A stretch of 64,000 nucleotides of DNA from assembly GCF_023100685.1 (NCBI RefSeq), contig NZ_CP090064.1:2108001-2172000 (forward strand). Reading direction: 5' to 3'. The notes beneath the pieces were generated by a model, which did no database searches, had not been told where the DNA came from, and saw nothing but the letters and a program-made list of their open reading frames with translations. This DNA is from Proteus vulgaris (GTDB lineage Bacteria > Pseudomonadota > Gammaproteobacteria > Enterobacterales > Enterobacteriaceae). The position numbers and the translations under genes were made by a program. This document shows positions 1 through 64,000 of this stretch, piece by piece. Numbering within the stretch: the stretch's first letter is position 1; each line of letters starts with the position of its first letter.

Positions 1-154
1 AACTTATTGCGGATTCGGGAATTTCATAAATCATCGCAATAGCAGCCATTAATGCACAAAGCAATGCAATGCGCCAAGTAGTTGCTAAACGAAAATCAAA
101 GGGTAACAAGTCTTTTTTGACTTGTTTCACTATTAGAGAGGGTTTAACAATCAT
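1..154 (-). CDS. mdtO: MdtO-like FUSC-family inner-membrane efflux component (partial, N-terminus only)
   Basis: Only the first 51 codons lie in the window; the gene runs off the left edge. The start ATG lies inside the end of mdtN (11-base overlap), which implies translational coupling. The visible peptide has a short charged N-terminus followed by a hydrophobic segment (residues about 28-42), as in FUSC/aromatic-acid-exporter proteins. The assignment to MdtO rests mainly on gene order: YtcA-type lipoprotein, HlyD-type adaptor, then this gene, which is the E. coli ytcA-mdtN-mdtO-mdtP order. An outer-membrane MdtP would be expected beyond the edge. Family is fairly secure, exact orthology is inferred. 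Confidence 0.7.
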   Translation of the reverse strand, partial: MIVKPSLIVKQVKKDLLPFDFRLATTWRIALLCALMAAIAMIYEIPESAIS

Positions 155-1184
155 CGTCGTTAGCTATTATATTAACAGTTGCTGTAGCGCCAACCCGCAT
201 AAGATCTTCTGGTGGATTGGTGATAGTGACTTTAACAGGAAACCGTTGTTGAACTCTAACCCAATTTAATGATTTAGGTACATAAGGTAAGTCTCTTGGA
301 ATATTAATAAGATCAGTTGACATGATCCCTCGGCTAATCCCTTCTACTTTGCCTTTAATGGGATGTTTATTATCAATCATTGAATAAATAACGACGCAGT
401 TGCCTATTTTTATATTATTTAAATCGGTCTCTTTAAAATAAGCTGAAGCATACCAAGTATCAGTATCAATTAAGGTAAAAACAGACTGTCCAGAAATAAT
501 AAATTCACCTGGTGATAGCACTAATCCAGCAACGTAGCCATTGCTTGGTGCTTTTACTTCAGTATTACTTAATTCCCATTCAGCCATTGCCAATGAGGTT
601 TTTAACGATTTCACTAATGCTACTTCTGAATCTGTATTATTAATTAAGGCTTCTGAGGCGACATTTTGTTTTTGTGCCTGTTTTAATGTGACTTCTGCAT
701 CATGTTTTAATGTTCTAGCATCATCAACTTGTTGTGCGGTCACAAATCCTTTTGCTAATAATGGCTCTAATCTATTGAGTGATTGAGTCGCTAATAATAA
801 ATTGACTTGAGCACGTTTTATTTGTGCTTCTGCAACTTCTGAATTTGATGTTTCTGCAATAATAATACGTTGCTTGTTACTTAATGTTGCTTCAGCAATC
901 ATGAGTTGTTCTTTTGCTTGCTGAACTCTTAATGCGTACATAGTGGGATCGATAGTAAACAGTAAATCCCCTTTATTAACCTTGCTATTTTCTTTGACGT
1001 AAATAGCACTAATTCGACCTGGCACAGTTGATGATATGTTAATTTTATTGGCATCAATTATTGCATCTTCACTGAGTGGATTTAACGCTGATAATTGAAT
1101 GTTTTTCCATAATAAGATGAGTGTAATCACAAAAACGCTCACCGTGATTATAAGTGCCAGCTTTTTTTTGATTTTTTTATCCAT
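144..1184 (-). CDS. mdtN: HlyD-family periplasmic adaptor of a tripartite efflux pump (MdtN-like)
   Basis: 346 aa. One N-terminal membrane anchor (residues about 8-26), then a biotinyl-lipoyl-like half motif around residues 60-75 (VNKGDLLFTID), a long alpha-helical hairpin rich in Ala/Gln/Glu (about 80-205), the second lipoyl half (NTEVKAPSNGYV) and a beta-barrel C-terminus. This is the standard membrane-fusion-protein layout of EmrA/AaeA/MdtN. It would bridge the FUSC inner-membrane protein to an outer-membrane channel. It starts 6 bases after the upstream ytcA-like gene and overlaps mdtO, so the three form one operon. Length matches E. coli MdtN. Substrate cannot be read from the sequence. 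Confidence 0.85.
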   Translation of the reverse strand: MDKKIKKKLALIITVSVFVITLILLWKNIQLSALNPLSEDAIIDANKINISSTVPGRISAIYVKENSKVNKGDLLFTIDPTMYALRVQQAKEQLMIAEATLSNKQRIIIAETSNSEVAEAQIKRAQVNLLLATQSLNRLEPLLAKGFVTAQQVDDARTLKHDAEVTLKQAQKQNVASEALINNTDSEVALVKSLKTSLAMAEWELSNTEVKAPSNGYVAGLVLSPGEFIISGQSVFTLIDTDTWYASAYFKETDLNNIKIGNCVVIYSMIDNKHPIKGKVEGISRGIMSTDLINIPRDLPYVPKSLNWVRVQQRFPVKVTITNPPEDLMRVGATATVNIIANDDDC

Positions 1185-1190
1185 AATTTT

Positions 1191-1472
1191 TTAATAAGAA
1201 AAATAAAATAAAGAGATGGTTAAAGAAATTGATAACAATATTGCAAAATAAAAGATTAAAGGAAGTGGCAATTTATCATCAATACCCCAATAGATAAGTA
1301 ACACACGTATGACCAAAGCCCCTAATAAGCCAATAAATGTACATAACATCCAATATGGGAAATAGGCGCCTAACATACTAATAAAAGGAGAATGGCCTCG
1401 AGAACAACCTGATAACAGCAATATCATTATGCTCAAGCTAGTAATACGATAATATTTTTTTATTATATCCAA
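1191..1472 (-). CDS. ytcA: YtcA-family small lipoprotein
   Basis: 93 aa. An N-terminal signal with lipobox LLSGC (Cys at residue 23) predicts a lipoprotein. Two further hydrophobic segments follow (about 36-58 and 70-91), so most of the small protein is membrane-embedded. A protein of this shape directly upstream of mdtN is YtcA in E. coli, and the position is the strongest evidence. First gene of the ytcA-mdtN-mdtO operon. Function is unknown in the family; a role in assembling or tuning the pump is inference. Confidence 0.75.
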   Translation of the reverse strand: MDIIKKYYRITSLSIMILLLSGCSRGHSPFISMLGAYFPYWMLCTFIGLLGALVIRVLLIYWGIDDKLPLPLIFYFAILLSISLTISLFYFSY

Positions 1473-1564
1473 GGTAATACACTCGTCATTTTTCGATAAA
1501 TTTTATGGTCCGTTTTCAACACGATAGTGTTTTTATTTATAGTATTTAATCAATGAATTAATCT

Positions 1565-1597
1565 AAAACATCCCATCAAATAGATGTTAGATGTTTT
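1565..1597 (+). terminator. Orphan terminator-like hairpin in the ytcA/selU gap
   Basis: Arms AAAACATC and GATGTTTT enclose a smaller CATC/GATG pair and are followed by further T residues. No plus-strand gene lies upstream, because ytcA is on the other strand, so what it would terminate is unclear. Confidence 0.35.
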
Positions 1598-1743
1598 TTA
1601 TCTATCAATCTATAGCCTTATCTTAAATTTTTTTATTGAAAGAAGGACTCCATTTTCAAATATGACTGTAATTATGGGCGTTACATGATTTTAAGAGTAT
1701 AGTAGCTAATCTTTCAGCCCGACTAGATATTACAATTTTTATT

Positions 1744-2829
1744 ATGGAATCAGCGTTTTCTGCTCAAAATATTCGACATATTCTTGCTACTAACACACCT
1801 ATTATTGATGTGCGTGCGCCTATTGAATTTAATCAAGGTTCGATCCCTAATGCGGTTAATTTGCCTTTAATGAATGATGAAGAGCGCGCGGCCGTGGGAA
1901 CTTGTTATAAACAACAAGGCTCACAAAAAGCGGTTGATTTAGGACATCAATTGGTTAGTGGTGAAATTCGTGATAACCGTATCGCAGCTTGGCGTGAAGC
2001 TTGTGAGCAATTTCCAAATGGTTATATTTGCTGTGCTCGTGGAGGAATGCGTTCTCATATCGTTCAGCAATGGCTTAAAGAAATCGGTATAGATTATCCA
2101 TTAATTGAAGGTGGATATAAGGCGTTAAGACAGACTGTTATTGAAATGACCAATGAATTAGTTCAGCGCCCTATTATCCTTATTGGTGGATGTACTGGTA
2201 ATGGAAAAACGACATTAGTGCGTTCATTACCTGAAGGTATTGATCTTGAAGGTATTGCCCATCATCGAGGCTCTTCTTTTGGCCGTACTGTTGAAGATCA
2301 ATTTCCTCAAGCGACATTTGAAAACCATCTTGGTATTGAAATGTTGAAAAAATCACAAAAATACCCGAGATGGGTGCTTGAGGATGAAGGTCGTGCTATT
2401 GGGGCTAATGGATTACCTGAATGTTTGCGAGCAAAAATGGCCGAGGCATCAATCGTTGTTGTTGATGATCCCTTAGAGCGACGTATTGAGCGTTTAAAAG
2501 CGGAGTATTTTGATCGTATGACTCATGATTTTTTAGAGATATATGGCGAAGATAAAGGCTGGCAAGCTTATAGCGATTATTTACATCATGGTTTATTTGC
2601 TATCCGCCGTCGATTGGGATCTCAACGCGCTACGGAATTAACACAATTACTCGATAATGCTTTAGAAATACAAAAAAAAGAAGCTAATACTGAAGCACAC
2701 TTTACTTGGTTAACTCCTTTACTGAAAGAGTATTACGATCCTATGTATCGTTATCAATTAAGCAAAAAGGCAGATAAAATTATTTACCAAGGAAGTTACG
2801 AAGAAGTCATGCAGTGGTTTAAAAACTAA
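1744..2829 (+). CDS. selU: tRNA 2-selenouridine synthase (SelU/MnmH)
   Basis: 361 aa, the family's usual length. The N-terminal rhodanese domain (about 10-125) carries the catalytic loop CARGG with Cys97, the residue known to be essential in E. coli SelU. The C-terminal P-loop domain begins with a Walker A motif GGCTGNGKT at 148-156. The enzyme replaces sulfur by selenium in 2-thiouridine at the wobble position of Lys, Glu and Gln tRNAs, through a geranylated intermediate, using selenophosphate from SelD (not in the window). Single-gene unit ending in a clear hairpin terminator. Confidence 0.95.
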
Positions 2830-2870
2830 TAAATAGCTAAGATTTTCTCTATTAAATACGGACACCAAAG

Positions 2871-2903
2871 AAAAGCCTCATAAATTTATATTATGGGGCT
2901 TTT
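2871..2903. terminator. Bidirectional terminator between selU and the DUF4184 gene
   Basis: A 13-base stem (AAAAGCCTCATAA / TTATGGGGCTTTT, one G-T wobble) with a 7-base loop sits between the converging ends of selU and the DUF4184 gene. Confidence 0.85.
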
Positions 2904-2916
2904 CTAGTTTACTTGG

Positions 2917-3660
2917 TCAAGTTTTAGTTTGATATAACCATAACCCTAAGATTATCATTAAACCAAAGAAAAAAGGCACAGCTAAAGATAGTTCTAAGAA
3001 AATAAATCGATTAATGTTGATCCCCTGTCCTCTATTTGAGAATTGCAAAGCTAAAGGCAAAGCACATAACCCAGACAGAAAGCCGATCCCAACTAAACGA
3101 TATAATTTAATACGGTTTTCTTTTTGTGTTAGATGGTCTTGTTTACGCTGGTATTGAATGTATTTCCAACACAAATAAAGTAGCCCTAATACCGAGCCTA
3201 AATGTTGTAACAATTTATAAATCGCAATCTCTTGGCTATCGGTCATTCCTTGTAATAACTGTGCTTGTAGTACAGAAAAAAATCTGACGGCAGTTCCTGT
3301 TTCATGGGTAAATGAATCCCATACAATATGCGTTACTGCGCCAATATACAGGGATAAAACAAATAGACTCAATGTCCGAAGATTGAATTTTAGAGGGTCA
3401 TATAAAGGTATGGGCGATACATATTTTAATGGATTTCTGAATAAGTAATTTAAGATAAAAACGAAGATACAAAAAGGAAATGCAGTATAAAACCAACCTA
3501 ATAAATCATGTGCTGTTGTTGCTGATTGGTATAAACCAAAAGAATAGAGTAAATCCGGTGAAGTACTTCCCACAATTAATGCAGGTAAATTAAGGTTTTT
3601 TCCTATTTGGGACTGCTTTATGGGGAAAACAATAGAAGGATGTGAAAAAGTCCACGGCAT
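2917..3660 (-). CDS. DUF4184 family integral membrane protein
   Basis: 247 aa. It opens with MPWTFSHPSIVFP, the hallmark start of DUF4184, followed by about six membrane segments. A GAGATATT sequence just before the ATG serves as ribosome-binding site. Histidine and aspartate motifs near residues 6, 35 and 110-118 (VWDSFTHETG) recall the membrane-embedded zinc-dependent hydrolase-like families, but no reaction is known. Stands alone between two terminators. Family assignment is good, function unknown. Confidence 0.8.
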   Translation of the reverse strand: MPWTFSHPSIVFPIKQSQIGKNLNLPALIVGSTSPDLLYSFGLYQSATTAHDLLGWFYTAFPFCIFVFILNYLFRNPLKYVSPIPLYDPLKFNLRTLSLFVLSLYIGAVTHIVWDSFTHETGTAVRFFSVLQAQLLQGMTDSQEIAIYKLLQHLGSVLGLLYLCWKYIQYQRKQDHLTQKENRIKLYRLVGIGFLSGLCALPLALQFSNRGQGININRFIFLELSLAVPFFFGLMIILGLWLYQTKT

Positions 3661-3787
3661 AGGAATATCTCTATAATATGAAGATGAATAACAAAAATTA
3701 GTATGAGTATATCAGTAGATTAGCTAAGCTTTATCTGATATCACAACGATTATTAAGATTAAAGAGGTTCATTGTCATTAATACAAA

Positions 3788-3820
3788 AACGCCACTAATG
3801 GTGAGAATATTAATGGCGTT
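3788..3820 (-). terminator. Terminator of the 5'-nucleotidase gene
   Basis: Read on the minus strand, AACGCCATTAAT pairs with ATTAGTGGCGTT (one wobble, 9-base loop) and is followed by a T-rich tract, 28 bases past the stop codon. Confidence 0.75.
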
Positions 3821-3848
3821 AGATGATGGGTTATTGATTATTTACACA

Positions 3849-5408
3849 CTATTTTTTTGTAGAGATATCAATAATTCGTTCTTCTTTAGGCATGTTGATA
3901 GTGACTTTTTGCTTAATATATTCAATCACTGCTGTAGCCGCACTAGTATTAGGAATATCTTTAGCATTTCTACCCTGAGTGAAGGCTGTAAAACCATCTC
4001 CGCCTCTCGCTAAGAATGAATTAGCAATAATTGGATAGTAAGTATTATCTTCAACACGTTTTCCATTGATAGAAACTGAAACAACACGTTCATTTACAGG
4101 TTTAGTACTGTCATATTTCATTTCAAAACCACTAGATGCCTGCAATACACCATTAGTTAAATTTGCAGAGTGGTTCATTAAATCCCGTAAGTCTTTACCA
4201 CTTAACTCCATGTAAGTTAAATCATCTGGGAATGGGAACATACTAATAATATCCCCGATCGTAATATCTCCTTTATGGATCTCGTTACGAATGCCACCAC
4301 TATTAACAAAAGCAACTTGTGCTCGATTATCTGTGACTAAAAAAGCATCAGTAATTAAATTACCAATTTCAGAAGACTCACCATAAGAACGTGTTAGTTC
4401 ATTCTGAGTATTGCCAATTTTTTGTTGTGCAATTTCATCTAATTTTTTAGTCCATGTTTCTATTTTTTTCTGTGTATCTGGATCAGGCTTGTGTTCATCA
4501 GCAAAGATATTAACTAACTCGCCTTTATAGTTATCAATTTTTTTAGTTTTGTCGTTTATATCTAACACCAATTTTCCAACGTTAATGCCATAAGCATCCG
4601 TAGAAACAATCAGCGTGTTGTTTACTTTAATAGGCTCTGGTGTACCCACATGGGCATGACCAGTAATTAAAATATCTAGTCCTTTTACTTGTTGTGCTAA
4701 TTCAATATCTTTTTGTAGCATACGAGCGACATCAGCTGAGCCGAAACTAGATTGTCTTGCTGGAACGCCTTCATGAACGAGTAATACGGTTATATCAACT
4801 TTTCCTTTCAGTTCATTAAGATATTTATTAAGGTATTCAACTTCATCTCTTGCTTCAACACCCTCTCGTTTATCTTTATTAACCGTGTCATAGAAAGCAA
4901 ACTTACCATGCAATCCAATTACACCAAATTTCACGCCTTCTTTTTCTATTATAATATACGGTTTATCCCAGACAGCTTTGCCGTTATCTTGATAGAAAAC
5001 ATTGCCTAAAAGTACAGGGAATGTTGCTTTTTTAAGTTGAGTCACCATGTTTTCTACACCGTGATCGAATTCATGATTACCCACAGAAGCCGCATCAAAA
5101 GACATCTCGTTCATGATATCGATGATGGCTTCACCTTGGGTTAAAGTACTTAAATAAGGTCCTGTAAAATAATCGCCAGCATCAAGAAATAAAACGCCTG
5201 GATTATTTTTTTTAGCATCTTTAACAATGGTCGCAATATTTGCAAACCCACCGACTAATCTATCTTTACTAACATAAGGTGCTTTAAAAGGAACGGCATT
5301 CGCGTGTAAATCGTTAGTATGATAAATAGTAATTTCTTGAGCGAATACGGAAGAACTTCCTAATAAAGCGCCAATTAACAGAGGTAATATAAGAACGGGC
5401 TTATTCAT
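3849..5408 (-). CDS. Periplasmic metallophosphatase / 5'-nucleotidase (UshA-like)
   Basis: 519 aa with a Sec signal peptide (residues 1-23, ending SSVFA). The metallophosphatase domain shows the dimetal motifs HTNDLHAN (30-37), a GDYFTGP block, GNHEFDHG and GHAHVGTPEP. The C-terminal nucleotidase domain has NSGGIRNEI and NSFLARGGDGF. Enzymes of this family dephosphorylate extracellular nucleotides or UDP-sugars in the periplasm for nucleoside and phosphate salvage. E. coli UshA is about 550 aa, so this is full length, but it could be a UshA paralogue with different specificity; no symbol is given. Good ribosome-binding site (AGGATATTATT-ATG). Own terminator downstream. Confidence 0.9.
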   Translation of the reverse strand: MNKPVLILPLLIGALLGSSSVFAQEITIYHTNDLHANAVPFKAPYVSKDRLVGGFANIATIVKDAKKNNPGVLFLDAGDYFTGPYLSTLTQGEAIIDIMNEMSFDAASVGNHEFDHGVENMVTQLKKATFPVLLGNVFYQDNGKAVWDKPYIIIEKEGVKFGVIGLHGKFAFYDTVNKDKREGVEARDEVEYLNKYLNELKGKVDITVLLVHEGVPARQSSFGSADVARMLQKDIELAQQVKGLDILITGHAHVGTPEPIKVNNTLIVSTDAYGINVGKLVLDINDKTKKIDNYKGELVNIFADEHKPDPDTQKKIETWTKKLDEIAQQKIGNTQNELTRSYGESSEIGNLITDAFLVTDNRAQVAFVNSGGIRNEIHKGDITIGDIISMFPFPDDLTYMELSGKDLRDLMNHSANLTNGVLQASSGFEMKYDSTKPVNERVVSVSINGKRVEDNTYYPIIANSFLARGGDGFTAFTQGRNAKDIPNTSAATAVIEYIKQKVTINMPKEERIIDISTKK

Positions 5409-5493
5409 AATAATATCCTGTAATAATAAAAATACTGAAATAACTTGGTTGATGTTCGGTATTCAGTTAATAACACCTGACTTGTTAAAAGTA

Positions 5494-5505
5494 TGATAAT
5501 TATCA
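5494..5505. promoter_or_regulatory. Possible operator palindrome TGATAATTATCA
   Basis: A 12-base perfect palindrome in the divergent promoter region between the 5'-nucleotidase gene and the zinc-ribbon gene. It resembles half of a Fur site but is too short for a firm assignment. Confidence 0.3.
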
Positions 5506-5577
5506 CAGTGCGTTAGCATTACGTGTAGTTGAATTATGTTATTATCATTTCGTGTTGGTTTTTCGTGATAAGAGCTG

Positions 5578-6954
5578 ATGAAAATAGTAAAAGAAATTAA
5601 TGTTAATGTATGTAAAACAGAGAGTTGTGAGCATTTTTCTGAAGTTGTAGAAAATGCCTATGTGATCCCGTCTTTTAAATTAGGTTTTCCTGCCGTTTAT
5701 TGTAATTGTTGTGGTGGTAGTAGTGTATTAATTAATAATGAAGATATAAAGGAATTATTAAATCCTTATATTGATTTCTTTAATTTAAATATTAATGAAC
5801 TATGTCCAAATTGTGATTCATCAGAAAAAATACTTTATGGCAAAACGGGAAAAGGAACGGTACGCTATCAATGTAAACAGTGTAATACGGTTTTTTCTCT
5901 TAAAAATAATATAGATTTAAAATCTCTTAATAATAAAATAATAGAGCTTCTTATTTTACATTCGCAAACACCCACTTATATTATTAAGAATTTAAACATT
6001 ACCCCTGCTCTTTTTTATAGAAAACTATCTGCTATTGAAAAGATAATAGAAATAAAAACAAGGCAATATGAAAAGTTATTAGATAAAAATAAAACTTATG
6101 ATTTGCAAACAAATGTATTTACGTTGAGTTGCCGTAACAACACAAAAAAAGGCTTTTCAAATGAACTTTTTGGAATGGTAACCTGTTGTTCTAAAACAGG
6201 TTATGTTTTTATTTCGAGTGTCAATTGGAGTGAAATATTAGTGAGCTCTGATAGTCAATATCATAACAACACTAAAAAAGAGACATTAGATAATACTCAA
6301 GGTGTATTACTCGATAATATTATTATGCGATATGAGCAAATAAATAGTAGGAAAAGTTTCGGTCAAATTCAATACACAGAAAAAATTTGCTCTGAGCATA
6401 TTATTGAACCTGTTGTTTTATCACATTTTCACTTTCTTAAATTAAAGTTTATTCTCCCAATAAGTATTAAACATCATTTTATTTATCATGATAGTTTTAT
6501 CCGTGGTGGGTGTATGGTTGCCTATGGCAAAGAAATAAAGCAAAGAATATCTAACCTTTATTATGTGGTTTCAACGGGAACTCGCTTAACACCAGATTTT
6601 ATTTATAAAGGAAGTTATACGCTGGGTTGGTGGAATAATAAATGGTATGAGTTTATATCTCAAGATAATCGAGAGTTATTCTACCTATGTAATTTGGGGT
6701 TAAATAAAACAGATGACGTTAGTTTTTATACTAAAATTTCCCCTTCTCTTGATTACAGCCATCTATTTATTCAGTCATTTAAAGATAAATTTCCTGATGT
6801 GTTTTTAAGAAAGCTATCGCCTAGTACAGTAAATATATTATTGTCTATTTATAGCTTTTATTATAATTATTGCCTTTCCAATGAGAGTAAAACACCAGCA
6901 CAAAAAATAGAACTAATAAAAGAGAAGATAACGATAAAGTCACTGTTTAATTAA
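5578..6954 (+). CDS. Uncharacterised zinc-ribbon protein with IS1 InsA-like N-terminus
   Basis: 458 aa; I do not recognise the whole protein. Cysteine pairs at the N-terminus (C12/C17 and YCNCCGG at about 41-47) and a zinc ribbon at about 76-104 (CPNCDSS...RYQCKQCNTVFSL) look like the InsA-type N-terminal zinc fingers of IS1 transposases and related DNA-binding proteins. A short helix-turn-helix-like stretch follows (about 118-145). The remaining 300 residues show no DDE or DEDD triad that I can place. Ribosome-binding site AAGAGCTG-ATG is good. No inverted repeats or target duplications are visible, so a domesticated transposase derivative or a zinc-ribbon regulator are the main options. Low GC even for this window. 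Confidence 0.6.
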   Translation: MKIVKEINVNVCKTESCEHFSEVVENAYVIPSFKLGFPAVYCNCCGGSSVLINNEDIKELLNPYIDFFNLNINELCPNCDSSEKILYGKTGKGTVRYQCKQCNTVFSLKNNIDLKSLNNKIIELLILHSQTPTYIIKNLNITPALFYRKLSAIEKIIEIKTRQYEKLLDKNKTYDLQTNVFTLSCRNNTKKGFSNELFGMVTCCSKTGYVFISSVNWSEILVSSDSQYHNNTKKETLDNTQGVLLDNIIMRYEQINSRKSFGQIQYTEKICSEHIIEPVVLSHFHFLKLKFILPISIKHHFIYHDSFIRGGCMVAYGKEIKQRISNLYYVVSTGTRLTPDFIYKGSYTLGWWNNKWYEFISQDNRELFYLCNLGLNKTDDVSFYTKISPSLDYSHLFIQSFKDKFPDVFLRKLSPSTVNILLSIYSFYYNYCLSNESKTPAQKIELIKEKITIKSLFN

Positions 6955-6957
6955 AAT

Positions 6958-6994
6958 AAAAATATCTTATTAAAAGTGTTTATAAGGTATTTTT
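6958..6994. terminator. Bidirectional terminator
   Basis: A 13-base stem (AAAAATATCTTAT / ATAAGGTATTTTT, one wobble) lies between the converging zinc-ribbon and DHA2 transporter genes. Confidence 0.7.
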
Positions 6995-7006
6995 ATATCA
7001 GCTAAT

Positions 7007-8407
7007 TTATCTATTTTTGATGACTATTTTTCTTAATAGCAATGTGGCACATATAGCCATAATAAAATTGAAAATCATACTAAAACTAAATGCAATCTTA
7101 TATTGCTCAATCATATTTGTTGAAAGTGTGTGACTAAGACTAAATTGTAAAATAATTGAAACACAAGTTGCTCCTATAGCTGCGCCAACTTGTTGTAATG
7201 TTGCAGTTAATCCTGAAGCGATACCAACAAATTCGGATTTAACTTTTGTTAATACTAAATTAAGCATGGGTGTCATTATCATGCCTTGTGTAAAGCCAAC
7301 TAAGAATAGGAATGGGATCACAAGAGAGCTATTTTCTGGCGATATTAGATAATAAATACCTCCAATTAAAAAGAGATAGCTTAAAGCATAACAAACAGCT
7401 CCCCAATAAATAATCTGCTCACCAAACTTTCTTATCCATTTAGGTGCTAATAATGATGAAAGAACAAAACCTATACTTGATGGAACAAAAATTAATCCAG
7501 AATCGAGAACAGAACGTTTAAATCCACTTTGTAATAATATCGACATCATCATAGGGAAAGCCGATGATGTTGCATATACACAAACGACAATTCCGATCCC
7601 AATTACATAAGGGCGATTAGTAAATAAAATAAGATCAAAAAGCGGTTGTTTTCCTTGCTGTTTTAATCGATTTTCATTGTAAATAAACAGTGTTAACAAT
7701 ATTAGTCCGAAAAGAAAAAGTAACGTACTATGTAATTTCCACCCCCAGATAGGTAGCATTAATAAAGGAAGTAATGTGAACGTTATACTTAAAGCAGATA
7801 AAACAACACCGCCAATATCTAATCTTATATAATCTAGAGTCTCACTTTGCGTTAAATAGTGAGAAAGTGCCAATGCAATAATACCAATGATAAGATTAAT
7901 TAAAAAAATAGTACGCCACTCAAGCCCAAAAAGATTTAACGATATTAAAAGCCCTCCTAATGCTTGCCCTGCTATTGCTGCTAATCCTAATGTCATTCCT
8001 AATAAACCAAATACTTTTTTAGCTTGTATATCATCAAAATTGAGGCGAATACTTGAGTAAACTTGGGGGAACAATAACGCTGCGGTTAATCCTTGCAGAC
8101 AACGAGCAATAACAAGACTGACTGCATTAGGAGAAACTGCACACAATACAGATGTTAAAGTGAAACCAAACATACCAATGCGATAAAGGGTACGACGGCC
8201 GTAAATATCACCGAGTCGCCCTCCTGTAATTAATAATAAACCAAAGGCTAATTCGTATCCTACGATAATTAATGTAAGTTCTGTTAGTGTTGCATTGAGC
8301 GTTTGTTCAATATTCACGATAGCGACATTGACGACAAATAAATCAAATATTGTGACAAATCCCGCTAATAGCAGAACAAATAAGGCGATGCGTTGTTGGG
8401 TATTCAT
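7007..8407 (-). CDS. MFS drug transporter, DHA2 (14-helix, EmrB/QacA-like) family
   Basis: 466 aa with about 14 hydrophobic segments. The DHA2 hallmarks are present: an acidic residue in helix 1 (FDLFVVNVAIVNIE), the loop motif GRLGDIYGRRTLYRIG between helices 2 and 3, and a helix 5 motif-C-like glycine-rich stretch (LGLAAIAGQALGG). It should export toxic cations or drugs using the proton gradient. It is divergent from the MmyB-type regulator gene starting 94 bases away, the usual arrangement for a regulator and its pump. Substrate unknown. Confidence 0.85.
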   Translation of the reverse strand: MNTQQRIALFVLLLAGFVTIFDLFVVNVAIVNIEQTLNATLTELTLIIVGYELAFGLLLITGGRLGDIYGRRTLYRIGMFGFTLTSVLCAVSPNAVSLVIARCLQGLTAALLFPQVYSSIRLNFDDIQAKKVFGLLGMTLGLAAIAGQALGGLLISLNLFGLEWRTIFLINLIIGIIALALSHYLTQSETLDYIRLDIGGVVLSALSITFTLLPLLMLPIWGWKLHSTLLFLFGLILLTLFIYNENRLKQQGKQPLFDLILFTNRPYVIGIGIVVCVYATSSAFPMMMSILLQSGFKRSVLDSGLIFVPSSIGFVLSSLLAPKWIRKFGEQIIYWGAVCYALSYLFLIGGIYYLISPENSSLVIPFLFLVGFTQGMIMTPMLNLVLTKVKSEFVGIASGLTATLQQVGAAIGATCVSIILQFSLSHTLSTNMIEQYKIAFSFSMIFNFIMAICATLLLRKIVIKNR

Positions 8408-8413
8408 TTTTTT

Positions 8414-8438
8414 GTCTCAATGATTAAAGAAATGAGAC
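8414..8438. promoter_or_regulatory. Inverted repeat in the DHA2 pump/regulator promoter region
   Basis: GTCTCA and TGAGAC arms separated by 13 bases, next to a TATAAT sequence (8440-8445). This could be the regulator's operator; the evidence is position and symmetry only. Confidence 0.35.
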
Positions 8439-8501
8439 TATAATGAGTTATTTATCCTGATACAATTTAACCATTTATACTATTACTAAAAGCAATAGGC
8501 T

Positions 8502-9293
8502 ATGACTGAAAGAAAACGAACTCGTCCTGAATTAGCTGATTTTTTACGAACTAAAAGGCAAAGTATTTTACCTGAAACCGTGGGATTACCTGGTACTGGG
8601 CGTCGCCGTACACCAGGATTACGTCGTGAGGAAGTTGCAGCACTCTCTGGCGTTGGGTTAACTTGGTATACGTGGCTTGAACAAGGAAGAGATATTGGCG
8701 TATCGAGCCAATTTTTAGATAGTTTAGCCACCGCTTTACGCTTAAATAGTGCAGAAAGGCAGCACCTTTATTTGTTATCGCATATGAGAGAGCCGACAGA
8801 AACAGGAATAACAGAACATCAGGTTCCTGAAACTATTTTGCGGATTTTGGCTGACTTTCCACAAGAATATCTCTGTTATGTTTTAAATCTACATTGGGAT
8901 GTATTGGCTTATAATCAAAAAGCAGATACTTATTTTCATTTTTCAGATTATAGTGCCGAAAATCGTAATTATCTTTATTTGTTGTTTATGGATCCCCGTT
9001 ACAAAACGCGTATTGATGATTGGGAAAATATTGCGGAGAGATTATTGGCAAGCTTTCGTCGTGACCATGCAAGAACAAAGAATGATCCCAATATTCGTAA
9101 ATTAATTGCCTCGTTAAATTGTTCATCACCTGAATTTAAGAGAATGTGGGAAAAACATGAGATATATCCCCCTTGTGATGGTGTAAGAACCTTAAACTTT
9201 GATAATAAAAAAGAGTATTATGAATACACATCATTAGCGTTTGATTTGGAAAAATATAATCGGATTTTAGTGTATATCCCTAAGAAGGCGTGA
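8502..9293 (+). CDS. XRE-type regulator with MmyB-like ligand-binding domain
   Basis: 263 aa. N-terminal helix-turn-helix at about 12-75 with the family signature RRRTPGLRREEVAALSGVGLTWYTWLEQGRDI, followed by a C-terminal MmyB/MLTR-type PAS-like domain (about 105-260) that in this family binds a small hydrophobic ligand. Such proteins usually control the divergent neighbouring gene, here a DHA2 pump. This makes a ligand-responsive repressor or activator of that pump the natural inference. Length is normal. Confidence 0.85.
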   Translation: MTERKRTRPELADFLRTKRQSILPETVGLPGTGRRRTPGLRREEVAALSGVGLTWYTWLEQGRDIGVSSQFLDSLATALRLNSAERQHLYLLSHMREPTETGITEHQVPETILRILADFPQEYLCYVLNLHWDVLAYNQKADTYFHFSDYSAENRNYLYLLFMDPRYKTRIDDWENIAERLLASFRRDHARTKNDPNIRKLIASLNCSSPEFKRMWEKHEIYPPCDGVRTLNFDNKKEYYEYTSLAFDLEKYNRILVYIPKKA

Positions 9294-9419
9294 TTATTCT
9301 TGATAATGAGATAAATATATTATTTCCAAAATGGAAATTAGAGATTGCTTTTTTGTCATTAGGTTTCAGTTTCTTTGACGACTAAAATGCCTCTTCATTA
9401 GAATAATTGAGGTGGCTGG

Positions 9420-10598
9420 ATGACAAAATATATCCTTTTTAGCTTTTGTTTAGTGTTGATTTACCCTCTTGGTGTGGACTTACATTTAACGGGCTTAACG
9501 GCAATTGCAAATGATTTAAACGCATCGGAAGTGACATTACATCAAGCTTTTTCAATTTATTTAATGGGCATGGTTTCATCCATGTTAGTTGCAGGATGGT
9601 GTAGTGATAATTTAGGTCGTAAACCTGTTGTATTGCTTGGAACCGTTATTTTCTTATTGGCATCATTTGGTGCTGGAGTTTCGGTAACGGAAAATAACTT
9701 TTTGATCGCACGCTTCTTCCAAGGTATTGGCGCTGGATTTTGTTATGTTGTTACTTTTGCGATATTGCGAGATACATTAGCCGAAAAACAACGTGCTAAA
9801 GTTCTTTCTATGATAAATGGCATTACTTGTATTATTCCTGTATTAGCGCCTGTTTTAGGTTTTCTGATCTTATTAAAATTTAAATGGCCAGTCATGTTTT
9901 ATGCCATGGCAATCTATGCATCATTAATCTTTATTTATTGTTTTTTTGTAATAAAAGAAACCAAACCAAAACAGTTGGCCAAAAGTAAAAATAAAACGAC
10001 CACCATCACCGATGAATCTTTCTTAAATAGCTTCTTTTTAAGTCGTTTGCTTATTTCATGTTTGGGGATGAGCGTGATCCTGACTTATGTTAATATCTCT
10101 CCAATCGTGATTATGCAGCAAATGCATTACAGCACTGGGCAGTATTCAACAGCAATCACATTGCTTTCGATGGTTAGTATGGCCACTTCGTTTATGATGC
10201 CGAAAATATTAACAAAACTTCGTTATGAAACCATTTTATATACTGGTTTATCGGGTTTTTTAGGTGCGGCTATTTTTCTTTTTATCGGAAAAAACAGTGA
10301 TCCTCGCTGGTTCTTTGTCTCATTTTCATTATGTGGCGCGGGGTTTGCGTTACTATTTGGTATTATAATGAGTCAAGCTCTCTCTCCATTTAGTCAGCGA
10401 GCTGGACTCGCCAGTTCGATTTTAGGGATTTCGCAATTGAGTTTTGCATCTCTCTATATCTGGACTATGGGATGGTTAGGAATATCTGCAATTAATATGC
10501 TGATTGTTATATTGTTTGCAAGTAGCTTTATTGGTTTTACCTTTTTGCATCTCTTTCGTTCTTCAGGACAACAACAAAAGGTGAATTGTGATGCATAA
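9420..10598 (+). CDS. mdtL: MdtL multidrug MFS transporter (DHA1 family)
   Basis: 392 aa, 12 hydrophobic segments. The sequence follows E. coli MdtL closely along the first half, including DLNASEVTLHQAFSIYL, a GRKPV loop motif, FQGIGAGFCYVVTFAILRDTL and NGITCIIPVLAPVLG. It exports drugs (chloramphenicol in E. coli) by proton antiport in the inner membrane. The next gene is yidZ, the same order as in E. coli, where the pair follows tnaAB; no tna genes are present here. The gene is preceded by GAGGTGGCTGG just before the ATG. Confidence 0.92.
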   Translation: MTKYILFSFCLVLIYPLGVDLHLTGLTAIANDLNASEVTLHQAFSIYLMGMVSSMLVAGWCSDNLGRKPVVLLGTVIFLLASFGAGVSVTENNFLIARFFQGIGAGFCYVVTFAILRDTLAEKQRAKVLSMINGITCIIPVLAPVLGFLILLKFKWPVMFYAMAIYASLIFIYCFFVIKETKPKQLAKSKNKTTTITDESFLNSFFLSRLLISCLGMSVILTYVNISPIVIMQQMHYSTGQYSTAITLLSMVSMATSFMMPKILTKLRYETILYTGLSGFLGAAIFLFIGKNSDPRWFFVSFSLCGAGFALLFGIIMSQALSPFSQRAGLASSILGISQLSFASLYIWTMGWLGISAINMLIVILFASSFIGFTFLHLFRSSGQQQKVNCDA

Positions 10599-11565
10599 GC
10601 CATTACATCGAATAGATTTGAATTTATTAGTTATTTTTCAAATTCTTTTACAAGAGCGTAGTGTCACATTGACTGCAAAATGGTTGTCTGTTTCACCTTC
10701 TGCGGTGAGTAAAGCATTGGCTAAATTACGCGTTTGGTTTGATGATCCCCTTTTCGTTCGTAGCCCTCAGGGATTAATTCCGACACCTTTGACATTAAGT
10801 ATTGAAGAATCTCTTTCTGATTTTATTAATATTGGTAACCATATCGCGGGCAAGCAAAATAGCGAAACGCCTAAAGGTGTTCATTTCAGTTTAATATTAG
10901 AATCTCCTTTACATCAGGTGTTACTAAATCAATTTCCTTTAGAAATATTGAATTATTATCCTCAATCAATGGTGAAAATACGAAATTGGGAATATAACTC
11001 ACTCTCGAGCATTATTGACGGTGATGCTGATATTGCTTTTTTAGGTCGTGAATATTATTCGGGCTCTAAAGAAGCATTACATCTATTACCTGATGTTATC
11101 GATTGTGAAGAGCTTTTTCGTGATACACCATTAGTTTATGTGCGAAAAGATCATCCGTTATTAAAAGAGCCTTGGAATTTAGAGACATTTTTGCGCTATT
11201 CTCACATCTCAACAGAATATGATAAACGGCCTCATTGGGCATTAGATGATATTTTGGCAGAGCATGGACGTTTACGTAATATTGCCATAACTTACACGTC
11301 ATTTGAGCAAACTTTATTTATGATTTCTCAACCTAATCATGAGCTTATTACTTGTTTGCCCGGATATTGTGTACATTATCTCTCTAGAGCTTTACCTAAT
11401 TTAGTGACATTACCTTTACCACTGCCACACAGTGTTTCTGAACAGCTTGATATCTCATTTATTTTGCTGTGGCATAAACGCCATGCGTACAACTCTAAAA
11501 TATTGTGGTTAAGAGAAACTATCAAAAATAGTGTCAATCAATTTATGCAGAAAAATGGCCATTAA
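10591..11565 (+). CDS. yidZ: LysR-family regulator YidZ
   Basis: 324 aa. N-terminal LysR helix-turn-helix at about 7-65 (LDL-type start, ERSVTLTAKWLSVSPSAVSKALAKLR) and the C-terminal effector domain, with near-identical stretches to E. coli YidZ (RKDHP, WNLETFLRYSHIS, LLWHKR, WLRETIKN). I chose the ATG at 10591 rather than the in-frame GTG at 10588 because AAGG lies at the better spacing. It overlaps the end of mdtL by 8 bases, so the two are co-translated. In E. coli, yidZ has been linked to anaerobic nitric oxide protection; its ligand is unknown. Confidence 0.92.
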   Translation: MHKPLHRIDLNLLVIFQILLQERSVTLTAKWLSVSPSAVSKALAKLRVWFDDPLFVRSPQGLIPTPLTLSIEESLSDFINIGNHIAGKQNSETPKGVHFSLILESPLHQVLLNQFPLEILNYYPQSMVKIRNWEYNSLSSIIDGDADIAFLGREYYSGSKEALHLLPDVIDCEELFRDTPLVYVRKDHPLLKEPWNLETFLRYSHISTEYDKRPHWALDDILAEHGRLRNIAITYTSFEQTLFMISQPNHELITCLPGYCVHYLSRALPNLVTLPLPLPHSVSEQLDISFILLWHKRHAYNSKILWLRETIKNSVNQFMQKNGH

Positions 11566-11617
11566 AAATTTTACTGCTATTTATTTGGTTTCTTCTGTGT
11601 TTACTGAAAATTATGAG

Positions 11618-11661
11618 CGGGATTAAGATTATTTTTAATAAAAATTTTATCCCGTTTTTTT
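11618..11661 (+). terminator. Terminator of mdtL-yidZ
   Basis: CGGGAT and ATCCCG close a long AT-rich hairpin followed by seven T residues, about 50 bases past the yidZ stop. Confidence 0.75.
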
Positions 11662-11777
11662 AATTAGATAAAGTATAGTGCTATCTAAATTTTCTCTTAA
11701 TCTTTCTTAAATTTTATCTATGATAATAAGAGGTAAACTTATATTGATACTTTAATTAGTGATTAAAAAAAGAAAAT

Positions 11778-12224
11778 ATGATGGATATCAGTTTAAAACC
11801 TATCACTTTAGATAATTATGAAGAAATTAGTTTACTTGAAGTGGAAGAATATCAAGAAGACTATATTGCTTCTAATATGTGGTCTTTAGTTGAAGCAGCT
11901 TATAACGAGAACTATGTCGTCAGAGGTATTTATTTATCAGATAAACCAGTTGGTTTCTTTATGTGGGTAAAAGAAAGCCCATATAAAATTGCTATCTGGC
12001 GTTTTATGATAGACAAAGCACACCAAAATAAAGGGTTAGGTAGAGAAGCCCTACACATCGCTTTAAATGAAATTAAGCAAGATAAAACAATCAATGAAAT
12101 TGAAATTTGTTATAACCCATTAAATCCAGTAGCTAAAACATTCTATAGCTCTTTCGGTTTTAAAGAGACTGGTATGGATAAAGATGGGGATGATATGTTA
12201 GCAGTAATAAAAATAACACAATGA
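11778..12224 (+). CDS. GNAT-family N-acetyltransferase (polyamine acetyltransferase-like)
   Basis: 148 aa, one GNAT domain. The acetyl-CoA binding motif A is at about 79-95 (FMIDKAHQNKGLGREALHIAL, with the NKGLG pyrophosphate loop) and motif B near the C-terminus (NPVAKTFYSSFGFKETG). Similar small proteins are annotated as spermidine/spermine acetyltransferases (BltD/PaiA type), but the substrate is not readable. A second in-frame ATG follows immediately. Monocistronic, with a terminator just after the stop. Confidence 0.8.
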   Translation: MMDISLKPITLDNYEEISLLEVEEYQEDYIASNMWSLVEAAYNENYVVRGIYLSDKPVGFFMWVKESPYKIAIWRFMIDKAHQNKGLGREALHIALNEIKQDKTINEIEICYNPLNPVAKTFYSSFGFKETGMDKDGDDMLAVIKITQ

Positions 12225-12246
12225 AAAATATAAAATTGATCTCTTT

Positions 12247-12285
12247 AAAATAGAAAAAGGTGCAATTGCACCCCCTTCTATTTTT
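12247..12285. terminator. Bidirectional terminator
   Basis: AATAGAA and GGTGCAA pair with TTGCACC and TTCTATT around a tight centre, ending in a T run. It lies between the converging GNAT and MuiA-like genes. Confidence 0.8.
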
Positions 12286-12305
12286 ATCAACCTGAAATGA
12301 CGTAA

Positions 12306-13964
12306 TTATAGCCCCATAACTTGTCTATTTTTAGGATAAGAAAGCGTATAATTTAATGGTAAGGATTTTTCTTGTTTTGCCTCTAGTGTGATATTCCACT
12401 CTATTTCACCTGTATCTTTATCAAGTACGCCATCTTTATAAACGGCATCTGCTACATTGATATTGTTTTCTTGACTAAGTGGTAGCTGATCGTAAATAGT
12501 GACTTTTACAGGAGAGTTATAAGTGTTTCTTACTTTAATGGTATAACTCTCTTTTTGTTCAATCGTGGTACCAATAAAGATAGGCTCTTTTCTTATTTTC
12601 TCATTGTTAATACGGCTAATTTGAATGTTTTTGTCTATCCCCATCGGAATATTAAGTAACTCTTCAAGTTCATTTGTATTAATATAGCTATTACCCACAA
12701 AGCTATTCATATAGTAGATATTTGCACGGCCATTAAGTAAGTTTAAATTTTCCCAATCTTTAATTTCAGCTTGTAAATAAACTTCTTCTACTAATTTCGG
12801 TGTGGCTAAATAGCGATAATCAGCGGTGACTTCTTTTTGGTTAATGACCAATGTGTTAGGCTCGGTGCTATTTTTTAAGGTGTAAGGTAACGCGATAGCA
12901 TGGCTTAAATTAATTCCATTATTATTCGTCGTAACATATCGAGTCACTCCTTTGTTTATTTGTTTTTCTCGAGTTAGGTCTGAAACATTTTCTTCCATAA
13001 CTGCGACTGGTGCAGGCATCGCCATTCTCATACTGTCTTTTCTAAATTTTGAATTATCATTATAAAGAGATAAATACCAAGGTGATAATGTTGGTGCAGT
13101 GATATTAAGTGATGGATTAGTGGATGTTAAAACCAGTTTTACTTTATCCCAATTTAGGCCTGTATTTTGAATAACATCCGCCTTATAGGTGAGTAATATC
13201 GGCTTATCCATTCCTTGACTTCGAATATCGTAAGCAGGTGACCATCCAGCATCTGGTGTTATATAAGAAATACGCATCTTACTAGTTAGATTTTTTGACG
13301 TGCCTAAAGATAAAACAATTTGTGTTTTCTCTTCAGCAATAATTGGCATATCAATTTCTAATTGTCGGTTTAATTCTTCTAATTGTTCTGTTAATTTAGC
13401 AATTTCTTCACGCGCCATTTTTTGTTGATTTAAAATAGAAGTCATTCTTTGACTAATAAAATCAAATTTTTGTGATGATTGCTCTAATGTTTGCGTTTCA
13501 CCATTACCAAAAAAGGATTGATCTTTCAGTAAAATAATTTGTTCATCACCAACGCTAATGTTGATGTTTAATACTTCAATTTGTTTATTAATCTCTTTTT
13601 GTTTATCCATTAATGTCGTAATGGTGGCTGGGTAACTAGGGGCAATAGGAATTTTTTTAACGTTAATGGTGTTAATAATCACATCTTCATTATCAATACT
13701 AATTGATAAGCTTCTAGGATCAATATTGTTTGCAACATTAGACAAAACAACGTCACTCTGCCCCGCTGGTAAGTTGAGAGTGACGTTATTTTCAAGTTCA
13801 GCACCCCGTAAAAAAATTGTTGCTTGATTGAGTTTTATATCATAATTAAGTGGTTTAGTGGGATCTACGGAATTGATTTCATTAGCAAAAGCACTAGTTG
13901 TACTAATAATAGATAATGTAATAAGCGATAACGTTAATTTATTGGGTTTAATCATCATTTTCAT
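12306..13964 (-). CDS. DUF4139 / mucoidy-inhibitor MuiA family protein
   Basis: 552 aa from the chosen start. The open frame extends 28 codons further upstream, but the start at 13964 has GGATAG at good spacing and leads directly into a Sec signal peptide (ending TTSAFA). An N-terminal DUF4140 region (about 40-135), a coiled-coil rich in Gln/Glu (about 165-215) and a C-terminal DUF4139 region follow. The family is named for MuiA, which suppresses mucoidy in some proteobacteria; biochemical function is unknown. Periplasmic or outer-membrane-associated location is inferred from the signal peptide. Upstream 344 bases hold no gene. Confidence 0.75.
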   Translation of the reverse strand: MKMMIKPNKLTLSLITLSIISTTSAFANEINSVDPTKPLNYDIKLNQATIFLRGAELENNVTLNLPAGQSDVVLSNVANNIDPRSLSISIDNEDVIINTINVKKIPIAPSYPATITTLMDKQKEINKQIEVLNINISVGDEQIILLKDQSFFGNGETQTLEQSSQKFDFISQRMTSILNQQKMAREEIAKLTEQLEELNRQLEIDMPIIAEEKTQIVLSLGTSKNLTSKMRISYITPDAGWSPAYDIRSQGMDKPILLTYKADVIQNTGLNWDKVKLVLTSTNPSLNITAPTLSPWYLSLYNDNSKFRKDSMRMAMPAPVAVMEENVSDLTREKQINKGVTRYVTTNNNGINLSHAIALPYTLKNSTEPNTLVINQKEVTADYRYLATPKLVEEVYLQAEIKDWENLNLLNGRANIYYMNSFVGNSYINTNELEELLNIPMGIDKNIQISRINNEKIRKEPIFIGTTIEQKESYTIKVRNTYNSPVKVTIYDQLPLSQENNINVADAVYKDGVLDKDTGEIEWNITLEAKQEKSLPLNYTLSYPKNRQVMGL

Positions 13965-14308
13965 TCTATCCATAGTTGATGAGCAGTATTGTAAGAACCG
14001 CAAAATAGAGATGCACTGTTGCACAAGTATATTTAGATAGTATTGCATCTCTAATAAATTAGATAACAGAATAAACTTAAAGATCTAATAATGTGAGGAT
14101 AAAAAACAATAGATAAAACAATATGTTATTGTTTTAAATTAAATGAATGTTTGAATGATAAGGATTATCTTAATGATGGCGAGATATTTAGCTTTTATTT
14201 GCTTTATATCGTCTTGTTTAGATAGAAATAAGATAAATATTTCAATAAAACTAAATAAAGGCAGTTTAAAAATAAACTGCCTAGGATAAAGATGTTTGTT
14301 ATCAATTT
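13965..14308. other. 344-base gap without a convincing gene
   Basis: It contains the presumed promoter of the MuiA-like gene and the terminator of the amidohydrolase gene. A 38-codon plus-strand frame starting near 14174 runs through that terminator and has no support. Confidence 0.6.
14259..14282 (-). terminator. Terminator of the amidohydrolase gene
   Basis: Perfect 10-base stem AGGCAGTTTA / TAAACTGCCT with a 4-base loop. The minus strand continues into a T-rich tract. Confidence 0.85.
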
Positions 14309-15709
14309 TTATTTAACAACTTCACCACTATCAATAACAGTTTTGCGTACTTTATCAGAGAAATCTTGTGCCTCTTTAATAATCGCTTTCTCATCAACGG
14401 TTAATAGTTGGCGATCTTCCATTAAGATTTTGCCATCTACAATGGTATGGCGAACATTACTGCCATTTGCGCCATACACTAATGCTGCATAAGGGCTATA
14501 CATAGGCACCATATTAGGTGATTTTGTATCAACAACGATAATATCAGCAAGCTTACCTGATTCTAATGAGCCCAATTTATCTTCCATATGCAAGACTTTT
14601 GCTGAACCCATAGTTGCTAGCTCTACAACGGTTAAAGGTGGCATTGCCGCGCGGTCTTTATTCTCTAATTTATGGATTTTACCCACAAGATTGAGTTCGT
14701 TCATGGTTGTTAGCGTATTACTCGACATTGGACCATCAGTCCCTAAACCGACACGGACACCCTTTTCTAGCATTGCAACGACAGGTGCTACACCTTTCGC
14801 TGATTTAGTATTCGCACTGATATTATGAGCAACACCAACATCATATTTTTTCAGTAAATCAATATCTTTTTCATCAACCATAATTGCGTGTGCTGCAATA
14901 ACTTTGTTATTTAACGCCCCAATATCGGCCATATATTGAACAGGGCTTTTACCACCTGTACGTTTGGCTATTTCTTCTTGTTCACGGTCTGTTTCGGCTA
15001 AATGGATCATAACAGGAACATCAAGTTCTATTGATAATTTAGCAATTTTCTGAAGGTTTTCAGTGGTATTTGTATAAGGAGCATGTGGTGCAAATGCTGG
15101 GATAATGCGAGGGTGATCTTTATATTCTTTAATAAAATTTACCGCATATTGAATACCTTCTTCTGGTGTTTTCGCATCTGCAACAGGGAAATTAATAACA
15201 GATTCTCCTAATACCGCACGATTGCCCATTTTATCAACCGTTTTAGCAACTTCATCTTCAAAATAATACATATCAACATAAGTCGTTACTCCCCCCTTTA
15301 CCATTTCGATATTGGCAAGGTTAGCGCCAACTCTGACCATTTCGCGAGAAACCATTTTGCTTTCAAGTGGGAAAATATAACGGTGAAGTCTGTCTGGGAC
15401 ATCATCGGCTAATGAACGAAATACCGTCATCGAACCATGTGTATGGGTATTAATTAAACCCGGCATCACAATATCACCATCAACATCTAATACTTTATTG
15501 GCTTGATATTCTTTAGAAAGCTCAGGGCCACCAACGGCAATAATTTTATTTTCTTTTACGACAACAGTACCTTGTTCAATGATTTTATTTTGCTGATCCA
15601 TAGTTAGAACAGTACCATCAACAATCATCAAATCAGCCTGTTTTGCCGCGTAACTAGAAAAGGAGACTGCCATGACAGCCAAAGCAAGCATAGATTTAGA
15701 AAATGACAT
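14309..15709 (-). CDS. Exported amidohydrolase of the MTA/SAH deaminase (TRZ/ATZ) type
   Basis: 466 aa. The start at 15709 gives GAGAGG at 5-base spacing and a clean Sec signal peptide (MSFSKSMLALAVMAVSFSSYAA); the longer frame begins 23 codons upstream. The metal-dependent hydrolase motifs are present: NTHTHGSM (zinc ligands), HLAET, the H of AAHAIMVD, and GTDGPMSSN. The overall pattern matches 5-methylthioadenosine/S-adenosylhomocysteine deaminases and other cyclic-amidine hydrolases, which are normally cytoplasmic. A secreted or periplasmic member would act on extracellular nucleoside-like substrates. Substrate is uncertain. Confidence 0.85.
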   Translation of the reverse strand: MSFSKSMLALAVMAVSFSSYAAKQADLMIVDGTVLTMDQQNKIIEQGTVVVKENKIIAVGGPELSKEYQANKVLDVDGDIVMPGLINTHTHGSMTVFRSLADDVPDRLHRYIFPLESKMVSREMVRVGANLANIEMVKGGVTTYVDMYYFEDEVAKTVDKMGNRAVLGESVINFPVADAKTPEEGIQYAVNFIKEYKDHPRIIPAFAPHAPYTNTTENLQKIAKLSIELDVPVMIHLAETDREQEEIAKRTGGKSPVQYMADIGALNNKVIAAHAIMVDEKDIDLLKKYDVGVAHNISANTKSAKGVAPVVAMLEKGVRVGLGTDGPMSSNTLTTMNELNLVGKIHKLENKDRAAMPPLTVVELATMGSAKVLHMEDKLGSLESGKLADIIVVDTKSPNMVPMYSPYAALVYGANGSNVRHTIVDGKILMEDRQLLTVDEKAIIKEAQDFSDKVRKTVIDSGEVVK

Positions 15710-15881
15710 CATTACCTCTCGTCTTGATGGGAAAATTTTTCTAAGATTATAGATAAATTCATCAGCTTTTGATATCAACCGAAAGTGAATGAGATCACCG
15801 AATAAATAATTAATCGAAGTTATTATCGCGCTCGGTGTCTAAATTTCTTGCAGTTAGTCTTATCAATCAAGGAGTGGTTTA

Positions 15882-17123
15882 ATGAGTAAAACGTTGCAAC
15901 CTGGTGAAAATACATCACTAAGTGAAAATAAAGGACAAGTTAAAGTCTCTCATGCAGTAGGCGATAATCTTGATATTAATCTGACGGCATTTTTAGTAAC
16001 AGGATCAGGAAAAGTCGTTAATGACGACGATATGGTTTTCTTTAACGCTCCTCATCATGCCTCTGGTGCGGCTTCGTTTATTTCACCGATAACTCAAGGC
16101 TCAACGGTTATTCATAGTATTGATTTTGACTTATCTCGTTTACCCGCCAATATTACCAAAATTGCCATTACCTTGACGCAAGATGGAAGTGCTGGCGGTT
16201 TTGCTGTTGTTAATCAATTAAAAGCGCAAGTATTGATAAATAATGATGTTATTGAATTAGCACCAAGCCAATTTTCGCAAGAAACGGGCATTATTGTTTT
16301 AGAGCTGTATATTCGAAATGGGCAAAATAAAGTACGTGCTGTTTGGCAAGGGTTCGCGTCTGGACTTGCTGGGCTATGCGATCTTTATGGCATTGAAGTT
16401 GAAGAGCCTGCCCCAGTTATTGTGCCTGCATCAACACCACCTGTTAATATACAAAAAAGTGTGGTGAAACTGACGAAACCAGATAGTAGCCACCGTGTTT
16501 CTTTACTAAAAGGGAGTGATGCACCTAAGCGCATTTTAGTCAGTGCAACATGGATAGATAATGGTGATGGTAAGGATAATGATGATTTAGATCTTCGTGT
16601 GGGTATTTTGCGTCCCAATGGTCAAATGTCTATAATTCAAGCGCCAGATAAAAGTGGTGCTTTTAATGCAGATCCTTTTGTTTTCCATACGGGTGATGTG
16701 GTCAGTGTTAGTCAAGATCAGCCCGGCTGTGAAACAGTTGAAATAAACCCCGCTATTTCTCAATTAATGGGCGGAAAAGTGGCGTTAGTTTGTAGTGTTT
16801 ATTCTGCCATTAGTAATGGTTGTGTTTCTGTTGCATCATTAAAACCAACAATGCGTATGGAATATGGTAATCAAATCGTTGAGTGCTCTTGTGAATACAA
16901 AAAAGGCTTTTTCAATAATATGATTTACACCTATGTCATTGGTATTATTGAAATCGATCAAGACAGTATTACGTTAAAACCTTCAGGTGTGACATCAAGA
17001 GCAGGCAGTGAAGCCACTCCTTGGTTAACACGTATTGGTGATGAACTTAAATTAACGATGGATGGCCCTCATGTTTTTAAAGGAAAGAAACCAAGTATTC
17101 TAGGCAAAAAACGTTATGTTTAA
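15882..17123 (+). CDS. TerA/TerD-family stress (tellurium-resistance-type) protein
   Basis: 413 aa, two TerD-like regions. The first half (about 1-170) has ITQGSTVIHSIDFDLSRLP and ELYIRNGQNKVRAVWQGF; the second half (about 195-413) has the acidic calcium-binding type motif DGKDNDDLDLR. This arrangement resembles TerA (about 385 aa) more than single-domain TerD. Strong ribosome-binding site AAGGAG. No terB, terC, terD, terE or terZ is nearby, so this is an orphan, and metal resistance should not be assumed. Cytoplasmic, no signal peptide. Confidence 0.75.
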   Translation: MSKTLQPGENTSLSENKGQVKVSHAVGDNLDINLTAFLVTGSGKVVNDDDMVFFNAPHHASGAASFISPITQGSTVIHSIDFDLSRLPANITKIAITLTQDGSAGGFAVVNQLKAQVLINNDVIELAPSQFSQETGIIVLELYIRNGQNKVRAVWQGFASGLAGLCDLYGIEVEEPAPVIVPASTPPVNIQKSVVKLTKPDSSHRVSLLKGSDAPKRILVSATWIDNGDGKDNDDLDLRVGILRPNGQMSIIQAPDKSGAFNADPFVFHTGDVVSVSQDQPGCETVEINPAISQLMGGKVALVCSVYSAISNGCVSVASLKPTMRMEYGNQIVECSCEYKKGFFNNMIYTYVIGIIEIDQDSITLKPSGVTSRAGSEATPWLTRIGDELKLTMDGPHVFKGKKPSILGKKRYV

Positions 17124-17168
17124 TTTTATTATAAAAAAGAAATAACTTAGCGTTTGTCCTAAAAAAGG

Positions 17169-17199
17169 AAAACGGGCAATGATTAAAATGCCCGTTTTT
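17169..17199 (+). terminator. Terminator of the TerA/TerD gene
   Basis: Perfect 10-base stem AAAACGGGCA / TGCCCGTTTT followed by T residues. Confidence 0.9.
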
Positions 17200-17234
17200 T
17201 ATTTATTTACTTAAAGAGATGATAACCTGTGAAA

Positions 17235-17690
17235 TTAAGCGCGTCTTTTTTGCTCTAATAGCCACTTGTCTAATTCATTAGCAAAAAGCTGGCGGTCGCG
17301 TTGGTTTAGGCTTGCTGGCCCCCCCGTTTGAATACCACTAGCTCTCATCGTATCCATAAAATCACGTATATTTAAGCGTTCACGAATAGTGGCTTCAGTA
17401 TAACGTTCACCCCTAGGATTTAGAGCAACCGCCCCCTTTTCAATCACTTCAGCCGCTAATGGGATATCTGCGGTGATCACCAAGTCATCTTTATTGGTAC
17501 GGCGAACAATTTCGTTATCCGCAACATCAAATCCAGCAGAAACTTGTAATGTGCGTAAAAAAGGCGATGCAGGTACGCTTAATCGTTGGTTAGCAACAAA
17601 AGTAATGATCATTTTTTCTCTGTCTGCTGCTCGATATAACACTTCTTTGATTACTTTAGGACATGCGTCAGCATCAACCCAAATAGGCAT
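17235..17690 (-). CDS. yaiI: YaiI/YqxD family (UPF0178) protein
   Basis: 151 aa from the chosen start; the frame extends 13 codons further but homologues begin at [22 protein letters not shown]. The rest follows E. coli YaiI closely ([51 protein letters not shown]). The DADACP and ITADIPLA blocks are the conserved acidic motifs of a PIN-like fold, so a nuclease activity is suspected, but function is unproven. GAGAG precedes the ATG. Confidence 0.92.
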
Positions 17691-17759
17691 AACAACTCTC
17701 TCTTGATTATTCTGTATTAAATATTGCATGGTTAAGGAGGTTAAAATAACACAGTAATC

Positions 17760-18635
17760 CTAACTAAGTGATTGAAGCTTTGCTCTTGCTCGTTTTTCTG
17801 ATTGCTGATTAACCCAAATACTCACTAATATCACAATCATACCGATAATTTGTAAGCTAGTTAATTGTTGTTCTAATAACGCCCAACCTAAAATAACAGC
17901 ACTAAGCGGGCTTAAAAATCCTAATGATGCTACAGAGCTTGGCCCTAATAATGCCAGTCCTCTAAACCAGAAAATATAGGTTAATGCTCCACCAATTAAC
18001 GTTAAATAGGCTAAGCCTAAAAGATTAATCCCCGTTAATGAAGGTAATGCAGGTTCAAATAATAACGCAAAAGGTAATAATACAGCGCCACCAGCAGTTA
18101 ATTGCCACGCGGTAAACGTTAAAGGAGTAACTGGCGGTTGCCAACGACGACTTAATACAGTACCCGCTGCCATTGATAAGGCGCCACCTAATCCTGCCAT
18201 TATTCCGATAGGATCAAGTGTTGCATTAGGTGTAAGTATTAATATTGCCACACCTAATATGCCACCTAATGCTGCTGAAATAGAAAGCCATGATAAAGGT
18301 GTTTGTAATAACCAACGAGACAAAAATAAGACAATTAAAGGCTGAACTGCTCCTACAGTTGCTGCAACACCACCAGGTAAACGATAAGCAGAAATAAATA
18401 ATAACCACCAAAATAGTGAGAAATTTAAAATACCCAAAATGATTACGCGTAACCACCATATCCCTTGAGGCAGTTGTCTCATAATTATTAATAATAAAAT
18501 ACCAGCAGGTAATGCACGTAATGCAGCCAATGTCATTGGTACGTTAGCGGGCAACATTTCGGTTGTCACAATATACGTACTTCCCCAAACAATGGGAGCT
18601 GAAGCTGTTAATAAAAGCGTTGTGTATCGATTCAT
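17760..18635 (-). CDS. EamA-family (DMT) transporter
   Basis: 291 aa with ten hydrophobic helices in two EamA repeats (about 10-140 and 150-285). Motifs include the helix 1 PIVWGSTYIVTTE and a GLALLGPSSVASLGFLSPLSAVILGW stretch near the end. I start it at 18635 because the upstream in-frame ATG (18659) sits only 5 bases from a strong operator palindrome. Members export amino acids, metabolites or toxic compounds. It is divergent from a MarR regulator with two operator-like palindromes between them, so induction by that regulator's ligand is likely. Confidence 0.85.
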   Translation of the reverse strand: MNRYTTLLLTASAPIVWGSTYIVTTEMLPANVPMTLAALRALPAGILLLIIMRQLPQGIWWLRVIILGILNFSLFWWLLFISAYRLPGGVAATVGAVQPLIVLFLSRWLLQTPLSWLSISAALGGILGVAILILTPNATLDPIGIMAGLGGALSMAAGTVLSRRWQPPVTPLTFTAWQLTAGGAVLLPFALLFEPALPSLTGINLLGLAYLTLIGGALTYIFWFRGLALLGPSSVASLGFLSPLSAVILGWALLEQQLTSLQIIGMIVILVSIWVNQQSEKRARAKLQSLS

Positions 18636-18663
18636 AAAGTGACTCAATTTATTTGTCATTGTG

Positions 18664-18687
18664 ATTTATCTTGAGGTCAAGATAAAT
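18664..18687. promoter_or_regulatory. MarR-type operator 1 (24-base perfect palindrome)
   Basis: Eleven-base arms ATTTATCTTGA / TCAAGATAAAT around a GG centre, directly upstream of the EamA gene. Confidence 0.75.
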
Positions 18688-18696
18688 TGATAATAC

Positions 18697-18708
18697 CTTG
18701 ACGTCAAG
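18697..18708. promoter_or_regulatory. MarR-type operator 2
   Basis: Perfect 12-base palindrome CTTGACGTCAAG. With flanking bases it repeats the TCAAGATAAAT half of operator 1, centre-to-centre 27 bases, about 25 bases before the marR start. Confidence 0.7.
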
Positions 18709-18732
18709 ATAAATAATTGACATGATAAATGC

Positions 18733-19215
18733 ATGGACAGAATAGATAGAATTACCGAACAATGGCAACGTGAACGACCTGATCTTGATATTAGCCCAAT
18801 GGGGTTAATTGGCCGGTTGGGTAATATCACTTTGCATCTTTCCCGCGAAATGGAGAAAGTTTTTTCCCAATTTGGCTTGAATACATCAAGTTTTGATGTG
18901 CTTGCCACATTACGACGAGCAGGAAATCCTTATACTCTTTCTCCTGGTGAAATGTTATCAACATTGATGGTTACATCGGGCACAATGACAAACCGTATTG
19001 ATCAATTAGAAAAAGCAGGCTGGGTTATTCGTAAAGTTAATCCGGAAGATGGTCGTAGCTTTTTAGTTTCTTTAACACCACAAGGTTTGGAATTAATCAA
19101 TCAAGTTATTGAAGCTCATGTTAATAATCAAAAACGTTTGGTAGCGGGTTTATCACAACAAGAACAGCAAGCATTAAATGCATTACTAAAAGTTTTTCTT
19201 AATTCCCTAGAATAA
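18733..19215 (+). CDS. MarR-family transcriptional regulator
   Basis: 160 aa. Winged helix-turn-helix at about 55-125, with the DNA-recognition helix in LSPGEMLSTLMVTSGTMTNRIDQLEKAGWV and the wing RKVNPEDGRSFLVSLT. An N-terminal helix and C-terminal helices form the dimer interface. Length is typical. It is divergent from the EamA transporter; the two palindromes in the 97-base gap are its probable binding sites, so it should repress both genes until a small ligand binds. No strong ribosome-binding site is visible before the ATG. Confidence 0.88.
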   Translation: MDRIDRITEQWQRERPDLDISPMGLIGRLGNITLHLSREMEKVFSQFGLNTSSFDVLATLRRAGNPYTLSPGEMLSTLMVTSGTMTNRIDQLEKAGWVIRKVNPEDGRSFLVSLTPQGLELINQVIEAHVNNQKRLVAGLSQQEQQALNALLKVFLNSLE

Positions 19216-19258
19216 TATTTTTCCCCCTATTCTATTTTCTGCAAGATATTTAATAATA

Positions 19259-19295
19259 AAGGTAAGTACAGAAACCGAGTGTTCTTACTTACCTT
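19259..19295 (+). terminator. Terminator of the marR gene
   Basis: Perfect 10-base stem AAGGTAAGTA / TACTTACCTT with a 17-base loop, followed by a T-rich tract. Confidence 0.75.
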
Positions 19296-19381
19296 CTTTT
19301 CTTTGTTTGCTTAAAAACCCTTCTTTTTATGCCGTTTTTGTTTATTTAGGCACCTAATGTGCATGAAGTCACATTTTTACT

Positions 19382-19395
19382 TTGATTTAAATCAA
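19382..19395. promoter_or_regulatory. FNR box upstream of the heme operon
   Basis: TTGATTTAAATCAA matches the FNR consensus TTGAT-N4-ATCAA at every specified base. Its centre is about 70 bases upstream of the predicted transcription start, compatible with class I activation in anaerobic growth. The operon encodes an oxygen-sensitive heme-degrading enzyme, which fits. Confidence 0.75.
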
Positions 19396-19422
19396 AGATG
19401 TATTCTATTTACTATTTTTAGG

Positions 19423-19451
19423 TTGCTGAATACCAAAAGTTAAATTATAAA
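19423..19451 (+). promoter_or_regulatory. Predicted sigma-70 promoter of the heme operon
   Basis: -35 TTGCTG (19423-19428), 17-base spacer, -10 TATAAA (19446-19451). The start site would fall at about 19458, inside the Fur box. Confidence 0.6.
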
Positions 19452-19470
19452 GCGAATGATAATCATTATT
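19452..19470. promoter_or_regulatory. Fur box of the heme operon
   Basis: Matches 16 of 19 positions of the Fur consensus GATAATGATAATCATTATC. It overlaps the predicted transcription start, where iron-loaded Fur would block transcription. Confidence 0.85.
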
Positions 19471-19492
19471 GATCTCATTAGGATCTGTAACT

Positions 19493-21631
19493 ATGTGCAT
19501 TCAATTTAAATCTTGCTTCGTCTTATCTGCTCTAACTCTCTCACTTTCTCAATACGCCATTGCTGAAACGGCGTCACCTAAAGAAGAAACGCTAGTTGTT
19601 ACTACAACACGTAGTGCTTCCTCTTTATGGAATAGCCCTGCGACCATTCAAGTCATTGATAAAGAGTCATTAAGTCAATCAACAGCTTCTTCTATTGCGG
19701 ATCAATTGCGTGATATTCCTGGTGTTGAAGTGACTGATAATAGCCTCGCGGGCCGTAAACAAATTCGTATTCGTGGCGAATCTTCATCACGTGTACTTTT
19801 ATTGGTTGATGGGCAAGAAGTCACCTATCAACGAGGTGGTCAAAACTTTGGTGCGGGTATTTTAATTGATGAATCTGCCCTAGAGCGTATTGAGGTGGTT
19901 AAAGGTCCCTATTCTGTACTTTATGGTTCACAAGCTATTGGCGGTGTGGTGAATTTAATCACCCAAAAAGGTGGCGATAAGCCCTTTGGTGGCAATGTTA
20001 AAGTTGTTTATGACTCAGCAACGATGGGATGGCGTGAGTCTGCGTTAATTTCAGGCACAATAGGTGATTTTGAATACCGTTTTAATGGGAGTTATGCCGA
20101 TCATGGTGATCGCGATACGCCAGATGGTCGCTTAACTAATACGCATTTTAGAAATAATGGTCAAGGGGCATGGTTAGGCTATAAAGTTGATAAACATAAA
20201 TTTGGGCTTTCACTTGATCGCTATGATTTATCTACGCAATCTTATTATGCTGATGAAGGCAAATATCAAGAATTTAGCGTTAAAGTACCTAAGCTTGAGC
20301 GTGAAAAAATCGGCTTATTTTATGATTATGATATTGATGCTGATTATTTTAAGAAACTTCATATAGATGCTTATACACAGCGAATTGAGCGAAAATTTGA
20401 GAACCGCGTTGGTGTCGTTACGCCAACAGGTAGCCCAATGATTGGTAATTTAACTGTTAAAAACCGAACACAGTCGGAGGATACACAGAATACTTATGGA
20501 ATGACTATGCAGGCAAACTTTACGTTACCTGCAAATAATGAACTCATTTTAGGCGCACAATATCAACAAGATAAAGTAAAACAAACCTCTGCTGGCCAAA
20601 CATCTTCAAATAGTACAACGGGTTTCCCACCTGCCGTAAACTATGAAAAACAATCTCTGTTACATAATCGCAGTCAGCAAACTAATGCATCTGTTTTTGC
20701 CCAAAATGATTGGAAAATAACAGAAGATTGGTCATGGACTGTGGGTGCTAGGCAGTATTGGTTAAAATCAGAATTACAAGATGGTGATGAGACTGTTAAC
20801 CATAATAAAACAGGCACAAGCTATAAGACATTATCCTCTACCTCTGTGAGAGATAACGCTTTTATTATTTCATCCAATCTGCGTTATTCCGGATTTAAAG
20901 ATACTGAATTGCGCCTTGCATTTGCACAAGGTTATGTGTTCCCTACGTTAGTTCAGCAATTTATGAATACAACGGCGGGCGGTGCGGTGACTTATGGCAA
21001 TCGTGATCTTGAGGCTGAACATTCTAATAACGTGGAATTTGGTGCGCGTTATAAAGGGAATAATTGGTATGTTGATAGCGCCATTTATTATTCTGAAGCA
21101 AAAGATTACATCACCTCAGTCGCTTGTGCTGGAGAACGTATTTGTGAAGGAAATAGCAAAACAGGCCGAGCAGATTACTTCTATTATGACAATATCGATC
21201 GCGCGAAAACTTATGGTATGGAGGTAATGGCCCAATACCAAGGCTGGTCAATTACACCTTATGTTTCTGCCAATGTGATGCGTCGTCAATTTATTAGCCC
21301 AACCCTAAAAACATGGGATACAGGGGAACCTACAGTCACTACACGTATTGGTGCTAAACATCTATTATTACTCAATAATATGAATCTAATGTCAGATTTA
21401 TATTTAAGATCTGCAACGCAAGCTAAAGATTATAGCAATCCAGAAAATAAACAGCATTACGCTGGCTGGACAACGGTTAATCTTTCACTTAGTAGTGAGT
21501 TTGGTCATAACGATCAATATCGTATTAACTTTGATTTAAATAATATTTTAAATAAACGTTATCAAACGGCTCATGAATCTATTCCTGCTGCGGGTATTAA
21601 TGCGGCAGTTGGCCTGACATGGGCGTTTTAA
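19493..21631 (+). CDS. TonB-dependent heme/hemoglobin receptor (HmuR/ShuA/HutA-like)
   Basis: 712 aa from the ATG at 19493 (AGGA upstream); the open frame begins 8 codons earlier with TTG, inside the Fur box. Sec signal peptide, TonB box region ETLVVTTT, plug domain (about 45-155, IRIRGESSSRVLLLVDG and VKGPYSVLYGSQAIGGVVNLIT), then a 22-strand-type barrel ending in Phe (GLTWAF). A heme-receptor-like segment GYVFPTLVQQF followed by GNRDLEAE corresponds to the FRAP/NPDL region of heme receptors. It takes heme across the outer membrane. First gene of the heme operon; the next gene follows after 2 bases. Confidence 0.88.
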   Translation: MCIQFKSCFVLSALTLSLSQYAIAETASPKEETLVVTTTRSASSLWNSPATIQVIDKESLSQSTASSIADQLRDIPGVEVTDNSLAGRKQIRIRGESSSRVLLLVDGQEVTYQRGGQNFGAGILIDESALERIEVVKGPYSVLYGSQAIGGVVNLITQKGGDKPFGGNVKVVYDSATMGWRESALISGTIGDFEYRFNGSYADHGDRDTPDGRLTNTHFRNNGQGAWLGYKVDKHKFGLSLDRYDLSTQSYYADEGKYQEFSVKVPKLEREKIGLFYDYDIDADYFKKLHIDAYTQRIERKFENRVGVVTPTGSPMIGNLTVKNRTQSEDTQNTYGMTMQANFTLPANNELILGAQYQQDKVKQTSAGQTSSNSTTGFPPAVNYEKQSLLHNRSQQTNASVFAQNDWKITEDWSWTVGARQYWLKSELQDGDETVNHNKTGTSYKTLSSTSVRDNAFIISSNLRYSGFKDTELRLAFAQGYVFPTLVQQFMNTTAGGAVTYGNRDLEAEHSNNVEFGARYKGNNWYVDSAIYYSEAKDYITSVACAGERICEGNSKTGRADYFYYDNIDRAKTYGMEVMAQYQGWSITPYVSANVMRRQFISPTLKTWDTGEPTVTTRIGAKHLLLLNNMNLMSDLYLRSATQAKDYSNPENKQHYAGWTTVNLSLSSEFGHNDQYRINFDLNNILNKRYQTAHESIPAAGINAAVGLTWAF

Positions 21632-21633
21632 CA

Positions 21634-22518
21634 ATGAAAAAAATATTAATTACTCTCAGTTTATTATTGTTACCTTTTAGCTTAACGGCAAAAGAGAATA
21701 TAAAAAATGACCGTTGGGTCATTGCGGGTGGTTCTATTGTGGAATTAGTTTATGCCATGGATGCTGGCAATAAGGTTGTTGGTGTTGATGAAACTACCTC
21801 TTACCCAGAACAAACTCAGGCATTACCCCATATAGGGTATTGGAAACAATTAAGTGTTGAAGGCATTTTGTCTTTGCGTCCTTCTACTTTTGTAACGTGG
21901 GATGATGCTGAGCCGAAAATGGCCTTACGTCAGCTTGCACAGCATAACGTTAAGGTGATTTCTTTACCAAGAACGCCAGCAACCTTTGAGTTAATGCTTC
22001 AAAACATCCGCACGTTAGCCGTTTCACTGGATAAGCAGGCACAAGGCGATGCATTAATTGATTCATTACAATCCCGCTTAGACACTATTAAAGCCAAAAA
22101 CAATCAAATTAAACAGAAAGTAAAAGTGATGTTCTTTCTTTCACCGGGAGGTGGAATTCCTCAAGTTGCAGGGAAAACCAGTGTCGCAGATGCGATCCTT
22201 CAATTAGCAGGCGGTGAGAATATCGCAACACACGAGAATTATCGTATCTATAGCGCAGAGGCCATTATTGCCGCTGATCCAGAGTTAATTGTTATTACAA
22301 CACAAAGCCAGAAAAACCAAACAGGTACAATAAGAGCGTCTGAAGGATTAGCTTCTGTGCCCGGTGTGTCAATGACTCAAGCATGGAAAAATCAACGCAT
22401 TATCGAAATTGATCAATCCCTTATTTTAGGAATGGGGCCTCGTATTGTGGATGCCGTAGAATTATTGCATCAACAATTTTACCCCGCTGATCTAGTAAAC
22501 GGTAATAAGGTCGAATAA
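21634..22518 (+). CDS. Periplasmic hemin-binding protein (ChuT/HmuT-like)
   Basis: 294 aa. I start at 21634, where MKKILITLSLLLLPFSLTA is a Sec signal peptide; an in-frame ATG at 21619 would overlap the receptor gene. Class III periplasmic binding protein fold: RWVIAGGSIVELVYAMDAGNKVVGVDETTSYP at the N-lobe and a C-lobe with GGGIPQVAGKTSVADAIL. It would carry heme to an inner-membrane ABC transporter. Unusually, no heme permease or ATPase gene follows in this operon. Confidence 0.85.
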   Translation: MKKILITLSLLLLPFSLTAKENIKNDRWVIAGGSIVELVYAMDAGNKVVGVDETTSYPEQTQALPHIGYWKQLSVEGILSLRPSTFVTWDDAEPKMALRQLAQHNVKVISLPRTPATFELMLQNIRTLAVSLDKQAQGDALIDSLQSRLDTIKAKNNQIKQKVKVMFFLSPGGGIPQVAGKTSVADAILQLAGGENIATHENYRIYSAEAIIAADPELIVITTQSQKNQTGTIRASEGLASVPGVSMTQAWKNQRIIEIDQSLILGMGPRIVDAVELLHQQFYPADLVNGNKVE

Positions 22519-22538
22519 TAAGTAGGAATGATTTAATA

Positions 22539-23885
22539 ATGAAAGAGTCAGTCGCAACACATATTATGCCCCCTTCTACTGAAATTGATCTCACTGCTCA
22601 TTTCGCTTTAGAAGGTGATAGCCCTTTTCGAGATAGACATGCCACCATGCCATGGCGAGGTTCTTTACCTATTGCGAAAGAAGAACAGCAATCCACATGG
22701 CAAGCCTTATTAGAAAGTAAAACACCAGCCTGCAAACGTTTGTTGTATATTCATATTCCTTTTTGTGCGACTCATTGTACGTTTTGTGGATTTTATCAAA
22801 ATAACTATCACGAAGAAGCCTGTGCACGCTATACCGATGCATTACTGCGTGAGATATCGGCTGAGTCAGATAGTTTACTTTATCAATCAGCACCAATCCA
22901 TGCGGTTTATTTTGGTGGTGGAACCCCTTCTGCGTTATCAGCTAAAGATCTTTATCGTGTGATCACGCATTTGCGCCAATCCCTCCCTTTAGCGCCAGAT
23001 TGTGAAATCACCATTGAAGGTCGCGTTTTAAATTTTGATGATAATCGTATTGATGCTTGTTTAGATGCAGGCGCAAACCGTTTTTCTATTGGTATTCAAA
23101 CCTTTAACAGTAAAATTCGTAAACGAATGGCAAGAACCTCAACGGGTGAAGAAGCAGCCAAATTTATGAAAGGGCTTTGTTTGCGCGATCGTGCTGCCGT
23201 GGTGTGTGATTTGTTATTTGGATTACCTGGGCAAGATGCGACGAACTGGCAAGAAGATCTCACTATTGCTCATGATATTGGTTTAGATGGTGTCGATCTC
23301 TATGCATTGAATTTATTGCCTAATACACCATTAGGTAAAGCGGTTGAAAATCAACGAATTACTGTGCCTTCACCAATACAAAGACGCGATCTTTATCTTC
23401 AAGGTTGTGACTTTATGGAAAATGTGGGCTGGCGTCAGATCAGTAATAGCCATTGGGCAAGAACAACCCGTGAGCGCAATCTTTACAACCTATTAATCAA
23501 GCAAGGGGCAGATTGCCTAGCTTTTGGTTCTGGTGCTGGTGGCTCAGTGAATGGTTATTCATGGATGATTGAACGTTCACTTGATAATTATTATCAAAAA
23601 ATCACAGATAACCAAAAGCCCTTAATGATGATGAGTCGTACAACCGATAGTGGTTTTCGTTGGCGTCATGAGTTACAAGCTGGCATTGAGTGCGGACGTG
23701 TTGACTTAGCCAAGTTAAGCCCACAAGCGACTTTACTCTCCCCTTTATTAAATCAATGGTATCAAGCGGGTCTTGTTGAAGACGATTTTCTTTGTATGAA
23801 ATTGACCAATGAAGGTCGATTTTGGGCAAGTAACTTACTGACATCCTTACAGCAATTAATTTTGCAATTAAATACACCTCGTTAA
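22539..23885 (+). CDS. hutW: Heme-degrading radical SAM methyltransferase HutW/ChuW (anaerobilin synthase type)
   Basis: 448 aa. The radical SAM cluster motif is CATHCTFC (Cys76, Cys80, Cys83), followed by a GGGTPS block (about 128-133) and a HemN-like fold. ChuW of E. coli O157 opens heme anaerobically by a radical SAM methyl transfer to give anaerobilin and free iron. The neighbours HutX and a ChuY-like reductase match that pathway. Cytoplasmic; the enzyme is active only without oxygen, which agrees with the FNR box in front of the operon. The alternative, a HemN paralogue, is unlikely given the context. Confidence 0.9.
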   Translation: MKESVATHIMPPSTEIDLTAHFALEGDSPFRDRHATMPWRGSLPIAKEEQQSTWQALLESKTPACKRLLYIHIPFCATHCTFCGFYQNNYHEEACARYTDALLREISAESDSLLYQSAPIHAVYFGGGTPSALSAKDLYRVITHLRQSLPLAPDCEITIEGRVLNFDDNRIDACLDAGANRFSIGIQTFNSKIRKRMARTSTGEEAAKFMKGLCLRDRAAVVCDLLFGLPGQDATNWQEDLTIAHDIGLDGVDLYALNLLPNTPLGKAVENQRITVPSPIQRRDLYLQGCDFMENVGWRQISNSHWARTTRERNLYNLLIKQGADCLAFGSGAGGSVNGYSWMIERSLDNYYQKITDNQKPLMMMSRTTDSGFRWRHELQAGIECGRVDLAKLSPQATLLSPLLNQWYQAGLVEDDFLCMKLTNEGRFWASNLLTSLQQLILQLNTPR

Positions 23886-23927
23886 TTTTATTACCCTGAA
23901 TATTAATTAGAAGATGGAAACAACATC

Positions 23928-24416
23928 ATGAATACTGAATTACAACAATTTTTAATGACTGAGCCTGATGGAACATTGGAAACTATTGCTACACAATTTA
24001 ATACCACATTGTTGGAGGTTGTGAGACATTTACCATCACGCTCATTAATGAGTGGCGAACAATTCGATACTGTATGGGATAGTGTGATGAAATGGGGTAA
24101 TGTCACCACGCTTGTGCATACTCAAGATGTTATCTTAGAGTTTAGTGGTGAGTTGCCAAGTGGTTTCCATCGTCATGGCTATTTTAACTTACGAGGTAAA
24201 AAAGGAATGACTGGCCATATTAAAGCCGAAAATTGCCAATCCATCGCAATGATCGAACGTAAGTTTATGGGTATGGATACCGCCTCTATTTTATTTTTCA
24301 ATCAACAAGGCGTTGCTATGTTTAAAATTTTCCTTGGACGAGATGAACATCGTCAATTATTGCCAGAGCAACTATCAGCCTTCCGTCAATTAGCACAACA
24401 ATTAAATAAGGAATAA
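23928..24416 (+). CDS. hutX: Heme utilization cytosolic carrier HutX/ChuX
   Basis: 162 aa, a single HutX/ChuX domain: N-terminal helical part with LETIATQFNTTLLEVVRHLP and a beta-rich half with HRHGYFNLRGKKGMTGHIKAENC. Family members bind heme in the cytoplasm and pass it to the degrading enzyme. It sits 42 bases after hutW and directly before the reductase gene, in the same order as chuW-chuX-chuY. Confidence 0.9.
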   Translation: MNTELQQFLMTEPDGTLETIATQFNTTLLEVVRHLPSRSLMSGEQFDTVWDSVMKWGNVTTLVHTQDVILEFSGELPSGFHRHGYFNLRGKKGMTGHIKAENCQSIAMIERKFMGMDTASILFFNQQGVAMFKIFLGRDEHRQLLPEQLSAFRQLAQQLNKE

Positions 24417-24422
24417 TTGCAC

Positions 24423-25052
24423 GTGAAAACTTGGGTTATTTTTGGTGCTGGCGGTAAAGGGATTGGCGCACATATTGCAGATATTGGCGTTACACAACAA
24501 CGCCCTATTGTGGCTTTAGTTCGTTCCGAAGATGCGGCCAATCGTTTAGAAGAAAAAGGGATCAAAACAGTTATTGGTGATGCGATTGATGCTAAAGCGG
24601 TTGAAGCTGTTTTAACACTAGCAGGAAAAGAAGCAGACATTATCTCCACAATGGGCGGAGAAAATGATTATCTTGCGCATAGAACCGTGATTGATACTGC
24701 GGAAAAAATGGGGTTTCAACGGATGCTCATGGTTTCTTCTTTAGGCTGTGGCGATAGTTGGGTTGCTTTATCTGACAGAGCAAAAGCCGCTTTTGGGCAA
24801 GCCGTTAGAGAAAAATCATTAGCTGAAGTATGGCTGCAAACTAGCCGTTTTGATTATGCGATAGTAAGACCTGGCGGATTACTGAATGGTGAAGAAACGG
24901 GTAAAGCTCAGCTTTATCAATATGAAGAGACTCACGGCTTAGTTAATCGTCGTGATGTCGCGCGTTTGGTGACTCAACTTCTTGAAGCCGATCTTCTAGA
25001 TGATCAAGTTTATGCAGTGGTTGAACCGGGTTTGGTGCCAACTAAATCATAG
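24423..25052 (+). CDS. NAD(P)-binding reductase, ChuY-like (anaerobilin reductase)
   Basis: 209 aa. Begins with a GTG (AAGGA 9 bases upstream); a TTG two codons earlier is the alternative. Rossmann fold with the nucleotide motif GAGGKGIGAHIA (7-18), MVSSLGCGDSW, and a RPGGLLNGEETGKA segment as in atypical SDR/NmrA-like proteins. In the Chu pathway ChuY reduces anaerobilin with NADPH; context makes this the best call, sequence alone gives only the fold. Last gene of the operon, followed by a terminator. Confidence 0.8.
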   Translation: MKTWVIFGAGGKGIGAHIADIGVTQQRPIVALVRSEDAANRLEEKGIKTVIGDAIDAKAVEAVLTLAGKEADIISTMGGENDYLAHRTVIDTAEKMGFQRMLMVSSLGCGDSWVALSDRAKAAFGQAVREKSLAEVWLQTSRFDYAIVRPGGLLNGEETGKAQLYQYEETHGLVNRRDVARLVTQLLEADLLDDQVYAVVEPGLVPTKS

Positions 25053-25077
25053 ATATTAATATCAACACAATTAGCTT

Positions 25078-25103
25078 AAGAGATAACCTATGTGTTATCT
25101 CTT
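25078..25103 (+). terminator. Terminator of the heme operon
   Basis: Perfect 10-base stem AAGAGATAAC / GTTATCTCTT with a 6-base loop, followed by T residues. Confidence 0.9.
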
Positions 25104-25268
25104 TTTTCTTGCTTTTATTGTGGTCAATAACTCACATTATGATGAGTTTTCTGCTCACAATGAAATTTCCTCAATAGACATTTGTCACTTTACTGTCTTA
25201 ATGGGGGTAACTTGTGGCATAATGCGGCCCCATTACCTTTTGTCATTCACTAATAATGAGTATTCGTC

Positions 25269-26867
25269 TTGTTAATCAGCAATAATATCACTATGCAGTT
25301 TGGCTCGAAGCCACTGTTTGAAAACATTTCTGTCAAATTCGGTGGCGGAAATCGCTATGGTTTAATCGGTGCTAACGGTAGCGGTAAATCAACCTTTATG
25401 AAAATTTTAGGTGGCGATTTAGTGCCAAGTAGCGGTAACGTATTTCTTGATCCTAATGAGCGCCTTGGTAAATTAAAACAAGACCAATTTGCTTATGAAG
25501 AATATACAGTGCTTGATACTGTGATTATGGGGCACACTGAACTTTGGGAAGTTAAACAAGAGCGCGAACGCATCTATAACTTACCAGAAATGAGTGAAGA
25601 AGATGGCTTACGAGTTGCCGATCTGGAAGTAAAATTCGGTGAAATGGACGGTTATACCGTTGAATCTCGTGCTGGCGAATTGTTATTAAATGTAGGCATT
25701 CCATTAGAACAACATAATGGCCCTATGAGTGAAGTCGCACCAGGTTGGAAATTACGTGTGTTATTAGCGCAAGCCCTATTCGCTGATCCGGATATTTTGT
25801 TACTGGATGAACCGACGAATAACTTGGATATTGATACTATTCGTTGGCTTGAACAAACGCTAAATGAACGTAACAGTACCATGATCATTATTTCCCATGA
25901 CCGTCACTTCTTAAATATGGTCTGTACGCACATGGCTGACCTTGACTACGGTGCATTAGCCGTTCATCCAGGTAACTATGATGAATATATGTTTGCTGCA
26001 ACCCAAGCGCGTGAACGTTTATTAGCGGATAATGCGAAGAAAAAAGCACAGATTAATGAATTACAATCTTTTGTAAGTCGTTTCAGTGCTAATGCATCTA
26101 AATCACGCCAAGCAACCTCTCGTGCTAAGCAAATTGAAAAAATTCAATTAGCTGAAGTTAAAGCATCAAGTCGCCAAAACCCATTCATCCGCTTTGAACA
26201 AGAGAAAAAATTATTCCGTAATGCGCTTGAAGTGGAAAATATCTCTAAAGGCTATGATGATAATGCCCCACTGTTTAAAGACGTCAATATGATGCTTGAA
26301 GTGGGCGAAAAAGTTGCCATTCTAGGTAATAACGGTGTGGGTAAATCGACGATGATTAAAACATTAGTCGGTGAATTAACACCAGATACAGGCCGTTTAA
26401 AATGGTCTGAAAACTCAAATATCGGTTATTATGCACAAGATCATGCAACTGATTTTGAAGTAGATATGACCGTATTTGATTGGATGAGCTTATGGATGAA
26501 ACCAGAAGACGACGAACAATCTGTACGTAGCGTATTAGGTCGTTTACTGTTCTCTCAAGATGACTTGAAAAAATCAGTTCAAGTTTTATCTGGTGGTGAA
26601 AAAGGCAGAATGTTATTTGGTAAGCTGATGATGCAAAAACCAAACATTCTGATTATGGATGAGCCAACCAACCACTTGGATATGGAATCTATTGAATCAC
26701 TGAATATGGCATTAGAACTTTATCAAGGTACTCTGATTTTTGTTTCTCATGACCGTGAATTCGTAAGTTCATTAGCAAATCGTATTATTGAAATTACACC
26801 TGAAAAAGTGACTAATTTCCAAGGTACTTATGATGAGTTCCTTGCCAAAAAAGGTGTTACACTTTAA
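25269..26867 (+). CDS. ybiT: ABC-F ATPase YbiT
   Basis: 532 aa, near-identical in long stretches to E. coli YbiT. Two ATPase domains: Walker A GANGSGKS (about 34-41) and GNNGVGKS (about 353-360); second signature [11 protein letters not shown]; Walker B/DEPTN motifs in both; an inter-domain linker rich in charged residues (about 240-320, the P-site tRNA interaction motif). The start is TTG at 25269, which aligns with the MLVSS start of homologues and lacks a strong ribosome-binding site. ABC-F proteins act on the ribosome, not in membranes. Monocistronic. Confidence 0.95.
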
Positions 26868-26898
26868 TTTCACAGCAGAATTAAAGTAATAAACAAAC

Positions 26899-26928
26899 AA
26901 AGGCTTGATAACTATTTATCAGGCCTTT
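26899..26928 (+). terminator. Terminator of ybiT
   Basis: AAAGGCTTGATA / TATCAGGCCTTT (one wobble) followed by a T run. Confidence 0.85.
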
Positions 26929-27014
26929 TTTATTGTAATCAAAAGATCCCGATAATTTCGCCCTCCTATTTTTATTTCATTTATGACTCATTCTATTTTT
27001 ACGGCAATACAAAT

Positions 27015-27033
27015 ATAAATGATTATCATTTAT
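27015..27033. promoter_or_regulatory. Fur box of the siderophore receptor 1 operon
   Basis: Core TGATTATCA inside a 21-base perfect palindrome (27014-27034) with outer arms TATAAATGAT / ATCATTTATA. It lies immediately upstream of the predicted -35 element. Confidence 0.75.
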
Positions 27034-27034
27034 A

Positions 27035-27064
27035 TTGACTGACAGTCAGTCGTTAGTGTATGTT
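27035..27064 (+). promoter_or_regulatory. Predicted promoter of the siderophore receptor 1 operon
   Basis: -35 TTGACT (27035-27040), 18-base spacer, -10 TATGTT (27059-27064). The -35 end is embedded in the TetR-like palindrome. Confidence 0.5.
27037..27051. promoter_or_regulatory. TetR-type palindrome in the siderophore operon promoter
   Basis: GACTGAC-A-GTCAGTC, perfect 15-base palindrome filling the promoter spacer. It is almost the same as the site at 40987-41001 in front of the DHA2 pump next to a tetR gene. Confidence 0.65.
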
Positions 27065-27110
27065 ACCGACCACGAGTCAATCATGGTTTATTTCATTTTT
27101 TGGGATCATT

Positions 27111-29300
27111 ATGTTGCTACTACCTCAAACAATACATTGTCCAAATAAGCAATTAAAAAATTATTGGAAATGTGGCTATTCTTTTGTTTTACCGACATTA
27201 ATTTCACTAAGCGTGATGTCACCTTCTTTCGCATCAGAAAATATTGAAAAAATTATTGTTACTTCTGCGCCAAGTTCGTCGTCTGATGCACAACCTTACG
27301 GATATGTTGCAAAACAACAGACAACGGCAACTAAAAGTGATGCCACTTTATTAGAAGCACCACAAATGGTTTCTGTTGTTAATCGTAGCCAGCTAGATAA
27401 CTTGCCCTCTGAATCTATTAGTCAAGCATTACGTTATAGCTCAGGGGTTGTGAGTGAAAAATTTGGCGCTTTTGGAAGCGGTATTGATTATTCAAAAATG
27501 CGCGGATTTGATGCTGATTATTATTTAGATGGCTTAAGAATGCTTGGTAATAGTGGTATTTGGGCGCCACAGATTGATAGTTGGAGTTTAGAAAGTATTG
27601 AAGCCGTACATGGCCCGGCATCTGCCTTATATGGACAAGGTGGTGCAGGTGGCGTGATTAATATGACATCGCGTCGCCCTTCCGCAGAAACGCAACACCA
27701 AGTGCAATTACAAGCGGGTAATAATAAAAATCATGGTATTAAATTTGATACCACATCAGCTCTTAATGAGGATGAAACATGGTTATATCGTGTTTCAGGG
27801 TTAGCGCTTGAACAAGAGTCGCAAATTCCCTCTTCTCGTCAAACTCGTTTTCTTATTTCACCGGCTATCACTTGGAAACCGAATGATGCACTGAGTTGGA
27901 CAATATTGGGACAATATCAAAAAGAGCCTCGCCTAGGTTACTACAATACGCTACCGGCTCAAGCATTAGGTTTATTACCGAATCCTAATGGTAAAGTTGA
28001 TCCTAATCGAAATTATAATAATCAAAGTCATGATAATTCACATCGTAAACAACAGTCGTTAACTTCATTGTTTGAATATGAATTGTCCCCACAGTGGCAA
28101 TTTAAGCAAAACACTCGTTTTATGAAGGTTGATACGGAAATAAGCCGTGACTATACCCGTGGTTTTTTACCTGGTGATCGCTTATTAACTGCGGTTTATC
28201 AGGAAGCACCAAGTAAATCAGAAACATGGGTAACTGATTCACAATTAATTGGTAAATTAGCAACATGGGATATCAATCATACTGTGATGGCTGGTTTTGA
28301 TTACCAGCATGGCTATATGACAAAAGATTGGTGGGGCTCACAAACGGTTAGTTTTGATCCGTGGGCATCACATCACAAGCCTGATTTTGAGCCTTACCCG
28401 GTTTCTCGTACTTCCACAAAACAACAATTTGATCGCTATGGATACTACTTACAAGATCACTTGCGTTGGCAGCAATGGAATTTATTACTCAGTGGCCGTT
28501 ATGACAGTGCGGACTTAGATACACATAATCAAATATCAGGTACGACACAGCAAAGCCATAACACAGCATGGAGTCATCGTGTTGGTTTAAGTTATCAATT
28601 TAATAATGGGTTCTCACCATGGATAAGTACATCTGATAGTTTTGATCCTGTATTGGGCACTGATGCAGATGGAAAAGCTTTTATTCCAATGAAATCAAAA
28701 CAATATGAAGCAGGCGTTAAATATCAAAATCCTGAGTTAACACAACTGGTTAGTGTTTCTGTATATCAATTAACCCAAGAAAATGTCACAACACATAATC
28801 CTAGAAATCCTGATTATTATCAGCAATCAGGTGAAATTCGTTCTCGTGGACTTGAGTTTGAAAGTAAATTAGTGCTAACGCCACAAGTTAATATGATGCT
28901 CAATTATGCCTATCTTCATAATATTGTGACATCGACTAGCGATCCAACCACCTTAAATAAACATCCTGTTCAAGTACCTACTCATACGGGATCTGCATGG
29001 ATAGATTATCGTTTCCATCAGCCTTATTTAGACGGTGCATTATTAGGTGCGGGTGTCCGTTATTTAGGTTCAACTTACGGCGATAATACAAATACATTTA
29101 AAGTACCCGCAGTATGGTTAGGGGATGTGAGTTTCCGCTACCAATTATCGGCAATTAATCGTGAATTACAGGGTTTAGAATTAGGATTAACTGTCAGCAA
29201 TATCACGAATAAATCCTATGTTTCTAGCTGTACTAGTTCGACTTATTGCAGTGTGGGAAGCGACCGTGTTGTGCTTGGTGTCCTCAATTACTATTTTTAG
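27111..29300 (+). CDS. TonB-dependent siderophore receptor 1 (FhuA/FcuA type)
   Basis: 729 aa from the ATG at 27111 (GGGATC at suitable spacing). The upstream in-frame ATG at 27060 lies within the predicted -10 region and is unlikely. A long N-terminal extension precedes the signal hydrophobic core (ending SPSFA). Plug motifs: EAPQMVSVVNRSQL, MRGFDADYYLDGLR, VHGPASALYGQGGAGGVINMTS; barrel with YGxYLQDHLRW-type segments and a C-terminal aromatic (LNYYF). It resembles receptors for ferric hydroxamates. Operon with a binding protein (gap 3 bases) and a SUMF1-fold gene. Fur box upstream. Confidence 0.87.
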   Translation: MLLLPQTIHCPNKQLKNYWKCGYSFVLPTLISLSVMSPSFASENIEKIIVTSAPSSSSDAQPYGYVAKQQTTATKSDATLLEAPQMVSVVNRSQLDNLPSESISQALRYSSGVVSEKFGAFGSGIDYSKMRGFDADYYLDGLRMLGNSGIWAPQIDSWSLESIEAVHGPASALYGQGGAGGVINMTSRRPSAETQHQVQLQAGNNKNHGIKFDTTSALNEDETWLYRVSGLALEQESQIPSSRQTRFLISPAITWKPNDALSWTILGQYQKEPRLGYYNTLPAQALGLLPNPNGKVDPNRNYNNQSHDNSHRKQQSLTSLFEYELSPQWQFKQNTRFMKVDTEISRDYTRGFLPGDRLLTAVYQEAPSKSETWVTDSQLIGKLATWDINHTVMAGFDYQHGYMTKDWWGSQTVSFDPWASHHKPDFEPYPVSRTSTKQQFDRYGYYLQDHLRWQQWNLLLSGRYDSADLDTHNQISGTTQQSHNTAWSHRVGLSYQFNNGFSPWISTSDSFDPVLGTDADGKAFIPMKSKQYEAGVKYQNPELTQLVSVSVYQLTQENVTTHNPRNPDYYQQSGEIRSRGLEFESKLVLTPQVNMMLNYAYLHNIVTSTSDPTTLNKHPVQVPTHTGSAWIDYRFHQPYLDGALLGAGVRYLGSTYGDNTNTFKVPAVWLGDVSFRYQLSAINRELQGLELGLTVSNITNKSYVSSCTSSTYCSVGSDRVVLGVLNYYF

Positions 29301-29303
29301 GAA

Positions 29304-30464
29304 ATGAACATGGATAACTATCGACGTTCATTACTAAAAGGTGCCAGTGCATTATCGTTACTATTAGCAAGCCCTTTTCCTGTTTATGCAAAACCAAAAC
29401 AGAGAGAAATCGTTGACATTCTGGGAAGAGAAATTGTATTACCACAAGAATTAACACGTATTTATGTGGCAGATAGTGGGTTATTTTTACTTTATGCTTC
29501 ATTAAATGAAGGCGCTCTTTATGAGCGCCTTATCGGGATGCCTTCTGCATTTCGTACCGCCGACTTAAGTTTATATCATCAATATACGCGAGCATTCCCC
29601 CAATTATTGGCATTACCTGAATTTACGGCTATGTCGAGTGGGCATTTTAATAGTGAGAAACTTATCGCGCTAAAACCTGATGTCATTATTGTGGCGGTTG
29701 GAACTTATCGTGCAATTAGTGTTAATGGTGTGCTGGATTTATTAACGAAAGCGAATATTCCTGTTGTGGTGTTTGATTTGAGTATCGACCCACTTAATAA
29801 CACGCCAATTAGCACATCTATTATGGGGAATTTACTGGGTAATATTTCACAAAGCCAAGCCATGAATCAATTTCGTGAAAAACAACTCACTTATATTTCT
29901 CAGCAATTAGGAAAAAAAACATTTAAACGCCCTAATGTGTTATTTGAACGAGCAGCGGGCTTTACACCTGAGTGTTGTCTTTCTTATGGCAATGGCAGTA
30001 TGGGACAAATGCTACAAAATGCAGGTGGGCAAAACTTAGGTTCAGAATATATAAAAGGCACTTATGGGGTTTTGAACCAAGAAACGGTGATTTATGCCAA
30101 ACCCGATAAAATTTTTTTAACAGGGGCTGATTGGAGTGGCTATAACCCGTCAGGTGATTGGATTAACTTAGGGCCTGGTGCAAATTTAGATTTGGCAAAA
30201 CAGCAACTTGAAATTTTAATGCAACGGCTTGCCTACAAAACACTCGATGCGGTTAAAAATAAACAAGTATATGCCCTTTGGCATTCATTTTATGACAGCC
30301 CTTTTGGTTTTATTGCAATCTTACAAATGGCTAAATGGCTACACCCTGATCGCTTTTCTCACCTCGATGTAGACACTATTTTTTATGATTACCATACTCA
30401 ATTTTTACCTGTGAAATGGGAAACGGGCTATTGGGTAACATTACTTGATCAAGATAAGGAATAA
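29304..30464 (+). CDS. Iron-siderophore ABC transporter binding protein with Tat-like signal
   Basis: 386 aa. The N-terminus MDNYRRSLLKGASALSLLLA contains a twin-arginine motif (RRSLLK), so export as a folded protein by Tat is likely. Class III binding-protein fold: VDILGREIVLPQELTRIYVAD, ALKPDVIIVAV in the N-lobe, GQMLQNAGGQNLGSEYIKG linking to the C-lobe. Longer than FhuD (about 300 aa). It should receive the substrate of receptor 1. No permease is encoded next to it; the only one in the island is FhuB-like 5 kb downstream. Confidence 0.85.
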   Translation: MNMDNYRRSLLKGASALSLLLASPFPVYAKPKQREIVDILGREIVLPQELTRIYVADSGLFLLYASLNEGALYERLIGMPSAFRTADLSLYHQYTRAFPQLLALPEFTAMSSGHFNSEKLIALKPDVIIVAVGTYRAISVNGVLDLLTKANIPVVVFDLSIDPLNNTPISTSIMGNLLGNISQSQAMNQFREKQLTYISQQLGKKTFKRPNVLFERAAGFTPECCLSYGNGSMGQMLQNAGGQNLGSEYIKGTYGVLNQETVIYAKPDKIFLTGADWSGYNPSGDWINLGPGANLDLAKQQLEILMQRLAYKTLDAVKNKQVYALWHSFYDSPFGFIAILQMAKWLHPDRFSHLDVDTIFYDYHTQFLPVKWETGYWVTLLDQDKE

Positions 30465-30466
30465 TC

Positions 30467-31588
30467 ATGTTTGATATCTATTCACCCGATCCTTTACGGG
30501 CAAAAGTTGAGTCACAGTCAGCAGGAAAAAGAACTATTTTATACTCAGCAAAAGGCCAACCTAACTATATGTACGTTGTTCCTTATTTTCGATTAAATGA
30601 GGTATCAGATAATCTTGATGATACTATTCACTCTGCATTTATTGTAAATGAAAAAGTTAAGAATGGATTTTTCTATGCGTGTTACCCCGCTTCATTGCAT
30701 CAAGGTGAGTTGTTAAGTTTGCCTAACCAAAAACCGGCGACATTATTAGATTTATTGAGTTTTCAGCAATATGCACAACATACAGGGCGGGGATTTCATT
30801 TAAGTACCCATGCAGAATGGGCTGCTTTAATGCTGTGGTGTCGCCACCACAATATGATTGAAGATGGCAATACAGATTATGGACGAAGTTTTCTTCATCC
30901 AGAGCAATCTGTTAATCGCGTTGATGGTAAAGAAGCTGGTGATACTGACTTTACTACAGGTGATCCCACGACAATAACAGGACCGCAATGGTCGAATTGG
31001 TATCATGATAATAGTGAGTTTGGTATTAGTGATTTATGTGGCAACCTTTGGGAATGGCAAAGCGGTATGCAATTAAATGCCGGAGAAATACAGATAATTA
31101 AAGATAATGATTCAGTATTCTGTGGTGATCCCTCTGTAACAGAGCAATGGCATTCAATAGCATTATCAACGGGGCAATTATTGCCCATCAATCATCCCGA
31201 TAGCGCAAAATACGATGCCCCTTCAGATCATTGTGACAAAAATGCAGGCACTCCCATTTTATCAACTTCAATAAAACACTATAACGGCACACCAACAGAT
31301 AATGGTTATCCTGCGGGATTAATGGATGGTGATTTTAATGCAATAACAGCAGAAAATAGTATTGAAATACCTACATTATTTAAAGAATTAGGATTATATC
31401 CAGCAATAAACCAACAGGACAATGATCAGGTTTATTTACGAAATTATGGTCAACGCTCTTTAATGCGCGGAGGGGCTTGGTATTCACAACAAGCTGCAGG
31501 TATGCGAACTTTGTGTTTAAGCCACAATGCATCACATCGCAGCACTTCTGTCGGTGGTCGCCTTGCTTGGATTGATACAACCAGTTAA
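30467..31588 (+). CDS. SUMF1/formylglycine-generating-enzyme-fold protein in a siderophore operon
   Basis: 373 aa, no signal peptide. Start follows the binding-protein stop by 2 bases with AAGGA upstream, so it is co-translated. Landmarks: YVVPYFRLNEV (36-46), HLSTHAEWAALMLW (111-124), GNLWEWQSG (192-200), and RGGAWYS near 334 leading to GGRLAW at 363-368. This is the C-type-lectin-like FGE/SUMF1 fold, in the subtype often found in tailed-phage proteins and in targets of diversity-generating retroelements, and distantly shared with PvdO and EgtB. The paired cysteines needed for formylglycine formation are not evident, so catalysis is unproven. Siderophore or iron-complex binding or processing is inference from context. 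Confidence 0.7.
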   Translation: MFDIYSPDPLRAKVESQSAGKRTILYSAKGQPNYMYVVPYFRLNEVSDNLDDTIHSAFIVNEKVKNGFFYACYPASLHQGELLSLPNQKPATLLDLLSFQQYAQHTGRGFHLSTHAEWAALMLWCRHHNMIEDGNTDYGRSFLHPEQSVNRVDGKEAGDTDFTTGDPTTITGPQWSNWYHDNSEFGISDLCGNLWEWQSGMQLNAGEIQIIKDNDSVFCGDPSVTEQWHSIALSTGQLLPINHPDSAKYDAPSDHCDKNAGTPILSTSIKHYNGTPTDNGYPAGLMDGDFNAITAENSIEIPTLFKELGLYPAINQQDNDQVYLRNYGQRSLMRGGAWYSQQAAGMRTLCLSHNASHRSTSVGGRLAWIDTTS

Positions 31589-31665
31589 TTAATCTAAAAA
31601 ATTATTATTTATAGACATTTTTGCATAAATTAATTTACCTTAGTATCGATTGCATGAATAATAGT

Positions 31666-31684
31666 GCTAATAGTAATCATTATT
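31666..31684. promoter_or_regulatory. Fur box before siderophore receptor 2
   Basis: 15 of 19 positions match the Fur consensus, including the unbroken TAATCATTAT half. It lies 15 bases before the chosen GTG start, which argues against starts further upstream. Confidence 0.75.
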
Positions 31685-31699
31685 ATTCGGTGGCTTATT

Positions 31700-33784
31700 G
31701 TGATTAATCTTTATGCATTTAAATTAAAACCGGTGGCATTGCTCTGTTCTGCCACCCTTCCTTTTGTTTTGGCTACACAGGCTTTTGCAGAAGAAGCAGT
31801 AAAGACAGAACAAGTAGAAAAGCTTGTCGTTAGTGCTCAAGCATTAAAAGTAAATACTAGTTTGCAAGAAACGCCTAAATCCGTTTCTGTCATTTCTCAA
31901 AAAGATCTCGAAATACATGCGCCTCAAAAACTTGATGAAGCTTTACGTTATACGTCAGGTGTCGTTTCTCAACCCTTTGGTGCCGATAACGATACTGACT
32001 GGCTTCGTGTGCGCGGTTTTGAAGCTGCAACGTATTTAGATAACAGTCGTCTCTTTCGTGATGGTTATTATACATGGCTACTTGAACCTTATGGTTTTGA
32101 ACAAATTGAAGTTGTAAAAGGTGCTTCAGCTGTATTATTTGGTGAATCTACACCTGGTGGTGCTGTTAACGTAGTACAAAAGAAACCCAGCTTTAAACCC
32201 CAAAATGAAGTATTTCTTGAAGTTGGAAATAATGATCAACGTGGGTTAGGTTTTGATGTTTCAAGTGCCACGGATGATAAACGTGTGCGCTATCGCCTTG
32301 TTGGGTTAATGAAAAAATCAGACGGAGAATTATCTCACACAGATAGTGAGCGTATTTATCTGGCACCAAGTGTTGCGATTAACTTGACTGACGATACATC
32401 ATTGACGTTTATGGCAACTTATTTGCATGATGATGGCACACCAACTAACCCGTTCTTTCCTGCCGCAGGCACTTTGATTTCATCTCCTTTTGGTAAAATT
32501 AAGCCTTCAACAAATTTAGGTGAACCAGGTTACGATAAGTATAAACGTACTCAAATTTCAGCGGGTTATTTATTAGAAAGTAATATCAATGATGTTTGGC
32601 GTTTTTCTCAACGTCTAAATTATGATTATAACGATCTGTTATTGCGTAGCGTTTATGCCTTCCCTAATTCAGATATTACCGCAACAGAACTGAATCGTGG
32701 CATCGTTTTCCGTGATGGTAAAAACCAAAGTATCTCTTTTGATAATAATGTTGTTGGTGAATGGGATACAGATAATTTCGAGCATACATTATTAGCGGGT
32801 GCTGAATTGCAATATCACCAAACTAAAGGTGATGAACAAGATAATTACAATTTTGGTACGATTAATCCGTGGAACCCTGTTTACGGTAAATATATTCCTC
32901 TTGATCCTGCTAATAATGTCAATCGCACCATCGACAAAACACAATATAGCCTTTATTCACAGTATCAAACCAAATTTGATAGTCGCTGGGTTGCAGTAGC
33001 CGGTGTACGTCAAGATTGGGTAAAAACAGAAAATAAAGCACAAACAAAAAATGAGGACAAATCACGTACCGATAGTGAGTTTAGCCTCAATGCAGGATTA
33101 ATGTATCTAGCCGATAATGGTCTCTCTCCTTATGTGAGCTATTCTGAGTCTTTTGAGGTGATGAGCACTATCGACCCTGCGACGAAAGATCTGTATAAAC
33201 CGTTAAAAGGCGATCAAATTGAGGCAGGGATAAAGTACACACCTGATTTTATGGATGGTTACTTTAATATTGCCTGGTTTGATATCACACAAAAAAATGC
33301 TCTTGTAGCAAACCCAACGACTTCTGTTTCAACACAAACTGGTAAAGTGACATCAAAAGGTGTTGAAGTAACAAGTGAAATGCAATTAACGGAACGTTTT
33401 GCATTAAAAGCCAATTATACCTATACCGATATGCAAACTGATGACACAGGTAATAAAGGTAAACAACAAGCAGGTTTAATTCCTAAACATACCGCATCTG
33501 CTTGGGGTAACTACACTATTCCAATTACTGGAACTCAAGATTTAACCTTAGGAACAGGTGTTCGTTATTTAGGTAAATCTAAAGATAATCCTAAGAGTAG
33601 TGATTTAACTGTACCAAGTGCAACATTATGGGATATGGCTGCAATCTATAACGTCAATACACAGTGGCAATTACAGTTAAATATCAACAATATTCTTGAT
33701 AAAGAATATCTCTCTGGTTGTGATTATTACTGTTATTACGGTCAATCCCGTTCTGTTTTATTGAATGCTAAATATCGCTGGTAA
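31700..33784 (+). CDS. TonB-dependent siderophore receptor 2 (FhuA-like position)
   Basis: 694 aa from a GTG start (GGTGG 6 bases upstream); the longer open frame overlaps the Fur box. Signal peptide ends TQAFA. Plug motifs: ETPKSVSVISQKDL, LRVRGFEAATYLDNSRL, VKGASAVLFGESTPGGAVNVVQKKP; barrel ending in LNAKYRW. The distal position of a CDYYCYYG Cys pair near the C-terminus is typical of FhuA-family receptors. The next three genes are fhuC-, fhuD- and fhuB-like, the E. coli fhuACDB order, so a hydroxamate siderophore is the probable ligand; the exact one cannot be read. Confidence 0.87.
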   Translation: MINLYAFKLKPVALLCSATLPFVLATQAFAEEAVKTEQVEKLVVSAQALKVNTSLQETPKSVSVISQKDLEIHAPQKLDEALRYTSGVVSQPFGADNDTDWLRVRGFEAATYLDNSRLFRDGYYTWLLEPYGFEQIEVVKGASAVLFGESTPGGAVNVVQKKPSFKPQNEVFLEVGNNDQRGLGFDVSSATDDKRVRYRLVGLMKKSDGELSHTDSERIYLAPSVAINLTDDTSLTFMATYLHDDGTPTNPFFPAAGTLISSPFGKIKPSTNLGEPGYDKYKRTQISAGYLLESNINDVWRFSQRLNYDYNDLLLRSVYAFPNSDITATELNRGIVFRDGKNQSISFDNNVVGEWDTDNFEHTLLAGAELQYHQTKGDEQDNYNFGTINPWNPVYGKYIPLDPANNVNRTIDKTQYSLYSQYQTKFDSRWVAVAGVRQDWVKTENKAQTKNEDKSRTDSEFSLNAGLMYLADNGLSPYVSYSESFEVMSTIDPATKDLYKPLKGDQIEAGIKYTPDFMDGYFNIAWFDITQKNALVANPTTSVSTQTGKVTSKGVEVTSEMQLTERFALKANYTYTDMQTDDTGNKGKQQAGLIPKHTASAWGNYTIPITGTQDLTLGTGVRYLGKSKDNPKSSDLTVPSATLWDMAAIYNVNTQWQLQLNINNILDKEYLSGCDYYCYYGQSRSVLLNAKYRW

Positions 33785-33794
33785 ATTTTTCTTA

Positions 33795-33833
33795 TTCCTC
33801 CATTTATTGCTCATCGTACAATAAATGGGGGAA
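33795..33833 (+). terminator. Intra-operon hairpin between receptor 2 and fhuC
   Basis: 15-base stem TTCCTCCATTTATTG / CAATAAATGGGGGAA (one wobble) with a 9-base loop, followed by an AT-rich but not pure T tract. It probably attenuates or processes the message so that the receptor is made in excess of the transporter. Confidence 0.65.
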
Positions 33834-33856
33834 TATTATTTTATAAATGAGTGACC

Positions 33857-34639
33857 ATGTTTGAACTCTCAAATATTCAAATGGATCGCGGTGGACGTAC
33901 TATTTTATCAATCCCCTCACTGCGTATTTCAGATTCTGGGTTAACTATTGTGCTCGGTCATAATGGTTCAGGTAAATCGACTTTAGTCAGTTTATTATCT
34001 GGTCAGCAAGCCCCAGATAGTGGAAATATTACACTGAATAATTGCAATATCTCACACTATAAACCACGTGACCTAGCTAAACAGATAGCCTTTCTTCCTC
34101 AAAAACTTCCTGCTTCTGCAGGATTAACAGTAAGAGAATTAGTGCGTTTAGGCCGTTTTCCTTGGCGTGGAACATTAGGCCGTTGGAATAAAAAAGATGA
34201 TGAAATAATCACAACAGCAATGGTAAAAGCGGGAGTTCTGCCCTTTGCAGACACACTCGCTGATGATTTATCTGGTGGTGAACGTCAACGTGCTTGGGTT
34301 GCAATGTTACTGGCTCAACAATCACCCATTTTAATTTTAGATGAACCTACTTCTGCTTTAGATATACATCATCAATATCAACTAATGGAACTCTTAAGTG
34401 AGCTAAATCAAACTCAACATGTTGGTATTATTGTTATTTTGCATGATCTCAACCTTGCCTTGCGTTATGCCACTCATATTATCGCGCTTAAAAAAGGGAA
34501 AATTGCATTTGAAGGTGAAGCCTCTCTACTTTTTGATGATGAGCGACTTTCAGCACTTTATGAAACACCTATTAAGCTGATTGAACACCCTGATAATCAA
34601 GGTTTACAACAACATAAGGTGGCAGTGGTATGCGTGTAA
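33857..34639 (+). CDS. fhuC: Ferric-hydroxamate ABC transporter ATPase (FhuC-like)
   Basis: 260 aa. I use the ATG at 33857; a GTG two codons earlier is the alternative. Walker A GHNGSGKST (34-42), Q-loop in FLPQKLP, signature LSGGERQRAW, Walker B ILILDEPTSALD, switch histidine in ILHDLNLALRY. This is the FecE/FhuC subgroup that powers siderophore uptake. It overlaps fhuD by 10 bases, and fhuD overlaps fhuB, so the three are one translation unit. Confidence 0.9.
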   Translation: MFELSNIQMDRGGRTILSIPSLRISDSGLTIVLGHNGSGKSTLVSLLSGQQAPDSGNITLNNCNISHYKPRDLAKQIAFLPQKLPASAGLTVRELVRLGRFPWRGTLGRWNKKDDEIITTAMVKAGVLPFADTLADDLSGGERQRAWVAMLLAQQSPILILDEPTSALDIHHQYQLMELLSELNQTQHVGIIVILHDLNLALRYATHIIALKKGKIAFEGEASLLFDDERLSALYETPIKLIEHPDNQGLQQHKVAVVCV

Positions 34640-35538
34640 TATTACAAAAAATAGTTAGATTTCTGCCTTTTTGTCTGGCTATTTTATTTATCACTCCCCT
34701 TGTTAATGCTGCGCAAAATAGCAATAAAATACCCCAACGTATTATTGTTTTAGATTGGGATTTACTGGAACAAATATTGACACTTGATGTTATTCCTGTG
34801 GGGGCAACTGAAATTGCTGGGTATAACCAATGGGTAGCTCACCCTGTTGCTCCAAATACTATTGAAGAAGTGGGTATGCGAGCAGAGCCTAATTTAGAAA
34901 AAATGGCATCGTTAAAGCCAGATCTTATTTTGGCATCAAGTTCACAACAAGATTTATTGCCTGTATTAAAAACTATTGCCCCTGTCGTATATCTGCCTAA
35001 CTTCTCTCGTCAAGATAATGCCGCAGAAGTTGCTTTGGCGCATTTTAATACCCTAGCCTCTATTTTAGGAAAAACAGCGCTTGCACAAAAAAAGTTAGCG
35101 GAAATGGATAGCACTTTTACACAATTAAAGAGCAAATTACAGCAAGCATTTATTACATTACCTGAAGTGGAAGTGATCCGTTTTTCTACATTAACATCTG
35201 TTTTTTTGTACACCGAAAATTCAACAACTGAATATGTAGTTAATAAGTTAGGTCTAAAATCTGCCATATCATTACCTCCTCAACCTTGGGGAATTGATCA
35301 GCGAAGAATGAATATATTGCAGCATATTAGACAAGGATATGTTCTTTATATGTTGCCATTCCCTGATGAAAGTAAACTGCAAAAATCCGTGTTATGGCAA
35401 GCCATGCCATTTGTACAGAATGGGCATTTTCATTCAGTGAAACCAGTATGGAATTATGGTGGAGTGGCATCATTAACGTTAATGGCTGAAGCTATTACAG
35501 AAAGTTTATTAGATATGGCACAGAATAATGAACATTAA
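34630..35538 (+). CDS. fhuD: Ferric-hydroxamate binding protein (FhuD-like)
   Basis: 302 aa with a Sec signal peptide (about 1-28, ending LVNAA). Class III binding fold with RIIVLDWDLLEQILTLDVIPVG, VGMRAEPNLEKMASLKPDLIL and the C-terminal block LWQAMPFVQNGHFHSV that parallels E. coli FhuD (LWQAMPFVRAGRFQRV). E. coli FhuD uses a Tat-type signal; this one does not. It delivers ferric hydroxamates to FhuB. Translationally coupled on both sides. Confidence 0.9.
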   Translation: MRVILQKIVRFLPFCLAILFITPLVNAAQNSNKIPQRIIVLDWDLLEQILTLDVIPVGATEIAGYNQWVAHPVAPNTIEEVGMRAEPNLEKMASLKPDLILASSSQQDLLPVLKTIAPVVYLPNFSRQDNAAEVALAHFNTLASILGKTALAQKKLAEMDSTFTQLKSKLQQAFITLPEVEVIRFSTLTSVFLYTENSTTEYVVNKLGLKSAISLPPQPWGIDQRRMNILQHIRQGYVLYMLPFPDESKLQKSVLWQAMPFVQNGHFHSVKPVWNYGGVASLTLMAEAITESLLDMAQNNEH

Positions 35539-37495
35539 GCAATTTACTTTCTATTTTTTGGCAATCATCTTATTAAGCATTACTAGCTTACAAATTGATA
35601 ATTCTCTTTCATTATCTCGTCAATGGTATTTGTTAGGGCATTTAGACACAAACACCCTATTTGCCGATGTTTTTTTTATTCATGCACAATTACCTCGTTT
35701 AGCTATGACACTGCTGATTGGAGGAATTTTCGGTGTTATTGGCAGCTTAATGCAACAATTAACACAAAATAACCTGACATCACCGTTAACATTAGGAACT
35801 TCTTCAGGCGCTTGGTTAGCTTTAGTTATTGTTAATATCTGGTTTACAGATTGGGTTGCTGATCACAGCGCATTCGCTGCGACAATGGGAGCGTTATTGG
35901 CTTTCTTTTTGGTGATTATGATTGCAGGTATTCGCAATATGACCGGCTTGCCCCTTGTTGTTTCTGGTATGGTAGTGAATATCTTATTAGGTGCGATTGC
36001 AACTGCATTAGTGACGTTAAATTCTCAATTCGCCCAGAATATATTTATGTGGGGAGCTGGAGATTTAGCTCAAGATGGTTGGGATACTTTTTTTTGGTTA
36101 TTACCTCGAATTGCACCTATTTTACTTATTTTTATGTTTGCACCCCGTATTCTCACTTTATTGCGATTAGGGCATGAAGGTGCAACGGCTCGAGGGCTGT
36201 CTGTTTTACCCACATTTGCATTTTTTATTATATTAAGCACTTGGTTAGTTTCTGTTTCAATTACTGTTGTTGGGGTTATTAGTTTTATCGGATTACTTGC
36301 ACCTAATATTGTCAGAACATTAGGTGCAAGAACGCCTCGTCAAGAGCTTATTGCCAGTGGACTAATGGGAATATGTTTATTGCTTCTTACGGATAGCTTG
36401 GCGATATGGATTGGTCAGTGGCTTAATACGGTTATTCCAAGTGGTGTTACCGCGGCTGCAATTGGCGCACCGGCACTAATTTGGTTTAGCCGCAAGAAAA
36501 TGCGAGCTCAAGATCAACTTTCGATTTCAATTCATTCTCAGGCTAAAACAGTATCAAAATATACCGTGATAGGAATATTTGTATTATTAATACTCGGATT
36601 AGCCCTTACTCTGTTCATTCATATTAATGAACAACAATGGTTCTGGGAAATACCTTCTGTTTATCAATGGGCATTACGATCGCCACGTTTATTGGCTGCA
36701 TTATTTGCAGGTATTGCACTGGCTATTGCTGGCGTTATTTTACAACGTTTAATCTACAATCCATTAGCTAGCCCTGATATTTTAGGGGTTTCATCTGGTG
36801 CTACTTTTGCATTGGTTTTTTCTAGCTTAATTTTAGGGAGTACCTTACAAACATCACAGTGGGGAATTGCATTATTAGGTAGCTGTATTGTGATGATTGC
36901 TCTATTAGTCTTAGGCAAGAAACACCAATATGCACCAGCCAGCTTAATATTAACGGGTATTGCCTTAACCGCGAGTTTAGAAGCCTTTATTCAATTTTTC
37001 TTAGCGAAAGGCTCATTAAGCAGCTATAAAATATTACTGTGGTTATCAGGTTCGACTTATCGTGTTAATAGTGAACAGGCTCTCTATTTTGCATTCGCAA
37101 TCACATTGATTGTAGGAAGTGTCTTTTTATTAACGCGCTGGCTTGCATTAATATCAATTGGTCGAAGTTTTGCTTTAGCTCGTGGATTACATACTGAACG
37201 TGCCAGTATTATTTTATTAATCATCGTTTCACTATTATGTGCTTTAGTCACTTCAACGGTAGGCCCTATTGCCTTTATTGGCTTAGTTGCTCCTCATATG
37301 GCGGTATTACTTGGTGCTAAAAAAATCAACGCACAATTAATGGTTTCAGGGTTAATTGGTGGAACATTAATGGTTTGGGCTGATTGGCTTGGACAAATAT
37401 TTATTTATCCCGCACAAATTGCAGCAGGAACTTTAGTCGCTATTTTAGGTGGTAGCTATTTCCTTTGCTTAATGCTGTTAAATCGTAGCCGTTGA
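35528..37495 (+). CDS. fhuB: Ferric-hydroxamate permease, fused double-domain (FhuB-like)
   Basis: 655 aa, about 20 membrane helices, two tandem FecCD domains (about 45-325 and 375-650), each with the coupling-loop region (ARGLSVLP and ARGLHTERA; GFIGLLAPNIVRTLG-like and GFIGLVAPHMAVLLG-like). A fused permease of this length is diagnostic of FhuB. It is the only iron permease in the window, so it may serve the products of both receptor genes and both binding proteins. Ends in a strong hairpin. Confidence 0.92.
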   Translation: MNIKQFTFYFLAIILLSITSLQIDNSLSLSRQWYLLGHLDTNTLFADVFFIHAQLPRLAMTLLIGGIFGVIGSLMQQLTQNNLTSPLTLGTSSGAWLALVIVNIWFTDWVADHSAFAATMGALLAFFLVIMIAGIRNMTGLPLVVSGMVVNILLGAIATALVTLNSQFAQNIFMWGAGDLAQDGWDTFFWLLPRIAPILLIFMFAPRILTLLRLGHEGATARGLSVLPTFAFFIILSTWLVSVSITVVGVISFIGLLAPNIVRTLGARTPRQELIASGLMGICLLLLTDSLAIWIGQWLNTVIPSGVTAAAIGAPALIWFSRKKMRAQDQLSISIHSQAKTVSKYTVIGIFVLLILGLALTLFIHINEQQWFWEIPSVYQWALRSPRLLAALFAGIALAIAGVILQRLIYNPLASPDILGVSSGATFALVFSSLILGSTLQTSQWGIALLGSCIVMIALLVLGKKHQYAPASLILTGIALTASLEAFIQFFLAKGSLSSYKILLWLSGSTYRVNSEQALYFAFAITLIVGSVFLLTRWLALISIGRSFALARGLHTERASIILLIIVSLLCALVTSTVGPIAFIGLVAPHMAVLLGAKKINAQLMVSGLIGGTLMVWADWLGQIFIYPAQIAAGTLVAILGGSYFLCLMLLNRSR

Positions 37496-37500
37496 TTGAA

Positions 37501-37546
37501 AAAGCCTAAGATATTGGTGTTATTTTTGCTGATATTCTTAGGCTTT
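37501..37546. terminator. Bidirectional terminator after fhuB
   Basis: Perfect 11-base stem AAAGCCTAAGA / TCTTAGGCTTT between converging genes. Confidence 0.8.
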
Positions 37547-37558
37547 GATCGTTATTAA

Positions 37559-38767
37559 TTACGCATAACTTTTACTGTTTTTATGATTAATGCGTTGAAA
37601 ACCTAAAAATGCAATTAACATCACTAAAGTACTTGCTCCAATTGCAATCCATACACCAGATTGAACACCAGAATAATCAACAAGTTGCCCTGTTAATGTT
37701 GCACCAATTGCTGTGCCTACATTTAATCCTGCAAGTAACCATGTCATTCCTTCTGTAAGTTGATTTTCGGGTACACTTTTCTCAATAAGTGACATTGTCA
37801 CTATTATCATGGGAGCAAAGAAGATCCCGGAAATTAATACCACTAAACTTAAGCTATAAATTGAGTCTACAAAAACAAGAGGTAAAATAGTGAGGAACGT
37901 TGCGATGCCACCTAAGCATAATAAACGGTGTAACGGTGTTGATAATTTTAACGTGCCAAAGAATAGACCTGCAAAACAAGAGCCAATAGCATAGGCGGAT
38001 AATACAATGCTTGCACCTGCAGGCATTTTTTGGGTATTGGCGAAAGCCACACTAAAAATATCAATGGTGCCTACAATTACACCCATAAAAATCATAATAA
38101 CAGTTAAGATTTTTACGAGAGAAAAGCGGATCACAGATTGTGTCTTATGATGTATTAATTCAGAAGATATTGGTGTTATTGCAGGCTCTGTATCACGTTG
38201 TAAAACGAGTAAAAATACACCGATGATAAGAAAAACAGCAGACATTAATAACCCAGCTTGTGGAAAAAAAACGACACTTAATGTGACTGAAATGGGTGGA
38301 CCAATAATAAATGTAACTTCATCAAACACACTTTCTAACGAATAAGCTGTTTGTAAGCGACTATCTTCTTTATAAATTACTGTCCATCTTGCTCTGATCA
38401 TTGCAGAAATACACGGCATAAAGCCAATCAGCACTGCAAAAATAAATAATAAACTAATATGCCATTGTAACCATGTTGCCAATAACATGCCCCCTATTCC
38501 AATAACGCTGATTAATGTGAATAAAGGTAAAATTCGATATTGCCCATAAGTATCAACTAGACGTGATATTTGCGGTGATAGCATCGCGTAAGTAAATACA
38601 AAACTGGCAGAAATTGTTCCCGCTAATGCATAGCTGCCTGTAAGTTGTGAAATCATCATAATGATACCAATACCCATCATCGGTAGTGGTAATCGTGCAA
38701 CCATTCCCGCTAAGGTAAAAGATAGCGTGCCTTTATAGCTAAATAGTGTTCGATAAGTATTTATCAT
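37559..38767 (-). CDS. MFS transporter (12-helix)
   Basis: 402 aa from the ATG at 38767, which has AAGGAAAACT directly upstream; the open frame runs 25 codons further. About 12 hydrophobic helices and a short loop motif (SRLVDTYGQYRILP) in place of a full GxLaDrxGrR sequence. The nearest class is the sugar-efflux/drug-efflux type MFS, substrate unknown. Divergent from a tetR gene 141 bases away, with repeated GTATGTAT half-sites in the gap. Confidence 0.82.
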   Translation of the reverse strand: MINTYRTLFSYKGTLSFTLAGMVARLPLPMMGIGIIMMISQLTGSYALAGTISASFVFTYAMLSPQISRLVDTYGQYRILPLFTLISVIGIGGMLLATWLQWHISLLFIFAVLIGFMPCISAMIRARWTVIYKEDSRLQTAYSLESVFDEVTFIIGPPISVTLSVVFFPQAGLLMSAVFLIIGVFLLVLQRDTEPAITPISSELIHHKTQSVIRFSLVKILTVIMIFMGVIVGTIDIFSVAFANTQKMPAGASIVLSAYAIGSCFAGLFFGTLKLSTPLHRLLCLGGIATFLTILPLVFVDSIYSLSLVVLISGIFFAPMIIVTMSLIEKSVPENQLTEGMTWLLAGLNVGTAIGATLTGQLVDYSGVQSGVWIAIGASTLVMLIAFLGFQRINHKNSKSYA

Positions 38768-38814
38768 AGTTTTCCTTATGTTTACCCTTGCCATTTTAGC
38801 GAGGGTTAAAGATA

Positions 38815-38835
38815 ATACATACAGTGCGTATGTAT
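38815..38835. promoter_or_regulatory. TetR-type inverted repeat, MFS/tetR promoter region
   Basis: ATACATAC / GTATGTAT arms separated by 5 bases. The GTATGTAT half recurs at 38881-38888 just before the tetR start. The layout resembles the E. coli AcrR operator (TACATACA ... TGTATGTA). Confidence 0.65.
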
Positions 38836-38907
38836 AAATCATATATTCATACGATCTGAATGTAAATATACAAACAATACGTATGTATGTTTAAAAAAGG
38901 AGATAAA

Positions 38908-39501
38908 ATGGCTAGACGTACTCGTGCTGAAATGGAAGAAACACGGCTATTATTGCTAGAAACAGCAAGGAAAGTATTCTGTGAACAAGGCTATACAGAA
39001 GCCTCAATGGATGACTTAACGGCACAAGCAGGTTTAACTCGAGGTGCGTTGTATCACCATTTTGGTGATAAAAAAGGATTGTTATCGGCTGTTGTTGCAC
39101 AAATAGATGCAGAGATGGATGCTCGTTTGCAGGCTATTTCCGATACTATTGACGATCCTTGGTTGGCATTTTCAATGCGTTGTCATACCTATTTAGAAAT
39201 GGCTTTAGAGCCTGAAATTCAACGTATTATTATGAGAGATTCACGCGCTGTATTAAGTGATAAAGTGACTGAACTTCCCACTCATTGTGTAGTATCTATG
39301 AGTAGTATGATTGATAAACTTATCGAGAATAAAATACTTGTAAAGACTGACTCAAAAATGTTGGCTCTATTCATTTATGGCAGTTTAGAAGCCACTGCTT
39401 TATGGATAGCAAATAGTCTCGATGGTAAGGCTCAGCTAGAACATGCTAAATCTACATTAGATACCTTATTAAATCGTTTACGTATTTTGCAGAATAAATA
39501 A
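38908..39501 (+). CDS. TetR/AcrR-family repressor
   Basis: 197 aa from the ATG at 38908 (AAGGAGATAAA-ATG, an excellent ribosome-binding site). Helix-turn-helix at about 27-52 with TEASMDDLTAQAGLTRGALYHHFGDKKGLL. The C-terminal two-thirds form the ligand-binding and dimer domain. Probable repressor of the divergent MFS gene and of itself through the repeats in the gap. Followed by its own terminator. Confidence 0.88.
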   Translation: MARRTRAEMEETRLLLLETARKVFCEQGYTEASMDDLTAQAGLTRGALYHHFGDKKGLLSAVVAQIDAEMDARLQAISDTIDDPWLAFSMRCHTYLEMALEPEIQRIIMRDSRAVLSDKVTELPTHCVVSMSSMIDKLIENKILVKTDSKMLALFIYGSLEATALWIANSLDGKAQLEHAKSTLDTLLNRLRILQNK

Positions 39502-39504
39502 AAT

Positions 39505-39536
39505 ATAGCGAGGATCACGGTGATAATCCTCGCTAT
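39505..39536 (+). terminator. Terminator of tetR
   Basis: Perfect 11-base stem ATAGCGAGGAT / ATCCTCGCTAT with a 10-base loop. Confidence 0.8.
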
Positions 39537-39611
39537 TGTCTATTTGATTTTTTACACATTAATTATTATTCAAATCAAAGATTATGCTATTTGCCATATC
39601 GCTTTTCCTTG

Positions 39612-40070
39612 CTATTGCTTTTCAATAAAATCAAGCAAATAGCGTACTTCGGGAGATAAATGGCGTTTAGACGGATAAACGGCACAAATCGGTGCAAGAA
39701 CAATTGTATGCTCTAATAAAATAGGCACTAATTTATCAGATTTAATAAATTCACCCACTAAAAACTCACCTAACTGGCATATTCCATAACCCGTTAATGC
39801 CATGTCTAAAATAGCTTCTGTATTATCTAAACGTAATTTACCTTTAACGGGAAGAGTGAATTCTTTTTGATGAACTTGATATTTCCAAGGCACTGTTGAA
39901 CCTTGGTGAGAAAAGGTAATTAATTGATGTTCTGATAATGCATTAGGAGATTGAGGCTTACCATTTCGCTCAAAATAATCGGGAGATGCACAGGTTATTA
40001 AACGGTGAGGTGCTAATACCTTACGCATTAATCGACTATCGTCATTCCCTCCAATACGGATAGCTTATTT
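39612..40070 (-). pseudogene. LysR-family regulator remnant (effector domain only)
   Basis: The frame encodes the C-terminal substrate-binding half of a LysR protein: RLMRKVLAPHRLITCASPDYFERNGKP, FSHQGSTVPWKY, and a C-terminal LSPEVRYLLDFI. An open frame with ATG starts at 40028, but the homology continues upstream to AIRIGGNDDS and then meets a stop. The roughly 150 residues containing the DNA-binding domain are missing, and there is no room for them before the next gene. I read this as a truncated, non-functional regulator; a translated 138-aa ligand-binding fragment is possible but unlikely to regulate DNA directly. Confidence 0.75.
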
Positions 40071-40216
40071 AGGTGGCTTGCTCGTTGATAACTACAGCTT
40101 AAATTCAACACTAATTATTACTAACTTGTTTATTATATTGGCTTTATTCTGTGTTCTTCTCTCAAGACTCACAAAGAACGCGGTTAAATAACAAAATGCC
40201 TTCAATATAAATTAAC

Positions 40217-40246
40217 AAGGGTGATCATGATATTATGATCACCCTT
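40217..40246. terminator. Hairpin terminator downstream of the second tetR gene
   Basis: Perfect 12-base stem AAGGGTGATCAT / ATGATCACCCTT with a 6-base loop, T-rich on the plus side. Confidence 0.7.
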
Positions 40247-40298
40247 TTCTATAAAAGTAGGTTTTTAATGTGACATTGTCACAATATAATGTTTCGTT

Positions 40299-40895
40299 TT
40301 ATTTTAGTAATTGGGTAAATTGTTGATATAGCATATTGCCCAGTGTTTTTGCGGTGTATTCTTCACTATGGCCTAAGTTATCAACAGCGGCATGCATACC
40401 GTGATAAATCAATGTACTGGTTAATTCAGGCTGTGTGACGTGCCACGTTTTATTTTCAGTTCCCGCAATTAACAATGTTTGTATTTGCTGCAATGCCCTA
40501 TTTTCATGAATATTACTGCTTTGATGAAAAACTTGATGAAAAAGCATATCGTGTAATTGCTGTTTCTCAACATAAGCAATTACACTAATTTCACACCATT
40601 GTTTTAATTTTTCACGGTGATCTTGCTCTGAGCAGGCATCCATTGCACTGTCTATTTTATCCAAGTACCAATCCATATAACGAGTTCTTAAGGCATCAAG
40701 AACGTCTGTTTTAGCAGAAAAATAGTGATAGTATGTTCCTTTGGCTACCCCTGCCTTTTTTACGATATCGCTCACAGTTGTTGCATCGAAGCCTTTATCT
40801 AAAAACAATGTTTCTGCCGCATTCATTAACTCTTCTAAACGAACCTCTGCGGGTTTTGTTCTTGGTTTATCTGTAGTTTGTTCTTCTAATGACAT
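40299..40895 (-). CDS. TetR/AcrR-family repressor, probably of the adjacent DHA2 pump
   Basis: 198 aa. Helix-turn-helix at about 38-62 (ATTVSDIVKKAGVAKGTYYHYFSAKTDVL). Good ribosome-binding site GGGAGATAAGC before the ATG. Divergent from the DHA2 transporter; a near-perfect palindrome at 40987-41001 inside that pump's promoter is the probable operator. The same palindrome occurs at the siderophore receptor 1 promoter, so its regulon may reach there. Confidence 0.88.
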   Translation of the reverse strand: MSLEEQTTDKPRTKPAEVRLEELMNAAETLFLDKGFDATTVSDIVKKAGVAKGTYYHYFSAKTDVLDALRTRYMDWYLDKIDSAMDACSEQDHREKLKQWCEISVIAYVEKQQLHDMLFHQVFHQSSNIHENRALQQIQTLLIAGTENKTWHVTQPELTSTLIYHGMHAAVDNLGHSEEYTAKTLGNMLYQQFTQLLK

Positions 40896-40984
40896 TGCTT
40901 ATCTCCCTCAAAGTCGCATGTAAAGAGTACTCTATATTAAAGCGAGCCACAATGATGATAAATGAAACTCATTATCAATAACCA

Positions 40985-41013
40985 TTGACCGACGGTCAGT
41001 CGAGTATTATTAT
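40985..41013 (+). promoter_or_regulatory. Predicted promoter of the DHA2 pump
   Basis: -35 TTGACC (40985-40990), 17-base spacer, -10 TATTAT (41008-41013). This places the transcript start near 41020 and supports the ATG at 41048. Confidence 0.65.
40987..41001. promoter_or_regulatory. TetR-type operator at the DHA2 pump promoter
   Basis: GACCGAC-G-GTCAGTC, palindrome with one mismatch, covering the promoter spacer. Repressor binding here would exclude RNA polymerase. Confidence 0.75.
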
Positions 41014-41047
41014 GCCATTATTATTCATCATTAAGGCAATAAAACTT

Positions 41048-42550
41048 ATGACTTATTTGAAACGACTGTCACTTATCTGTGCCATTTGTTTAGGCACTTT
41101 TATGGCAACACTTGATATTAGTATTGTTAATGTAGCATTACCCACTATTCAAAATGATATTCACGCTGATATGGCAACCTTACAGTGGATTGTCGATGCT
41201 TATGCGCTCTGTTTATCTGCCTGTATTTTGTCATCAGGCCCTTTAAGTGACCGCTTTGGGCGAAAAAAAGTATGGTTATGGGGGGTGATTATTTTTACAG
41301 TGGGATCTGTGATCTGTGCGATTGCACAGCAACATGAAGTGCTTATTTTAGGTCGTATTATTCAAGGTATTGCTGCCGCAGCACTAATTCCGGGCGCATT
41401 GTCTCTAATTACACATGCTTTTCCAATTGATATTGAGCGTGTCCGTATTATAGGTATTTGGTCTTCTGTCAGTGCTTTATCACTGATTATTGGTCCTATT
41501 TTAGGTGGGGTATTAGTTCACACTAGTGGTTGGGCAAGTATATTCCTTATTAATATTCCTATAGGCATAATTACTGTATTACTAGGTTGGTATGGATTAA
41601 GTGAAAGTGCTGATCCTGAAAATGTGGCACTCGATCCCTTTGGTCAATTAACCAGTATGTTAGGATTAGGCTTGTTGACTTATGGTTTAATTGAAGCCGG
41701 ATCGGTTGGTTGGTCGCATTATCGAACTTTATCGACATTGATTGTAGGCGTTATATTCCTCGCCCTCTTTTTAATGATAGAAAAACGTGTTAAACGCCCT
41801 TTATTACCACTTACTTTATTTAAAGATCGTGCATTTTTTCAATATAACCTTTCTTCTTTCACTTTGGGCTTTGCCACTTATAGTAATGTCTTTTTTATTG
41901 CCTTTTTTCTGCAAAAAGCACAAGGCTGGAGTGCATTAGAAACAGGCTGGAGAATGGCACCTGAATTTATTGCGATGGCCCTATTTTCAATGTCTTTTGG
42001 GCGTTTATCTGCATATTTTTCAGTCAGAAAACTCATGATCTGTGGTTTCTTATTTATTGCTATTTCTTCTTGCTTATTAGCGACATTGGCAACAAATAGC
42101 CACTATGGATTAACTGGAAGTTACCTATTTGTATTAGGTGCTGGAATGGGCTTGTCAACACCAGCAATTGGTGCGTTAGTGATGAAAAGTGTTTCACCAT
42201 CTCGCTCTGGTATGGCGTCTGCAACCATGAATGCATTAAGACAAACAGGAATGACGATGGGAATTGCTTTACTAGGCACATTAATGGTGCAACAAGCAAT
42301 CCATTATATGGTTATGCAAAGTCAGGTATTAGGAATATCTGTAAACTATATCGATATTGTCAGTCTAGTAACTGAAAATGCTACGAGCAATTTAGACAAA
42401 GGATTCATCACCATGTTACCAGAGGCATTTAATTCTGGGTTTGCTTATGCAATCGCAACTGCTGGGATCTCATGTTTTGTCACTTTATTTATCGTGTTAT
42501 TTCCTTTTAAAGCAAAACATAGCGCACTTTCTCAGCAAATAACGGATTAA
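41048..42550 (+). CDS. MFS drug transporter, DHA2 (14-helix) family
   Basis: 500 aa from the ATG at 41048; the open frame starts 21 codons earlier, inside the promoter. Fourteen hydrophobic segments. Motifs: LDISIVNVALPTIQ in helix 1, GPLSDRFGRKKVW loop, LGRIIQGIAAAALIPGALSLI, and the helix 5 motif C region SLIIGPILGGVLV. Quaternary-ammonium, dye or antibiotic export is typical. It is not obviously SmvA or EmrB; substrate unknown. Converges on a lysR gene with only 3 bases between stops. Confidence 0.87.
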   Translation: MTYLKRLSLICAICLGTFMATLDISIVNVALPTIQNDIHADMATLQWIVDAYALCLSACILSSGPLSDRFGRKKVWLWGVIIFTVGSVICAIAQQHEVLILGRIIQGIAAAALIPGALSLITHAFPIDIERVRIIGIWSSVSALSLIIGPILGGVLVHTSGWASIFLINIPIGIITVLLGWYGLSESADPENVALDPFGQLTSMLGLGLLTYGLIEAGSVGWSHYRTLSTLIVGVIFLALFLMIEKRVKRPLLPLTLFKDRAFFQYNLSSFTLGFATYSNVFFIAFFLQKAQGWSALETGWRMAPEFIAMALFSMSFGRLSAYFSVRKLMICGFLFIAISSCLLATLATNSHYGLTGSYLFVLGAGMGLSTPAIGALVMKSVSPSRSGMASATMNALRQTGMTMGIALLGTLMVQQAIHYMVMQSQVLGISVNYIDIVSLVTENATSNLDKGFITMLPEAFNSGFAYAIATAGISCFVTLFIVLFPFKAKHSALSQQITD

Positions 42551-42553
42551 TAT

Positions 42554-43441
42554 TTATAAACGTTGAGTGAGAAACTCAAGAAAAGATTCAATATTACGAG
42601 AAAGTGTACTACGACTTGCATATATTGCGATTAAATTGATACTGGCGGGCTGTTGAGGAAATTCAATAGCTCGCAAATTCCCTGCTTTAATTGCATCAAG
42701 GCAACAATGCTCAGCTAAAATAGCAAACCCTAATCCTTTTAATACCGCAGCTCTCGCTAATATAGCGCTATTTACTCGATAATGGCTATTAATAGTAACT
42801 TTTATTGGTTTTTTATGTTCATCAAGAAATATCCAAGGTTGCCCTTCTAGTGCACTTAGACTAGAAATACAAGGCATTTGGCTTAATTGTTCGATATGAG
42901 TTGGAACTCCTGTTTTTTCTAATAACTCATTAGAGGCAACAACAATACTGCGCCACGATTTAATTAACCGTGAATGGTAACTGCTATCTGCTAGATTTCC
43001 GCGATGAAAAGTTAATAGTAAATCCATATCATCATCAATGATATTTCTTGGCATTAATTGGGTGTCACATTGAATAAGTAAATTAGGATGAAGAACGGCA
43101 AAGTCAGCTAAAATATCAGCCAGTAGTTCGCTGCCATATTCACTTGGAATGGTTAAGCGGAATGTTCCTGTTAATGGGCCATCACTGGTGATGTTACTTA
43201 CAACATTATCTAACTCAGTTAAGGTTTTCTTTCCTTGCTGATAGAGTAATTTACCTTGTTCAGTAAGGCGCATCTTTCGCGTTGTTCTATCAATAAGTTT
43301 ACAATTGAGTTGCTGTTCAAGCTGTTTAATTGCACGACTGATATTTGAAGTAGGCATAGATAGTAGTCGAGCAGCCGCGGCAAATTGTCCTTGTTCGGCT
43401 ACGGCAGAAAAAATACGTAATAAATTAAGATCGATTTGCAT
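42554..43441 (-). CDS. LysR-family transcriptional regulator
   Basis: 295 aa from the ATG at 43441, giving the usual LysR start MQIDLNLLRIFSAV. The open frame extends 19 codons further through an inverted repeat, which I take to be regulatory. Helix-turn-helix at about 18-45 (GQFAAAARLLSMPTSNISRAIKQLE), effector domain after about 90. It lies downstream of the accA-like gene on the same strand, 78 bases away. Its target may be that gene or itself. Resembles the AaeR/DsdC-like family in the N-terminus only. Confidence 0.85.
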   Translation of the reverse strand: MQIDLNLLRIFSAVAEQGQFAAAARLLSMPTSNISRAIKQLEQQLNCKLIDRTTRKMRLTEQGKLLYQQGKKTLTELDNVVSNITSDGPLTGTFRLTIPSEYGSELLADILADFAVLHPNLLIQCDTQLMPRNIIDDDMDLLLTFHRGNLADSSYHSRLIKSWRSIVVASNELLEKTGVPTHIEQLSQMPCISSLSALEGQPWIFLDEHKKPIKVTINSHYRVNSAILARAAVLKGLGFAILAEHCCLDAIKAGNLRAIEFPQQPASINLIAIYASRSTLSRNIESFLEFLTQRL

Positions 43442-43449
43442 AAATAATT

Positions 43450-43488
43450 CACTGCCTACTGTATTTCTATTGCTTAATGTAGGCAGTG
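43450..43488. promoter_or_regulatory. Inverted repeat before the lysR gene
   Basis: Perfect 10-base arms CACTGCCTAC / GTAGGCAGTG separated by 19 bases, just upstream of the ATG. It could be a LysR site or an mRNA hairpin; no T run follows. Confidence 0.5.
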
Positions 43489-43519
43489 TATCATTCATTT
43501 TCTTTTCTCTCGTTAATAA

Positions 43520-44482
43520 TTAACAGTAACCATAAGACATGAGTTTCTGATAACGCTTATCTAAAAGCTCTTCGGTTGAATAGCTTTTTAATAAGGCTAA
43601 GTCGGTTAATAATTGTTGTTTAAGAAATTCAGCCGCTTGTTGATGATCACGATGAGCACCACCTAATGGCTCAGGAATAATAGCGTCGATAATGCCTAAT
43701 GATTGTAATTTAGGTGCCGTCATTCCCATTGTTTCTGCCGCTATTGGCGCTTTATCAGAACTTTTCCATAAAATAGAAGCACAGCCTTCTGGTGAAATTG
43801 CCGCATAAGTGCTGTATTGCAACATATTAACTTTATCACCGACACCAATTGCGAGCGCTCCGCCAGAAAATCCTTCACCAGTAATAGTGCAAATAATCGG
43901 TGTTTTTAATCGTGACATTTCAAGAATGTTACGAGCAATGGCTTCTGCTTGCCCTCGTTCTTCAGCACCAACGCCAGGATAAGCTCCCGCAGAATCAATA
44001 AAAATAATAACGGGTAGATGAAAACGTTCAGCCATTTTCATTAAACGTAATGCTTTTCTATAACCTTCTGGTGATGGCATACCAAAATTGCGAAGAATTT
44101 TCTCTTTTGTATCACGGCCTTTTTGTTGCCCAATCACCATGACTGGCATTTTGTCTAATCGAGCTAAACCCGCCACAATCGCTTTATCATCGGCATAAGC
44201 CCTATCACCCGCTAACTCCTGAAAGTCAGTAAAAATCGCTTTAATATAGTCAAGGGTATATGGGCGCATAGGATGACGAGCAAGTTGCACTATTTCCCAA
44301 GCCCCTAAATCAGTAAAAATAGATTTTGTCAGCGAAAGACTTTTTTGTCTTAAACGAGCAATCTCTTCATCTAAATTAATACCTGTGGGTTCATCTTGAG
44401 ATTGCTTAAAGGTGAGCAATGCATCTATTTTTTCGTCTAATTCAACAATAGGTTTTTCAAATTCAAGATGAATAAAAGACAT
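43520..44482 (-). CDS. Divergent acetyl-CoA carboxylase carboxyltransferase alpha subunit (AccA-like)
   Basis: 320 aa, full length and collinear with E. coli AccA ([65 protein letters not shown]). Two catalytic-core motifs differ from the nearly invariant family sequence: IDSAGAYPG (162-170) instead of IDTPGAYPG, and GEGFSGGAL (202-210) instead of GEGGSGGAL, with Phe205 in the glycine-rich loop. AccA pairs with AccD to carboxylate acetyl-CoA for fatty-acid synthesis. In enterobacteria the housekeeping gene normally follows dnaE; here it stands between a lysR gene and ydeE. I therefore treat it as a probable second copy. GAGGTC before the ATG is a good ribosome-binding site. Confidence 0.85.
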
Positions 44483-44786
44483 AACGACCTCGGATTTAAT
44501 GCAGTAAATAAAACGATAATTAGCTCAGTTTAGAAAAAATAACAATATGGCGATAGAGAGGAATTTGATAAACACTATTATCAAAAATGGGATAATTAAA
44601 TCTTACTATAAGATCAGCAAGAAAAAAGACAGGATTAAAAAGAGCTTTTTCTCTCATTTTAATCTATACAGTAATTACTAAGTCATGTATTAATACACAG
44701 TGCGATTTTGTTCTTTTTGCACCCGTAAAAGATCGCATAAATTATAAAACACTTCATAAAATACAAATGATTAGAATAAAGATAAT
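44483..44786. other. 304-base divergent intergenic region without a gene
   Basis: AT-rich promoter region shared by the accA-like gene and ydeE. I see no strong operator or RNA gene in it. Confidence 0.6.
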
Positions 44787-45974
44787 ATGTTCTCAAAAAA
44801 AACACGATCAACAACTGCACTGCTGTTTTCATCACTGCTTCTTACGATAGGAAGAGGTGCAACATTACCGTTTATGGCAATCTATTTATCACGGGAATAT
44901 CAATTACCTGTTGATGATATTGGTATTGCCATGTCCATTGCATTAACAACCGGTATTTTTTTCAGCCTTGGCTTCGGGATGCTTGCGGATAAATTTGAGA
45001 AAAAACGTTATATGTTGCTATCTATTATAACGTTCATCTTTGGCTTTGCTGCAATACCTATGGTTCATAGTACGGTTTTAGTGGTTATTTTTTTCTCGGT
45101 AATCAACTGCTCCTATTTAGTGTTTTCAACCGTGTTGAAAGCCTATTTTTCTGAAACTTTATCGATTTCAGCGAAACCTAAAATATTCTCGCTAAACTAC
45201 ACCTTTATCAATATGGGGTGGACGGTCGGCCCGCCTATTGGTACGTTATTATTAATGTATGGAACACAATTACCCTTCTGGCTTGCTGCTATTTCTGCCA
45301 GTGTTCCACTTTTTATGATCCAGTTGTTTGTTCAGCGTTCTAAAGCAATAAATACTGGTGAAGAAAATAGTGTGAAATGGGATCCGAAAATAATGCTAAA
45401 AGACAGAGCATTAAGTTGGTTTGTGCTCTCGACTTTTTTTGGTACTTTAACATTTGGCTCTTTTGCATCATGTATTTCGCAATATATCTTAGTCGTCTAT
45501 GACGCTAAATTAGCAGAGTCCGTTATTGCGGTTGTATTACCTGTAAACGCCGCTATTGTCGTTTCTTTGCAATATATTGTGGGTAAGCATGTTACAGCCG
45601 ATAGATTGCGTAAATTAATGACCTTAGGCACGTTATTTTTTATGACTGGCTTACTTGGCTTTATGTTTGCGGGTGATAACTTAATATTTTGGGCATTAGC
45701 CATTGCCGTCTTTACTTTTGGTGAGTTAATTTATGCGCCCGGTGAGTATATGATGATTGATAACATTGCACCGTTAGGAATGAAAGCAAGTTATTTTTCT
45801 GCTCAGTCATTAGGTTGGTTAGGTGCAGCATTAAATCCATTAGCTAGCGGTTTTATTTTAACGTCATTCCCTCCTATTTCTTTATTTGCAATTTTAATGG
45901 CCGTTTCTGCATTGGCTTGGTTTTGTATGATCCAAGGAATGAACGCCAGTAAAACAAGAGCTATTGCACTCTAA
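44787..45974 (+). CDS. ydeE: MFS transporter YdeE
   Basis: 395 aa, 12 hydrophobic helices, collinear with E. coli YdeE (LTIGRGATLPFMAIYLSR, GMLADKFEKKRYMLL, NYTFINMGWTVGPPIGTLL, GELIYAPGEYMMIDNIAP, KASYFSAQSLGWLGAALNPL). In E. coli it has been reported as a dipeptide/amino-acid or drug exporter; the physiological substrate is not settled. Divergent from the accA-like gene and followed by a strong terminator. Confidence 0.92.
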   Translation: MFSKKTRSTTALLFSSLLLTIGRGATLPFMAIYLSREYQLPVDDIGIAMSIALTTGIFFSLGFGMLADKFEKKRYMLLSIITFIFGFAAIPMVHSTVLVVIFFSVINCSYLVFSTVLKAYFSETLSISAKPKIFSLNYTFINMGWTVGPPIGTLLLMYGTQLPFWLAAISASVPLFMIQLFVQRSKAINTGEENSVKWDPKIMLKDRALSWFVLSTFFGTLTFGSFASCISQYILVVYDAKLAESVIAVVLPVNAAIVVSLQYIVGKHVTADRLRKLMTLGTLFFMTGLLGFMFAGDNLIFWALAIAVFTFGELIYAPGEYMMIDNIAPLGMKASYFSAQSLGWLGAALNPLASGFILTSFPPISLFAILMAVSALAWFCMIQGMNASKTRAIAL

Positions 45975-45995
45975 TTTCTGAAGACTTCACAAACT

Positions 45996-46022
45996 AAAAA
46001 GACACCTTAAAGGTGTCTTTTT
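45996..46022 (+). terminator. Terminator of ydeE
   Basis: Perfect 12-base stem AAAAAGACACCT / AGGTGTCTTTTT with a 3-base loop and a T run. Confidence 0.92.
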
Positions 46023-46165
46023 TATGGTTTGTAGATGACTGATTTTGTCTCTATTTTTTTCTACAATAGATAAAGTAAGGCATATTTCTTCTTAATCTTG
46101 AGTTGCATGGTTAGTTAATACCATTACCTTATTGAGTTTTAAATAAAAAACACCGAGAAGTAAGA

Positions 46166-46702
46166 TTATTTCGATGTTCTTTTGAGTATTGTTTCAATGC
46201 TAATTGGGAAGAAATCGTTGACATCAACACCAACATTAATTGCATTTTTTCCTAAAACATCTAAACGTTTACGTTGAGTTGGATCTTTTTGTGAATTGTG
46301 TACATGACCATATAAATGAATAGCGTCACGGAAAAAACCACCCCATTCTAATATAGGATAATGAAACATCACAATTTTTCGTTTTTTATAATCCAATTCA
46401 AAGTAGTCTTTCACCCATTCAAATACTGATGCATCAAATTCCGGATCATCGAGAAATTTGTCGTGATTTCCACGGATAAGGTACTTTTTACCGTTTAACC
46501 GACGTAAAATTCGGTTGGCATCCTGTCCTGTTCCTCGATAGAGAAAATCACCTAAAATATAGATTTCGTCATGATCAGATACATAAGCGTTCCAGTTATG
46601 GATTAATGTATCATTCATATGGCTTACACTATTGAAAGGACGATCACAAAGATTGAGGATATTTGAATGGCAAAAATGTGTATCAGAAGTAAAATAAATC
46701 AT
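46166..46702 (-). CDS. Calcineurin-like metallophosphoesterase
   Basis: 178 aa, single domain with all five metal motifs: DTHFCH (7-12), GDFLYRG, GNHD, FHYP and GHVHNS. Small stand-alone members like this hydrolyse phosphodiesters or nucleotides; the substrate cannot be inferred. Cytoplasmic, no signal. The gene lies 132 bases downstream of the araC-type gene on the same strand and may be co-transcribed. Confidence 0.85.
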   Translation of the reverse strand: MIYFTSDTHFCHSNILNLCDRPFNSVSHMNDTLIHNWNAYVSDHDEIYILGDFLYRGTGQDANRILRRLNGKKYLIRGNHDKFLDDPEFDASVFEWVKDYFELDYKKRKIVMFHYPILEWGGFFRDAIHLYGHVHNSQKDPTQRKRLDVLGKNAINVGVDVNDFFPISIETILKRTSK

Positions 46703-46834
46703 AGTAATTTCTTAATAAGTAATAAAAATCTTAACCTTAAGAAAGTATTTTCCCTCGGTCTGTATAGTGATATTTTTTCAACATAATTACCTCCTTTAGT
46801 TAAAAATAGAACAATAAATACAATATCATCTGTT

Positions 46835-47680
46835 TTATTGTCGTTGATGTTGTTTACGGTAACCAGATAAAGAATGCCCCGTCTCTCTTTTGAAATATCG
46901 GCATAAATAAGAAGGATCATCAAAATGAAGCTTTATTGATATCTCATTTACTGAAAGTGAAGTGTGCATTAATAATGCTTTTATTTCAAGAATAACTTGA
47001 CGATTAATCAACGTCTTAGGTGAATCATTAAAAAATTGTTTTGTTATTTGTGATAAATAAAACGGCGTAATATTAAGACAATTTGCATAAAAAGTAACTT
47101 CTCTATGCTTTAAACAATGTTTTCCAATTAACTCCCAAAATTGCCAACAAAGCTTTTCTTTGCGACTAAATTCTTTTTTAGCGATAGAGAAATGTGTTGG
47201 TATTAATTCTGTGATCGCAAAGAAGAGATTTTGTAGATGATTTTTTAACATCAATTTTCGATGTTCAGAATAGTGATTATCTATATATTTTAGTTGTTCT
47301 ACCCATCTATTTAAGGCTTCTTCTTGTTCTTTTTTTGGGGAGCAAATGGGATTTTCATGGAGAAAGGCAAATAAAGTATTAGAAAGAGAATAAGCAATTT
47401 CTGAAGCAAAAGATTTATCAAGAAAACAATAAAATAAGCGAAAATTTGCTGATTTTTGGCTCAAAACAGTCATCATATCATCGCCTAAAATAAGAATATC
47501 ATTCGCTTTAATCGTCTGTTTCTGAAAACCAATATTAATTACAGCCCTTCCTTCTAAGCAAACCATGACCACGATGTAAGATAAGGGTAATGGGTAATTA
47601 ATTTCATTTGCCATACTGCTTTCACCCATAATGGCGTGTTGGGATGTGGTATTCAATTGTGACAATACTTGGCTTAACAT
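46835..47680 (-). CDS. AraC-family transcriptional regulator
   Basis: 281 aa. N-terminal cupin-like sensing region (about 20-95, including a [24 protein letters not shown] strand pair) and a C-terminal AraC double helix-turn-helix (about 180-278), with [21 protein letters not shown] and the consensus-like [26 protein letters not shown]. Target unknown. The nearest candidates are the metallophosphoesterase gene downstream and the divergent GNAT gene. Confidence 0.87.
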
Positions 47681-47893
47681 AAATCTATTGTTCTCTTTTT
47701 ATTCTAATTTGATAGTTTTTATATTTGATGATATTACAGTTAATAACAAGTATTTCCTTTAATTTAGTTTTCAAAAGTACTGATTTTACCTCTTTTATGC
47801 CATTCGGGTTTTTATTTCTTTTCTTTAGAATGCACATATCTTAAAAACGTAAGATAAATAGCAACATATTGATAAAAAAGAAAATTGATTGAA

Positions 47894-48451
47894 ATGAAAA
47901 CATTAAAAACTGAAAGACTCATACTGCGGCCATGGAAACTTTCTGATGCGCCAAGCCTGTATGAATACGCTAAAGATGAACGAGTTGGCCCTATCGCTGG
48001 TTGGCCAACTCATAAAAGTGTTGAAGAAAGTGCTGAAATAATTCGTACTATATTTATGCGAAATGAAGTTTATGCTGTCACATTAATCGATGATGATCGC
48101 GCTATCGGCTTAGTGGGCCTATCTTTTGCTAAAGAGAGTAATTTCTCGATAGGCGATAATGATGCTGAAGTATCTTATTGGATTGGAGTTCCGTTCTGGG
48201 GGAAAGGTTTAATTCCTGAAGCAGTGAGAGAAATTAGTCGCCATAGCTTTGAAACTTTGGAGTTAGATAATCTATGGTGTGGGTATTTTGCTGATAATAA
48301 TAAGTCACAAAAAGCACAAGAAAAATGTGGGTTTAAATTTCATCACATTATTGAAGAGCAATACGCAGAATTTTTAGATGAAGTGAAAGTTGAAAATATT
48401 TGCCGCTTAACTAAAGATGAATGGATTGAAATCCAAAAACAGACCTATTAA
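47894..48451 (+). CDS. GNAT acetyltransferase, RimJ/RimL type
   Basis: 185 aa from the ATG at 47894 (a TTG three codons upstream is the alternative). Typical RimJ-like start KTLKTERLILRPW, then acetyl-CoA motif A in VSYWIGVPFWGKGLIPEAVREI and motif B in ADNNKSQKAQEKCGFKF. Such enzymes acetylate protein N-termini, amino sugars or small amines. Ends in a clear terminator. Ribosome-binding site weak. Confidence 0.83.
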   Translation: MKTLKTERLILRPWKLSDAPSLYEYAKDERVGPIAGWPTHKSVEESAEIIRTIFMRNEVYAVTLIDDDRAIGLVGLSFAKESNFSIGDNDAEVSYWIGVPFWGKGLIPEAVREISRHSFETLELDNLWCGYFADNNKSQKAQEKCGFKFHHIIEEQYAEFLDEVKVENICRLTKDEWIEIQKQTY

Positions 48452-48454
48452 ACC

Positions 48455-48493
48455 AAAACACCAGATAATGAAATCTACATTACCTGGTGTTTT
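48455..48493. terminator. Bidirectional terminator
   Basis: 15-base stem AAAACACCAGATAAT / ATTACCTGGTGTTTT (one mismatch), T run on the plus side, between converging genes. Confidence 0.85.
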
Positions 48494-48516
48494 TTAATAT
48501 TAATAAGCTTATTTAA

Positions 48517-49800
48517 TTAAGCACTTGCTAATGCTTGGGATAAATCAGCAATTAAATCTTGAGGATTTTCAATACCAATAGATAAACGAATGGTAGTGTC
48601 TTGAATACCAATATTATGACGTAATGCTATCGGCACGCCAGAATGAGTTGTTGAGCCTGGATGGCAGGCTAAAGACTCAGTTCCTCCCAAACTAACTGCC
48701 AGTTTAAAAATTTTCATAGCATTAAGAAAACGGAAAGCTTCGCTCTCTCCACCCACAATATCAAATGAGAATGTTGAACCTGCACCTGTACATTGTTTTG
48801 CAAATACTTGGCCTTCAACTGAGTTTTTATCTGCAAAAGGCAAATAGTGAATAGCTTTTACTTTTTCATGATCACGCAGAAATTCTGCAACTAATAAAGC
48901 ATTCTGGTTCGCTTTTTCCATTCTAATTTGTAGTGTTTCTAAAGAGCGTCCAAGCATCCAACAAGAATGAGGATCAAGTTGTGTTCCTATTGCTCCTCGT
49001 AGTAATCGGATTTGATTAATTAGTTCACGAGAGCCCATTGCAGCACCAGCAACTAAGTCCGAATGACCACCAACATATTTAGTTAAAGAATAAACAGATA
49101 TATCCGCCCCTTGCTCAATTGGGTGTTGATAAACTGGGCCAAGTAATGTGTTATCACAAACAATAATGGGACGATAGCCCTGCTTTTCTTCTAGTTTATC
49201 AGCAACAATTTTTAATGCGTTAATATCGACTAATGAATTAGTTGGGTTTGCAGGAGTTTCTGCAAAAATAACGGCAACACGCCCTTTTTGGCTAGCGTTA
49301 TCGGCTTGTGCTTGGATCAGAGAAAGGTTTAATCCGTCAGTAAATGGAGTGGCTTGAATACCAAATTTAGCAAGTGTTTTTGCAATTAATGTCTCTGTTC
49401 CACCATAAAGAGGTTGAGAGTGTAAAATGACATCTCCAGGCTGAGTTAAGGCCATTAATGTTGTGGTGATTGCTGACATACCTGAAGAGAATAATACACA
49501 AGATTGTGTATTTTCATACACAGCAAGTCTATCTTCAACAATCTCACTATTGGGCTGATTAAAACGAGAATAAACCAAACCTGCTTTTTCACCTTCAGGT
49601 AAAGGTTTTCTTCCACTTACTGTATCAAAGAAAGCTTTGCCTTCTTCTGCACTTTTAAAAATAAAGGTCGATGTTAAAAATACTGGCGGTTTTACTGAAC
49701 CTTCAGAAAGTAATGGATCATATCCATAACTCATCATAAGTGTTTCAGGCGATAGTTTGTGTTCACCGATATATTGTTTTTTTAGTTGAGAGTCAGCCAT
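48517..49800 (-). CDS. Cystathionine gamma-synthase family PLP enzyme
   Basis: 427 aa from the ATG at 49800; the frame runs 13 codons further. Cys/Met-metabolism PLP fold with the cofactor lysine in [15 protein letters not shown], the [14 protein letters not shown] phosphate-binding block, [15 protein letters not shown] and the C-terminal [21 protein letters not shown]. It could be a methionine gamma-lyase, cystathionine gamma-lyase or O-acylhomoserine sulfhydrylase; these cannot be separated by eye. A methionine-type binding lipoprotein gene lies directly upstream on the same strand, which favours a role in methionine or homocysteine catabolism. Confidence 0.85.
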
Positions 49801-50017
49801 TTTTTTATTTCTTCTGTGTAATGGAGGATGAGTTATCATACTGAAAAAAATTCATGTTGTTAGAATGTTTTATAAAGTATAAAAACTAGCAGTTATATGA
49901 AAATAGCGAAATTAGGAATAAAAATAAGGATTAATAATGAAATTATAAGAATTGAGTGATATTTAGCCAAGAAAACACACCAAATAAGAGTGGAACATTC
50001 TAGGGGAAAATAATAAA

Positions 50018-50055
50018 AACTTAAAGACAAAAAGCATTCTCTCTATCTTTAAGTT
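50018..50055 (-). terminator. Terminator of the metQ-like gene
   Basis: 10-base perfect stem AACTTAAAGA / TCTTTAAGTT. The minus strand continues into TTTTATT. It partly separates metQ from the downstream PLP-enzyme gene. Confidence 0.65.
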
Positions 50056-50061
50056 AAGACG

Positions 50062-50862
50062 TTACCATGCTCTTACTGCATCACCTTTATACATTTCTTT
50101 AAACTTCAACTCGATTTGTCGTGAGTGAAGTACTGAAATCAACTTCTTTATATTTTCATCATCTTTGTTATCTTCGCGGGTTACGATAACATTGGCATAA
50201 GGTGAGTTTTTATTTTCTAGAATTAATCCATCACGAGTTGCAATTAACCCAATTTGAGACGAAAAGTTATTATTAATAATCGCCATTGTAATTGCTGGAT
50301 CATTTAGTGCTTCAGTGAGCTGTGGCGTATCGACTTCAATAAACTTAATTTCTTTAGGGTTATAGATAATGTCATCCAATGTTGGGGTGAAACCAACATT
50401 CTCATTGAGAGTAATAAGATGGTTTTCTGCTAATAATAGAAGTGCTCGACCTCTCATGCTGGCTTCATTTGAGATAGCAACAAGAGATCCTAATTGTAAC
50501 TCATTTATATCGCTAATTTTTTTAGAGTATGCTGCTAAAGGAAAAATATAAGTTTTACCCGCGATATGAAATTTATAACTATTTTCTTTGATTTGCGTTT
50601 GAAGGTAAGGAATGGATTGGAATGCATTCGCATCAACTTCTTTATTATTTAATGCCTTATTAGGAAGTACATAATCATTAAAAGCGACAACTTCAACGTC
50701 TAACCCTTCTGTTAATTTCGCTAAACGAATAACTTCATCCCAAATCACTTGATCAGGTCCTGTATTAATTGCCACCTTTACCTTATGTGTATCTTCTTGT
50801 GAACAAGATACGGTAAATAGTGATATTGAGGCTAGAAGTAAACCCGTAATAATCTCCTTCAT
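50062..50862 (-). CDS. MetQ/NlpA-family methionine-binding lipoprotein
   Basis: 266 aa. Signal with lipobox FTVSC (Cys20), then the MetQ fold: VKVAINTGPDQVIWDEV, the EVVAFNDYVLPNKALNNKEVDANAFQSIPYLQ block typical of D/L-methionine binding proteins, and AIINNNFSSQIGL. AAGAGGGAAAT before the ATG is a good ribosome-binding site. The partner ATPase MetN and permease MetI are not adjacent, so it is an orphan that probably feeds a transporter encoded elsewhere. No MetJ box or SAM riboswitch is recognised upstream. Confidence 0.85.
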   Translation of the reverse strand: MKEIITGLLLASISLFTVSCSQEDTHKVKVAINTGPDQVIWDEVIRLAKLTEGLDVEVVAFNDYVLPNKALNNKEVDANAFQSIPYLQTQIKENSYKFHIAGKTYIFPLAAYSKKISDINELQLGSLVAISNEASMRGRALLLLAENHLITLNENVGFTPTLDDIIYNPKEIKFIEVDTPQLTEALNDPAITMAIINNNFSSQIGLIATRDGLILENKNSPYANVIVTREDNKDDENIKKLISVLHSRQIELKFKEMYKGDAVRAW

Positions 50863-51080
50863 ATTTCCCTCTTAAACAGCCCCCGATAAGAACAGCACTA
50901 TTAATATCATTTTGATTAAGAAATATCCTAACAGTAGATTAATAACAAGGAAAAAGAAATGATACAAGTACTCAATGAATATAAAGAAAGGAATATTCTT
51001 TGTCTTCTTACAATTCATTGTTTTATAAAATAAAAAAATAACACATTAAAATGTGATGTGTTTGTTAGCAAATTGTAGAT

Positions 51081-51614
51081 TTATTCATTGATAATTTTAT
51101 TTATACAAGCATCAGAATATGAGTCTTCAACACTAAGATAGGATAATTCAGTGACACAATAAGTATTAAATTGCCATTTGAACTGAATTTCATCCCCTTG
51201 TTTCTTTTCTGATATTTCATAACTAGAAAAACGAATCGGAGTTGGTTGTTGTAAATTATTTCCTACTTTTTCAGCACTTAACAATACAACCCGACCTTTT
51301 TTTTCAATGAATTCAAAATCAGAAATAGTGATATTAGTACCTTTAATCTTATTGTTATAAAGACTTAATGCATTAGAATATATGGATGGGACAATATACA
51401 CTTTTTGATCGCTACCTTTGATATAAACGGTCGTCATATCAAAAGATGATGAATCATTTAATGAGCGTCGAGACTTAACCACGACATCAGGAACACCATC
51501 ACCATTAAAATCGATAAGATTTACTCCATATTCGAGTTTAATTTCAGATGATATTGAAGTGAAAGGTAATGATGCAAAAAGTAATCCTAGCCCAAGTTTT
51601 AATATCTTATTCAT
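51081..51614 (-). CDS. Exported small protein, possibly CarG-like (carbapenem-intrinsic-resistance type)
   Basis: 177 aa with a Sec signal peptide (ending TSISS). An acidic calcium-type loop DFNGDGVPDVVV (34-45) follows a YGVN strand. This reminds me of the CarG/CpmJ proteins that accompany carbapenem biosynthesis in Pectobacterium and Photorhabdus, and of orphan relatives in other enterobacteria. The match is by pattern only. No car/cpm biosynthesis genes are present. A generic EF-hand-like or FG-GAP-like periplasmic protein is the alternative. Confidence 0.5.
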   Translation of the reverse strand: MNKILKLGLGLLFASLPFTSISSEIKLEYGVNLIDFNGDGVPDVVVKSRRSLNDSSSFDMTTVYIKGSDQKVYIVPSIYSNALSLYNNKIKGTNITISDFEFIEKKGRVVLLSAEKVGNNLQQPTPIRFSSYEISEKKQGDEIQFKWQFNTYCVTELSYLSVEDSYSDACINKIINE

Positions 51615-51808
51615 TGTATTCGCTTCTTTTTTTTGCTTATTACTTGAGCATCAGACTACTTTGTGGCAATGATTAGTCAAGGAGTTTTGTGTTTCAAAAT
51701 AATACAGAATTTACAATTATATCACTTATGAAATATTTCCATGCTAATGAATTTACTTATTTGACTATTATAAAATGATTTTTTTGATTTTAAGGCTTAA
51801 TTTTTTAT

Positions 51809-52186
51809 TTAATATAAAGCAATATAATTTTTAAGATCATTAATTCTTTCTTTTGTTTTATCTTTTAAGCAACTGCTATATACCATTGGTGCTAAACTCC
51901 CCCCTTGATAATAGTCAGCTTCATACTGACAAGAGAGATCTCTAAAATTAATCCATATTAACTGTGCTTGCTTTAATTGCTCTTTTCTAGTGCTATCTAG
52001 CTTGGCGTAATATTGCTGGTAAATGTGGTTAAGTTCTTCATCTTTCTGCTGAAAGTCTTGATGTACACATTGATTTATTTCAGTTTGCGTTGCCGCATTT
52101 CGACAATCAAAGTTATCTGCTTGTAAATGTATAGACCAAAAGAGTATACCGCCAGATATTGCACTTAATAGGATAAGTTTTTTCAT
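51809..52186 (-). CDS. LprI-type lysozyme inhibitor family (DUF1311) protein
   Basis: 125 aa from the ATG at 52186 (GGACGG upstream); the frame begins 4 codons earlier. N-terminal hydrophobic signal, then the DUF1311 pattern: FDCRNAATQTEINQCVHQDFQQKDEELNHIYQQYY, KEQLKQAQLIWINFRDLSCQYE and YSSCLKDKTKERINDL, with four conserved cysteines. Family members are periplasmic; some inhibit host lysozyme. Function here is inferred from family only. Confidence 0.8.
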   Translation of the reverse strand: MKKLILLSAISGGILFWSIHLQADNFDCRNAATQTEINQCVHQDFQQKDEELNHIYQQYYAKLDSTRKEQLKQAQLIWINFRDLSCQYEADYYQGGSLAPMVYSSCLKDKTKERINDLKNYIALY

Positions 52187-52613
52187 CGCACCGTCCATTT
52201 TTTGATTAAAAACATCGCTAAAATATTCATTTCACTCCTTTAATATTTAATTTAAGGGGTGAGGATAAAGTAAAACCTTTATCATTTTAGCAATATTTAT
52301 CATATAACAATTACTTGAAGATAATGCAAAATCTTTCTATTTAAGACAATCAAAATAAGATTAAAATATTAATGTTTAGTAATTATACTGTTATTTTCTT
52401 CATAAAAAATATTTATTTAAAACAAATTTAAAAAAATGATAACTAAATACCTTTTTTCTTTAACAATAAGTGTTATTTAAAAAAATACTAAACAAAATAG
52501 AACGCTTTTTATATTTTTTAGTTATTGATATAACACGTTAAAATAGCTAATGAATTTAGCTTTTATGTATTACTCATTTACCCGCGCTTGTTTAGGTTGC
52601 TATCTAGTAACAG
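52187..52613. other. 427-base AT-rich gap without a gene
   Basis: Very AT-rich. It contains a small hairpin AGCTAA / TTAGCT at 52545-52561 followed by T residues, but no gene upstream of it on that strand. Nothing else is recognised. Confidence 0.55.
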
Positions 52614-53963
52614 TCATAAATCAATGTGATATTTAATAATATCCTTTATTTTTATTAGTGCATCACGTAATAAACTAATTTCAACTGAAGCTAATGCGAT
52701 ACGGATTGCATGAGGAATATGGGGTGTTGTGGCATAAGGTTCAGCAGTGGCGACAGATATTTGTAATTGATGTAAGGAAGCGACAATTTTATCAGCTCTA
52801 ATTTCTTCTGGTAGTGGGATCCATAAAAAGTAAGAAGTAGGATGATGAATATAAGCTATTCCTTCAAAGATTTCGCTGACAATTTTTTGCCGTTGCTGTG
52901 CATCTTTGCGTAATAATCTCTCTAATTTATCAACAACACCCTCTTTAACCCATTGACAGACAATCGATGTCATCAGTGCTGGTGTATTCCATGTTGTCAC
53001 TCTCATCGCTCGCTCTAATGATGCAATGGTCTTTGTAGGAGCAACCATAAAACCGACTCTTAACCCTGATGCAATATTTTTAGAAAATCCTGAAATATAA
53101 AAGGTAATCTCTGGCGCTAAAGTCACAATGGGAGCCGGTGCTTTTTGAACTAAGAAAGCGTAAGTTGCATCTTCAATAATTATAAAGTGGTATTTTCGCG
53201 CTAAGACAATTAATTGTTGGCGTTGTTTTAATGTTAATACCCATCCCATTGGATTATGTAGTGTAGGAATACAATAAAGTGCGCGAATTGCCCTTTTTTT
53301 ACATAGTTCTTCTAATTTATCTAAATCTGTTCCTAAAGGTGTTATGGGGATCGGTAATATTTCCAAATGATGAGCTAATGCTGCTAATTTAAATCCTGGG
53401 TAACTTAATGCATCAACAGCAACGACATCACCAGGTTTTAATACACCTAATAATGTAATCGCAATACCCTGTTGTGCACCGTTAGTGATAATAATATTTT
53501 CAGGTTCAACGGTGATTTTTTTATTTTTGAGGTATTGGGAAATCACTATTTTATCGTGTAATTTGCCACTATGTGGTTGATAGCGAAGTAATGATTCAAT
53601 TTCACCTGAAGTTGATAATCTTTTTAGTTCAGAGCGTAATAATTCAGCTTGAATAGGTAATGATGGATAATTGAAATTCAGATCCAACATATCCGTTGCC
53701 GTAGGATTTTCTATTCCATGGTTTGTTGGAAGTGATAACTCACGAACAAATGTTCCTCTTCCTGTTTCACCAATGACTAGACCCATATTTTCTAATTCAG
53801 CATAGACACGACTTGCCGTTGCAAGAGACATTTTATGCTCTGCGGCCAAATGTCGATGTGTGGGTAAACGTGTACCAGGTAATAATTTTCCTATACGTAT
53901 TTCGTTCGCCAATTTATCAACTAAAGATTTATAACGGGGCTGAACCATAGAAATTGTATCCAT
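52614..53963 (-). CDS. MocR-type regulator (GntR helix-turn-helix fused to aminotransferase fold)
   Basis: 449 aa from the ATG at 53963; starts at 53948 or 53996 cannot be excluded and none has a strong ribosome-binding site. N-terminal GntR winged helix (about 8-75: YKSLVDKLANEIRIGKLLPGTRLPTHRHLA, LATASRVYAELENMGLV) followed by a class I aminotransferase-like domain (about 110-445) with IITNGAQQGI, CIPTLHNPMGW and the PLP-lysine region SGFSKNIASGLRVG. MocR proteins sense PLP or amino-group ligands. It is divergent from an EamA transporter gene, the likely target. Confidence 0.87.
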   Translation of the reverse strand: MDTISMVQPRYKSLVDKLANEIRIGKLLPGTRLPTHRHLAAEHKMSLATASRVYAELENMGLVIGETGRGTFVRELSLPTNHGIENPTATDMLDLNFNYPSLPIQAELLRSELKRLSTSGEIESLLRYQPHSGKLHDKIVISQYLKNKKITVEPENIIITNGAQQGIAITLLGVLKPGDVVAVDALSYPGFKLAALAHHLEILPIPITPLGTDLDKLEELCKKRAIRALYCIPTLHNPMGWVLTLKQRQQLIVLARKYHFIIIEDATYAFLVQKAPAPIVTLAPEITFYISGFSKNIASGLRVGFMVAPTKTIASLERAMRVTTWNTPALMTSIVCQWVKEGVVDKLERLLRKDAQQRQKIVSEIFEGIAYIHHPTSYFLWIPLPEEIRADKIVASLHQLQISVATAEPYATTPHIPHAIRIALASVEISLLRDALIKIKDIIKYHIDL

Positions 53964-53984
53964 GACAATTATTTGATTGTCATG
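53961..53984. promoter_or_regulatory. Operator-like inverted repeat at the mocR start
   Basis: Perfect 9-base arms CATGACAAT / ATTGTCATG with a 6-base spacer, followed by a further ATTGTGAC copy (53985-53992). It overlaps the mocR start codon in the divergent region, a likely autoregulatory site. Confidence 0.6.
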
Positions 53985-54109
53985 ATTGTGACCCATAAGA
54001 TAGTACTCAGCAAGTACATAATAGATACAATTATTTAAAATGAATTTTATATTTCTTCCTATTGTAAAAAATATAATCATTTGTTTTTAAAAGAGAATTA
54101 ATAATAATT

Positions 54110-54997
54110 ATGGAACATCGTATGCAACAAATAAAACAAAAAACGCAAACTAATGGTTGGATAAATGGCTTTATTGGTATGCTAATTTTTAGTGGATCTT
54201 TACCTGCTACAAAAGCTGCTGTATTAGGTTTTGAACCTTTATTTCTAACAGCAGCAAGAGCGAGTATTGCTGGATTATTATCTTTAGTAATGTTGTTGTT
54301 ATATAAAGAAAAATTACCAACATTTAAACAATGGATTTCATTAACAGTCGTTTCATTAGGTGTCGTGGTAGGTTTTCCGCTGTTAACCGCTATTGCATTA
54401 CAAGAGATAACATCCGCACACTCCCTCGTTTTTCTGGCCTTATTACCATTATCTACGGCAATTTTTGCTGTAATTCGTGGTGGTGAAAAGCCTCGTCCTA
54501 CTTTTTGGCTTTTTTCTATTGTTGGCAGTTTATTAGTGATGGGATATGCCCTTTCTCAAGGTGGAGCATCATCTATCAGTGCTGATTTATTAATGATAGC
54601 GTCAGTCATTGTTTGTGGTTTAGGTTATGCAGAAGGCGCAACATTAACGAAACAACTAGGTGGCTGGCAAGTTATCTGTTGGGCTTTAATTGTATCATTG
54701 CCTCCAATGCTTATTCTTAGCTTTATTCTTATGCCAGAAGAATTAACAAAAATTAGCCTTTCTGCATGGATTGGTTTAGGTTATGTTTCACTTTTTAGTA
54801 TGCTGATTGGTTTTATTTTTTGGTACAAAGGATTATCGCAAGGTGGGATAGCAGCTGTAGGTCAGCTTCAATTATTACAGCCTTTCTTTGGATTAGGTTT
54901 AGCGGCCGTATTACTTCATGAATCTGTCAATTTATTGATGTTGCTTGTAACTGTTGGTGTTATTTTTTGCGTTGCGGGTTCACGAAAATATGCTTGA
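54110..54997 (+). CDS. EamA-family (DMT) transporter
   Basis: 295 aa, ten hydrophobic helices in two EamA repeats (about 15-145 and 155-290). Typical patterns: GSLPATKAAVLGFEPLFLTAARA in the first repeat and FWYKGLSQGGIAAVGQLQLLQPFFGLGLAAVLLHE in the second. Probable amino-acid or metabolite exporter. MocR regulators frequently control divergent EamA genes, so this pair is a plausible regulatory unit. Ends in a strong terminator. Confidence 0.85.
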   Translation: MEHRMQQIKQKTQTNGWINGFIGMLIFSGSLPATKAAVLGFEPLFLTAARASIAGLLSLVMLLLYKEKLPTFKQWISLTVVSLGVVVGFPLLTAIALQEITSAHSLVFLALLPLSTAIFAVIRGGEKPRPTFWLFSIVGSLLVMGYALSQGGASSISADLLMIASVIVCGLGYAEGATLTKQLGGWQVICWALIVSLPPMLILSFILMPEELTKISLSAWIGLGYVSLFSMLIGFIFWYKGLSQGGIAAVGQLQLLQPFFGLGLAAVLLHESVNLLMLLVTVGVIFCVAGSRKYA

Positions 54998-55021
54998 TTA
55001 ATATCAATGAATTAAAGCTAA

Positions 55022-55055
55022 AAAACACGCTAAATATTTTTATTTAGCGTGTTTT
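55022..55055. terminator. Bidirectional terminator between the EamA gene and ddlA
   Basis: Perfect 15-base stem AAAACACGCTAAATA / TATTTAGCGTGTTTT with a 4-base loop, between converging genes. Confidence 0.9.
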
Positions 55056-55063
55056 CATTTTAA

Positions 55064-56164
55064 TTAAAGTTCACACTTCGTTTTCAAAGCAGCCGTTTTT
55101 TTATGATGATCCAGTGCTAACTCAATTAATTTAGTAATTAACGACTGATAGCCTAAACCAGCACTTTGCCATAATTTTGGATACATACTGATATTTGTAA
55201 ACCCTGGCAATGTGTTTATTTCATTAATCACAACTCGGTTATCTTGAGTTAAGAATACATCAACACGAGCCATACCTAAGCAATTAAGAACACGGTATGC
55301 TTTTAATGCCACTTGGCGAATATGTAAACTAGTATCTTCGTTCATTATTGCTGGAACAACGACTTTTGCACCATCGTCATCAATGTATTTTGTGTTATAG
55401 GCATAGAAAGCATCGTTTAGTACGATCTCGCCACACGGGCTGACTTCAGGATTTTCGTTACCTAAAACGGCACATTCAATTTCACGACCCACAATAGCAC
55501 TTTCAACAATAACTTTAAGATCATACTCAAATGCCATTGCTAATGCTGCATTAAATTCTTCTTCATTATTAACTTTGCTTATTCCTACAGAAGAACCTAG
55601 ATTCGCAGGCTTAATAAATAAAGGAAGTCCTAATTGACGAACCATTTCATTGTAAGGAATATCATCAATTTGATGCGCCATGATCGTAATAAACGGTGCG
55701 ACCGCTAATCCCGCGCCATCAAGAAGGCGTTTAGTGATGTCTTTATCCATACAAGCAGCGGAACTCATGATATTTGGGCCAACATACGGCATATCTATCA
55801 TGTGTAATAAACCTTGCAATGTACCATCTTCGCCATAAGCGCCATGGACAATTGGAAAGACAACATCAATTTGAGGAAGTGCTTGGCCGTCTTCTAAAGA
55901 AATGAATTGATTTTTTTCACTACCTGGAATAATTGCAACTGCTCTTAACGGATTACTTAATGAGATAGTTTTAGGATTATCGCTATTGAGTAGATAGTCA
56001 GCTTCTGAATATTCATGCCACTGGCCTTGTTCATTAATACCGATTAAGCAAAGGTCGAATTTCGTTCGATCTAATTCATTAATAATATTTTTTGCTGATT
56101 GTAATGAAACTTGATGTTCTGTGGATTTTCCACCAAAAATAATAGCGACTCTTAATTTACTCAT
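55064..56164 (-). CDS. ddlA: D-alanine--D-alanine ligase A
   Basis: 366 aa, same length as E. coli DdlA (364). ATP-grasp enzyme that makes the D-Ala-D-Ala dipeptide for peptidoglycan in the cytoplasm. Motifs: FGGKSTEHQVSLQSA at the N-terminus, FPIVHGAYGEDGTLQGLL, KPANLGSSVGISKV, REIECAVLGN, and the metal-binding INEINTLPGFTNISMYPKLW. DdlA rather than DdlB is favoured by length and sequence; DdlB normally sits in the division cluster. AAGGTTAG before the ATG. Monocistronic. Confidence 0.95.
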   Translation of the reverse strand: MSKLRVAIIFGGKSTEHQVSLQSAKNIINELDRTKFDLCLIGINEQGQWHEYSEADYLLNSDNPKTISLSNPLRAVAIIPGSEKNQFISLEDGQALPQIDVVFPIVHGAYGEDGTLQGLLHMIDMPYVGPNIMSSAACMDKDITKRLLDGAGLAVAPFITIMAHQIDDIPYNEMVRQLGLPLFIKPANLGSSVGISKVNNEEEFNAALAMAFEYDLKVIVESAIVGREIECAVLGNENPEVSPCGEIVLNDAFYAYNTKYIDDDGAKVVVPAIMNEDTSLHIRQVALKAYRVLNCLGMARVDVFLTQDNRVVINEINTLPGFTNISMYPKLWQSAGLGYQSLITKLIELALDHHKKTAALKTKCEL

Positions 56165-56352
56165 TTTCTAACCTTTTATAGGACAGCTATAGCGAATAGG
56201 TAGCAATATATCATGATAAAAACCCCCAATGTAGGTAGATAGTTCTTATCTGCGAAAAATCACGATAAAATGATGAAATTCTATGATTTAGAGTGTAAAA
56301 ACATCACTCTTTAAAGCGATAACAACAAAGTTATTCGCATAAGCTAAATGCC

Positions 56353-56629
56353 ATGTCTGATATAAAACAATCGATTGAAATGGATATTACCGAGGTTGTA
56401 AAAACAACGGGTATTGTTTCTTTAGCAATCCGCTATTATGAGAAAAAGAACTTATTAACTTGATAGGACGTAAAGGAATTAAGCGTGAATATCATCGTGA
56501 TGTTCTGAGCTGTCACAGCAAGTTCATTTTTCTTTAGATGAAATAGCTCTACTTCGCGCCAATCAACGAATACCGATAATAGATAGAAATTGTTCTTTAT
56601 TTGTTCGTCATTATCTTAAGTCCGCTTAA
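56353..56629 (+). pseudogene. Broken MerR-family regulator gene
   Basis: The first frame (56353-56463) encodes the MerR DNA-binding start MDITEVVKTTGIVSLAIRYY and stops after 36 codons. A second frame continues with LIGRKGIKREYHRDVL, and a third with VHFSLDEIALLRANQ, ending at 56629. Together these follow the MerR order helix-turn-helix, wing, helix, but with at least two frame changes and an internal deletion. No intact reading frame restores the protein. Remnant of a regulator, perhaps once of the ABC-F gene downstream. Confidence 0.75.
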
Positions 56630-56640
56630 ATAGCGGACTT
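56618..56640 (+). terminator. Hairpin at the end of the merR remnant
   Basis: Perfect 9-base stem AAGTCCGCT / AGCGGACTT with a 5-base loop; no T run, so termination is uncertain. Confidence 0.5.
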
Positions 56641-56749
56641 TCACACAAAATGATACCTTTTGTTTTTCTTGCAGGATTGCATATCAGAAATCTATCTTGA
56701 TAGAATTACATTACCGATTAACTTTTAAACTTAGAGAAGGAGGCTAATT

Positions 56750-56833
56750 ATGCTTTTGTGTGATCTTATTGAATACTCACACTTCTTTGGTAATCGCCAC
56801 AGCTCAGGCTCTCACAGTATTTTACTGCGCTAA
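56750..56833 (+). CDS. 27-residue leader peptide upstream of the ABC-F gene
   Basis: A short frame preceded by a near-consensus ribosome-binding site (AAGGAGG, spacing 6). It encodes MLLCDLIEYSHFFGNRHSSG and seven more residues, rich in Ser and His, ending at a TAA. A base-paired element overlaps its last codons (see the next entry). This is the layout of ribosome-stalling attenuators before antibiotic-responsive ABC-F and erm genes. It is too short for gene callers and unproven. Confidence 0.6.
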   Translation: MLLCDLIEYSHFFGNRHSSGSHSILLR

Positions 56834-56844
56834 CCTGCCTGAGC
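56802..56844 (+). promoter_or_regulatory. Leader hairpin overlapping the leader-peptide end
   Basis: GCTCAGGC / GCCTGAGC, perfect 8-base stem. The left arm is coding for the leader peptide and the right arm lies just beyond its stop. A ribosome stalled in the leader would open it. Confidence 0.6.
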
Positions 56845-56898
56845 GACGTTAACTATTACCTCTCCTCAGCTTACAGGGTTATCGCAAGATATTACCCA

Positions 56899-56914
56899 AG
56901 GCGTTGCTACGCCT
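56899..56914 (+). promoter_or_regulatory. Second leader hairpin next to the ABC-F start
   Basis: AGGCGT / ACGCCT perfect 6-base stem with a 4-base loop, followed by AAAAATGAG. It ends 15 bases before the ATG and may modulate access to the GAG ribosome-binding site. Confidence 0.5.
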
Positions 56915-56929
56915 AAAAATGAGTAAGCT

Positions 56930-58678
56930 ATGAGCACATTATTATCTACACAAAATCTGTCTTTCCATAATAACTACGGTTTGTTATTAAATAATATTTC
57001 TTTAGCTCTAATTAAAGGTGAAAAAATTGGTTTAATTGGCCATAACGGCTGTGGAAAAAGTACATTATTAAAACTTTTATCACATCAATTAACACCGAAT
57101 GAAGGCGTTATTTCCATTGCTAATCAAACCGTAATGGCCTATATAGAGCAACACCTTCCCCAAGAGCTACAGCCAATGACATTAATGGATGCTGTACTTC
57201 ATAAACTTCCTGAAGAATACAGATTATCTGAAGGCTGGCGAGCTGAGTTATTGCTAAGTGAAATGGGATTTAAACTTCACGAGAAAGATCTACTTGTTTC
57301 ACAATTAAGTGGTGGTCAACACACTCGTTTATTATTAGCGAGAGCGTTAATTATTGAGCCTGATTTATTATTACTTGATGAGCCGAGTAATCATCTCGAT
57401 TTGCCGACTATTTTATGGTTAGAAACATTTTTAAAACAGTGGCGTGGTAGTTTTATCTTGGTTTCACATGATAATACGTTATTAGACAACGTAACGAATT
57501 GTACATGGATCATTCGTGATAAATCGCTATCTATTTTTCGTTTACCCTGCTCTCAAGCTAGAGTGGCGCAAGAAGAGCAAGATATTAGTGCACAACATCG
57601 TCATAATGCACAACAAAAAGAGATAGATAGAATAGCCCAAAGTGCAAAACAACTCGCAATATGGGGTCATGTTTATGATAACGAAAATTTATCTCGTAAA
57701 GCCAAACAGATGGAAAAACATATCGTTCGTTTAAAAGATGAACAAACTGAAGTGACGGACGGAAATCAATGGATATTACAATTTTCTGGAACGACGTTAC
57801 GAGCGGATAGACTTTGTGAATTAAATCAGCTCGCTGTTATTCCTGCTGAAAACACTCCAACTTTATACACTGTCGAAAATCAGCGTATCAAAAGTGGTGA
57901 TCGGGTGGCAATAATCGGTGCTAATGGAACCGGAAAATCATCACTATTGAAGATGATCTGGTCACTTAGTTCAGTTAAAGCAAATGAACAAAGTGAAATA
58001 AGGTTGCATCCTCGTGTTGAGCTGGGCTATTACGATCAAAAAATTGCTCAATTAATTGATAATGATACTCTTTCTGATGCATTAAAACCGTTTGCTCCAT
58101 TAACAGATGAACAACGTAAAATGGCACTGATTAGTGCAGGCTTTGTTTATACTAGACATGAGCAAAAAATTAGTACATTAAGTGGTGGTGAGCGCGCTCG
58201 CTTATTATTTGTTGGACTAAGTTTAGCTAAGTATTCTTTTCTTATGCTAGATGAACCCACTAACCATATTGATATGGAAGGTAAAAAAGCATTAGCTGAA
58301 CAGATCAGTCAATTTCCTGGTGGTGTTTTATTAGTTAGCCATGATAGAGAATTGATTGAAAATAGCTGTAATCGTTTTTGGTATATTCACAACGGTGTCT
58401 TAACAGAACATCATGATATTGAAGCCATTTATCAGCTTATTTCAGAAGAAGAAACACCAGAAGTTCTGCTAATGGATAAACTCAATAACTCGCAGAATAT
58501 CTCATCAATGCCATTAGTTTCACATGATGATGATGATAAAAAACTCTTTAAGTTAATTGAGCTAGAAGATAAGTTAGAGGCTGATTTAGCGCGTAAAACA
58601 AGTCATCAAAAACCGGCTTTACAAACTCAATGGAAATTAGAGATTAGCCAGCTAAAACATGCACTTAAATTGATTTAA
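56930..58678 (+). CDS. ABC-F family ATPase, candidate ribosome-protection protein
   Basis: 582 aa, two ABC ATPase domains. Walker A GHNGCGKST (37-45) and GANGTGKSS; signatures LSGGQHTRLLLA and LSGGERARLLFV; Walker B with DEPSNHLDL and DEPTNHIDM; linker about 205-290. C-terminal tail of about 60 residues predicted coiled-coil. No membrane segments. It is not one of the four E. coli ABC-F proteins (EttA, Uup, YheS, YbiT). Together with the leader peptide and hairpins upstream, an inducible antibiotic-resistance ABC-F is the favoured idea, but no drug can be named. Ribosome-binding site weak (GAG). Confidence 0.82.
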   Translation: MSTLLSTQNLSFHNNYGLLLNNISLALIKGEKIGLIGHNGCGKSTLLKLLSHQLTPNEGVISIANQTVMAYIEQHLPQELQPMTLMDAVLHKLPEEYRLSEGWRAELLLSEMGFKLHEKDLLVSQLSGGQHTRLLLARALIIEPDLLLLDEPSNHLDLPTILWLETFLKQWRGSFILVSHDNTLLDNVTNCTWIIRDKSLSIFRLPCSQARVAQEEQDISAQHRHNAQQKEIDRIAQSAKQLAIWGHVYDNENLSRKAKQMEKHIVRLKDEQTEVTDGNQWILQFSGTTLRADRLCELNQLAVIPAENTPTLYTVENQRIKSGDRVAIIGANGTGKSSLLKMIWSLSSVKANEQSEIRLHPRVELGYYDQKIAQLIDNDTLSDALKPFAPLTDEQRKMALISAGFVYTRHEQKISTLSGGERARLLFVGLSLAKYSFLMLDEPTNHIDMEGKKALAEQISQFPGGVLLVSHDRELIENSCNRFWYIHNGVLTEHHDIEAIYQLISEEETPEVLLMDKLNNSQNISSMPLVSHDDDDKKLFKLIELEDKLEADLARKTSHQKPALQTQWKLEISQLKHALKLI

Positions 58679-58701
58679 GATAGATGGGATTTTGTTTAAA
58701 C

Positions 58702-58728
58702 AAAAAGGATCACATCGTGATCCTTTTT
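58702..58728. terminator. Bidirectional terminator
   Basis: Perfect 12-base stem AAAAAGGATCAC / GTGATCCTTTTT with a 3-base loop, between converging genes. Confidence 0.92.
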
Positions 58729-58736
58729 TATTGTTC

Positions 58737-59057
58737 TTATTTTACTAATTCATATTCAATAAGATATAAAGACTGAATTGTCGGATAAATATCTTTGATA
58801 AGCGCTTTCAACACAGGAAGTGTCATACCCTCCTGTTGTGCGTGATACTCATTAATATCATCATAGCATAAAGGCGATACCGCTATGATTTTCAATTTTC
58901 CATAGTAAGTGCGATGTTCGTTAGCAAATAATTCAACAATGCTTCCTGGTTTGTAATCACTTTCGTTTTCATCTCGGATGGTAATCACTTTTTTTTCTTC
59001 AAGAATAGAAGGAATTAAACGTTCAAAAAAAGTAATTTCTGTTGGTATTGCCGACAT
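58737..59057 (-). CDS. yqfB: ASCH-domain N4-acetylcytidine amidohydrolase (YqfB)
   Basis: 106 aa, whole protein is one ASCH domain, collinear with E. coli YqfB (ITFFERL, KKVITIRDENESDYKPGS, HAQQEGMTLPVLKALIKDIYP, YLIEYELVK). The E. coli enzyme hydrolyses N4-acetylcytidine to cytidine. The catalytic Lys/Thr/Glu region is preserved around residues 22-30 and near the C-terminus. It is last in a run of three genes with the ada-like and alkA-like genes, 61 bases after the former. Confidence 0.9.
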   Translation of the reverse strand: MSAIPTEITFFERLIPSILEEKKVITIRDENESDYKPGSIVELFANEHRTYYGKLKIIAVSPLCYDDINEYHAQQEGMTLPVLKALIKDIYPTIQSLYLIEYELVK

Positions 59058-59118
59058 AATATTAACTCATATACTTATTGATAAATTACTAATTATCTTA
59101 TCATGCAATAACTACTCT

Positions 59119-59967
59119 TTACTCTTTTTTGGCTATTGGCGAGTTATTTAATGCCTCCACCTGAAGTAACTTAGCTTTACGCTCAATTCCCCAACGATAA
59201 CCTGATAAATCACCATTTTGACGAATAACACGATGACAAGGTATCGCCACAGCAAGTTTATTAGCTGCACAGGCATTTGCTACCGCACGATATGCTTTAG
59301 GGGAACCTATTTTATTGGCAATTTCTTGATATGTCATAGTACTGCCGAAAGGGATATCTAATAATGCCTGCCATACTTTTTGTTGAAAAACAGTACCTTG
59401 AATATCAAGAGGTAAAGATAGCGGTTGTTTGGGTAATTCAATAAAACCGATAACTTGGGCTATTATTTGTTCAAATTCTTTATTTGCACCAATTAATTCA
59501 GCAAGAGGAAATTGTTTTTGTAAATCTTTTAATAACTGTTCTGCATCATCTCCTAGCATAATAGCGCAAATCCCCTTTTCGCTTTGAGCCACAAGAATAT
59601 TGCCTAAAGAGCACAATGCAATTGCAAAAAAGATAGCAATATTCTTACCGCCTGTACGCCAATTTGTTGGCGTCATTCCTAATATTGCAGCTGCATTTTC
59701 ATAAAAACGGCTATTAGCATTGAAGCCTGATTGATAAATCGCATCTGTAATACTGCCATCTTGAACCAATGCTTTTTTTATTAATTTTTGGCGATAAGCA
59801 TTAGCATAATCTTTTGGCGTGATCCCCATCGTTGATTTAAATAAACGATGAAAATGATATGGACTAGCCATAACATGCTCAGCAATACGAGCTAGTGAAA
59901 CATCACCGTTGTTTTTTTCAATAAAACGGCAAGCTTGCTCAATAAGTTGATTATGTTTACTTTCCAT
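59119..59967 (-). CDS. AraC-type DNA-binding/O6-methylguanine methyltransferase fusion (short Ada)
   Basis: 282 aa. N-terminal AraC helix-turn-helix (about 5-105, LARIAEHVMASPYHFHRLFKSTMGITPKDY) fused to a DNA methyltransferase domain with the alkyl-acceptor PCHRV (Cys244) and GSPKAYRAVANACAANK. It lacks the N-terminal zinc domain of E. coli Ada (354 aa) that accepts methyl groups from phosphotriesters and triggers activation. It can therefore repair O6-methylguanine, but how it would sense damage is unclear. Downstream of an alkA-like gene on the same strand (77 bases). Confidence 0.9.
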   Translation of the reverse strand: MESKHNQLIEQACRFIEKNNGDVSLARIAEHVMASPYHFHRLFKSTMGITPKDYANAYRQKLIKKALVQDGSITDAIYQSGFNANSRFYENAAAILGMTPTNWRTGGKNIAIFFAIALCSLGNILVAQSEKGICAIMLGDDAEQLLKDLQKQFPLAELIGANKEFEQIIAQVIGFIELPKQPLSLPLDIQGTVFQQKVWQALLDIPFGSTMTYQEIANKIGSPKAYRAVANACAANKLAVAIPCHRVIRQNGDLSGYRWGIERKAKLLQVEALNNSPIAKKE

Positions 59968-60044
59968 TATGGTAGTCCTTTAAATGCGGAATTATGGCTA
60001 TTATCGGCAGACATAATGAATAAAGAACTCCGTTTATTGCTCAA

Positions 60045-60653
60045 TTACTCTGGCTCTTTAGATAATGCCCATAAATAAAGTGATGCCGTAGAACCGTAGG
60101 GTGAATAGCGTTTTCGGTAGCGTTCGAAGCGTGTTTTATCTAATGTTTTATGACGATAAAGACGCATAATCCCACGTTGAATAGCTAAATCTCCCCAACT
60201 CAAAATATCTGGTCGATTAAGTGAAGAAATTAATAGCATTTCTGCTGTCCAAACCCCAATACCTTTTAATTGAATTAAAGTATCAATAACCTCTTTATCT
60301 GTCATATCAGGAATTTTATTTAATTTTAATTCCCCAGAGATTACTGAGTTTGCAATGCCAATAATATAACCTGCTTTGCGCATTGTCATACCACATTGCT
60401 GAATTTCTTGTTCAGTTAATATACTAATACGTTCTGGTGTATAGACACCTTCACATAAATTCAATAGCCTTTGATGCACCGTTATGGCAGCAGAAACAGA
60501 AATCTGTTGCTCGATAATATTTTTAACTAATGCTGTAAATAAATCAGGTGTAATAGGACGCTTAATATCCCCCATTCTTTCAATGAGTGCAGCTAAACGC
60601 TTATCACGCTGTTTTAAGGTTTTTATCTCTTTTTCACCATATTGGAAGTACAT
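60045..60653 (-). CDS. DNA-3-methyladenine glycosylase II-like (AlkA family)
   Basis: 202 aa from the ATG at 60653, which has GAGTGA at good spacing; the upstream ATG at 60680 has none. HhH-GPD fold: helix-hairpin-helix LKGIGVWTAEML (129-140) and catalytic Asp155 in WGDLAIQRG. It excises alkylated purines from DNA. E. coli AlkA is about 282 aa; this is the shorter form without the N-terminal beta domain. Forms a probable alkylation-repair operon with the Ada-like gene downstream. Confidence 0.88.
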   Translation of the reverse strand: MYFQYGEKEIKTLKQRDKRLAALIERMGDIKRPITPDLFTALVKNIIEQQISVSAAITVHQRLLNLCEGVYTPERISILTEQEIQQCGMTMRKAGYIIGIANSVISGELKLNKIPDMTDKEVIDTLIQLKGIGVWTAEMLLISSLNRPDILSWGDLAIQRGIMRLYRHKTLDKTRFERYRKRYSPYGSTASLYLWALSKEPE

Positions 60654-61027
60654 AAATTCACTCAGATAAACTGGAAACATTAAAATTAGTATAACGTGAA
60701 AGTAGAGATACTATGCACTCCATTTTTTGCTTTTTCCTTTATGTAGATCTAATAAGATAGTAACAATTTCCTAGTGTAGGCATTACTGTTCTATCAATAG
60801 AATAAAAAGATATTAAATAATTAAATTAATATCTTTTCATATTATTACATTAACGAGAGGAACTTGTTTTGTTATATGATAATAGAACATAAATATTATT
60901 ACAATTAAAAACCATTAAGTTTAAAAACGAAATATAAAATAAAAAATATTAAATAATCATCTATAATTTATTTGCTTTAATGATTTTCTATATCAATTAT
61001 TAACTACATCTAATTATAAGGTTTAAT
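60654..61027. other. 374-base very AT-rich gap before the methyltransferase
   Basis: Among the most AT-rich stretches of the window. A TATAAT occurs at 60962-60967. It probably holds the methyltransferase promoter and may be bound by H-NS; no gene seen. Confidence 0.55.
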
Positions 61028-62050
61028 ATGAGAAATAGTACTTTGAATTTAAAAAACAAATCAGCAGCTTTAGATTTAATGAAAAAATCAATGAGTTTTA
61101 CCGTACCTGGTGCGTTAAGAGTTGCTGCTAAATTAAAAATTGCTGATTTATTGAAAGACGGTCCTAAAAATATCAATGAGATTGCAGAAGAAACAAACTC
61201 TATTCCTTCAGTTTTAAATAGAATATTAAGAATGCTAGCGTCAGAGAACATACTTTATGAATCTGAAAATCTTAATTATTCTCTTGCTCCTGCCGGGCAA
61301 TTTTTATTAAGTGATCACGAATATAGCTTACGTGATGCCATATTAATGTTAACGAATGAAACATTATGGCGACCTGTCGGCGATATAACTGAATCAGTGC
61401 AAGGTAACCCGGCTTTTGAAAACTTGTATGGAATGTCCTTTTATCAATACTGGCAAGATAATACAAGAGAAGATCATGATTTTCAGGCTGGCATGAGCTC
61501 ACTTTCAAAAATAGAAAATTACTTCATTATTAAATATTATGAATTTCCTGAAAATAAAATTGTTACTGATATTGCAGGAGGTTTAGGAGGATTATTATTA
61601 GAAGTATTAAAAAATAATCCAACTTTAAAAGGTCAGTTATTTGATCGTCAACATGTATTAGAACGCACTAAATTAGTAGAGTTAGGTGATGATAGCCGCT
61701 GGAAATTAGTCCCTGGAGATTTATTTGGTAAATACCCTGAATCAGATATTTATTTAATTAAGTATATTATTCATGATTGGGATGATGAAAGTGTCATTAA
61801 AATATTTAAAAATTTCCGTGAGGCAATGAAAGAAGATTCAAAAATACTTATTATTGAACCTGTCGTTTTTAAGAAGAATATTCCTGATATTGCAAAATAC
61901 ATGGATCTTCTTTGTGTTAGTGCGTTTCCTGAATCAGGAGAGCGCACTGAAGAAGAATTTATTAAGTTATTAGATAAAGCAGATTTGAAAATTAATAAAT
62001 TTATCAAAACAGAGACATATAATTCAATATTAGAAGTAGTTATCAAATAA
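61028..62050 (+). CDS. SAM-dependent O-methyltransferase (family 2, acetylserotonin/hydroxyneurosporene type)
   Basis: 340 aa. N-terminal winged-helix dimerisation domain (about 15-100: ALDLMKKSMSFTVPGALRVAAKLKIADLL, IPSVLNRILRMLAS) and C-terminal methyltransferase domain with the SAM loop DIAGGLGGLLLEVL (about 180-193), LVPGDLF and HDWDDE (catalytic histidine region). Enzymes of this class methylate hydroxyls of small, often aromatic, secondary metabolites. No biosynthetic partners lie nearby. Composition is more AT-rich than its neighbours, suggesting transfer. Confidence 0.85.
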   Translation: MRNSTLNLKNKSAALDLMKKSMSFTVPGALRVAAKLKIADLLKDGPKNINEIAEETNSIPSVLNRILRMLASENILYESENLNYSLAPAGQFLLSDHEYSLRDAILMLTNETLWRPVGDITESVQGNPAFENLYGMSFYQYWQDNTREDHDFQAGMSSLSKIENYFIIKYYEFPENKIVTDIAGGLGGLLLEVLKNNPTLKGQLFDRQHVLERTKLVELGDDSRWKLVPGDLFGKYPESDIYLIKYIIHDWDDESVIKIFKNFREAMKEDSKILIIEPVVFKKNIPDIAKYMDLLCVSAFPESGERTEEEFIKLLDKADLKINKFIKTETYNSILEVVIK

Positions 62051-62060
62051 TAAAATTTTT

Positions 62061-62078
62061 TCTCTAATAAATTAGAGA
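62061..62078 (+). other. Small perfect hairpin after the methyltransferase
   Basis: TCTCTAAT / ATTAGAGA, 8-base stem with a 2-base loop, 10 bases after the stop codon and just before the main terminator. Confidence 0.4.
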
Positions 62079-62083
62079 GATCA

Positions 62084-62111
62084 AAAAAGGTCACTTTATA
62101 GTGACCTTTTT
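62084..62111. terminator. Bidirectional terminator
   Basis: Perfect 12-base stem AAAAAGGTCACT / AGTGACCTTTTT with a 4-base loop, between the converging methyltransferase and leuE genes. Confidence 0.92.
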
Positions 62112-62127
62112 AACTAAAACTATATTC

Positions 62128-62775
62128 TTATGCTGTTAAAGCAAGTTTGGCACCAAAAAGTAAGAACACCGCACCTATACAACTATTTGATAATGATGCT
62201 AATCGTTTGTTATGTTTTACTTTATTGGTAATAGCAACACCGCCAAAAATAAGAACTGATAAATAAAGCATACTGCATGTTTCTAAAATCGCACCTAATA
62301 CAAAGAATGGAACACCTGCATTTTCATATTTAGGATCGATAAACTGAATGAAGAAAGAAACATAAAAAATGATCATTTTTGGGTTAAGCATACTCAAAAA
62401 TAACGCCTTAACATAAAGACCATCTTTTGCTTTGATTGCCACTTCTGATACTTGTTCAGTTGTTTCTTTTTTCTTGTGAAACGTTGCATATAATGTCTTC
62501 AAACCTAAATAGGTTAAATAAAGAGCACCTGCATATTTAATAACAATAAAGAAAACGGGTGAAGTCTTGACTAATGAAGCTACCCCCAAAAACGCCAAAA
62601 AGATTAATAATGCATCACCCGTAAAAACACCAAGAGCGGCTTTATACCCCCCTTTTACCCCATGCTTCGCACTGGAAGTAAGGACGAAAATCGAGTTTGG
62701 ACCAGGTACTAAGGTAATAAAAATAACGCCTAAAAGGTATGTCCAAATATTTGAAATACCGATACTTTCTAACAT
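62128..62775 (-). CDS. leuE: Leucine efflux protein LeuE (LysE/RhtB family)
   Basis: 215 aa, six hydrophobic helices. The family signature VPGPNSIFVLTSSAKHGVKGGYKAALGVFTGDA is at about 23-55, followed by GALYLTYLGLKTLYA and the FLSMLNPKMIIFYVSFFIQFID block that matches E. coli LeuE (YeaS). It exports leucine and related amino acids from the cytoplasm. AAAAAAGGCG before the ATG serves as ribosome-binding site. Confidence 0.9.
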   Translation of the reverse strand: MLESIGISNIWTYLLGVIFITLVPGPNSIFVLTSSAKHGVKGGYKAALGVFTGDALLIFLAFLGVASLVKTSPVFFIVIKYAGALYLTYLGLKTLYATFHKKKETTEQVSEVAIKAKDGLYVKALFLSMLNPKMIIFYVSFFIQFIDPKYENAGVPFFVLGAILETCSMLYLSVLIFGGVAITNKVKHNKRLASLSNSCIGAVFLLFGAKLALTA

Positions 62776-63321
62776 ACGACGCCTTTTTTAAAAAAATAAC
62801 ATGCTGAATATATGAGCTATCATATCCACAATAATTTTTTTGTAAAACAATAATCTTTATATAAACTAAAAATAAGTTAATTGCTCTGCTTTCGTTAATA
62901 AAAAGCAGTTTGTAAGTCTTTTTTACTTATTCATATTGGATTAAAAAACTAGTTTGACTGTGCGTTATAGTATGATGCTGAAATTAAAATTTAAACAGTG
63001 ATAAAATTCAAAATAAAAAATAATTATAGTCTTATAAACTATAAAAAAGACAAATATAAGAGGTAATATCCCATTGTTTATTTTGTGTTATGGTTTTTTA
63101 TTCCTTTTGTGATCTGCATCTACCCAATATTGTCAAAATAAAAGCAATAACAGTCAATATCTTTATGAAAAATAATGATTTTTATAAATGCATCATTGAA
63201 TGTATTAGCACAAAAAGTGAGAGGATAAATAAGATTATTTTTCTCAAAACCATTATTCTGTGTTGTTTTTTATATTTAGCATAAAAATTACCTTACTTCC
63301 TATTACCGTTAAGAGAATAAA
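62776..63321. other. 546-base AT-rich gap without a supported gene
   Basis: It separates divergent leuE and the FAD oxidoreductase. The one longer open frame here (63090-63284, 64 codons) has no ribosome-binding site or recognisable features. No RNA gene or operator is identified. Confidence 0.55.
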
Positions 63322-64000
63322 ATGGATATAAGCGCCTCATCGCTATCTCAAAAAACACAAAAGAAAATTATTATTGTTGGTGCTGGTATAGTTGGTGTAA
63401 TGCAAGCTTGGTATCTTGCGAAAATGAGTAACATGCAGATTATCTTATTAGATAAAACCAATGCAGGAGCTGGTGCAACAAGTGCTTCATTTGCTTGGCT
63501 AAATGTCTCTTATGGGCGACCAGATGCTTATCAACAATTACGAGCAGAAGCGATCCATTGTTGGCGAGAACTTGATAAAGAGACTCAAGGAAAATTAAAT
63601 ATTGATTGGGCAGGTGCAATAAGTTGGATGTCTTCTGACAAAGAAACTGCTCAATTTATTCAATCACATCACCAAGCTGGCTTTAATGTCCAAGCATTAA
63701 ATAAAGAACAATTGATCCATAAAGTACCTAACTTATCCAAAGCCCCTGAACTAGCAGCTTTTGCAAGTGATGAAGGTGCTGTGAACCCTTTTCATGTTAT
63801 TGACATATTATTACGGCAAGCCCAAGAAATGGGCGTAAAATACAGAGCTAACACTGAAGTCATTCGTTTGATAGAAGAAGATCATCGCATTATTGGTGTA
63901 GAAACAGAAAATATTAAAATGCATGCTGATCATGTTATTTTAACCGCGGGAGTGGGCGCTTTAGCGTTATTGTCTGAAAAAAGTATTAATTTACCTTTAT
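63322..64000 (+). CDS. FAD-dependent oxidoreductase, DAO family (partial, C-terminus beyond the window)
   Basis: The first 226 codons are present; the gene runs off the right edge. An FAD-binding Rossmann start IIIVGAGIVGVMQAWYLA (16-33) is followed by an acidic Asp at the end of strand 2 (LLDKT), AGATSASFAWLNVSYG, and the second FAD element VILTAGVGALALL near 210. This is the D-amino-acid oxidase/glycine-oxidase/sarcosine-oxidase type. It differs from the membrane-anchored L-amino-acid deaminases of Proteus in lacking an N-terminal anchor. Substrate unknown. AAGAGAATAAA precedes the ATG. Confidence 0.85.
   Translation, partial: MDISASSLSQKTQKKIIIVGAGIVGVMQAWYLAKMSNMQIILLDKTNAGAGATSASFAWLNVSYGRPDAYQQLRAEAIHCWRELDKETQGKLNIDWAGAISWMSSDKETAQFIQSHHQAGFNVQALNKEQLIHKVPNLSKAPELAAFASDEGAVNPFHVIDILLRQAQEMGVKYRANTEVIRLIEEDHRIIGVETENIKMHADHVILTAGVGALALLSEKSINLPL

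Follow-up and report, generated by a model that had tools for sequence, protein, structure and literature searches.

The FhuA/FoxA and FhuBCD systems of hydroxamate uptake share receptor and transporter homology with the locus considered here and, to our knowledge, include no protein of the formylglycine-enzyme (FGE) fold. Among proteins of that fold, human FGE (SUMF1) has C336 and C341 as its active-site cysteines, PvdO is a periplasmic maturation factor of pyoverdine, and the sulfoxide synthases EgtB and OvoA carry an iron site, with a DinB domain and an iron-binding histidine triad. The variable proteins of DGRs, in turn, are scaffolds valued for being mutated.

For one DGR variable protein, TaqVP (PDB 5vf4), nine variable residues are named in section 11 of PMC6328139. 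CarF, of the carbapenem immunity system, is a fold neighbour of the protein described below (16% identity) and appears in PMC6813493 as part of an immunity pair retained by non-producers.

Here we analyse a window of Proteus vulgaris DNA, 64,000 nucleotides long (64 kb), in which a protein of this fold is encoded amid genes for siderophore uptake. The features are as follows.

27060..29300, + strand: TBDR1, TonB-dependent receptor 1, FhuA/FoxA-like (plug and barrel by Pfam; PRK10044, 499 bits, under its cut-off of 803)
29304..30464, + strand: SBP, Tat-type siderophore-binding protein (Peripla_BP_2; PRK14048, 145 bits, under its cut-off)
30467..31588, + strand: FGE/C-type-lectin-fold protein (open reading frame of 373 aa), frozen relative of DGR variable proteins
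31463..31552, + strand: equivalent of the DGR variable region, residues 333-362 (template/variable repeat mapping in phage and prophage relatives, conservation, TaqVP alignment)
31664..33784, + strand: TBDR2, TonB-dependent receptor 2, in a neighbouring unit outside the conserved cassette
31666..31684, no strand assigned: Fur-box-like site between the FGE-like gene and TBDR2 (15/19 to the consensus)
33851..37495, + strand: FhuC-, FhuD- and FhuB-like transporter genes, neighbouring unit
40299..40895, - strand: TetR regulator, orthologous to the cassette-adjacent TetR of Providencia (61-62%) and of Serratia/G844 (46-49%)
40985..42550, + strand: EmrB/DHA2-type exporter, divergent from that TetR gene, 55-57% to its counterparts at the loci of G731, G844 and Serratia G910

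Fold and closest relatives of the 373-residue protein

The translation of 30467..31588 contains the strings GNLWEWQSG, RGGAWYS and GGRLAW, the full set of fold landmarks that an earlier note on this DNA had recognised, and the gene starts 2 bases past the stop of the SBP gene, the spacing which that note had given; the twin-arginine N-terminus of the SBP can also be read from the sequence. The siderophore-uptake setting proposed there is likewise evident from the neighbours, namely FhuA/FoxA-like receptors, two Peripla_BP_2 proteins and FhuC/FhuB-like transporter genes. The only Pfam domain of the protein, PF03781, scores above the cut-off, but the match is weak and partial (29.2 bits, residues 87-199); the match to PHROG 2889 is nearly full-length (306 bits). 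The protein has the C-type lectin fold of the FGE subtype and is homologous over its full length to TaqVP; when the PDB was searched by sequence, a profile built from the homologue alignment matched 5vf4 only. Its assignment to the subtype common in tailed phages and retroelement-diversified proteins holds.

Among the better known proteins of the fold, SUMF1/FGE shares 15-18% identity over about 180 residues and PvdO 18% over 184 residues. Membership of the sulfatase-type FGEs was rejected since a C-x4-C pair is found in the last 60 residues of none of the 69 members of the clade defined below, equivalence to the human pair (five residues apart, in the numbering of the titles of 2aft and 2afy) having been decided from where such a pair lies and how it is spaced rather than from superposed structures. 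From PvdO the protein differs in the low identity, in the lack of a visible signal peptide and in the presence of the gene in loci without biosynthesis genes. Membership of the EgtB group was rejected because Pfam found PF03781 and no DinB domain in the protein; HxxxHxE as a mere string can be found at some position in 15 of the 69 clade members, unaccompanied by a DinB domain call. No signal peptide was seen when the N-terminus was read by eye, so that the protein likely acts in the cytoplasm; the earlier note, which took a cytoplasmic role to follow, is upheld as to the missing signal peptide and, as to location, only to the extent of a likelihood. The gene is under purifying selection, dN/dS being 0.10-0.14 against five Proteus relatives.

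In phages, the relatives are distant: tblastn found them in 51 phage records, all below 60% identity, with 33% in the best row. A tail-gene setting near a reverse transcriptase was found for the relatives in Pseudomonas phage Bise, Vibrio phage VHML, Pseudoalteromonas phage ACA1 and a prophage-like locus of an Ideonella plasmid. Klebsiella phages account for 24 of the 51 records, and no reverse transcriptase was found in 9 kb of the one Klebsiella phage record inspected. The relatives in G1203 and G1311 are of prophage type. In the best 90-base stretches of three loci, the template and variable repeats differ at template adenines only (12/12, 7/7 and 5/5); ACA1 also has the template copy. The adenine codons of the Ideonella locus, mapped by eye, correspond to residues 333, 337, 339, 340, 343, 350, 352, 353, 357, 359, 361 and 362 of the window protein. 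The nine TaqVP residues named in that section of PMC6328139 fall on 333, 337, 340, 343, 350, 353, 357, 359 and 361, in a part of the alignment that is gapless, and the two mappings agree.

Fixation of the variable-region equivalent

Homologues numbered 287; of the 120 matches listed among them, 118 were kept by length (330-420 aa) and aligned with 28 proteins from the loci and the window, giving 146 rows that include near-duplicates (at 85% identity, 45 frozen and 66 other sequences). The frozen group was defined by Cys350, Ser352 and His353, carried by 69 of the 146 rows (the homologues being those from among the matches listed), so that 100% conservation at these three sites follows from the definition; the independent tests are five other sites and trees built without the variable region. 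At these five sites, Ala337, Tyr339, Ser340 and Ser359 are each present in all 69 members and His357 in 67, with Gln in the other two, whereas the eight-residue strings of the remaining 77 rows are every one different. The entropy at sites 337, 339, 340, 357 and 359 is 0-0.26 bit in the frozen set (n=45) versus 2.9-3.4 in the others (n=66), while the mean entropy of the whole protein is 1.50 versus 1.43 in the same 85%-identity sets. For the nine core sites, three of them definitional, none of 100,000 random draws reached the observed contrast. The other mapped variable sites are fixed partly or not at all: 362 in 89%, 361 in 78%, 333 in 58% and 343 in 29%.

In trees from which the variable region was removed, the frozen group forms one side of a branch (SH-aLRT 99 with 113 rows; bootstrap 100 and SH-aLRT 100 with 56 rows). 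The codons of the fixed sites vary synonymously across 21 loci, and therefore the sameness of the residues does not stem from recent copying. In these loci Ser352 and Ser359 are always encoded by AGY, and tyrosine, cysteine and histidine are possible only as NNY; this is compatible with descent from AAY template codons, a fit that proves nothing. Judged from sequence, then, the ligand-binding face that is hypervariable in the phage relatives has been fixed by selection in this clade.

The fixed residues could also be read as those of an enzyme. With Cys350, His353, His357 and Tyr339 fixed in the clade, a metal or catalytic site is possible; it would be new to the FGE fold and would serve to modify or cleave the compound brought in. 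The Cys/His/His/Tyr/Ser set is invariant or nearly so in the 69 sequences (Cys350 and His353 by the group definition), the structural neighbours PvdO, CalU17 and ToxD are FGE-fold proteins of natural-product pathways, and in some loci the gene is part of a biosynthetic operon; yet the copper-type cysteine pair and the DinB domain are both missing, as noted above, and the candidate residues lie on the very face that is the binding surface in DGR proteins. We regard an enzymatic role as quite unlikely.

The machinery of diversification was not detected. Of 27 stretches taken from frozen loci, 0 were matched by five reverse transcriptase queries (tblastn); the same queries matched 28 of 38 stretches with variable proteins (24 of 34 when the four query sources are left out), several misses among the latter being short contigs. 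No template repeat or second copy of the variable region was found in the window's own genome, the next best match being 14-25 bases. Unlike TaqVP and the proteins of Bise, VHML and Ideonella, with which it shares a homologous fold, the window protein was found with neither reverse transcriptase nor template, its site is fixed, and its gene is placed among uptake genes where theirs are placed among tail genes. Fold, full-length homology, the equivalence of the variable region and the failure to find DGR parts together mark the gene, on the evidence of its sequence, as a domesticated descendant of a DGR-type variable protein. The direction, from phage to cell, we infer; descent of the frozen clade from phage proteins is likely but unproven because the root of the tree is the midpoint.

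It could be argued that the gene is a mere passenger, brought into the operon with the remains of a phage and contributing nothing to uptake, the nearest characterised relatives being phage tail or DGR proteins. There are no tail genes around the window gene, the neighbours being receptors, the SBP and transporters. Three frozen-clade protein queries (single-protein queries, which reach close relatives only) found no relatives in viral contigs; a comparable query with a variable protein gave 30 loci. The same partners recur in several lineages, and purifying selection, the fixed site and co-occurrence with the SBP in the same 9 of 20 Proteus genomes point the same way. Homologues are not confined to phage or unrelated contexts, a TonB receptor accompanying the clade gene at the 21 genome loci read, and the phage-remnant explanation, rejected on context, selection and viral scans, is largely refuted and hardly tenable.

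The uptake cassette and its setting

An intact FGE-like gene is present in 9 of the 20 Proteus genomes and a fragment in 3 of the 20; an orthologue of the SBP occurs in exactly the nine genomes with the intact gene. The 3' fragments (L013, L014 and L015, in G307, G298 and G300) lie upstream of TBDR2, with no adjoining TBDR1 or orthologous SBP, and three Proteus genomes in which the FGE-like gene is reduced to a scrap retain the FhuC-, FhuD- and FhuB-like genes. Providencia (L016, L017) and Morganella (L019, L020) have TBDR1, the SBP and the gene in the same order, without TBDR2-FhuCDB, and TBDR2 does not adjoin the FGE-like gene in Providencia, Morganella, G308 and G301. A role tied to the TBDR2-FhuCDB unit of the window was accordingly rejected as the core link. 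The second receptor that the earlier note placed downstream is indeed there; its Fur box is suggestive only, since the site at 31666 is one of three on the + strand of the 64-kb window that match the consensus at 15/19 or better. The true start of TBDR2 is probably near 31700 rather than at 31664 because most intact Proteus relatives are 694 aa long.

Orthologues of TBDR1 and of this SBP stand side by side in Proteus, Providencia, Morganella and Serratia, and also in G731, G844 and G1217. In the neighbourhood survey, which counts genomes in our samples, TBDR1 and the SBP accompany the clade gene at every one of the 21 genome loci read (nine from Proteus, five from Serratia, two each from Providencia and Morganella, and those of G844, G731 and G1217), a plasmid copy being the exception; many clade proteins, from Achromobacter, Comamonas and Acinetobacter for instance, lie outside this count. 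In G731, the exporter, the PrpD-like gene, the SBP and TBDR1 are found with the FGE-like gene divergent, and there is no biosynthetic operon on the 17.7-kb contig. G1217, from the taxonomic order of the Halomonas locus L022, has the sequence TBDR1, SBP, permease, ATPase, FGE-like gene and PrpD-like gene, then TetR and the exporter. Around the Morganella cassettes the search gave neither a TetR nor an exporter; around the Providencia cassettes it gave no exporter, and the G731 contig showed no TetR. Members of the clade are rare, occurring in 1 of 369 class-sample genomes (the window's own, with no further member at E up to 1e-60), 8 of 295 in the family sample and 1 of 293 in the order of Halomonas. 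Among plasmid records, 370 contain a relative of the SBP and only 12 one of the FGE-like protein, and the cassette itself had no DNA-level match in plasmids.

In Serratia the clade gene is present in 5 of 30 genomes, the genus name resting on two members that are 99.2% identical to proteins of S. ureilytica and S. liquefaciens. Here and in G844 the FGE-like gene belongs to a biosynthetic operon and not to the receptor operon; it comes last, after genes for an EntE-like ligase, a thioesterase, a PLP enzyme (cysteine-synthase/SbnA-like), an AOC-like protein, an amine oxidase, a KS-AT-ACP protein and a leucine/tryptophan-dehydrogenase-like protein. On the other flank, all six loci (5 Serratia and G844) have TBDR1-SBP, TetR, a PrpD-like enzyme and the DHA2 exporter. 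With tblastn, no match to any of the seven biosynthetic genes was obtained in the 64-kb window, in eight other Proteus loci, in the Providencia and Morganella loci or on the G731 contig, and G1217 gave only weak ligase matches (25-27%); a dehydrogenase query, run without a positive control, had no match in one Providencia and one Morganella whole genome. The G910 operon had no DNA-level match in E. coli.

As far as gene order can tell, the gene is a component of a system for taking up a small molecule, in which the TonB receptor and the Tat binding protein are always present, often joined by TetR and the DHA2 exporter and sometimes by the PrpD-like enzyme, an ABC transporter or the polyketide-type operon.

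Several minor observations concern the surroundings. A second MFS gene with a divergent TetR gene lies at 37559-39501 of the window, between FhuB and the conserved TetR/exporter pair, and this TetR is 20-31% similar to the conserved ones. In two Proteus genomes an ORF of 865-874 aa, absent from that place in the window, lies on the minus strand between an ABC-F gene and the cassette site (L058:5703-8327, L063:3429-6026). In Proteus G302, L076:2961-19412 is perhaps a separate siderophore locus: it encodes a relative of the SBP (33%), has an ORF with distant likeness to a receptor, and gives a weak match to a PLP enzyme.

What the fixed face may handle

Going by the similarity of the receptor and the SBP only, we propose that the imported compound may be a metallophore. 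The FGE-like gene stands in line with receptor and SBP genes in the uptake-only Proteus, Providencia, Morganella and G1217, and with biosynthetic genes where these are present, which argues for a step after import that both kinds of bacteria need, either handling or release of iron or protection. The explanation we favour, and to which we give an even chance or slightly better, is that a domesticated DGR-type variable protein with a fixed ligand face serves in a small-molecule uptake system, in the cytoplasmic handling of an imported metallophore. The receptor and the SBP would import a metallophore that Serratia and other bacteria produce; once it is in the cytoplasm, the FGE-like protein would bind the metallophore, its ferric form or a breakdown product via the fixed site; this binding would aid the release or hand-over of iron; and the TetR-controlled exporter, where present, would send the spent compound back out. 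Producers and uptake-only species would both keep the gene because both need the handling step, and binding is the simplest activity to assume because DGR proteins bind their ligands with the face that is fixed here. The earlier suggestion of an enzyme or chaperone for the imported iron complex is partly supported, in its link to the uptake cassette; the class features of FGE and EgtB were not found. Fixation of a normally hypervariable site suggests that bacteria have dedicated a phage-type binder to the handling of a single small molecule taken up from outside.

Some findings count against this explanation. TetR and the exporter are not constant (Morganella, Providencia, G731), sites 343, 333, 361 and 362 are not fully fixed, and in Serratia and G844 the gene is placed in the biosynthetic, not the receptor, operon. 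The Salmonella copy, which has no receptor or SBP beside it in 21 kb, fits immunity as well as uptake. It lies on an IncHI2A resistance plasmid (L029:9941-13344, CP048303.1) near IS26 and tet(C), has an altered N-terminus, looks truncated and is accompanied by TetR and a DHA2 exporter.

Immunity or sequestration is the strongest rival because the fold neighbour CarF belongs to an immunity pair kept by non-producers (PMC6813493). The compound would be toxic inside the cell, as an antibiotic-like metallophore, the fixed site would neutralise it, and the TetR-controlled exporter would remove it, an arrangement that the plasmid copy would fit equally. The uptake-only species, however, also carry the receptor and the SBP, which would import a poison, and the likeness to CarF, at 16% identity, is at the level of fold only. 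We therefore hold immunity to be rather unlikely. We know of no car counterpart of the receptor and SBP partners.

The metallophore-handling explanation has a bolder form, possible but to be taken as tentative, in which the phage DGR protein was captured and frozen on a metallophore and represents a new class of cytoplasmic metallophore receptors, serving those bacteria that make a PKS-type metallophore, itself undescribed, as well as those that pirate it. The scaffold and the operon type are known; the new part is the variable-region-frozen relative in an uptake locus, of which, in agreement with the earlier note, searches of the open-licence PMC literature (titles and abstract openings) gave no description, nor one of the protein or of its link to uptake. 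With the variable face held constant across several bacterial lineages, the ligand should be findable, the receptor, the SBP and the biosynthetic operon all pointing to one small molecule. Its identity would show what a DGR scaffold can bind when selection has settled on a single solution, and siderophore use would gain a step in the cytoplasm. The PKS-type biosynthetic locus of Serratia is also flagged for chemical study; in Serratia and G844 the PKS-type operon is found at L052:10-8955, L053:164-9307 and L070-L073, where it adjoins the TonB receptor and the binding protein.
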